From: Reyranella massiliensis 521
Lineage (GTDB): Bacteria; Pseudomonadota; Alphaproteobacteria; Reyranellales; Reyranellaceae
Assembly: GCA_945862125.1 (NCBI GenBank)
Contig: CAMAYC010000044.1
Span: forward strand, 1-34,575
Reading direction: 5' to 3'
DNA: 34,575 nucleotides
Below, in pieces: positions 1 through 34,575 of the stretch. The notes under the pieces are model-generated. The model did not search any database and was not told the origin of the DNA. It saw only the letters and a program-made list of their open reading frames with translations. Position 1 is the stretch's first letter, and each line of letters opens with the position of its first letter. A program made the translations under genes and the position numbers.

Positions 1-189
1 GGGAATGAAGCCGCGATAGGGGAAGGGCGAGGCGTTGAAGGCCACCAGCTGGGTCTTCGCCTCCTTCGGCGGCGGTGGCGGCGACTTCTTCGCGGCAGGC
101 TTCACCGCCTGCTTGCGGGCCTTGCCCTGGGCGTGCGCGGCCGTCGGCATCAGGAACACCCCGGCCAGCAGCAACGCCCGGCGTTTCAC
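1..189 (-). CDS. Secreted protein, N-terminal part only (cut by window edge)
   Basis: Only the first 63 codons lie in the window. The product begins MKRRALLLAGVFLMPTAAHA, a clear signal peptide with a likely cleavage site after AHA. A Lys/Pro/Ala-rich linker follows (about residues 22-45, with a run of five prolines), then the start of a folded domain with the motif SPFPYRG. The start is GTG at 189-187, and its GTGA overlaps the TGA stop of the upstream membrane protein, so the two are probably translationally coupled. The SPFPY-type beginning reminds me of a family of secreted alphaproteobacterial alpha/beta hydrolases, but the catalytic part is outside the window, so the function is open. 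It is probably the third gene of the leftward operon that begins with the exported methyltransferase. Confidence 0.7.
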   Translation of the reverse strand, partial: MKRRALLLAGVFLMPTAAHAQGKARKQAVKPAAKKSPPPPPKEAKTQLVAFNASPFPYRGFIP

Positions 190-2861
190 GCCGCCCCGAG
201 ATTTGTCCCAATTGGCCGCCCCTTTTCGAGCGGCATCAGGACGGAGAAGAAGGCGGGCAGTGCGACCAGGTAAGCAAAGGCGCCGACCAGCACGACGGCC
301 GGCAGGCCGAAGCTGGTTGCCACGATCGGCACCAGCGCGGCGCCGATCACCGAGAAGCAGCCGTTGATGCCCCAGGCCCACAGGAACATGTGGTCCTTGC
401 CGAGGCGGCCCAGCACCGTCATCGCCGTCGGCATGGGGAAGCCCATCAGGAAGGCCGGCGGGAACAGCAGCAGCATGCAGAGCGCGATGCGCAGCGCATA
501 GGGAAGCGTGCCGATCCAGTCGAGCGCATAGTCGATGGTGAAGGCGTAGAGCGTCAGGATCGCGAAGATGGCGAGGAAGATCTTGGGCATGAAGGTGCGC
601 GCCCGGTCGAGGTAGCGTTCCGAGAAGAAGCTGCCGCAGCCCGAGAAGACCAGCATGCCGGTGATCAGCACCGAGGCCGATACCGTGGCGTTGGAAAGCG
701 CCAGGATGAAGTGCGAGATCATGCCGACCTCGACGATGATGTAGCCGAGGCCGAGGCAGAGGAAATAGAGCATCGTGCCGGCCTTGCCGGGGTAGCGGCT
801 GAAGATCGTGCGCCAGCCGAAGATCACGGGGAGCAACACGAGGGTGAGCGCGAAGACCGTGGCGATGCCCAGCGTCGCCCACAGCAACAGGTAGCCCCAC
901 TCGTCCTGCACCAGTTCCAACCGGTCTGTGAACTTCAGCAGGTCACCTACCTTGATGTAGGCGGCGAAGTACGGCTGGTGGTTGGTCAGGATGCGGGTGT
1001 CGAAGACATAGTTGTCCGCGATTTCCTTCTGCCAGCCGCCGTTGATCAGATAGTGCCAGGCAAGGCGACCCAGCACCGTCGCCGGCACGATCGGCGCGGG
1101 TGGCGCGGCGTCGGCTTTGACTTCCGTCGTACCGGGCGCTCCCCCCGTCATTCCGGGCGGCGGCTTGTCGTTGGGTTCCTTCTCGGACGGCGCCGTCGGA
1201 TCGGCCTGCTCGCCCGCGAAGAAGAACTGGTCGCGATAGTCGGAGAGGATCTGCGGCAGCGTCGAGGTGTCCACCTTGAAGCCGGGATAGTAGATCTCGT
1301 CGAACGACATCGCCTTGGTGTGGGCGTTGAGCTCGGCCACTTCCTGGGGCGTAAAACCGTCGCGCTTGTAAAGCACGGTCGCGGTCGAGAGGTAGGACGA
1401 GACGACGTAGAATTTCTGTGCAACGTCCTTGCCGCCATCGACGTCGCGCGCCGCGGCCACCATCGTGGCGTAGAGCTTCAGCACCGACTTGGGCGGCTCT
1501 TCCTTGTTCCACATGGTGACCGACAGGATGCCGCCGGGGCTAAGCGCGCGCATGTAGGCGCTCATCGCCTCGCGCGTATAGGAATACTTCTCGACGATGG
1601 AGAAGCCGCCGGGGCTCGAAAGGCCGGCCGAATCGGCCAGCGACAGGTCGATGATGTCGTAGCGGTTCTTCGTACCCGCGACATAGAGGCGGCCGTCATA
1701 ATCGATGACCGTGACCTTGGGATTGTTCAGCACGTCGTTGGTGAAGTCGCGCAGACCCTTGTCCTCGCGGAAGGCCGTCAGCAGCGCGGGATTGCCTTCA
1801 GCCACCGTGACGTGCTTCGAGCCGGACTTCAGCGCCACCGCGGTCGAAATGCCGCCGCCGAACTGCACGACGAAGGTGTTGGGGTCCTTCTTCAGCAGGT
1901 AGGGGTAGAACATCGGCAGATACCGGAAATACGGCGTCTCGTCGGCCGGCAGGTCCTTGATGATGCCCGACGGCCCCTCGGAGTCGATGTAGAGGCCGAG
2001 ATAGGCGTTGGACGGCATCTTCGGGACATTGAAGGCCGCGTTGTCGGACTGGCCCGGCGCGAAATGCAGATAGGAGCTGGAATAGACTTCCAGATAACCG
2101 AACGGCGAGGCGCGCTCGTAGGTGCGCACCGCATCGGGAAACTTGCGGGCGTAGGACACGCCCTTGTAGTCGGACACTGCGAGCTTGGGGATGTGAAGCA
2201 GCGGCGGCGCCGCGTAGTGCACGACCGCCGACAGGACGGCGACTCCCACGATGACGGCGATGCCGCGCCGGTCGCTCATCGCCACGAACCAGAGAATACC
2301 ACCGGCCAGCCACAGGATCAGCGGCGCCATGATGAGATCGTCGGGCTTGAAGAGGTACATCGCGAGCAGCACGGACAGACCGCACAGGCCCGAGCCCACG
2401 AGATCGGCGAAGTAGACGCGGTTAAAGGTCTTCTGCGCTTTGAGGAAGACGACGCCGAGATAGAGCGCGCCCGCCAGGAACGGCATGAAATAGAGCACGA
2501 AGTTGGCGAGCAGCCGCCACTTCTGCATCGGGTCGGAGATCAGGAAGATGGCGTTGAACGGCACCTGCTGGGCGGCGAGGTTGCACACCACCATCAGCGG
2601 CCCGAAGGCCAGTAGCGCGCCCTTGACCGCGCCTTCCCAGTGCCGCTCGAACCAGCCCTTGCCGACGCACATGACGGCGCTGGTGAGGCCGAAGCCGAAC
2701 ATCGCGAGGCTCACGACCAGCGAGCCGAAGTGGGCCCAGCTGCCCACCGAGAACACCCGCATGATGCCGATCTGCAGCGCGATGATGCTGCCGGCGACCA
2801 GACCTACGGAAAGATAGAAGGAAAGAGACGGACGATTGTCGAGATCGACGGAGACGGTCAA
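186..2861 (-). CDS. Membrane protein with embedded spermidine-synthase-like domain
   Basis: A protein of 891 residues made of three parts. Seven hydrophobic helices occupy about residues 12-218, a soluble Rossmann-type domain about 225-650, and a second bundle of roughly six helices about 655-880. The soluble part resembles polyamine aminopropyltransferases: a glycine-rich loop GGGIST (335-340), an acidic residue after the second strand (E355) and a YDIID segment (401-405). The usual D-x-x-D-P catalytic motif is changed to D-x4-D (D405, D410), so aminopropyl transfer is not assured. A Pro-rich spacer (about 555-590) precedes the last soluble segment. By the positive-inside rule the basic loops after helices 2, 4 and 6 face the cytoplasm, which puts the soluble domain in the periplasm. 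It lies downstream of an exported methyltransferase and overlaps the next gene by 4 bases. Fused transporter/spermidine-synthase proteins are known; the substrate here is unknown. Confidence 0.85.
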   Translation of the reverse strand: MTVSVDLDNRPSLSFYLSVGLVAGSIIALQIGIMRVFSVGSWAHFGSLVVSLAMFGFGLTSAVMCVGKGWFERHWEGAVKGALLAFGPLMVVCNLAAQQVPFNAIFLISDPMQKWRLLANFVLYFMPFLAGALYLGVVFLKAQKTFNRVYFADLVGSGLCGLSVLLAMYLFKPDDLIMAPLILWLAGGILWFVAMSDRRGIAVIVGVAVLSAVVHYAAPPLLHIPKLAVSDYKGVSYARKFPDAVRTYERASPFGYLEVYSSSYLHFAPGQSDNAAFNVPKMPSNAYLGLYIDSEGPSGIIKDLPADETPYFRYLPMFYPYLLKKDPNTFVVQFGGGISTAVALKSGSKHVTVAEGNPALLTAFREDKGLRDFTNDVLNNPKVTVIDYDGRLYVAGTKNRYDIIDLSLADSAGLSSPGGFSIVEKYSYTREAMSAYMRALSPGGILSVTMWNKEEPPKSVLKLYATMVAAARDVDGGKDVAQKFYVVSSYLSTATVLYKRDGFTPQEVAELNAHTKAMSFDEIYYPGFKVDTSTLPQILSDYRDQFFFAGEQADPTAPSEKEPNDKPPPGMTGGAPGTTEVKADAAPPAPIVPATVLGRLAWHYLINGGWQKEIADNYVFDTRILTNHQPYFAAYIKVGDLLKFTDRLELVQDEWGYLLLWATLGIATVFALTLVLLPVIFGWRTIFSRYPGKAGTMLYFLCLGLGYIIVEVGMISHFILALSNATVSASVLITGMLVFSGCGSFFSERYLDRARTFMPKIFLAIFAILTLYAFTIDYALDWIGTLPYALRIALCMLLLFPPAFLMGFPMPTAMTVLGRLGKDHMFLWAWGINGCFSVIGAALVPIVATSFGLPAVVLVGAFAYLVALPAFFSVLMPLEKGRPIGTNLGAA

Positions 2862-2913
2862 AGGGGGAGGCTCCGTGGTTTAGTTTGTTGTTGGGCCGTC
2901 GTTGCGGCCGATC

Positions 2914-2937
2914 AGGGCCGCGCTTTCGCGCGGCCCT
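2914..2937 (-). terminator. Perfect 10-bp hairpin with GAAA loop after the methyltransferase gene
   Basis: Two perfect 10-base arms (2914-2923 and 2928-2937) enclose a four-base loop. Read as leftward RNA the loop is GAAA, a GNRA tetraloop closed by C-G, which is unusually stable. It lies 20 bases past the stop of the methyltransferase gene and about 50 bases before the start of the membrane protein. No U-run follows, so it may be a partial terminator, or a 3'-end stabiliser that sets the ratio of the two genes, rather than a full intrinsic terminator. Confidence 0.5.
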
Positions 2938-2957
2938 GTCGCGTAGTCGTGTCGACG

Positions 2958-3827
2958 TCAGCGGTTGTGCGTGCCCGCGATCTTGTCGCCCTCGAGCTTG
3001 GTGAAGGGCACGAACGGCACGATCTTGCCGCCGTAGATGTCCTCGCGGCTCGTGGTGATGGAACCGTCGGCGCCCTGGGTCTTGGAGACCTTGAGCACGC
3101 GTTGCGCGCCCGGCGGGCCGACCGGAATGACCATGAGGCCGCCGGTCTTGAGCTGTTGCAGGAGCGGCGGCGGCACGTGATCGATGCCGCAGGTCACGAT
3201 GATCTTGTCGAACGGACCCGCCTCTTCCCAGCCGTAGTAGCCGTCGGAGTTCTTGGTCTTGATGTGCTTGTACTCGGTGTAGCCCTTGTCGATCAGCTTG
3301 TCGTACAGCGCGCGCGTGCGCTGGGCGAGCGGGGCGATGATCTCGATCGTGTAGGCGTTCTCGGTGAGGTTCGCGATATAGGCCGACTGCACGCCGGAGC
3401 CGGTACCGATCTCCAGCACCTTCTCGCCGCGCTTGACGTCGATGACGTTGGTCATGCGGCCCTGGAGGTGGGGGCCGGACATCGTCACGCCGTAGCCGAT
3501 ATCGAGGAAGTTGTGCTCGTAGGCGCGCTTGTAGATCGCCGGATTGACCGAGGCGAATTCTTCACGCGGCGTCAGGAGGAAGGCGCGGATGGTGGTCGCG
3601 CCCCAGATGTCCTTGTTCTTGAGCAGCGCCTGGAAGCGATCCCAGCGCTGGCCGAGGAACACGGGATCCTCGCCGCGGGCCTTGCCCCAGGCGATGAAAT
3701 TGTCGCGCGTGTCGGTCGGCGGGTTGAGATCCCAGCTATAGGGCTTGATCGTCGCGGCAAATGCCGACGAGCCGAAACCGGCCGCGGCGAGCGCCGCTGT
3801 ACCGGAGACGAAAGTGCGCCTCTTCAA
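2958..3827 (-). CDS. Exported protein-L-isoaspartate O-methyltransferase-like protein
   Basis: 289 residues. The fold and motifs are those of isoaspartyl methyltransferases (PCMT), which use S-adenosylmethionine to methylate damaged aspartyl residues: YGVTMSGP (112-119, matching the family's GQTIS-P segment), SAM loop LEIGTGSG (138-145), acidic residue E162, DGYYGW (195-200) and PFDKIIVT (205-212). The N-terminus, MKRRTFVSGTAALAAAGFG, is a signal peptide with a twin-arginine character and a likely AFA-A cleavage near residue 25. PCMT enzymes are normally cytosolic, so export is odd. The start is TTG (3827-3825), supported by a perfect AAGGAGGA ribosome-binding site six or seven bases upstream; no ATG fits. 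It is the first gene of a leftward operon with the spermidine-synthase-like membrane protein. The family call is firm; activity outside the cytoplasm is inference. Confidence 0.88.
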   Translation of the reverse strand: MKRRTFVSGTAALAAAGFGSSAFAATIKPYSWDLNPPTDTRDNFIAWGKARGEDPVFLGQRWDRFQALLKNKDIWGATTIRAFLLTPREEFASVNPAIYKRAYEHNFLDIGYGVTMSGPHLQGRMTNVIDVKRGEKVLEIGTGSGVQSAYIANLTENAYTIEIIAPLAQRTRALYDKLIDKGYTEYKHIKTKNSDGYYGWEEAGPFDKIIVTCGIDHVPPPLLQQLKTGGLMVIPVGPPGAQRVLKVSKTQGADGSITTSREDIYGGKIVPFVPFTKLEGDKIAGTHNR

Positions 3828-3993
3828 GATAGTCCTCCTTGGCGCGGACCCCGTGAGAGGGGGGCGAACCGGCCGGAAGAGCCCGGCGATTCGGGGGCGA
3901 CCGCACAGCGACTAGATACGGGAATTGTGGCGGATTTGCCAGTGGGCGCGTGGTACGGCTCGCCGCAATGACGTTGAAAACCGTGAGGAAACA

Positions 3994-4998
3994 ATGATCC
4001 GCCGTCTTTCCCGCCGCGCCACCCTGGGCGCCGCCGCCGCCCTGCCCGCCGCTGCCTTGCTGCCTCGCGGTCTGGCCGCCCAGTCGGCCTGGAAACCCAC
4101 CCAGGGCGTCAAGATCGTCGTTCCGGCGGCCCCCGGCGGCACCACCGACATCGTGGCCCGCCTGCTGGCCGCCCATCTCCAGCAGGCCTGGGGCCAGTCC
4201 TGCGTCGTCGACAACAAGTCGGGCGCCGGCGGCGTCATCGGCTCCAACGAAGTGGTCAAGTCGGCCCCCGACGGAAATACGGTCCTGATGGGTAACATCG
4301 GGCCGCAGTCGATCGCCTACTCGCTTTACCGCAACATGCCCTATACGCCGGCGAGCCTGGCCCCGGTGTCCTGCGTCATCACCGCGCCCAACGTCCTGGT
4401 GGTCCACCCCTCGGTGCCGGCCAAGACCGTGCCGGAGTTCGTCGCCTGGCTGAAGAAGGAGGACGGCAAGGTCTCCTATGCCTCGTCGGGCACCGGCCAG
4501 TCGCCGCACCTGTCGGCCGCCTGGTTCCTGCAGCTCACCGGCACCAAGGCCACGCATGTGCCCTATCGCGGCGCGGCACCGGCGCTGAACGACCTGGTGG
4601 CGGGCGTCACGAGCTTCTTCTTCGACAACCTGACCACAGCGATCGAGTTCGTGCGCGCCGGCAAGCTACGTGCGCTGGGACTCACCTCCAAGGAGCGCAA
4701 CCCGATGGTGCCCGACCTGGTCCCGATCCGCGAGACCATGCCCGAGCTCGCGCCGTTCGACGTCTCGACCTGGTTCGGCGTGTTCCTGCCGGCCAACACG
4801 CCACGGCCGATCGTCGATTCGCTCAACGCCCAGATGAAGGCGTGGCTCGACGACGCCAAGACGAAGGAGCGATTCATGCAGATGGCGGGTTTCCCCGCCT
4901 ACGGCACACCCGAGCAGTTCAACACCTTCGTCAACGCGCAGATCGCGCAGTGGAAGGGCGTGATCGACAAGGAAGGGCTGAAGCTCGACGCGAATTAA
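3994..4998 (+). CDS. Bug/TctC-family periplasmic solute-binding protein
   Basis: 334 residues. The N-terminus carries an arginine-rich signal peptide (MIRRLSRRATLGAAAALPAA..., likely cleaved after LAAQ or close by) with a twin-arginine look. The mature part begins with the typical Bug pattern: KIVVPAAPGGTTDIVARLL, then DNKSGAGGVIGSNEV, and later YASSGTGQSPHLSA and HVPYRGAAPALNDL, the loops that hold a carboxylate ligand in this family. These proteins bind organic acids for tripartite tricarboxylate transporters. No tctA or tctB membrane partner is nearby, so this is one of the many orphan members. I start it at ATG 3994, preceded by GAGGAA, because the in-frame upstream extension has no signal-peptide logic. 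It diverges from the methyltransferase operon and ends at a shared hairpin. The ligand is unknown. Confidence 0.92.
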   Translation: MIRRLSRRATLGAAAALPAAALLPRGLAAQSAWKPTQGVKIVVPAAPGGTTDIVARLLAAHLQQAWGQSCVVDNKSGAGGVIGSNEVVKSAPDGNTVLMGNIGPQSIAYSLYRNMPYTPASLAPVSCVITAPNVLVVHPSVPAKTVPEFVAWLKKEDGKVSYASSGTGQSPHLSAAWFLQLTGTKATHVPYRGAAPALNDLVAGVTSFFFDNLTTAIEFVRAGKLRALGLTSKERNPMVPDLVPIRETMPELAPFDVSTWFGVFLPANTPRPIVDSLNAQMKAWLDDAKTKERFMQMAGFPAYGTPEQFNTFVNAQIAQWKGVIDKEGLKLDAN

Positions 4999-5003
4999 GT
5001 CAG

Positions 5004-5033
5004 CGGACCGCGGGCCTCCAGGCCCGCGGTCCG
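5004..5033. terminator. Bidirectional hairpin between convergent genes
   Basis: A perfect 14-base inverted repeat (5004-5017 with 5020-5033) sits 5 bases after the stop of the Bug protein and immediately before the convergent SDR stop codon. The nominal loop is two bases, so the innermost pairs must open. There is no long T-run on either side. Its position between two converging genes makes a shared terminator the natural reading. Confidence 0.65.
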
Positions 5034-5828
5034 TCACATGATCTGGTTCACGACGCCGCCGTCGACCCGCATCGCCGCGCCCGACGTTCCCGAGGCCACC
5101 TCACTGCAGAGATAGACGCCCAGCGCCGCCACCTCGTCCGCAGTGGTGAAGCGGCGGATCAGCGAAGTCGGCCGGTGGTCACGGAGGAACGCCGCCTCGA
5201 TCTCGGCCACCGTGACGCCCGCCGCCTTGGCGCGTTCGGCGCGCAGCCGGTCGGTCGTCTCGGTGTGGGTCGGGCCCGGCAACAGGGCGTTCACCGTTAC
5301 CCCCGTGCCGGCGAGCTCCATGGCGAAGCCGTGGCTGACCGAGAGCTGGGCGGTCTTGGTCATGCCGTAGTGGATCATCTCGGGCGGGATATTGAGCGCC
5401 GATTCGCTCGACACGAAGAGCACGCGGCCCCAACCGCGCCTGGCCATGCCCGGCGCATAGTGGCGCGTGAAGCGGATGCCGCTCATGACATTGGTCTCGA
5501 AGAAGCGCCGCCATTCGGCGTCGTCGATCTCGAAGGCGGGCTTGCGGCCGTAGATGCCGAGGTTGTTCACCAGCACATCGAGGTCGGGCACGCGCCCGAA
5601 CACCGTGGCCGCGCCCTCGGCCGTGGCGCAGTCGGCGGCGATGCCGGTCGCCTTGGCCTCGGGCACCGAACCGCGCAGGCGCTTCAGCGCCGCGTCGACG
5701 CCCGCTTGCGTGCGCCCTGTCAGGACGACATGCGCGCCCTCGGCCGCAAGGCCCCTGGCGATGGCGTAGCCGATGCCGGCGGTCGAGCCGGTGACCAGTG
5801 CGTGCTTGCCGCCCAGACCCAGTTCCAT
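5034..5828 (-). CDS. Short-chain dehydrogenase/reductase (SDR)
   Basis: 264 residues, a classical-length SDR that uses NAD(P)H. The cofactor motif TGSTAGIG is at 13-20, NNLG at 88-91, the catalytic serine in VSSES (140-141) and the YxxxK pair at Y154 and K158 (YGMTK). The basic residue after the second strand (GRT, about 38-40) hints at NADP(H), though this is not decisive. Near the C-terminus are VNALLPGPT and the usual DGG motif. The gene starts 7 bases after the stop of the PaaK-like gene, so the two form an operon. The context of acyl activation and LIV-type uptake suggests a hydroxyacyl- or ketoacyl-type substrate, but nothing in the sequence fixes it. Confidence 0.9.
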   Translation of the reverse strand: MELGLGGKHALVTGSTAGIGYAIARGLAAEGAHVVLTGRTQAGVDAALKRLRGSVPEAKATGIAADCATAEGAATVFGRVPDLDVLVNNLGIYGRKPAFEIDDAEWRRFFETNVMSGIRFTRHYAPGMARRGWGRVLFVSSESALNIPPEMIHYGMTKTAQLSVSHGFAMELAGTGVTVNALLPGPTHTETTDRLRAERAKAAGVTVAEIEAAFLRDHRPTSLIRRFTTADEVAALGVYLCSEVASGTSGAAMRVDGGVVNQIM

Positions 5829-5835
5829 CGCACCC

Positions 5836-7071
5836 TCACGTATACTTGCGAACGTCGTCGATCACCTTGCCGTCGTTGGGCAGGCTGCCGGGCGGCGCGA
5901 ACTCGATCTTGCCGCCGACCTTGCAGACTGTGCGGACCGTGCCTTCCATCGCTTTCTCGAGATCGGGTGTCGGCTGCGCCGCCTCGACCCTGAGGGTCAT
6001 GACATCGGCCTGGTTCACCCAGTCGACCACCAGCCTGAGCCGGCCGAGGCCAGGATGCTTTTTGGCGATCTCGGCGACTTGCTCGGGATCGACGAACATG
6101 CCGCGCACCTTGGTGCGCTGGTCCGCACGCCCCATCCATCCTTTGATGCGCATGTTGGTGCGCCCGCACGGGCTCGGCCCCGCCAGTACCGCCGACATGT
6201 CGCCGGTGCCGAAGCGGATCAGCGGATAGGCGCGGTTGAAGGTGGTGACGACGACCTCGCCGACATCGCCCTCGGGCACAGGCTCGCCGGTGCCGGGACG
6301 CACGATCTCGACGATCACGCCCTCGTCGACCGTCATGCCTTCTATGGCTTCGGACTCGTAGGCGATAGTGCCAAGATCGGCCGTGCCATAGCTCTGCAAA
6401 CAGGTCATGCCCTTGTCGATGAACATCTGGCGCAGAGACGGCGGCAGCGCCTCGGCACCGACGAAGGCGTGTTTCAGCGAGGAAATGTCCTTGCCCAGCT
6501 CAGCCGCCTTCTCGATCAGGATCTTCAGGAACGACGGCGTGCCGACATAGCCCGAGGGCCTGATGGCGGCGATGGCGTCGAGCTGCAGCTCGGTATTGCC
6601 GACGCCGCCCGGCACCACGGCGCAGCCCAGCGCGCGCAACGCATGCTCCATCATCAGGCCGGCAGGCGTGAGGTGATAGGAGAAGGTATTGTAGACGATG
6701 TCGCCCGGCCGAAATCCCGCGGCATGCATGGCGCGGGCGCCGCGGAAATAGTCGGGCTCGTCGGTGTCGATCTCGAAGATCGGCCCGGGCGACATGAAGA
6801 CGTGGCGCACGCGGCTCATCGGCACGGCGATGAGACCGCCCATCGGCGGGTTCTTCTTCTGCACCTCGCCCAGCACCGACTTGCGCAACACCGGCAGCGC
6901 GGCGAGTGCCGTGCGCGAGGTGATCGCCGCCGGGTCGACGTCCTTCAGCCATGCGGCAAAGAACGGCGCATTGGCCTTGGCGTGGGCGATCTGCTGCGGC
7001 AGTGCCTGCATCAGCGCCTTTTCACGTTCGGCCTGGGAACGGGTCTCCAGCGTGTCGTAGTGCTTGGACAT
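5836..7071 (-). CDS. PaaK-like adenylate-forming protein with altered phosphate loop
   Basis: 411 residues related to phenylacetate-CoA ligases of the adenylate-forming superfamily. Recognisable parts are the GYVGTPSFLK segment (174-183), VGAEALPPSLR (204-214), SYGTADLG (227-234, where active ligases have YG-T-E), and RFGTGD (286-291) followed by a C-terminal subdomain with the GR-D-----RG pattern. The ATP phosphate loop, normally SSGTTG-P, is replaced here by MSPGPIFE (93-100), with no Ser/Thr-Gly-rich loop and no lysine. I believe similar SPGPI-type proteins exist beside other LIV clusters, so it may be a distinct subfamily rather than a broken gene; the frame is intact. GAGGAAAT precedes the ATG. 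It leads a two-gene operon with the SDR and diverges from the AhpD-like gene. Ligase activity is uncertain. Confidence 0.82.
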   Translation of the reverse strand: MSKHYDTLETRSQAEREKALMQALPQQIAHAKANAPFFAAWLKDVDPAAITSRTALAALPVLRKSVLGEVQKKNPPMGGLIAVPMSRVRHVFMSPGPIFEIDTDEPDYFRGARAMHAAGFRPGDIVYNTFSYHLTPAGLMMEHALRALGCAVVPGGVGNTELQLDAIAAIRPSGYVGTPSFLKILIEKAAELGKDISSLKHAFVGAEALPPSLRQMFIDKGMTCLQSYGTADLGTIAYESEAIEGMTVDEGVIVEIVRPGTGEPVPEGDVGEVVVTTFNRAYPLIRFGTGDMSAVLAGPSPCGRTNMRIKGWMGRADQRTKVRGMFVDPEQVAEIAKKHPGLGRLRLVVDWVNQADVMTLRVEAAQPTPDLEKAMEGTVRTVCKVGGKIEFAPPGSLPNDGKVIDDVRKYT

Positions 7072-7132
7072 GATTTCCTCGGTCTTTCCCCGACCGTAGA
7101 ACCCCGCTCCCCGCCTTGCAACGAAAAGGCAT

Positions 7133-7160
7133 CCATAATATCAGAGTACGAATATTATGG
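7133..7160. promoter_or_regulatory. AT-rich 9-bp inverted repeat, candidate operator
   Basis: CCATAATAT (7133-7141) and its exact reverse complement ATATTATGG (7152-7160) are separated by 10 bases. The element is strikingly AT-rich against the GC-rich surroundings. It lies in the 96-base gap between the divergent PaaK-like and AhpD-like genes. Its right end overlaps the GGAG ribosome-binding site (7159-7162) of the AhpD-like gene. It could bind a dimeric repressor controlling one or both genes, or fold in the mRNA and mask the ribosome site. Confidence 0.6.
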
Positions 7161-7167
7161 AGCCGTC

Positions 7168-7650
7168 ATGTCTCACGTCCGCATTGCCTACGATACGTTC
7201 CAGAAGACCGCGCCGGCCGCCCAGGCCGCCCTGCTCGCCATGGGCAAGACGGCCGACGAGTCGGGTCTCGACAAGGAGATCGTGGAACTGACCAAGCTCC
7301 GGGTCTCGCAGATCAACAACTGCGCCTTCTGCCTGCAGATCCATCTCAACGTTTCGCGCAAATACGGCATCGCCCAGGAGAAGCTCGACCTGGTGGCGAC
7401 CTGGCAAGAGGCCGGCATTTTTTCGGAACGCGAGTGTGCCGCCCTCGCCTGGGCCGAAGCGCTGACGCAGCTCGCCGGCCACAGCGTCTCCGACGCGGCC
7501 TACGATTCCGTCCGCAAACACTTCAGCGAAAGCGAGATCGTGTTCCTGAGCACATCAATTGCCACCATCAATGCCTGGAACCGGCTGGGCGCAGCCTTCC
7601 GCTTCGCGCCACCGATTCCCAGGAAGCTGGTGGCCGACAAAGCGGCCTAG
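7168..7650 (+). CDS. Carboxymuconolactone decarboxylase / AhpD-like protein
   Basis: 160 residues, all helical. It carries the AhpD/CMD signature around NNCAFCLQIHLNVSRK, with the redox pair C52 and C55 and the following H59. Preceding residues (E37, ELTKLRVSQIN) match the family's proton-relay helix. Proteins with the CxxC-x3-H motif act as disulfide-reducing peroxidases or are stress-related members of unknown substrate. The start is ATG 7168 with GGAG five bases upstream. It is the only rightward gene inside the otherwise leftward LIV/ligase locus. Its TAG stop shares the palindrome CTAG (7647-7650) with the stop of the convergent livF-like gene. Regulation probably involves the inverted repeat just upstream. 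Confidence 0.9.
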   Translation: MSHVRIAYDTFQKTAPAAQAALLAMGKTADESGLDKEIVELTKLRVSQINNCAFCLQIHLNVSRKYGIAQEKLDLVATWQEAGIFSERECAALAWAEALTQLAGHSVSDAAYDSVRKHFSESEIVFLSTSIATINAWNRLGAAFRFAPPIPRKLVADKAA

Positions 7651-8477
7651 AGCCAGCGCTTGCGCCGGCGGTAGTGCTTGACGTCGCGGAACGAGCGGCG
7701 GCCTTCGCCGGCGATGCCGAGGTAGAATTCCTTCACATCCTCGTTCTCGCGCAACGAGTCGGCCTTGCCGTCGAGCACGACGCGGCCATTTTCGAGGATG
7801 TAGCCGTAGTGCGCATAGCGTAGCGCCACGTTGGTGTTCTGCTCGGCCAGCAGGATGGAAACCTTTTCCTTCTCGTTGAGGTTCTTCACGATCTCGAAGA
7901 TCTCCTCGACGAGCTGCGGCGCCAGCCCCATCGACGGTTCATCGAGGAGGATGGTGGTGGGCCGGCTCATCAGGGCACGGCCGATCGCCGTCATCTGCTG
8001 CTCGCCCCCGGACGTGTAGCCAGCCTGGCTGGTGCGGCGCTCCCGCAGGCGCGGAAAGTAATGATAGACCTTCTCCAGATCGTCGGCGATCTGGCGGCGC
8101 TTGCTGCCGTGGATGAAGGCGCCGGTCAGCAGGTTCTCCTCGACCGTGAGATGGCCGAAGCAATGCCTGCCTTCCATCACCTGGATCACGCCGCGCCGCA
8201 CCAGGTCGTTGGGCGTGAGCCCATCGACCCGCTCGCCGCGGCAATGGATGTGGCCCTTGGTGACCTCGCCACGCTCGGTGCGCAGCAGATTGGAAATCGC
8301 CTTGAGCGTCGTCGACTTGCCGGCGCCGTTGCCGCCCAGCAGCGCCACGATGCCGCCCTCCGGCACCGACAACGAGACGCCCTTCAACACGAGGATGACG
8401 TGATTATAAATCACCTCGATGTTGGCAACGTCGATGACGTTGATAGGGGCCGTTATCGATGCCGGAGCGGGACTCAT
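7647..8477 (-). CDS. livF: LIV-type ABC transporter ATP-binding protein, LivF-like
   Basis: 276 residues; one of the two ATPases of a branched-chain amino acid (HAAT family) importer. Walker A GGNGAGKST is at 48-56, the Q-loop region VIQVMEGR at about 98-104, the signature SGGEQ at 156-160, Walker B ILLDEPSMGLAP at 176-187, and the switch-region LLAEQN typical of LivF (others have EHD). The tail is unusually basic (RRSFRDVKHYRRRKRWL). It is the last gene of the leftward cluster, 9 bases after the binding-protein stop. It overlaps the AhpD-like gene at the stop codons. The transported compound is not necessarily an amino acid, since this transporter class also carries aromatic and short-chain acids. 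Confidence 0.93.
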   Translation of the reverse strand: MSPAPASITAPINVIDVANIEVIYNHVILVLKGVSLSVPEGGIVALLGGNGAGKSTTLKAISNLLRTERGEVTKGHIHCRGERVDGLTPNDLVRRGVIQVMEGRHCFGHLTVEENLLTGAFIHGSKRRQIADDLEKVYHYFPRLRERRTSQAGYTSGGEQQMTAIGRALMSRPTTILLDEPSMGLAPQLVEEIFEIVKNLNEKEKVSILLAEQNTNVALRYAHYGYILENGRVVLDGKADSLRENEDVKEFYLGIAGEGRRSFRDVKHYRRRKRWL

Positions 8478-8486
8478 TGTTGTGGC

Positions 8487-9812
8487 TCAGCTCTCCTTGG
8501 AGCAATCGCGGACGGGAAGCTTCTTCTCGTCGGCGTACTTCTTGGCCGCGGCGTCGACCATCGGCTTCAGCACCTTGTCGTCGGACTGATACCAGTCGGA
8601 GACGACGACCCACTTGGCGCCGTCCCACTGCTGGATGCGTCCGGCGCGCGTGCCCTCGTGGTCCTGGCAGGTGACCTTCAGGGGCTGCAGCATGCCCTCG
8701 AAGCCCAGCTCCTTCAGGCGCGCGGCACTGACCTCGAGATTCTCGATGCCCCAGCGGACCTGTTCGCCGGTCAACGGCTTGTTGCCGAACTTGGTCTGCG
8801 CCTTGCGGATCGCCTCGACGCCCAGCATGGCGTTGACCAGGCCGCGGTTGTAGAGGACCTCGCCGGTCTCATCGAACTTCGCGACGCCCTTGCCCTTGTC
8901 GTAAAGGAACTTCTTGAGGTCGGCATGGACGCCGAACTGGCCGGCGCCGTGCTGCAGCATGGCGGCGCTATAGCCCTTGGCGCCGCCCTCGGCCGGACGG
9001 ACGTCAGGCTCGGCGCCCGACCACCACACGCCGAACATCTTCTCGCGCGGGAAACCGACCGCGGCCGCCTCCTTGATCGAGGTCGAGTTCATGACACCCC
9101 AGCCCCACAGCAGGACATAGTCCGGGCGGTTCTGGCGGATCTGCAGCCACGTCGCCTTCTGCTCGACGCCAGGATGCGTGACGGGCATCGGCGTGAACTC
9201 GAAGCCGTGCATCTTGGCCCGCTGCTCGAGGAGCGCGATCGGCTCCTTGCCGTAGGGCGAGTCGTGATAGACCAGCGCGACCTTCTTGCCCTTGAGCTTC
9301 TCGAAGCCGCCCTCCTTGAGGGCGATGTGCTGCATGATGATGTCGGCGGCCGACCAGTAGGTGCCGAGCAGCGGGAAGTTCCACTGGAACACGCTGCCGT
9401 CGCGGCTCTCGGAGCGGCCGTAGCCCATGGAGATCACCGGAATCTTGTCGATCGGCGCCTTCTCGGTGAGCGCGAAGGTGATGCCGGTGCTGAGCGGATT
9501 GACGTAGGCGGCACCCGTCGGCCCTTTGTTCTTGAGGCGCTCGTAACACTCCACGCCACGGTCGGTGGCATAGCCAGTGTCGCATTCCTCGTAGAGAATT
9601 TTCACGCCGTTGATGCCGCCGTCGCGCTCGTTGACGAGCGCATAGTAGTCGGCGACTCCGTTGGCGAACGGAATGCCGTTCGGCGCGTAGGCGCCGGTCC
9701 GGTAGATCAGGCCCGGAATAAACTGCTCGTTCTGGGCCTGGGCGGCCGACGCGAACGCCAATCCCGCCGCCGCGATCGACGCGCCCAGAAGCACTGCCTT
9801 GCGTAGTGTCAT
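8487..9812 (-). CDS. LIV-type ABC transporter periplasmic binding protein
   Basis: 441 residues. The signal peptide MTLRKAVLLGASIAAAGLAF...AQAQ ends near residue 27. The mature protein is a periplasmic-binding-protein type 1 (Peripla_BP_6) receptor: YALVNERDGGINGVKI, an ECDTGY loop, the PVISMGYGRSE segment and VALVYHDSPYG are typical. At about 415 mature residues it is longer than LivJ/LivK (about 345), as seen in the subgroup linked to acyl-CoA ligases. I start at ATG 9812, which has AGGAGG six bases upstream; a more distal ATG five codons earlier contains that ribosome site and is less likely. It lies between the permease livM and the ATPase livF. The ligand is unknown; an aromatic or aliphatic acid fits the neighbouring ligases. 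Confidence 0.92.
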   Translation of the reverse strand: MTLRKAVLLGASIAAAGLAFASAAQAQNEQFIPGLIYRTGAYAPNGIPFANGVADYYALVNERDGGINGVKILYEECDTGYATDRGVECYERLKNKGPTGAAYVNPLSTGITFALTEKAPIDKIPVISMGYGRSESRDGSVFQWNFPLLGTYWSAADIIMQHIALKEGGFEKLKGKKVALVYHDSPYGKEPIALLEQRAKMHGFEFTPMPVTHPGVEQKATWLQIRQNRPDYVLLWGWGVMNSTSIKEAAAVGFPREKMFGVWWSGAEPDVRPAEGGAKGYSAAMLQHGAGQFGVHADLKKFLYDKGKGVAKFDETGEVLYNRGLVNAMLGVEAIRKAQTKFGNKPLTGEQVRWGIENLEVSAARLKELGFEGMLQPLKVTCQDHEGTRAGRIQQWDGAKWVVVSDWYQSDDKVLKPMVDAAAKKYADEKKLPVRDCSKES

Positions 9813-9874
9813 CGTGTTCCTCCTCATAAGTGGGCGGTCCTTGCCGGCCTGCCCTTGCCAGAAAGCCTAGTAGA

Positions 9875-10942
9875 TCAGTGCGGAAACGGCCAGAGCCGCA
9901 GTTTCTCCTTGGCGACCGACCACAGGCGGGCCAGGCCATGCGGCTCGACGATCAGGAAGAAGACGATCATGGCGCCGAACACCATGAATTCGAGATGGCT
10001 GAGCAGGGCCGTCGACATCCTGATGCCGAACCAGCCGGGAAGCTGGTTGAGCAGGATCGGCGTCAGCACGATGAAGGCCGCCCCCAGGAAGCTGCCGAGC
10101 AGCGAGCCCAGGCCGCCGATGATGACCATGAAAAGGATCTGGAACGAGCGGTTGATGTCGAACGCCAGCGGCTCCCAGGCGCCGAGCCGCAGGAACGCCC
10201 ACATGGCGCCGGCCACGCCGATGAAGAACGAACTGACGGCGAAAGCCGTGAGCTTGGTGCGCAGCGGCCGGAAGCCGATGATTTCGGCGGCGATATCCAT
10301 GTCGCGAATCGCCATCCACGAGCGGCCGATATGGCCGCGGACCAGATTCTTGGCGACGAGCGTGGCCACGACGACGAGGCCCAGTATCAGCAGGTAGCGG
10401 TCAGCCGGCGTATCGACATGCCAGCCGAACACCTCGAGCTTGCCGACCGCGACCGAGCCCGACGGCGTGTAGTTGGTCAGCCATTTCACGCGCGCGAACA
10501 GCCAGTCGAGAAAGAACTGCGAGGCCAGGGTCGCGACTGCGAGGTAGAAGCCCTTGATGCGCAGCGACGGGATGCCGAACAGAATGCCGACCGCCGCCGC
10601 CATCAGGCCGCCAAACAGGAACACGACGATGAGGTTGTTCAGCTCCGGCACGCGGAGCCAGAGATTGTAGGCGGCGTAGGCGCCGACCGCCATGAAGCCG
10701 CCGGTGCCGAGCGACACCTGCCCGCAGTAGCCGACCAGGATGTTGAGGCCAATCGCGGCCAGCGACAGGATCAGGAACGGGATCAGGATCTCGGTGTAGA
10801 GGTAGGGCGAGGCGAACATCGGCACGGCGAGGAACGCCAGCACGATCACCGCAAGCACGAACAGGCGATCCTGCAGGATCGGGAAGATCTGCTGGTCGGC
10901 GACATAGGTCGTCTTGAATTGGCCGGCTTCGCGGTAAAGCAT
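9875..10942 (-). CDS. livM: LIV-type ABC transporter permease, LivM-like
   Basis: 355 residues with about ten hydrophobic segments. The typical LivM pattern is present: LNILVGYCGQVSLGTGGFMAVGAYAAY (about 66-92), GIPSLRIKGFYLAVATLA (about 123-140), the coupling region GRSWMAIRDMDIAAEIIGF (about 206-224) and IGGLGSLLGSFLGAAFIV (about 274-291). It forms the inner-membrane channel together with LivH. It starts 18 bases after the livH stop codon, and the gap to the downstream binding-protein gene is 62 bases, so the cluster is probably one transcript. Confidence 0.93.
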   Translation of the reverse strand: MLYREAGQFKTTYVADQQIFPILQDRLFVLAVIVLAFLAVPMFASPYLYTEILIPFLILSLAAIGLNILVGYCGQVSLGTGGFMAVGAYAAYNLWLRVPELNNLIVVFLFGGLMAAAVGILFGIPSLRIKGFYLAVATLASQFFLDWLFARVKWLTNYTPSGSVAVGKLEVFGWHVDTPADRYLLILGLVVVATLVAKNLVRGHIGRSWMAIRDMDIAAEIIGFRPLRTKLTAFAVSSFFIGVAGAMWAFLRLGAWEPLAFDINRSFQILFMVIIGGLGSLLGSFLGAAFIVLTPILLNQLPGWFGIRMSTALLSHLEFMVFGAMIVFFLIVEPHGLARLWSVAKEKLRLWPFPH

Positions 10943-10960
10943 CGCCTACACCCGCCCCCT

Positions 10961-12085
10961 CTAAACTCGTTCGATAATGCGTTCGCCGAACAGGCCCTGC
11001 GGCCGGAACAGCAGGAAGACGAGCGCCAGCATGTAGGCGAACCAGTTTTCGATGCCGCCGCCGGCGAGATCGAACGCTTTCACCAGGATCGGCGCCAGGA
11101 ACACCTCGGAAAGCTTCTCGCCGGCGCCGATGATCAGGCCGCCGACGATGGCGCCTGGCACCGAGGTGAAGCCCCCCAGGATCAGTACCGGCAACGCCTT
11201 CAGCGCGATCAGAGAGATCGAGAACTGGACACCGAGCTTGGCGCCCCAGATGAGGCCGGCAGCAAGGGCCACGAGCCCCGAGACCGTCCAGACGATGAGC
11301 CAGATGGTGTTGAGCGGAATCCCGACCGACTGGGCGGCGGCATGATCGTCGGCGACGGCACGCAGCGCGCGGCCGACGCGCGTCTTCTGGAAGAAGATGG
11401 CGAGCACGACGACCAGTGCCGCCGCGATGCCGGCGGCCACGAGATCACCCGGGTCGATCAGCAGCCCTCCCGGGAACACGTTCTCGAACAGGAAGATCGG
11501 ATCCTTGGGCAGGCCGAGATTGATCTTGTAGATGTCGCTGCCCCACAGGGTCTGGCCGAAACCGTCGAGGAAATAGGCGATGCCGAGCGTCGCCATGAAC
11601 AGGATGATGCCTTCCTGGTTCACGAGATGGCGCAGCACCAGGCGTTCGATGGCATAGGCGAGCAGGCCCATGATGGCTGCCGTAGCCGCGATCGCGAGCC
11701 AGATCGGCCAGGCGCCCTTGCCATAGCTGTAGGCAGCTATGCCGCCAACCAGCGCGCCGACAGCCGCCAGCATCTGCATCTTGCGCCGCTCGCCCGGTCC
11801 GGCGCCGCGCGCGACATACTCCCGCCATGCGTACCAACCGATGAACGCCACCGCGACGCCCAAGATCGCCGCCGCCACGACGAAGTTGGCGAGATGGACT
11901 TCCTTGCCGTCGATCTCGCCGCTGAGCCGCGCGATCGTCAGCGCCGCGAACAGCACCATCGCCCCCTGCGCGAAGTTGAAGACGCCGGAGGCCTTGAAGA
12001 TCAGCACGAAACCCAGCGCCACCAGGGAATAAAGCACGCCGGTCAGCAGGCCGCCGATCAGGGTTTCGAGGAACGGGCCCAACAT
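10961..12085 (-). CDS. livH: LIV-type ABC transporter permease, LivH-like, with extra membrane insert
   Basis: 374 residues, longer than LivH proteins of about 290-310. The family pattern is clear: GLLTGVLYSLVALGFVLIFKASGVFNFAQGAM at the N-terminus, the coupling motif GRALRAVADDHAAAQSVGI (about 237-255), ILGGFTSVPGAIVGGLIIG (about 302-320) and a C-terminal LLFRPQGLFGE. The added length lies at about residues 65-145: two further hydrophobic stretches around a basic loop (WREYVARGAGPGERRKMQ). I start at ATG 12085, five bases after GGAG; the GTG two codons upstream overlaps that site. livG ends 11 bases upstream. Pairs with LivM. Confidence 0.92.
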   Translation of the reverse strand: MLGPFLETLIGGLLTGVLYSLVALGFVLIFKASGVFNFAQGAMVLFAALTIARLSGEIDGKEVHLANFVVAAAILGVAVAFIGWYAWREYVARGAGPGERRKMQMLAAVGALVGGIAAYSYGKGAWPIWLAIAATAAIMGLLAYAIERLVLRHLVNQEGIILFMATLGIAYFLDGFGQTLWGSDIYKINLGLPKDPIFLFENVFPGGLLIDPGDLVAAGIAAALVVVLAIFFQKTRVGRALRAVADDHAAAQSVGIPLNTIWLIVWTVSGLVALAAGLIWGAKLGVQFSISLIALKALPVLILGGFTSVPGAIVGGLIIGAGEKLSEVFLAPILVKAFDLAGGGIENWFAYMLALVFLLFRPQGLFGERIIERV

Positions 12086-12096
12086 GTTCACTCCGC

Positions 12097-12888
12097 TCAG
12101 TGGCTGACGCCGAGATAGGCGGCCACGACCGCCTCGTTGCTCCTGACCTCGTCGGGCACGCCGTCACCGATCTTCTTGCCGTAGTCGAGGACGACGACGC
12201 GGTCGGAAATGTCCATGACCACGCCCATGTCATGCTCGATCAGGCAGATCGTCGTGCCGAACTCGTCGTTCACGTCGAGGATGAAGCGGCACATGTCCTG
12301 CTTTTCCTCGATGTTCATGCCGGCCATCGGCTCGTCGAGCAGCAGCAGCTCGGGCTCGGCGGCGAGCGCGCGGCCCAGTTCGACGCGCTTCTGCAAGCCG
12401 TAGGGCAGCTGGCCGACCGGCGCCTTGCGGATGTGCTGGATCTCGAGGAAGTCGATGATCCGCTCGACCGCCTTGCGGTTCTCGATTTCCTCGCGTTGCG
12501 CCGGTCCGATGTGGAGCGCCTGCCAGAACAGGCCGGTCTTCATGCGCAGATTGCGGCCGGTCATGATGTTGTCGAGCGTCGACATGCCCTTGAACAGCGC
12601 GATGTTCTGGAAGGTCCGCGCGATGCCCTGCTCGGCCGCCTCGTGCGGTTTCATCTGGCTGCGCCTGACCCCCTTGTAGGTGATGGCGCCCTGCTGCGGA
12701 TGATAGAAGCCGTTGATGCAGTTCAGCATCGACGACTTGCCGGCACCGTTGGGACCGATGATGGCGCGGATCTCGCCCTTGGCGATGTCAAAGCTGATGT
12801 CGGTCAGTGCCTTTACGCCACCGAACGACAGGCTGATGTTCTCGACCGAAAGAAGAACGTCGGGAAAGGAACGCGCGCGGGCAACCAT
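12097..12888 (-). CDS. livG: LIV-type ABC transporter ATP-binding protein, LivG-like
   Basis: 263 residues from ATG 12888. Walker A GPNGAGKSS (45-53), Q-loop IARTFQNIALF, the degenerate signature PYGLQKR where most ABC proteins have LSGGQ (common in LivG), Walker B LLLLDEPMAGMN and the switch EHDMGVVM are all present, so it should bind and hydrolyse ATP together with LivF. An alternative TTG at 12897 would overlap the stop codon of the upstream ligase gene (TTGA) and add three residues; the sequence does not clearly decide. It follows the ligase gene with no room for a promoter, so ligase and transporter are cotranscribed. Confidence 0.92.
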   Translation of the reverse strand: MVARARSFPDVLLSVENISLSFGGVKALTDISFDIAKGEIRAIIGPNGAGKSSMLNCINGFYHPQQGAITYKGVRRSQMKPHEAAEQGIARTFQNIALFKGMSTLDNIMTGRNLRMKTGLFWQALHIGPAQREEIENRKAVERIIDFLEIQHIRKAPVGQLPYGLQKRVELGRALAAEPELLLLDEPMAGMNIEEKQDMCRFILDVNDEFGTTICLIEHDMGVVMDISDRVVVLDYGKKIGDGVPDEVRSNEAVVAAYLGVSH

Positions 12889-12893
12889 TGCGG

Positions 12894-14855
12894 TCAACTC
12901 GCCTTCTTCAGCGCGACGTGAGGTGCCACGTCGCGGACGGTCACGTCGCCTTCGATGGCTCCCTTGCGGCCGTCTTCAAAGGTTACATCGACCTTGATAT
13001 GAGCGGTCCTGGAGCCGTCGTAGAGCGCGTCGACCAGCGGCTTGTAGCGCTCGCCGATGAACCCGCGCCGTACCTTGTTGGTGCGTGTGAGTTCGCCATC
13101 GTCGGCCTCGAGCGCCTTGTGCAGGATCAGGAAGCGGCGGATCTGGGCGCCGGCCATGCGAGGATCCGTGGCGAGGTCACGGTTGACCTGCTCGATCTCG
13201 TCCTGGATCAGGTCGTAGACTTCCGGCCGAGACGCCAGCTCCTGGTAGCTCGCGTAGGAGACGTTGCGCCGCTCGGCCCAGTCGCCGACGGCGATCATGT
13301 CGATATTGACGAACACGGCGACGTAGTCGCGGCCGTGGCCGAATGCCACGACCTCGTTGATGTGGGGATAGAACTTCAGCTTGTTCTCGATGAACTTCGG
13401 CGCGAACAACGTGCCGTCCTTCAGCTTCCCGACGTCCTTGGCGCGGTCAATGATGCGCAGGTGCCCGCGCTCGTCGAGATAGCCGGCGTCGCCGGTATGC
13501 ACCCAGCCGTCCGCCGTCTTGGCGTCGTTGGTCGCCTCGGCGTTCTTGAAATACTCCTTGAACACACCTGGACTGCGATAGAGCACCTCGCCCGAGTCGG
13601 CGATCCTGAGCTCGACTTCGGACACCGGCTTGCCGACCGTGTCGGGATAGACCTCGCCGTTGGGATGGATAGTGACGAAGACCGATGCTTCGGTCTGACC
13701 GTAGAGCTGCTTCATGTTCACGCCGAGGGCGCGATAGAAGTTGAATATCTCCGGCCCCACCGCCTCGCCCGCGGTATAGGCTACGCGCACACGGCTCATG
13801 CCCAAGGTGTTCTTGAGCGGCCCATAGATCAGAAGATTGCCGAGCGCGTAGGACAGCCGGTCGATCGGCGACACCGGCCGGCCGTCGAGCAGCGCCGGCC
13901 CGACGCGGCGGGCCAGCATCATGAAGAACTGGAACATCCGGCGCTTTAGGTACCCCGCGTCCTCCATGCGGATGGTGACCTGGGTGATGAGGTTTTCCAG
14001 CACGCGCGGCGGCGCAAAGTAATAGGTCGGTCCGATCTCGCGCAGGTCGGTCATCACCGTGGCCGCCGATTCGGGGCAATTGACCACCAGGCCGACGACG
14101 TAGCCCTGGGCATAGGAGAAGATGTGGTCGCCGACCCAGGCCATCGGCAGATAGGACAGGAGTTCGTCGCCGGCCCTGAGGCCGTCGAACGAGGCACCGG
14201 CGCGGGCCGCCCAGATGAGATTGTCGTAGCTCAGGATCGCGCCCTTGGGCCGGCCGGTCGTGCCTGATGTGTAGAGCATGATTGCGTCATCCGAGCCGCA
14301 GCCCTTGGCGACCTCCGCCGACACCGTATCGGGCGCCGCCGCCAGCAGTCTGGCGCCCCGTTCCTGCACCTCGGCAAAAGACTGCAGCTTGTCGTAGTGC
14401 CGCATGCCGCGCGGGTCGTCGTAGATGATGACATCGAGCGACGGCACCTTCTTCTGGATCGCCAGCAGTTTGTCGACCTGCTCCTGGTTCTCCGCCAGGG
14501 CAAAGCGCGCGCCGCCATGCTCGACGACGTAGGCCAGTTCATCGGCCACCGAGTCCTGGTAGACTGGCACGGGCACGCCTCCCAGCGACTGCGCCGCGCA
14601 CATCGACCAATAGAGACGAGGCCGGTTGTCGCCGACCACGATCAGCCGGTCGCCGCGGCGGAAGCCGAGATCGGCGAGGCCGGCGGCCAGCAGCCGGACC
14701 TGTGCCGCGACATGGCCCCAGCCATAGGTCTGCCAGATGCCAAGCTCTTTTTCACGATAGGCAGGCTGATCGGCGCCGGTGCGGGCGCGCTCCGCGAGGA
14801 GCTTCGGAAACGTGTCCCGAGTCCCGGTGCCTGTGTCGGCCATCCCCGTTGTCAT
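12894..14855 (-). CDS. AMP-dependent long-chain acyl-CoA ligase-like enzyme
   Basis: 653 residues; activates a carboxylic acid via an acyl-adenylate and joins it to CoA. The phosphate loop TSGTTGRPKG is at 196-205. Further motifs are YLPMAWVGDHIFS, the A5 motif YGQTE, GWVHTGDAGYLDERG with the ribose-binding Asp, and a C-terminal TNKVRRGF segment near the catalytic-lysine region. The size and the large mid-domain fit the FadD15/long-chain subgroup rather than short-chain ligases. GAGG lies five bases before ATG 14855. It overlaps or abuts livG, so it heads the transporter operon, a common arrangement in alphaproteobacteria; the imported acid is likely activated on entry. The gap to the upstream histidine-kinase gene is 111 bases. 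Confidence 0.92.
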   Translation of the reverse strand: MTTGMADTGTGTRDTFPKLLAERARTGADQPAYREKELGIWQTYGWGHVAAQVRLLAAGLADLGFRRGDRLIVVGDNRPRLYWSMCAAQSLGGVPVPVYQDSVADELAYVVEHGGARFALAENQEQVDKLLAIQKKVPSLDVIIYDDPRGMRHYDKLQSFAEVQERGARLLAAAPDTVSAEVAKGCGSDDAIMLYTSGTTGRPKGAILSYDNLIWAARAGASFDGLRAGDELLSYLPMAWVGDHIFSYAQGYVVGLVVNCPESAATVMTDLREIGPTYYFAPPRVLENLITQVTIRMEDAGYLKRRMFQFFMMLARRVGPALLDGRPVSPIDRLSYALGNLLIYGPLKNTLGMSRVRVAYTAGEAVGPEIFNFYRALGVNMKQLYGQTEASVFVTIHPNGEVYPDTVGKPVSEVELRIADSGEVLYRSPGVFKEYFKNAEATNDAKTADGWVHTGDAGYLDERGHLRIIDRAKDVGKLKDGTLFAPKFIENKLKFYPHINEVVAFGHGRDYVAVFVNIDMIAVGDWAERRNVSYASYQELASRPEVYDLIQDEIEQVNRDLATDPRMAGAQIRRFLILHKALEADDGELTRTNKVRRGFIGERYKPLVDALYDGSRTAHIKVDVTFEDGRKGAIEGDVTVRDVAPHVALKKAS

Positions 14856-14910
14856 CCCTGCCTCGCGTTCCCCGCGCCCAATTTTCGCTCTACGGCGATT
14901 TCGTCAGGCA

Positions 14911-14939
14911 GATAGCCATAGCTGCTTCGAACCGGTCAA
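14911..14939 (-). promoter_or_regulatory. Candidate promoter before the ligase-liv operon
   Basis: Leftward, TTGACC (14939-14934) matches five of six bases of a sigma-70 -35 box. The region about 17-19 bases further holds only a weak -10 (around TATC, 14914-14911). It lies in the 111-base gap between the histidine-kinase stop and the ligase start. Without it the operon would depend on read-through from the two-component genes. Confidence 0.25.
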
Positions 14940-14966
14940 GCCAGCCGTTGGCCGAATGTGACGGCG

Positions 14967-16319
14967 TTATGCCGGCCGAAGCTTGAGGGTGAAGATGGCG
15001 CCCCCGGCAGGCCGGTTTTCGACGCTGATGCTACCGCCATGCGCCGCCGCGACGCGGGCGACGATCGCCAGGCCCAGGCCGCGGCTGTCGGGGCGAGCAC
15101 GATCGCGGCGCCAGAAGCGCCTGAAGATCGACTGCCGATCAGTCTCCGGCACGCCGGGGCCGTCGTCTAGAACACAAACGGTGCCGTCGGCGGAAACGTC
15201 GACTTCAATGGATGTTCCGCGCGGCGTGTGCCGGATCGCGTTCTCGACCAGATTGCGCACGGCGCGGAACAAGGCATCGGGATGGCCGTGCACCCAGACT
15301 GCACTGTCGGCGCCGGTGAGCGCGATCGTCTTGGACATGTCCACGGCAAGAGGGGCCATGAAGCCCACGGCGTCGGAGCAGACGGCATGAAGATCGGCCT
15401 TCGCATCGTCGCCGACCACGAAGCTCTCGAGCTCGGCGATATCGAGGACCTGGCCGACCGTACGGGCCATGCCGACGATGTCGGTGCGAAGCGCATCCTG
15501 AACCGGTCCGGCGCCCAGCGAATCGACGCGGACGCGCATGATGGCAAGTGGCGTACGCAGCTCGTGCGCGACGTCGGCAGTGAACTCGCGTTGCGCCCGG
15601 AAGCCCGACTCCAGGCGCTCGAGCGCCTGGTTGACGGCTCGGACCAGCGGCACGATCTCGGTCGGCATCGATTGCTCGGGCAGGCGGACATCGGTGCGCG
15701 CCGGGCCAATCGCCGCCACCGTCGTCGAGGCTTCGCGCACCGGGTCGAGCGCCCGACGAAAGATCAGGATGCTGATCAGCAGCAGCACCAGCAAGATCGG
15801 AAAGGTGATCCAGGCGACGCGCGAGAAGAATCCGGCAACGATGTCGTCGATGATGACGTCACGGTGCGCTAGATCCTGGCCGATCTGGATCCAGTAGAGA
15901 CGATCGCCGACCGTGCGGACCACCGTGAGGCCGAACAGGCCCGATCCCGATTGCCGCCGACGCGTGCTGCTGTCGTCCTCGGCCGATGTCCCCGGCGGAA
16001 ACAGGGCAGCCCCGTCGGCACGAGAAGAGAATAGAACCCGCCCCGATGCATCGAGGACCGCGTAGGCATAGAGCCCATGGGACTCGGCGTAGAGCGGCCG
16101 GACATCGTCGGGAATATCGAGCGTAGCTTTGCCATCGGCCTGTGGCCGCAGGAAGCTGCCGATGGTGACGGCCTGGCTGCGTAGCGTTTCACGGTGAAGG
16201 CTGTTGGCCGCCGTTTCGAGCAGCCAGTAGAGCGCCAGCGGCATCAGGACGGACGTGACGCCGATCGCAACTACTTGAAGCGCCACGACCCTCGAGATGA
16301 TCGAGCGGAAGTATGTCAC
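14967..16319 (-). CDS. Sensor histidine kinase, QseC/TctE-like
   Basis: 450 residues. Helix 1 is at about 10-32, a periplasmic sensor at about 35-165, helix 2 at about 168-187, then a linker, the dimerisation box with the phosphoacceptor H252 (AHELRTPL), and the ATPase domain with N-box N360 (LVENAIRH), DDGPG (385-389) and a GLGLAI loop. All catalytic elements are intact. The sensor domain shows a VLDASGRVLFSS strand pattern like PAS/Cache-type folds. The start is GTG at 16319-16317, whose GTGA overlaps the stop of the response-regulator gene. It should phosphorylate that regulator. The signal is unknown; the neighbouring organic-acid uptake genes make a carboxylate plausible, which is inference. 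Confidence 0.93.
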   Translation of the reverse strand: MTYFRSIISRVVALQVVAIGVTSVLMPLALYWLLETAANSLHRETLRSQAVTIGSFLRPQADGKATLDIPDDVRPLYAESHGLYAYAVLDASGRVLFSSRADGAALFPPGTSAEDDSSTRRRQSGSGLFGLTVVRTVGDRLYWIQIGQDLAHRDVIIDDIVAGFFSRVAWITFPILLVLLLISILIFRRALDPVREASTTVAAIGPARTDVRLPEQSMPTEIVPLVRAVNQALERLESGFRAQREFTADVAHELRTPLAIMRVRVDSLGAGPVQDALRTDIVGMARTVGQVLDIAELESFVVGDDAKADLHAVCSDAVGFMAPLAVDMSKTIALTGADSAVWVHGHPDALFRAVRNLVENAIRHTPRGTSIEVDVSADGTVCVLDDGPGVPETDRQSIFRRFWRRDRARPDSRGLGLAIVARVAAAHGGSISVENRPAGGAIFTLKLRPA

Positions 16320-16996
16320 CCGACCTTATCCTCGGTCAGCAGGTAGCCGACGCCGCGCACGGTGTGGATCTTCACCGTAGCGCCGGTGTCGGCCAGCATC
16401 TTGCGCAGGCGATGGACATAGACCTCGACCGCGTTCGACCCGACGTCACCCGACAGGCCGAACAGGTGATCCTCGAACAGCCGCTTGGGCGCCACGTTGC
16501 CGCTGCGCCTCAGGAGGATTTCCAGCACCGCGGTCTCACGGGCCGGGAAGGCATGCACTGCGCCTGCCACGAAAATCTGCCGGCCTTCGGTGTCGAGCGC
16601 CACATTGCCGAAGGTGAGACGGCGACCGAGCAGGCTTCCCGGACGGCGCAGCAGCGCCTGGATGCGGGCAATCAGCTCTTCCATGGCAAACGGCTTGGCG
16701 AGGTAATCATCGGCGCCGGCGCGCAGGCCGGTGACACGATCGCTGACGCCGTCGCGCGCCGTCAGCACGAGGACCGGCGTCGACTCGCCGCGGCGACGAA
16801 GGTCACGCAACAAAGTGATGCCGTCTTCGTCGGGCAGGCCGAGGTCGAGCACGATTGCAGAGTACTGCATCGTGGCGAGCACATGGTCAGCATCGCCAGC
16901 GGTGCCCACCGCATCGGCTTCGATGCCGCCCTGCGAGAGCCCCTTCTTCAGCAGAGAGACGAGCTCCGTATTGTCCTCGACGAGAAGTACCCTCAT
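16316..16996 (-). CDS. OmpR/PhoB-family response regulator
   Basis: 226 residues. The receiver domain (1-about 115) has acidic residues E8/D9, the phosphoacceptor D51 in IVLDLGLPDEDG, the switch threonine in VLTARD and the KPF lysine motif. The C-terminal winged helix (about 125-222) includes FPARETAVLEILLRR, the recognition region NAVEVYVHRLRKML and the closing VRGVGYLL. I start at ATG 16996 because the protein then begins with the standard MRVLLVEDN; an upstream TTG would add 13 atypical residues. It overlaps the kinase gene by four bases, in the order regulator then kinase, as in QseBC and TctDE. Likely targets are its own promoter and adjacent genes. Confidence 0.93.
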   Translation of the reverse strand: MRVLLVEDNTELVSLLKKGLSQGGIEADAVGTAGDADHVLATMQYSAIVLDLGLPDEDGITLLRDLRRRGESTPVLVLTARDGVSDRVTGLRAGADDYLAKPFAMEELIARIQALLRRPGSLLGRRLTFGNVALDTEGRQIFVAGAVHAFPARETAVLEILLRRSGNVAPKRLFEDHLFGLSGDVGSNAVEVYVHRLRKMLADTGATVKIHTVRGVGYLLTEDKVG

Positions 16997-17063
16997 CGGC
17001 GTTCGGCTCCCATCATGTGCACGACAGATGCGCAACTTCTAACATGCCGAATGGCCGCTCGCC

Positions 17064-17077
17064 CCCAATGGATTGGG
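17064..17077. promoter_or_regulatory. Short palindrome before the alpha/beta hydrolase
   Basis: CCCAAT-GG-ATTGGG is a 6-base perfect inverted repeat with a two-base centre, in the 90-base region between the divergent response-regulator and hydrolase genes. It may be an operator or nothing; short palindromes of this size occur by chance. Confidence 0.25.
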
Positions 17078-17086
17078 TACCTTCTC

Positions 17087-17914
17087 ATGCCAGCGCGTCC
17101 CGGCTACACATCGAGTGTGACGACTTCCGACAGACTGATCACCCTCGGCGACCGCCAATTGCGCGTCCGGCGGCTGATGCCCCAGCAGGACGATGGGTTC
17201 GAACGCACGACGCTCGTCTTCCTCCATGAAGGGCTGGGCTGCATCGAGATGTGGCGCGATTTTCCTCAGTCATTGTGCAATGCCACGCGATGCAACGGCA
17301 TCGTCTACGACCGCACGGGCTATGGCGGCTCGAGCCCGTGGCCGTCGAACCCCGGCGTCCGCTACATGGAGATCGAGGCCGACGAGGTCCTGCCGCGCCT
17401 GTTCGAGGTGCTGGGCGTCGAGGATTGCGTGCTGATCGGCCACAGCGACGGCGGCACGATTGCACTCAACTACGCAGCCTCCGATCCCGAGCCGTTGCGC
17501 GCCGTGGTGACTCTTGCCGCGCACGCCATCAACGAGTCTGTTTGCGTCGACAGCATTCGAAGCGCCCGTGAGGCCTTCGCCACCGGTGGCCTGCGCGAGC
17601 GGCTCGCCCGGTATCATGGTGGCAATGTCGACGCCTGTTTTCGCCTGTGGTCCGAGGCGTGGCTGGCGCCGGGCTTCGAGCCGATGGACGCCAATGGCCG
17701 ACTGCCCGGCATCCTTGTCCCGGTGCAGGCGATCCAGGGCGAGGACGACGAGTATGGCAGTGAACTGCAGCTCGGCATCATCGCCGGCAAAGTCGGTGGC
17801 TATTGTGAGACCCGCCTGGTGCCCGGCTGCGGTCACGCCCCTCATCTGCAGCAACCGGCCTATGTGCTGTCCGAAGTCGCCCGCTTCGTGTCGCCTCTCG
17901 CTCTCGTCGATTAG
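17087..17914 (+). CDS. Alpha/beta hydrolase
   Basis: 275 residues. Motifs of an alpha/beta-hydrolase-fold enzyme are in order: oxyanion segment LVFLHEGLG (HEG in place of HG), YDRTGYGGSS, nucleophile elbow GHSDGG (Ser about 120), an acidic residue in IQGEDDEYG and the base in GCGHAPHLQQP. The HEGLG variant marks a subfamily of small esterases or lactonase-like enzymes with undefined substrates. The start is uncertain: ATG 17087, GTG 17117 (giving a tighter N-terminus) and ATG 17051 are all in frame and none has a good ribosome site. It diverges from the two-component pair. Its TAG stop overlaps the stop of the convergent TPR gene (TTAG, 17911-17914). Confidence 0.88.
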   Translation: MPARPGYTSSVTTSDRLITLGDRQLRVRRLMPQQDDGFERTTLVFLHEGLGCIEMWRDFPQSLCNATRCNGIVYDRTGYGGSSPWPSNPGVRYMEIEADEVLPRLFEVLGVEDCVLIGHSDGGTIALNYAASDPEPLRAVVTLAAHAINESVCVDSIRSAREAFATGGLRERLARYHGGNVDACFRLWSEAWLAPGFEPMDANGRLPGILVPVQAIQGEDDEYGSELQLGIIAGKVGGYCETRLVPGCGHAPHLQQPAYVLSEVARFVSPLALVD

Positions 17915-18930
17915 AGCCGCTTGAGCTCGCTGGTTGCCGCCCAGTTGAATTCTGACACGGTCGGACAGCGCGCCTGGGCGAGCTGAAGCTGCTCGCGCGC
18001 GCGCTGCTTGTCGCCGCGGCGGATCGCGTCGATGCCCATGAAGAAGGCCGACGGGCATTTGCCATTGCTGCGCTTGGCCGCATCATCGGTTTCGGCGGCA
18101 ACCTCGAGTTCACCCGCCGGCAGCTTGCCCAGCAGGAACTTGGCGATCGGCGCAGGCCACTCGGAGAGATCCTCGTTGCCGAGATCCTTGGCGAGGCCAG
18201 CGCGCGCGTCGCGTTTGGCACGGACTTGGGCGGCATACCGCCACAACAGCGGCGACAGCCGCGCCTTCACGGTCGCGCGGCCCTCGAGCGAGGCCTCGAA
18301 ATCATCGGCGGCCTCGACATACCGGCCGAGGTCGAAGTTGGCATGGCCGCGAACGAACAGCGCTGCACGCCGGTCGGTCGCCGTCGTTGGACCGGCAAGC
18401 GTCCCGTCGAGCAGGGCATGGGCGCGCTGGAAATCGGCGATCTGCATGTGGACCTGCGCCTGGGCGATCGCCAGCGACGGGTCGCCCGGCTTGCGCAGGA
18501 GCGCGTGATCGAGCGTGCGCAAAGCCGCCGCGCGGTCGCCACCACCCGCCAGCTCGGGCACGGTGCTGGACAGCACCATCTGCCAGCTCGTGGGCAGGAC
18601 CTTGCCCATCTCATCGATATCCTTGCGGCTGTCGGCTTCACGGCCGAGCCGGCTCAACTGATAGGCGCGGATGCCGAGATAGAGCGAACGATCGAAGGCC
18701 GAGAGCTTGGGGCTCGACAGGATCTTGTCGAGGGCATCCAGGGTATCGTTTCGCTTGCTGGCGGACGCGCCCGGGCCGCTGCCGCCCGGCTGCTGGTCGA
18801 TGCCGCGCGCCGGCAGATCCCAGTCACTGCCGTTGCGCTGCGCCACGGCCTCGGCGGAGACCGTGACGAGGGCTGCAAAAGCCCCAATTGCCTTCACGAT
18901 TGCCCGCTGCATCGGGGCAATCTGGCACAT
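17911..18930 (-). CDS. Secreted TPR-repeat protein
   Basis: 339 residues. A signal peptide (through about residue 31, cleavage near AVAQ) is followed by a low-complexity stretch and then helical TPR-like repeats over about 60-245 (for example ALRTLDHALLRKPGDPSLAIAQAQVHM and ALFVRGHANFDLGRYVEAADDFEASL). The C-terminus has the family ending of Cys, FFMGIDAIRRGD, A-EQLQLAQARCP and ELKRL, seen in alphaproteobacterial NlpI-like TPR proteins; the two conserved cysteines may form a disulfide. The start at ATG 18930 has AGGCGG seven bases upstream; ATG 18912 would also give a good signal peptide. A scaffold role in the periplasm is likely. It diverges from acnA. Confidence 0.82.
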   Translation of the reverse strand: MCQIAPMQRAIVKAIGAFAALVTVSAEAVAQRNGSDWDLPARGIDQQPGGSGPGASASKRNDTLDALDKILSSPKLSAFDRSLYLGIRAYQLSRLGREADSRKDIDEMGKVLPTSWQMVLSSTVPELAGGGDRAAALRTLDHALLRKPGDPSLAIAQAQVHMQIADFQRAHALLDGTLAGPTTATDRRAALFVRGHANFDLGRYVEAADDFEASLEGRATVKARLSPLLWRYAAQVRAKRDARAGLAKDLGNEDLSEWPAPIAKFLLGKLPAGELEVAAETDDAAKRSNGKCPSAFFMGIDAIRRGDKQRAREQLQLAQARCPTVSEFNWAATSELKRL

Positions 18931-18954
18931 GCCTCAACCGCCTGCATCCGCCGA

Positions 18955-18983
18955 TTGCCTGCGGAGGTCCCTGCCCCTATTTT
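18955..18983 (+). promoter_or_regulatory. Candidate sigma-70 promoter of acnA
   Basis: TTGCCT (18955-18960) and TATTTT (18978-18983) are separated by exactly 17 bases, 40 bases before the aconitase start codon. Both are reasonable -35 and -10 matches. This would drive the long rightward gene run. Confidence 0.4.
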
Positions 18984-19023
18984 GCCACCGTCGCCCAAAA
19001 CCGCCTTCCAGGAGTACCCGACC

Positions 19024-21711
<2,688 letters not shown>

Positions 21712-21721
21712 CGCTGCGGCC

Positions 21722-22276
21722 ATGGCGACGGGGCTCACCGGGCATGCCGTCGCCATGGCCCGCAACAACATCTGGGCGAACCATCGTCTGCTGACGGCCT
21801 GCAAGCCGCTGTCGGCAGATGAGTTCGCCGCGCCGCGGACGGGCTTTTTCCCCTCGCTGCGGGCCACGCTGAACCACATCCTCTGGGTCGACGTCTACTA
21901 CATCGACGCGCTGCATCGCGATCCCACAGTGCTCAGGCGTTATCACGACCCGATCCCCGATTTCCCGGACGCGGCGTCCCTCTACGACGCGCAGATCGCC
22001 AGCGACCGGCGGCTGCTCTCCTTCTGCGAATGCCAGACCGAGGCGTCGCTGGCCGAGGGACTGGTCCTGCCCCGGCCCAACCGCACGCCGCCGCCATCGA
22101 GCGTGATCTCGATCCTCGAACATCTCTTCCAGCACCAGACGCATCATCGCGGGCAGGCCCACGCCATGCTGGCCGGCACGAGCGTGAAGCCGCCGCAGCT
22201 CGACGAGTTCTTTCTCGCCGGTGAGCAGCACCTGCGACGCGACGAGTTGTTGGCGCTGGGCCTGGAGCCGAGCTGA
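21722..22276 (+). CDS. DinB-family (putative metal-binding four-helix) protein
   Basis: 184 residues. The pattern is that of the DinB/YfiT superfamily: H52 in the LNHILWVD helix, then H138 and H142 in LFQHQTHHRGQ, the three histidines expected to hold a divalent metal. These proteins are often thiol-dependent transferases or enzymes of unknown reaction. The start at ATG 21722 lies 10 bases after the acnA stop, without a strong ribosome site, and an internal ATG 11 codons on is possible. The stop overlaps the next start as TGATG (one base shared), suggesting coupled translation with the VOC-hydrolase fusion. Confidence 0.88.
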   Translation: MATGLTGHAVAMARNNIWANHRLLTACKPLSADEFAAPRTGFFPSLRATLNHILWVDVYYIDALHRDPTVLRRYHDPIPDFPDAASLYDAQIASDRRLLSFCECQTEASLAEGLVLPRPNRTPPPSSVISILEHLFQHQTHHRGQAHAMLAGTSVKPPQLDEFFLAGEQHLRRDELLALGLEPS

Positions 22277-23397
22277 TGCGTCCACGCTCTTCCTTCGCCG
22301 GTGCCGCGATCGAGGTGAGCGACCTCGCGCGCTCGGTGGCGTTCCACCGGCTGTGGCTGCCGATGCTGGGCTTCCATCGCGTCTGGGCAAGCCCCGACCG
22401 CGTGATGTGGTCGCGCGGCTACGACCATTTCGTCATGCGTCAGGCCAAGGACGGCATTTCCTATGGGCCGGGCGCGCTGTGGCTCGCCGTGTCGGCCGAC
22501 AGCCGCGCCCAGGTCGACCAGGTCTTCGCCGAGCTGCGCGACGCAGGCGCCGAGATCATCCAGCGCCCGCAGGAACTCGACTACCTGGCGCCAGGCTACT
22601 ACTCGGTCGGCTTTCGAGATCCCGACGGCGTGCCCATCGAAGTCATGCATCGCTGGGACGAACTGCCCGACATCGCCGATGCCGAGCAGGTGCGCGTGCC
22701 CGGCCACGGCATCAGCCTGGGCGGCTACTTCTTCAAGCCGCAAGCCGGCCAGCCACCTTATCCGGCGCTGGTCCTGCTTCACGGATTTGCCGGCCACGCC
22801 CACAACATGGTCGGGCTGGCGCGCGCTGCCGCGGCCAATGGCTATGCCGCCCTGGCGCTTTCGCTGCGCGGGTGGCTGGGTTCGGAGGGCGAGAACGACC
22901 AGGGGCTGCGCCAACCGCTCGACGTGCTGGCCGCGATCGACTGGCTGGCCAAACGGCCGCTTGTCGACCGTGATCGTATCGGTCTGGTCGGCGCCTCGAT
23001 GGGCGGGCAGGTCGCGCTGCTCGCCGCCGCCCACAAGCCGCCGGTCAAGGCTGTCGCCTCCTTCTTCGCGCCAACCGATCTCGCACGCTGGCGCGAGGCC
23101 AATCCCTTCATGCGCGACTACCTCGACGATCTGTGTGGACCCGAGGGTCTGCCGGTGCGCTCGCCGATCCTGCGCGTGGCGCAGATCGACGCGCCGGTGC
23201 TGCTGATCCACGGCGATCTCGACGAAAACGTGCCGGTGGCGCAGAGCGTTGCCATGGCCGCGGCGCTGCGCGACCACGGCAAGGACGCCGAGGCCTTCGT
23301 GGTCACCGGCGCCACCCACTATTTCACCGAGCAGCAAAATGCCATCGCCCGGCGTAAGCTGTTCGACTTCCTGCGCCGTCATCTCATCCGGAGTTAA
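22276..23397 (+). CDS. VOC (glyoxalase-like) domain fused to dienelactone-hydrolase-like domain
   Basis: 373 residues with two domains. Residues about 8-128 form a vicinal-oxygen-chelate domain (IEVSDLARSVAFHRLWLPMLGF, a long central region and RDPDGVPIEVMHR); of the usual metal ligands, H51 and E122 are in place while the first-strand ligand position looks non-canonical. Residues about 140-373 form an alpha/beta hydrolase with LLHGFAGH (oxyanion), S241 in GASMGG, D316 in HGDLDENVP and H348 in GATHYF, a complete triad. The hydrolase resembles dienelactone hydrolase/S9-type peptidase folds. The ATG overlaps the previous stop codon. The fusion suggests two sequential steps on one small substrate, for example ring fission or isomerisation then ester hydrolysis; that is inference. 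Confidence 0.88.
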   Translation: MRPRSSFAGAAIEVSDLARSVAFHRLWLPMLGFHRVWASPDRVMWSRGYDHFVMRQAKDGISYGPGALWLAVSADSRAQVDQVFAELRDAGAEIIQRPQELDYLAPGYYSVGFRDPDGVPIEVMHRWDELPDIADAEQVRVPGHGISLGGYFFKPQAGQPPYPALVLLHGFAGHAHNMVGLARAAAANGYAALALSLRGWLGSEGENDQGLRQPLDVLAAIDWLAKRPLVDRDRIGLVGASMGGQVALLAAAHKPPVKAVASFFAPTDLARWREANPFMRDYLDDLCGPEGLPVRSPILRVAQIDAPVLLIHGDLDENVPVAQSVAMAAALRDHGKDAEAFVVTGATHYFTEQQNAIARRKLFDFLRRHLIRS

Positions 23398-23403
23398 CCG
23401 TTC

Positions 23404-24075
23404 ATGCGTGTTTCCGAAGCCATCAATTCGCGCCGCTCGATGCGGGTCTTCTCGCCGGAGCCGGTGCCGAAAGCCGACATCGAGTGGATCGTGACCAACG
23501 CCAACCGGGCGGCCTCCAACGGCAACCTGCAGCCTTGGAAGCTCCACATCACGACGGGCAAGGCGCGGCTGCGCCTCTCTGCGGCGATCCTGAAGGCGAT
23601 GGACGACGGCGATTCGGGGCCGGGTGCGGAATACGACGTCTATCCGAAGGAATTCGCGCCGATCTACGACCAGAGGCGCAAGCTGGTCGGCAAGCAGCTC
23701 TACACCCTCCTCAACGTGCCGCGCGGCGATGCCGCCGGCATGCTGAAGCAGTTCCGCAAGAACTACGACTTCTTCGACGCACCGGTCGGCATGATCCTCT
23801 GCATCGAGCGCGGCATGGGCAATGGCCAGTGGATCGACTGCGGCATCTTCCTCGACCAGCTCATGCTGCTGGCCCGCGAGAAAGGCCTGCATACCTGCCC
23901 TCAGGCCGCCTTCAGCCGCTTTCAGCACGTCGTGCGGCGCGAGTTGAAGATCCCCGACAACCAGATCGTGATCTGCGGCCTGGCGCTGGGCCACGCCGAT
24001 CCCGACGTGGTGCCCAACAGCCTGATCACGGAGCGCGCGCCGATCCAGGATTTCACGACCTGGCACAACGAATGA
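23404..24075 (+). CDS. Nitroreductase-family flavoprotein
   Basis: 223 residues. The N-terminal RRSMRVF motif (10-16) binds the FMN phosphate, ASNGNLQPWKLHI (38-50) is the flavin loop, and the C-terminal part has the LLAREKGLHTCPQAAF helix and the VICGLALGHAD motif. It is an FMN-dependent NAD(P)H oxidoreductase acting on nitro, quinone or similar acceptors. A region of about 30 residues around 66-98 (MDDGDSGPGAEYDVYPKEFAPIYDQRRK) is typical of the longer subgroup. It begins 6 bases after the fusion gene. Its stop overlaps the next start as ATGA, so it is cotranscribed and probably translationally coupled with the membrane glycosyltransferase-like gene. Confidence 0.92.
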   Translation: MRVSEAINSRRSMRVFSPEPVPKADIEWIVTNANRAASNGNLQPWKLHITTGKARLRLSAAILKAMDDGDSGPGAEYDVYPKEFAPIYDQRRKLVGKQLYTLLNVPRGDAAGMLKQFRKNYDFFDAPVGMILCIERGMGNGQWIDCGIFLDQLMLLAREKGLHTCPQAAFSRFQHVVRRELKIPDNQIVICGLALGHADPDVVPNSLITERAPIQDFTTWHNE

Positions 24076-25277
24076 CATCGTCGTCGCGGATCGACCTGCG
24101 GATTGCCGCGGCCTTCTGCGGCGTCATCGGCCTCTACGACACGCTCTACGTTTCCTTTCTGCTGTCGGGCGGACCGCGCATCGGCCCGTTCATGGATGTC
24201 CTCTTCCCGGACTTCCTCGTTTTCCACGCCGCCGTGCGCGCTTTCCTCGAAGGCAAGCTCGCCCTGATCTACGACATCGACGCCTTCACGCAATTCCAGA
24301 ACGTCATCTACCCCGACCGCTTTCCCGGAACGGTGCTTTTCCGGCCATTCTTCTATCCGCCGACATGGCTGCTGATGTTGCTGCCGCTCGGCCTATTGGC
24401 GGTCGGTCCGGCCTATGGCGCATTCATGATCGCCACGGCCGCCGCCGCGACCGCAATGGAAGGCCGGCGCGACTGGTGGGGTTGGCTCGCCGTCGCTTCC
24501 TCCCCGGCCGCCGTCTGGGTGGTGCTGGCCGGCCAGAATACGTTTCTCAGCCTTGCCTGCTTCTACGGCGGCTTGCGCCTGCTCGATCGTTCACCAGCCG
24601 CCGCCGGCATTCTTCTCGGTCTGCTGAGCTACAAGCCGCAGATCTGGGTACTGGTGCCCCTGGCCCTGCTGGCCGCACGGCAATGGCGGGTGCTCGCCTG
24701 GACGGCCGGCACCGTGGCCGTGCTGTCGCTGGCAAGCCTCGGCGTCTTCGGCCTCGATTTCTGGCTCGCCTTCGTCGATGCCATGCGCGAGGCCGGTTCG
24801 GAGAACGTGGCGAACACCATGTTCAAACGCATCTATATGCATATGACGACGCTGGTGGCGGCCGCCCGCATCCTCGGTCTCTCGCCTGGCATTGCCGGCG
24901 CGATCCAGATCGCCGGCGCCGCGTTGGCAGTGGCCGCTGTCTGGTTCGCCTTCCGCCGGTATCGGCCAAGCGACGCGCGCATCGCGGTGCTGGCGACGGC
25001 GACCTTCCTGGTGTCGCCCTACACGCTGAATTACGACCTGCTGTTGCTGATGCCGGCCGCCGTGGCGTTGTTCCGGCGCGGCGCCGCGCTCGGTTTCTAT
25101 CCGCTGGAACGGCTGGTCTATTTCGTGCTGTGGTTGATGCCAACGGCCGGCATGGTCCTGAACCGGCTCGACCTGCCGATCATGCCGGTGGTTATTCTAC
25201 TGTTTGGTGCGATCGCCTGGGCACGGCTGCGGGCCGAGTCCAAAGTCGAATTGCCGAGCGCCGCGGCGGCGCGCTAA
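24072..25277 (+). CDS. GT87/DUF2029-family membrane glycosyltransferase-like protein
   Basis: 401 residues with about ten hydrophobic helices. The first periplasmic loop contains DFLVFHAAVRAFLEGK, the conserved aspartate segment of the GT-C, GT87 (alpha-mannosyltransferase-like, DUF2029) family, and FFYPPTWLLMLLPLG follows. Later features are GLLSYKPQIWVLVPLALL (the family's YKPQ motif) and LVSPYTLNYDLLLL. These proteins use polyprenyl-phosphate sugars to glycosylate substrates on the outer face of the membrane; acceptor and sugar are unknown here. Its start overlaps the nitroreductase stop (ATGA). It ends 42 bases before acs. Its place among cytosolic metabolic genes is unexplained. Confidence 0.88.
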   Translation: MTSSSRIDLRIAAAFCGVIGLYDTLYVSFLLSGGPRIGPFMDVLFPDFLVFHAAVRAFLEGKLALIYDIDAFTQFQNVIYPDRFPGTVLFRPFFYPPTWLLMLLPLGLLAVGPAYGAFMIATAAAATAMEGRRDWWGWLAVASSPAAVWVVLAGQNTFLSLACFYGGLRLLDRSPAAAGILLGLLSYKPQIWVLVPLALLAARQWRVLAWTAGTVAVLSLASLGVFGLDFWLAFVDAMREAGSENVANTMFKRIYMHMTTLVAAARILGLSPGIAGAIQIAGAALAVAAVWFAFRRYRPSDARIAVLATATFLVSPYTLNYDLLLLMPAAVALFRRGAALGFYPLERLVYFVLWLMPTAGMVLNRLDLPIMPVVILLFGAIAWARLRAESKVELPSAAAAR

Positions 25278-25319
25278 AACCGCAACAATTCAAGGCACTA
25301 AGCCAATCAGGAGGAAATA

Positions 25320-27253
<1,934 letters not shown>

Positions 27254-27257
<4 letters not shown>

Positions 27258-28594
27258 ACCCGACGATCCAGCAGCTCAGCGCCGACCTCGCGGCCGGCCG
27301 TACCACCTCGCGCAAACTCACCGATGAGGCGCTCGCCCGCATCGAGGACCCGAAGGGCGAAGGCAAGCGCACCTTCATCAAGGTCTGGAAGGCGCAGGCC
27401 TTGGCCGCCGCCGACGCCAGCGATCTAAGGCGCAAGGCAGGTCTCGTCGCCTCGCCGCTGGAAGGCATCCCGGTCTCGATCAAGAACCTCTGCGATGTGG
27501 CAGGCGAGACCACGCTGTCGGGCTCGAAGGCGCTCGACGATGCACCGCCGGCCAAGGCCGACGCACCCGTCGTGGCGCGCCTGCGCGCCGCCGGCGCGGT
27601 GATCGTCGGCAGCACCAACATGAGCGAGTTCGCCTTCTCGGGCGTGGGCTTCAACCCGCACTATGGCACCCCGGGCAATCCCGCCGACCGTACCCGTGTG
27701 CCCGGCGGTTCCTCGGCCGGGGCGGCCGTCTCGGTCGCCGACCGGATGGCCGTGGCGGCGCTAGGCACCGACACCGGCGGCTCGGTGCGCATTCCCGCCG
27801 CCGTGTGCGGCATCGTGGGTTTCAAGCCGACGGCCCGGCGCGTGCCGATCGACGGTGTCATCCCGCTCTCGACCTCACTCGATTCGATCGGGCCGCTCGC
27901 CAACTCCGTGGAAGATTGCGCCATCGTCGATGCGGTGTTCGCCAACCAGCCCATTCACGTGCCCGAGGCGATGCCGCTGTCTGGCCTTCGCCTCGCGGTG
28001 CCCAAGCATTTCGTGATGGACGACCTCGATCCCACCGTCGCCAAGGCCTTCGAGCGCGCCCTGAAAGCGCTGGCCGCCAAGGGCGTGAAGATCGACCATA
28101 TCGACCTGCCCCAGCTCAACGAACTGCCCACCATCAACGCCAAGGGCGGGTTCGCCGCGTCAGAGGCCTATGCCTGGCACAAGGAGCTGATCGCCCGCCG
28201 CGGCAATGCTTACGACCCGTTCGTGGCGCCGCGCATCATGCGCGGCAAGGAGATGACCGCCGCTGACTACATCGAGCTCCTGGGCAAGCGCACCGATCTC
28301 TGCCGCCGCGTCTCGGCGATCACCTCCAATTACGACGCGGTCGCGATGCCGACCTGCGCCATCGTGGCACCGACGCTCGACGAGGTGTCGACGGCCGAAG
28401 GCTTCACCAAGAAGAACATGCTGCTGCTGCGCAACACCACGGTCGGCAACTTCCTCGACCGCTGCGGCATCAGCCTGCCCTGCCACGGCACAGGCGAATT
28501 GCCGGTGGGCTTCATGCTGATGGGCGAGGCAATGGCCGACCAGCGCGTGCTGGCGATGGCGCGGTCGGTCGCGCCGGTCGTGCGCCCGAGCTGA
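27254..28594 (+). CDS. Amidase signature family hydrolase
   Basis: 446 residues. The Ser-cisSer-Lys machinery is present: K77 in IPVSIKN, the GGSSAG segment (151-156) and the nucleophile S177 in [12 protein letters not shown]. It is shorter than GatA and has no gatB/gatC neighbours, so it is more likely a small-molecule amidase than the tRNA amidotransferase. The N-terminus ([32 protein letters not shown]) is the usual helical cap. Its start overlaps the acs stop, so the two are coupled; an amidase releasing a short acid for the synthetase is possible but unproven. It ends the rightward run before a structured intergenic region. Confidence 0.93.
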
Positions 28595-28849
28595 AGCTTA
28601 GACCAAATTCGGGTGCTTTCTCAGACACGATCTGTCCAGAATGTGTCTGTCTGAAAATTCACAAGTCGTTGGCCCGCTTGAACCGGACGATTCTTTTCAA
28701 CGCAGGCCGAATCGTCGGGCCTGTCTGAAAAATAGGCGAAGAAAAACGCCCGGAACGGAGCCGTTCGGGCGTTGCCAGCAGTGGCTGCACATAGGTTCCC
28801 ACTGTAGCTGAAATCTAGCACGAAACCTGCTGAACTTGCAACTAGAATA
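28595..28849. other. Structured non-coding gap between convergent operons
   Basis: 255 bases with no credible gene, less GC-rich than its surroundings. It contains several stem-loops: CAGACAC (28622-28628) with GTGTCTG (28643-28649); GACGATTC (28686-28693) with GAATCGTC (28709-28716); and the leftward terminator listed separately. Leftward, a further short stem, CAGTGG with CCACTG, lies before the terminator. The 11-mer CTGTCTGAAAA occurs directly repeated at 28647 and 28721. It may hold terminators for both operons and possibly a small RNA. Confidence 0.6.
28739..28773 (-). terminator. Intrinsic terminator of the leftward flavoprotein operon
   Basis: Read leftward, a 13-bp stem with one bulged base (arms 28761-28773 and 28745-28758) is followed directly by a run of T residues (from 28746 downward, TTTTT then CTTCG). 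This is a classic rho-independent terminator, about 75 bases after the stop of the last flavin-reductase gene. Rightward it lacks a T-run, so it works mainly in one direction. Confidence 0.85.
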
Positions 28850-29476
28850 TCAAGGATCATCAGGCCGCCGCATCTTCCAGACATTCTCGGTCGTGGTGTA
28901 TTCGCTGTACCCCAGCCGCGCGACCGGCTTGAAGGCCATCGTATCGATTCGGCCGTCCTTGACGATGCCGTCATCGACATGGATGCCGACGACGCGGCCG
29001 AACACCACGGTCGCCCGGTGCGCCTCGCGGCCCTCCTCGACCGGCATCTCGACCGTCTTCCAGTATTTGCACTCCAGAGCGATCGGCGAGCGGGCGACGC
29101 GCGGCGGCTTGACGAAGCGCGACGGCGCCGGGGCGAGGCCCGCCAGCTTCATCTCATCGACGCCGTAGTCGACCATCGTGGTCGTGACGTTCATCTGCTC
29201 GGCGAGCTCGGCGCTCACCATGTTGACCACGAACTCGCCCGTCTCCTCGGCGTTGCGCCGGGAATGCTTGGTCGGGTTGTCGCCATAGGTGCCGGTGGTC
29301 GAGAAATAGACCATGGGCGGCGAGCCGCTGACGGCGTTGTAGAAACTGTAGGGGGCGAGATTGACACGGCCCTGACCGTCGACCGTCGAGATCCAGCCGA
29401 TGGGCCGCGGCACGACCAGCGCCGTGAAGGGAATCTGCATCCCGCCATGGTCGCGGCCGGTCATGTCGTAGAACAT
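28850..29476 (-). CDS. Flavin reductase-like protein, copy 2
   Basis: 208 residues; an FMN-binding split-barrel protein of the flavin-reductase-like (DIM6/NTAB) family. Typical elements are the VVPRPIGWISTVDGQGRVNLAPYSFYN segment (21-47), STTGTYGD--TKHSRRNAEETGEFVVN (about 59-85) and the C-terminal RLGYSEYTTTENVW. These proteins bind FMN and reduce flavin with NAD(P)H or use it as a fixed cofactor. It is the last of four leftward genes, 40 bases after its paralogue, to which it is about 79% identical by direct ungapped comparison. Differences cluster in the first 20 residues and at 48-52 and 105-130, so the core is conserved. It ends before a strong terminator. Confidence 0.92.
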   Translation of the reverse strand: MFYDMTGRDHGGMQIPFTALVVPRPIGWISTVDGQGRVNLAPYSFYNAVSGSPPMVYFSTTGTYGDNPTKHSRRNAEETGEFVVNMVSAELAEQMNVTTTMVDYGVDEMKLAGLAPAPSRFVKPPRVARSPIALECKYWKTVEMPVEEGREAHRATVVFGRVVGIHVDDGIVKDGRIDTMAFKPVARLGYSEYTTTENVWKMRRPDDP

Positions 29477-29493
29477 CTTTCGATCTCGTCTTG

Positions 29494-29526
29494 CTTGGGG
29501 CGACTACTTGGGGCGACTACTTGGGG
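29494..29526. repeat. 13-bp tandem repeat at the stop codon of copy 1
   Basis: The unit CTTGGGGCGACTA occurs twice in a row (29494-29506 and 29507-29519), followed by a partial third copy (CTTGGGG, 29520-29526) that lies in the coding end of flavin-reductase copy 1. On the gene strand each full unit carries a TAG; the first is the real stop. It looks like a slippage duplication of the gene end. Confidence 0.85.
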
Positions 29527-30146
29527 TCGTCCGGCCGGCGCATCCGCCAGACATTCTCCGTGGTGGTGTACTCACTATAACCTAACCGGGCAACCGGTTT
29601 GAACGCCAGAGTATCGATGCGGCCGTCCTTGATGATGCTGTCGTCGATATGGACGCCGACCACCTGGCCGAACACGACCGAGCCGCGCTTGGCCTCGTGG
29701 CCCTTCTCGGTCGGCATCTCGATGGTGCGCCAGTACTTGCATTCGAGGGCGACGGGCGATTCCTTTACGCGCGGTGGCTTCACGAAAGTGGAAGGCACCG
29801 CCGTCAGGCCCGCGAGCTTCAGCTCGTCGACGCCGAACGCCACCATCGCCGTGGTCACATTCATCTGCTCCGCGAGGTCGGCGCTCACCATGTTGACGAC
29901 GAATTCGCCGGTCTGCTCGGCATTCATGCGGCTGTGCTTGGTCGGCGTGTCGCCATAGGTGCCGGTGGTCGAGAAATAGACCATCGGCGGGAACTCGCCG
30001 ACGCCGTTGTAGAAACTGTAGGGCGCGAGATTGACCCGGCCCTGGGAATCGACGGTCGAGATCCAGCCGATCGGCCGCGGCACGATCAGCGCCTTCAACG
30101 GATCCTGCGGCAGCCCGTGGTCGCGCTTGGCGGCATCGTAGAACAT
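29517..30146 (-). CDS. Flavin reductase-like protein, copy 1
   Basis: 209 residues, same FMN-binding split-barrel family as its downstream neighbour and clearly its tandem duplicate. The conserved core is the same (VPRPIGWISTVDSQGRVNLAPYSFYN, TKHSR, TGEFVVNMVSA, LGYSEYTTTENVW). Start at ATG 30146, with GGGAG about six bases upstream. It follows the NDH-2-like gene by 26 bases. A 13-bp tandem repeat covers its stop codon. Retention of two copies with changed surface and N-terminal residues suggests either a heteromer or divided substrates; the sequence alone cannot tell which. Confidence 0.92.
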   Translation of the reverse strand: MFYDAAKRDHGLPQDPLKALIVPRPIGWISTVDSQGRVNLAPYSFYNGVGEFPPMVYFSTTGTYGDTPTKHSRMNAEQTGEFVVNMVSADLAEQMNVTTAMVAFGVDELKLAGLTAVPSTFVKPPRVKESPVALECKYWRTIEMPTEKGHEAKRGSVVFGQVVGVHIDDSIIKDGRIDTLAFKPVARLGYSEYTTTENVWRMRRPDDPK

Positions 30147-30172
30147 GGTCTTCTCCCTCACCCAAAACGAGC

Positions 30173-31387
30173 TTAGCCAAATCGAATGGGCGGCGCCTGC
30201 ACCGTGGGCGCCGCGGCGTCGAGGATCGACCGGCGATCGCCCGACCGCGGCGGATAGATGCGCTCGCGGTTGATGATCTCCTTGGTCCGCTTGGCCGTAG
30301 CGCCTTGCGATACCAGCTTTCGGTCCCAGCCCTCGGTGTAGACGGCGCCCCACGGGCCGAGGTCGAGGATGGTCGTGTACCAGTCGATGCGAAGCGGCAG
30401 CAACGGCTGGCCGAGCAGATCGCAGACGACATTGTGGCCTGCGAAACGGCCCATCGGCCTTCCGTGCTGGCACGACATCACCGAGCAGTGCACGTCGTCG
30501 ACCAGCAGCCAGGCGCAATCGCCCGCGGCGAACTCGGCCGCCAGGCCTTTGATCTTGAGCGACGGTTCGACCGGCAGCCGGCCCAATCGGTCGCGTTCGA
30601 CCGGGAACTGGGCGGTGAGCGGATGGGCCTTCATGCCGGCGCACCAAACGACGGTGGCGGCGGCGATGCGTTCGCCTGTGGCCAGGGTCGCGCCTTCGGC
30701 ATCGACCGCCGCCACCGAGACACCGCCGCGCATCTCCACGCCAAGCGTGCCAAGAGCTTCGTCGATCACAGGCTGGGCGCCCGCGCCCATGTCGCTGCCG
30801 ATCCGGGGCGCATGATCGGCCAGGATGACGCGGGGCGACGCGATGCCGGCCGCCCGCAGCTTGCCGGGCATCTCGGCCGCCGCTTCGATGCCGGTCAGGC
30901 CGCCACCGACCACGAGCACGGTCGACCTGCCCGATGACACAGGCTGCTTCACCAGGCTTGCGATGTGAGTGTTGAGCCGCTGGGCGGCCGCATGCGTGTC
31001 GACATCAAAGGCATGATCGCCCAGCCCCGGAATCGGCGGGTGGGCAAGTCGGCTGCCGAGCGCAAAGACCAGCCGGTCGTAGGCGATGTCCTGTGAGGCC
31101 CCATCGGATCGGTAGGTGACGGTCCGTTGCGCGACGTCGATGCCGGTGACCTCGCCCTCGAGACGACGGACGCCGATCGGGCCCAGCACGCTGTCCAGGG
31201 CGACACGTGTGTCGCCGAGATCGGCCTCGTAGTTGCGCACGCGGATCGAATGCCAGGCCGTCCGGTCGATCACCACGATCTCGACCCGGTCGGCGCCGAC
31301 CTTCAATTCATCCAGCGCACGGGCCGCGCCGATCGCGCTCCACAGGCCGGCGAAGCCGGCACCAAGCACCACGATGCGCTGCGCCAC
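30173..31387 (-). CDS. NDH-2-like FAD-dependent NAD(P)H oxidoreductase
   Basis: 404 residues. The FAD-binding GAGFAG (9-14), the NAD(P)H-binding GGGLTG (161-166) and the second FAD motif EFAAGDCAW (285-293) are in the order of type II NADH dehydrogenases and related pyridine-nucleotide disulfide oxidoreductases without the redox disulfide. WCAGMKAHP (248-256) is the usual bridge. It is somewhat short, and the C-terminal membrane-anchoring part is weakly developed, so a soluble or peripheral diaphorase is possible. The start is GTG 31387, chosen because GAGGAGG lies eight bases upstream; a longer in-frame N-terminus reads into the upstream gene and is arginine-rich noise. It sits 13 bases after the MESH1-like gene and before two flavin-reductase genes. 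Confidence 0.9.
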   Translation of the reverse strand: MAQRIVVLGAGFAGLWSAIGAARALDELKVGADRVEIVVIDRTAWHSIRVRNYEADLGDTRVALDSVLGPIGVRRLEGEVTGIDVAQRTVTYRSDGASQDIAYDRLVFALGSRLAHPPIPGLGDHAFDVDTHAAAQRLNTHIASLVKQPVSSGRSTVLVVGGGLTGIEAAAEMPGKLRAAGIASPRVILADHAPRIGSDMGAGAQPVIDEALGTLGVEMRGGVSVAAVDAEGATLATGERIAAATVVWCAGMKAHPLTAQFPVERDRLGRLPVEPSLKIKGLAAEFAAGDCAWLLVDDVHCSVMSCQHGRPMGRFAGHNVVCDLLGQPLLPLRIDWYTTILDLGPWGAVYTEGWDRKLVSQGATAKRTKEIINRERIYPPRSGDRRSILDAAAPTVQAPPIRFG

Positions 31388-31400
31388 CGATCCGTCCTCC

Positions 31401-31943
31401 TCAGCCGAGATGCCGCCTGGCATCGGCATAGGCCTGGTCGAACGCCGCATCGAGCGTGGCGTTGAGACCGCGGCACGAGCGCACCACCTGCTCGGCCCAG
31501 CCGACATAGTCGCGCAGCCGCTCCGGCGTCCATCCCTTCGGCGGGCTGCTCACCATGCTGCGCAGGTTGGACGTCTTGTCGGCGACCTTCAGCAGCTTCG
31601 CCCGCCGCGACTTCGACGGTGTCTTGTCGATCTGCAGGCGCTTGCGCTCTTCCTTGGGCAGCGACTTGTCGTCGGTTACCTCGGCCACCAAGGCAGCGAC
31701 GTCGGGGCCGAAACGCTGTGTCAGATCCTCGTAGGTCGCGTCGGTGTCTTCGAGCGTGTCGTGCAGCAGCCCGCCGGCCAGCAGCGTGACATCGGTGCCT
31801 CCGGTCGCTTCGGCGAGCAAGGCCGCCACCTCGGTTAGGTGGTTGATGTAGGGCTCGGCGCGCTCGCCCTTGCGCCGCTGGGCGATGTGCTGGCGGGCGG
31901 CGTAGTCGGCGGCACGCGCCAGGAGGACGATATCGGCGCTCAT
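31401..31943 (-). CDS. MESH1-like HD hydrolase (small alarmone/NADPH phosphatase)
   Basis: 180 residues, a single HD domain of the (p)ppGpp hydrolase type, with no synthetase or regulatory domains. Metal and catalytic residues are H35, H61-D62, E65-D66 and D122 with N126 (motifs YINHLTEVA, LLHDTLEDTD and VADKTSNL). Length and residue numbers match those I recall for human MESH1. Related enzymes hydrolyse (p)ppGpp, and MESH1 also removes the 2'-phosphate of NADPH. Start at ATG 31943 with GAGGA just upstream; a TTG one codon earlier is unlikely. It is the first gene of the leftward operon that continues with an NADH-dehydrogenase-like flavoprotein and two flavin reductases, and it diverges from the Sco gene. 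Confidence 0.9.
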   Translation of the reverse strand: MSADIVLLARAADYAARQHIAQRRKGERAEPYINHLTEVAALLAEATGGTDVTLLAGGLLHDTLEDTDATYEDLTQRFGPDVAALVAEVTDDKSLPKEERKRLQIDKTPSKSRRAKLLKVADKTSNLRSMVSSPPKGWTPERLRDYVGWAEQVVRSCRGLNATLDAAFDQAYADARRHLG

Positions 31944-32009
31944 CAATTCCTCTTGTGCGACCAGTGGTCCGGCTTGTCGAGCCGCCCGGCCCGGCCCATG
32001 TTCCCCGCC

Positions 32010-32588
32010 ATGTCGCGTACCATGAAAGTCCTGCTGGGCGTCTGGATTGCCGCCCTCGCCGTCGCCGCCGGCTGGATCGGCTGGGATGCCGTCCGGGGCG
32101 ACCGCCCGAGCATCGGCGGGCCCTTCACCCTGGTCGACCAGGACGGCCGCACCGTCACGAGCGACAGCCTCAAGGGCAAGCCGACGCTGATCTACTTCGG
32201 CTTCACCTACTGCCCCGACGTCTGCCCGACCTCGCTGTTGCTGATGGAGACGGCAATCGAGCAGCTAGGGCCCGATGCCGCAAAGAAGGTGAACCTCGTC
32301 TTCATCACCATCGATCCCGAGCGCGACACGCCGGCGCTGCTGAAAGGCTACGTGCCCAATTTCGGCCCGACCTTCATCGGCCTCACCGGCACGCCGCAGC
32401 AGGTGGCCGACGTCGCCCGCGCCTTTCGCGTCTATTATCAGAAGGTCCCGGGCAAGGATGGCGGCCCCTACCTGATGGACCACTCCTCGATCGTCTATCT
32501 GCTCGACCGCAACGGCCGGTTCGTCACCCACTTCACCCACGAGGCCAAGGCCGATGCGATCGCCAAGGCCGTGGGACGGTTGCTCTAA
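32010..32588 (+). CDS. SCO1/SenC-family copper chaperone
   Basis: 192 residues. One N-terminal membrane anchor (about 5-25) precedes a thioredoxin-like domain. The copper ligands C68 and C72 (YCPDVCP) and H158 (MDHSS) are all present, as are the FTLVDQDGRTVTSDSLKGKPTLIYFGFTYC and ITIDPERDTP segments. These proteins deliver copper to the CuA site of cytochrome oxidase or act in periplasmic thiol and redox control. No oxidase genes are in the window. The start could be ATG 31998, 32010 or 32022; none has a clear ribosome site and the anchor is intact in all. Divergent from the MESH1-like operon. Confidence 0.93.
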   Translation: MSRTMKVLLGVWIAALAVAAGWIGWDAVRGDRPSIGGPFTLVDQDGRTVTSDSLKGKPTLIYFGFTYCPDVCPTSLLLMETAIEQLGPDAAKKVNLVFITIDPERDTPALLKGYVPNFGPTFIGLTGTPQQVADVARAFRVYYQKVPGKDGGPYLMDHSSIVYLLDRNGRFVTHFTHEAKADAIAKAVGRLL

Positions 32589-32593
32589 GTCCT

Positions 32594-32626
32594 TGAATTT
32601 GCACGAATTGTGCGCTGCAATATTGA
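32594..32626 (+). promoter_or_regulatory. Candidate phaZ promoter with TGC/GCA repeats
   Basis: TTGAAT (about 32594-32599) and TGCAAT (32616-32621 region) are about 17 bases apart and could be -35 and -10 boxes. Between and over them lie TTGCAC (32599-32604), GTGC (32610-32613) and CTGCAA (32615-32620). As I recall, alphaproteobacterial PhaR repressors recognise TGC/GCA-rich repeats, so this could be a PHA-responsive operator. Confidence 0.35.
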
Positions 32627-32664
32627 AGTGACAAGCATTCGCTTCAGCGTACAATCCGCGCCCC

Positions 32665-33885
32665 ATGCTTTATCAAGCCTATGAATTCCAACGGCAGTTC
32701 GCGAACCCGGTCCGGCTTTGGGCCAACGCGCTCGAGCAGGCCTATTCCAGCCCCTACAACCCCCTGACTGAAACCTGGGTCGGCAAGTCGATCGCGGCGA
32801 GCGCCGAGATCGTCGCGCGGCTCACGCAGAACTACGGCAAGCCCCACTTCAACCTGAAGACCACGCAGATCGGCAATGAGACTGTCGAGGTCAACGAAGA
32901 ACTGCTGCTGCGCAAGCCGTTCTGTGACCTGGTCCATTTTCATCGCGATACCGCCCGGCGCGACCCCAAGGTCCTGGTGGTGGCACCGATGAGCGGCCAC
33001 TTCGCCACCCTGCTGCGCGGCACCGTCGAGGCGCTGCTGCCCGAGCACGACGTCCACATCACCGACTGGAAGGATGCCCGCGAGGTGCCGCTCACCGCCG
33101 GCAACTTCTCGCTCGACGACTACATCGACTACATCATCGCCTTTTGCCGCTACCTCGGGCCCGACGTGCACGTGATCGCCGTCTGCCAGCCCTCGGTGCC
33201 GGTGATGGCCGCGGCCGCGCTGATGGCTGAAGCCAAGGACCCGCGCCAGCCGCGCTCGCTCACCCTGATGGGCGGCCCGATCGACACACGCCAGAGCCCG
33301 ACCGTTCCCAACGACCTGGCGATGCGAAACTCGATGATGTGGTTCCGCCAGAACGTGATCTCGACGGTGCCCTTCGGCTATCCCGGCGCCATGCGCCGCG
33401 TCTATCCCGGCTTCCTGCAGCTCACCAGCTTCATCTCGATGAACCTGGACCGGCACGTGAACGCCCACATGCGCCAGTTCGAACATCTGGTGAAGGGTGA
33501 CGACGATTCGGCCGATGGCCATCGCACCTTCTACGACGAATATCTCGCGGTCATGGACCTGAGCGCCGAATTCTACCTTCAGACCATCGAGGTCGTTTTC
33601 AAGGAACACCTGCTGCCGCGCGGCGAATGGGTGAGCCGCGACCGCAAGATCGACCCCTCGTTCATCGAGACGGCCCTGATGACGGTGGAAGGCGAACTGG
33701 ACGATATTTCGGGCATCGGCCAGACCAAGGCGGCCCACGCGCTGACGCCGAACATTCCCGGTGCCCGCCACGTCCACTGGGAGCAGCCCCGGGTCGGCCA
33801 CTACGGCATCTTCAACGGCCGCAAATGGCGCGAGCAGATCATGCCGCGGGTCCGCGCCTTCATCCGCGAGAACGACGCGCGCTAG
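32665..33885 (+). CDS. phaZ: Intracellular polyhydroxyalkanoate depolymerase
   Basis: 406 residues. It degrades stored native PHB granules. The nucleophile is a cysteine, C174, in IAVCQPSVP in place of the lipase-type serine. D346 (GELDDISG) and H379 (VGHYGIFNG) complete the triad. The spacing equals the C183-D355-H388 triad I recall for the Ralstonia/Cupriavidus intracellular PhaZ, shifted by nine. The N-terminus MLYQAYEFQRQFANPVRLWA is characteristic. No ribosome-binding site is visible before ATG 32665. It stands alone, 76 bases after the Sco gene. It implies that the organism stores PHB, although no phaC or phaR is in the window. Confidence 0.95.
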   Translation: MLYQAYEFQRQFANPVRLWANALEQAYSSPYNPLTETWVGKSIAASAEIVARLTQNYGKPHFNLKTTQIGNETVEVNEELLLRKPFCDLVHFHRDTARRDPKVLVVAPMSGHFATLLRGTVEALLPEHDVHITDWKDAREVPLTAGNFSLDDYIDYIIAFCRYLGPDVHVIAVCQPSVPVMAAAALMAEAKDPRQPRSLTLMGGPIDTRQSPTVPNDLAMRNSMMWFRQNVISTVPFGYPGAMRRVYPGFLQLTSFISMNLDRHVNAHMRQFEHLVKGDDDSADGHRTFYDEYLAVMDLSAEFYLQTIEVVFKEHLLPRGEWVSRDRKIDPSFIETALMTVEGELDDISGIGQTKAAHALTPNIPGARHVHWEQPRVGHYGIFNGRKWREQIMPRVRAFIRENDAR

Positions 33886-33961
33886 CCCGGTGGAGGAAGA
33901 ATTCGAGCGGCGGGTACCGGCAGCGGTGGAGCGCCGCGCGGGATAGGCTTACCATCGGGCC

Positions 33962-34575
33962 ATGGCCCTCCCTGTCGACATCTCCGCCTGGAAACCTGCG
34001 CCGTTCGATCTCAAGGGCGAGACCGTGTTCGCCATTGGCGATGTCCATGGCTGTGCGGCCGAACTGGCCGTTCTTCTCGAGGCCATCCGCGGCCTCGCGC
34101 ACGACACCAAGGGCAAGCGCCGACTCGTCTATCTCGGCGACATGATCAACCGCGGTCCCGACAGCGCCGGCGTGCTGGAACTCTGGGCGCGGGGCGAGGA
34201 AGCGCACGGCGTCGATCACGTCGACCGCTTGATGGGCAACCACGAGATCATGATGATGCTGGCCGCCATGGGCGGGCCGCATGCGCACAAGGCCGAAGTC
34301 ATGTGGCTGAGCAAGCGCATGGGCGGCCAGAAGCTGCTTGACCAGATGGCGGCGCGGGCGGGCCACGCGGCGGCTCACGCCGACCAGGCGCTGCTCAAGG
34401 CGGGGCTGGGCGACGATGTCGTGCATCGCCTGCAGGCCATGCGCTCGCATGTGCGGCTGGGCAACACGCTGTTCGTCCACGGTGGTCTCGACCCACATGC
34501 CGATCCCGACGAATTTCTGGCGCGGCCGTGGCTGATCTTCACCGAGGCGCGCTGGGCCTGGATCAATCACGGCTT
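33962..34575 (+). CDS. PPP-family metallophosphoesterase, N-terminal part (cut by window edge)
   Basis: 204 complete codons are visible and the frame runs off the window end. All metal-site motifs of the PPP superfamily are visible: GDVHGC (27-32), GDMINRGPDS (about 60-69), GNHEIMMM (about 92-99) and HGGLDPHADP (near 179-188). This matches the serine/threonine phosphatase / bis(5'-nucleosyl)-tetraphosphatase (ApaH-like) group. An insert between GNHE and HGG is rich in His and Ala. The start at ATG 33962 fits the fold. The gap of 76 bases to phaZ holds only an 18-codon frame, which I do not count as a gene. Protein phosphatase or nucleotide hydrolase cannot be decided from this part. Confidence 0.9.
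   Translation, partial: MALPVDISAWKPAPFDLKGETVFAIGDVHGCAAELAVLLEAIRGLAHDTKGKRRLVYLGDMINRGPDSAGVLELWARGEEAHGVDHVDRLMGNHEIMMMLAAMGGPHAHKAEVMWLSKRMGGQKLLDQMAARAGHAAAHADQALLKAGLGDDVVHRLQAMRSHVRLGNTLFVHGGLDPHADPDEFLARPWLIFTEARWAWINHG

Follow-up and report, generated by a model that had tools for sequence, protein, structure and literature searches.

A Mesh1-type small alarmone hydrolase encoded upstream of flavin reductase-like genes in Reyranella massiliensis

The lead gene of a four-gene cluster in Reyranella massiliensis 521 encodes a protein that, judged from its sequence, belongs to the Mesh1-type small alarmone hydrolases (SAHs) of proteobacteria. Our preferred reading, to which we give a probability of roughly 70%, is that the enzyme is an orphan alarmone hydrolase of relaxed specificity, weakly active on NADPH, whose gene has ended up upstream of a flavin gene. 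Functional coupling of this hydrolase to the flavoproteins encoded behind it is not indicated.

Here, the window is the whole 34,575-nucleotide stretch of contig CAMAYC010000044.1 that was analysed. The cluster occupies positions 28850–31943, with all genes on the minus strand, and runs from the MESH1 gene (31401–31943; 180 aa; Pfam HD_4, 70 bits) through an FAD/NAD(P) oxidoreductase gene of the two-dinucleotide-binding superfamily, which opens with GTG (NDH2L; 30173–31387; Pyr_redox_2, 130.6 bits), to two Flavin_Reduct genes, FR1 (29517–30146) and its tandem copy FR2 (28850–29476). The gaps between successive genes are 13, 26, and 40 bp, and the co-directional cluster proposed in an earlier sequence-only reading of this DNA stands. 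Purine-rich stretches resembling ribosome binding sites lie upstream of the first three starts, and the one at FR2 is weak. Downstream of FR2 there is a terminator-like hairpin with a U-rich stretch (28740–28773, minus strand; fold −24.1 kcal/mol, shuffle z −2.76); one site from a terminator consensus scan overlaps it, in a scan whose total of two sites is no more than chance would give (mean 2.1). A promoter scan returned a single weak site, which is intragenic (0.4 expected). The cluster is likely to form one transcript.

Outside the cluster, the divergent neighbour is a SCO1/SenC gene (32010–32588, plus strand; PF02630, E 5.4e-52), which begins 66 bp from the MESH1 start. An amidase gene (27254–28594, plus strand; PF01425) is the convergent neighbour and serves as a syntenic landmark, together with the genes for the PHB depolymerase PhaZ (32665–33885, plus strand; TIGR01849, 607.8 bits) and an acetyl-CoA synthetase-type AMP-binding enzyme (25320–27257, plus strand; PF00501, PF16177).

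HD_4 (residues 11–136) and an overlapping HD model are the sole Pfam matches of the 180-aa MESH1-type protein, and the Pfam search found no synthetase domain. The catalytic residues H35, H61, D62, E65, D66, D122, and N126 (human MESH1 numbering) are all present, as had been claimed from the sequence. They are invariant in two alignments, each of which counts the R. massiliensis 521 protein, one of 23 sequences (6/21 from the genus and 17/17 from the class) and one of 28 (27/80 named loci, with L155 and L157 excluded). By sequence, the nearest solved relatives are human (3nr1, E 9.4e-47) and fly (3nqw, E 1.3e-46) Mesh1, with the next family at 5.6e-17; identity is 80/165 aligned residues to the human protein and 80/162 to the fly protein. 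The predicted structure (pLDDT 96.9) superimposes on 3nr1, 5vxa, and 9chy with TM 0.92–0.93 (0.91–0.93 when 3nqw is included), and the family assignment of the sequence-only reading stands. By fold rank as well as by sequence, Mesh1 is its closest family, ahead of long RSHs and other SAHs. The human and Drosophila proteins also have K97, W138, and R142 in common with it, as well as the adenine-site residues R24, K25, and Y146, although this shared nucleotide site cannot separate NADPH from alarmones.

In the MESH1 tree, the protein groups with Mesh1 sequences that are mostly from alphaproteobacteria. Long RSHs are set apart with 100/100 support, and the human and fly sequences sit within a mostly beta/gamma set. 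The tree took in 10/20 other genus sequences, 17/17 class sequences, and 43/80 named loci (L157 has one internal stop, written X), together with the human and fly proteins and the HD region of one long RSH. The branch bearing the R. massiliensis protein has a support of 92/78 and is unstarred, and an exclusive clade of the genus and the animals is borderline (AU p 0.0506). Unlike animal Mesh1, the protein belongs to a bacterial host that also possesses a synthetase-bearing long RSH, and its tree group is mostly alphaproteobacterial. A Mesh1[H] subgroup of SAHs was reported from alpha-, beta-, and deltaproteobacteria in 2011, and the portion of that paper drawn on here gives the combination found in this genome, "Rel[HS], Mesh1[H]", as typical for alphaproteobacteria (PMC3153485). 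What distinguishes our protein from that subgroup is its site beside flavin genes, seen here in one genus only; as it is, the locus adds one more alphaproteobacterial Mesh1 to a known family.

The sole match to the RelA_SpoT synthetase domain (PF04607) in the genome lies within a 733-aa RSH; no small synthetase partner of the hydrolase was therefore found, and it is classed as an orphan SAH. No small alarmone synthetase was found in the assembly, which is 97.55% complete in 271 contigs and may thus have missed a gene. A synthetase/hydrolase toxin–antitoxin pair was rejected, with no small synthetase found in the genome and none among the four genes. By analogy with its relatives, the MESH1-type protein would be an HD enzyme that depends on Mn and chiefly cleaves the 3'-pyrophosphate from (p)ppGpp and (p)ppApp, presumably fine-tuning the alarmone levels set by the one long RSH. 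As a side activity, it may also act more slowly as a 2'/3'-phosphatase on NADPH, and perhaps on CoA or PAPS.

The XccSAH enzyme of Xanthomonas campestris is likewise an orphan bacterial SAH and may share this chemistry on alarmones and NADPH, although it belongs to a sister group, Mesh1-L, and is itself said, in the consulted part of its description, to be without the nicotinamide-riboside motif (PMC9765508). According to the same portion of that 2022 paper, it hydrolyses NADPH in vitro, and the mutant is low in NADH; the belief that such a role had not been described in bacteria is therefore outdated. These data also lend some weight to a dedicated NADPH phosphatase, that is, an enzyme turning NADPH into NADH for NADH-dependent flavoproteins encoded behind MESH1. 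As excerpted, however, the kinetics describe NADPH as a poor substrate (kcat/Km of 3.6e2, vs ~5e5 for ppGpp; PMC9765508), and SAHMex, another bacterial SAH, is reported not to hydrolyse NADPH in the sections at hand of its own description (PMC7644958). SAHMex is also reported not to cleave (p)ppGpp, which counts against our preferred reading. The presence of R24, K25, and Y146 could be read in favour of an NADPH phosphatase, since, in the part of the human MESH1 work used here, K25 touches the NADPH adenine and R24 and Y146 belong to the lining of that site when an inhibitor is bound (PMC12934728).

One should also keep in mind an enzyme that works mainly on (p)ppApp and offers protection from toxic alarmone synthetases that competitors deliver. 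XccSAH favours pppApp, and its mutant is more readily killed by Pseudomonas, as far as the extract of that study goes (PMC9765508), and the patchy distribution of MESH1, found in 17/385 class genomes at E 1e-20, would suit a defence function. Against this, the genome yielded no small synthetase of its own, and those who attempted to assign base specificity to residues did not succeed (PMC7644958); we consider a defensive enzyme quite improbable.

Turning to the flavoproteins, the label "NDH-2-like" given to NDH2L by the sequence-only reading survives at the level of the Pyr_redox_2 superfamily, but nothing closer could be established: the best PDB match is 4nwz at E 4.8e-24, and no NCBIfam model came near its cut-off. 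NDH2L resembles type II NADH dehydrogenases (4nwz) in superfamily and length, but does not match their quinone motif. The quinone-site motif of these dehydrogenases is AQxAxQ, which is absent from NDH2L; the corresponding place reads SCQHGRP, and a [ST]CQ[HF] pattern is found there in 11 aligned NDH2L relatives. A single-sequence model (pLDDT 40.8) was too poor to be read for a C-terminal membrane anchor. An acidic residue after the second dinucleotide-binding strand suits NADH, and NDH2L carries D192 (in LADHAP) at this point, as one would expect if MESH1 supplied NADH to it.

FR1 and FR2 exceed the curated PF01613 cut-off of 27 bits (69.8 and 74.6 bits, respectively) and are identical at 164/208 residues. 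FR1 has PDB matches 1eje, 3bpk, and 4z85; the FR proteins share PF01613 with nitrilotriacetate monooxygenase component B (3bpk) and FMN-binding 1eje and align with them nearly full-length, at modest E values of 4e-24 and 8e-28. The "two flavin reductases" of the sequence-only reading are thus correctly placed in their family, but they are tandem copies, and from the family match they are best recorded as putative flavin reductases.

Gene order within the genus was compared across 37 genomes, with MESH1 in 21 and NDH2L in 17 of them. Both genes occur in 8 genomes, MESH1 only in 13, NDH2L only in 9, and neither in 7, which amounts to no positive association (Fisher p 0.33); the two genes that the redox proposal would couple sort independently. 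The sequence-only reading had held that confinement of the gene context to this strain would count against it; literally, it is not so confined, as the MESH1–NDH2L–FR order is present in 8/37 genomes, where it marks one clade, and the four-gene set in 6/37 (own genome counted in both). All 21 MESH1 loci have the gene on the same strand as the flavin gene, adjoining it or one gene away, which tells against our preferred reading. On a species tree of 33/37 genomes (G006 and G034 have no RSH match, and G007 and G010 have RSH fragments only), however, four changes of MESH1 presence suffice, so this adjacency reflects few independent events. MESH1 probably was inserted, rather than lost, at one site between SCO1 and the flavin gene during the history of the genus and then kept there, which would explain its position upstream of the flavin reductase-like gene.

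These comparisons weigh against the dedicated NADPH phosphatase, to which the tight co-directional cluster had lent its appeal. MESH1 and NDH2L are each found beside the flavin gene in the other's absence: 9/37 genus genomes have NDH2L and FR but no MESH1, and 13/37 have MESH1 and FR but no NDH2L. The genome also has matches to PNTB-family transhydrogenases (one complete, one partial, and one at a contig end that is nearly complete), through which NADPH and NADH can be interconverted directly. Since the neighbours come and go independently in relatives, gene order says little about the role of MESH1, and, with no linkage at any examined locus outside the genus, we give very little credence to such a phosphatase.

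A broad 2'/3'-phosphatase of adenosine cofactors, whose main substrate would be CoA or PAPS and neither an alarmone nor NADPH, might be proposed on the model of animal MESH1. For the human enzyme, both CoA phosphatase (PMC13221220) and PAPS phosphatase (PMC12934728) activity are reported in the parts of these papers that we cite, a human structure with PAPS exists (9chy), and genes for acetyl-CoA synthetase and for PhaZ are found close to the site. However, acetyl-CoA synthetase, amidase, and PhaZ genes are also present in most fetched genus loci without MESH1, for which reason a CoA-metabolism island was rejected, and the organism possesses its own alarmone synthetase; a CoA or PAPS enzyme therefore seems unlikely.

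Beyond the genus, the most direct comparison is G222, from another genus of the same family, in which the flavin gene, SCO1, and PhaZ are adjacent with neither MESH1 nor NDH2L between them; its own MESH1 lies ~73 kb away. This argues against reading an NADPH-to-NADH role from the operon context, as do the fetched DNAs of more distant loci. Flavin, NDH2L, and PhaZ relatives were found at 0/17 class MESH1 loci outside the genus and at 0/79 named loci (37 taken as Mesh1/SAH-like, the rest largely long RSHs), and SCO1 was also absent near both sets. Weak AcsA-like matches in L101, L113, L142, and L146 (23–28% identity) were taken as other AMP-binding enzymes. Within ~1.5 kb, 20 class-level NDH2L loci showed no FR, and the same span around 26 FR loci from beyond the genus held neither MESH1 nor NDH2L. 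A conserved MESH1–flavin redox operon was rejected because linkage is seen in one genus only and MESH1 and NDH2L sort independently. The locus is an example of how a seemingly telling operon can mislead, with supposed partner genes entering and leaving the site separately. A recurring neighbour hinting at MESH1 function was likewise rejected: among 356 neighbours taken from 54 Mesh1/SAH-like loci (on each side at most four open frames, each at least 90 aa long, chosen greedily by length), no family appeared at more than 4 loci.

In the class minus the genus, a flavin-gene relative occurs in 11/16 MESH1 genomes vs 104/365 others (Fisher p 0.0013, uncorrected for kinship, with 4/16 from one family, and for genome size). 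In one class genome, G318, MESH1 and the flavin gene lie ~8 kb apart on the same strand. Both observations tell against our preferred reading. Were the class-wide excess functional rather than a matter of kinship or genome size, one could picture a genus-specific Mesh1 cofactor phosphatase, acting on NADPH or CoA/PAPS, with its expression tied to the flavin reductase and the oxidoreductase optional; we rate this lowest of all. If the cofactor reading were true, the locus would provide a bacterial system in which to study the disputed substrates of MESH1 other than alarmones, namely NADPH, CoA, and PAPS.

Four minus-strand genes lie in a row at 28850-31943, as the sequence-only reading had observed; the gaps between them measure 13, 26, and 40 bp. 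The row opens with an HD hydrolase (MESH1, 31401-31943), followed by an FAD/NAD(P) oxidoreductase with a GTG start (30173-31387) and two Flavin_Reduct proteins (29517-30146 and 28850-29476); a hairpin with a U-rich stretch comes after it at 28740-28773. SCO1 (32010-32588) and PhaZ are divergent to the row, and the amidase and acetyl-CoA synthetase genes are convergent with it. From this layout, the four genes look like a single transcription unit. The source genome spans 5.2 Mb in 271 contigs and is 97.55% complete, and the window is all of contig CAMAYC010000044.1.

The assignment of the lead gene to the MESH1 family holds for residues, fold, and tree. The protein aligns with human MESH1 without gaps (80 identities over 165 residues), so the two share one numbering, and H35, H61, D62, E65, D66, D122, and N126 are all present and invariant in two alignments (23 and 28 sequences, each including this protein). 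In the human enzyme, K25 is described as touching the adenine of NADPH, and R24 and Y146 as lining the NADPH adenine site in an inhibitor complex (PMC12934728); all three are likewise found here. When the predicted model (pLDDT 96.9) is compared with known folds, human MESH1 ranks first (TM 0.92-0.93) and the fly enzyme second (0.91), with the small alarmone hydrolases (SAHs) of Pseudomonas and Corynebacterium below them. In a 74-row tree, whose bootstrap had not settled and in which 25 of 71 inner branches are open, the protein falls among mostly alphaproteobacterial sequences (28 rows; support 92/78, not starred), human and fly MESH1 fall within a mostly beta/gammaproteobacterial set (17 rows; 95/90), and the long synthetase/hydrolase proteins (RSHs) separate at 100/100. 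This placement agrees with the Mesh1[H] subgroup, which was defined in 2011 in an account listing "Rel[HS], Mesh1[H]" as an alphaproteobacterial combination (PMC3153485). Because the only synthetase domain found in the genome sits inside a 733-aa RSH, the protein counts as an orphan SAH on the present assembly.

Family membership suggests a Mn-dependent alarmone hydrolase, which would trim (p)ppGpp/(p)ppApp and also have slow cofactor phosphatase activity; we consider this the most likely mechanism. NADPH-to-NADH conversion is reported for the Xanthomonas enzyme XccSAH, whose mutant is described as NADH-depleted and whose kcat/Km for NADPH falls below that for ppGpp by a factor of about 1400 (PMC9765508). 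In the assays described in PMC7644958, SAHMex did not show NADPH hydrolysis, and the fly and human enzymes released phosphate from NADPH, trace amounts aside, only at the higher enzyme dose, with none seen by TLC. Other substrates reported for animal MESH1 are CoA (PMC13221220) and PAPS (PMC12934728; structure 9chy). The source genome contains three matches to the PNTB transhydrogenase family, of which the first is complete, the second, at a contig end, almost complete, and the third partial, so NADPH-to-NADH exchange would not depend on MESH1. The quinone motif of NDH-2 is AQxAxQ; SCQHGRP stands in its place in the oxidoreductase, which is therefore not clearly an NDH-2.

Our Reyranella sample comprised 37 genomes, the source genome included; ten are only 73-89% complete, so some gene absences may be assembly gaps. 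Orthologues of MESH1 (at least 74% identity) occur in 21, of the oxidoreductase (at least 75%) in 17, and of the flavin gene (at least 75%) in 36. MESH1 is on the strand of the flavin gene, adjoining it or one gene off, at 21/21 loci, and the oxidoreductase adjoins the flavin gene in all eight genomes that have it together with MESH1 and in 9/9 lacking MESH1. MESH1 and the oxidoreductase are not positively associated (both 8, MESH1 alone 13, oxidoreductase alone 9, neither 7; odds ratio 0.48, p 0.33). In a genus tree built from the RSH protein (33 of the 37 genomes), the eight with both genes form a single supported clade (100/97), and MESH1 presence needs four changes, as does that of the oxidoreductase. 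The oxidoreductase orthologue of G034 has an internal stop, and in G393, a further genus genome from the class search, the oxidoreductase accompanies the flavin gene at the site but MESH1 is missing. Eight genomes carry a second flavin copy (the source genome, G010, G019, G023, G026, G030, G032, and G036), and the four-gene set thus occurs in 6/37, G019 among them. There, the oxidoreductase match is broken (L008:2057-3180; query residues 2-35, then 69-402), the gene being partly deleted or mis-assembled. More distant small HD hydrolases, 37-43% identical and encoded by frames of 203-231 aa, lie elsewhere in some genus genomes (loci L117, L118, and L119 of G001, G006, and G004, and G016:C1:970012-970344).

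Across the class Alphaproteobacteria, MESH1 relatives at E 1e-20 were found in 17 of 385 genomes, the source genome included. The 17 MESH1 loci of the other 16 genomes (5-12.6 kb fetched) contain no relatives of the flavin gene, oxidoreductase, or PhaZ, and no SCO1. Among the best 80 named loci of the matches listed, many of them long RSHs, one (L158, a MAG titled Xanthobacteraceae) shows the genus synteny, with MESH1 directly adjoining the flavin gene; the other 79 have no such neighbours in the fetched DNA. When 37 Mesh1/SAH-like named loci were pooled with the 17 class loci (54 loci, 356 neighbours), no neighbour family occurred at more than four. Outside the genus, none of 20 class-level oxidoreductase loci has a flavin gene within ~1.5 kb, and none of 26 fetched flavin-gene loci has MESH1 or the oxidoreductase beside it. 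On these loci, the MESH1/flavin linkage looks like one local history and not a module. Weak evidence against this comes from the completeness of the linkage within the genus; from class genomes outside it, where a flavin-gene relative (E 1e-45) occurs in 11/16 with MESH1 versus 104/365 others (p 0.0013; four of the 16 are one family, and genome size is not controlled); and from G318, of an unrelated family, where MESH1 and such a relative share a strand at a distance of ~8 kb (C1:3802760-3811709), perhaps by chance. With the genes sorting apart in the genus and the linkage local, the proposal that context favours an NADPH-to-NADH role feeding NADH-dependent flavoproteins is unsupported.

The flavin/SCO1/PhaZ site may be especially prone to small insertions or losses. 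In G222, a genome of a second genus in this family, the flavin gene is divergent to SCO1-PhaZ at the same site (L284:131-1439), with ~130 bp and neither MESH1 nor the oxidoreductase between it and SCO1; the MESH1 of that genome is on this contig too, at a distance of ~73 kb, and falls on a different branch of the tree, outside the genus group. A full-text search of open-licence literature found no paper joining alarmone hydrolase, flavin reductase, and operon, so the cluster itself may be unreported. Two MAG contigs titled Bordetella parapertussis (L140) and Klebsiella pneumoniae (L164) may be mislabelled, because their MESH1-like genes branch near alpha-/betaproteobacterial sequences. Elsewhere in the window, a single open frame at 22276-23397, followed by a nitroreductase (23404-24075), is a possible fusion: its residues 12-123 give a glyoxalase-type match, and matches to prolyl-oligopeptidase/dienelactone-hydrolase fall within 149-370.
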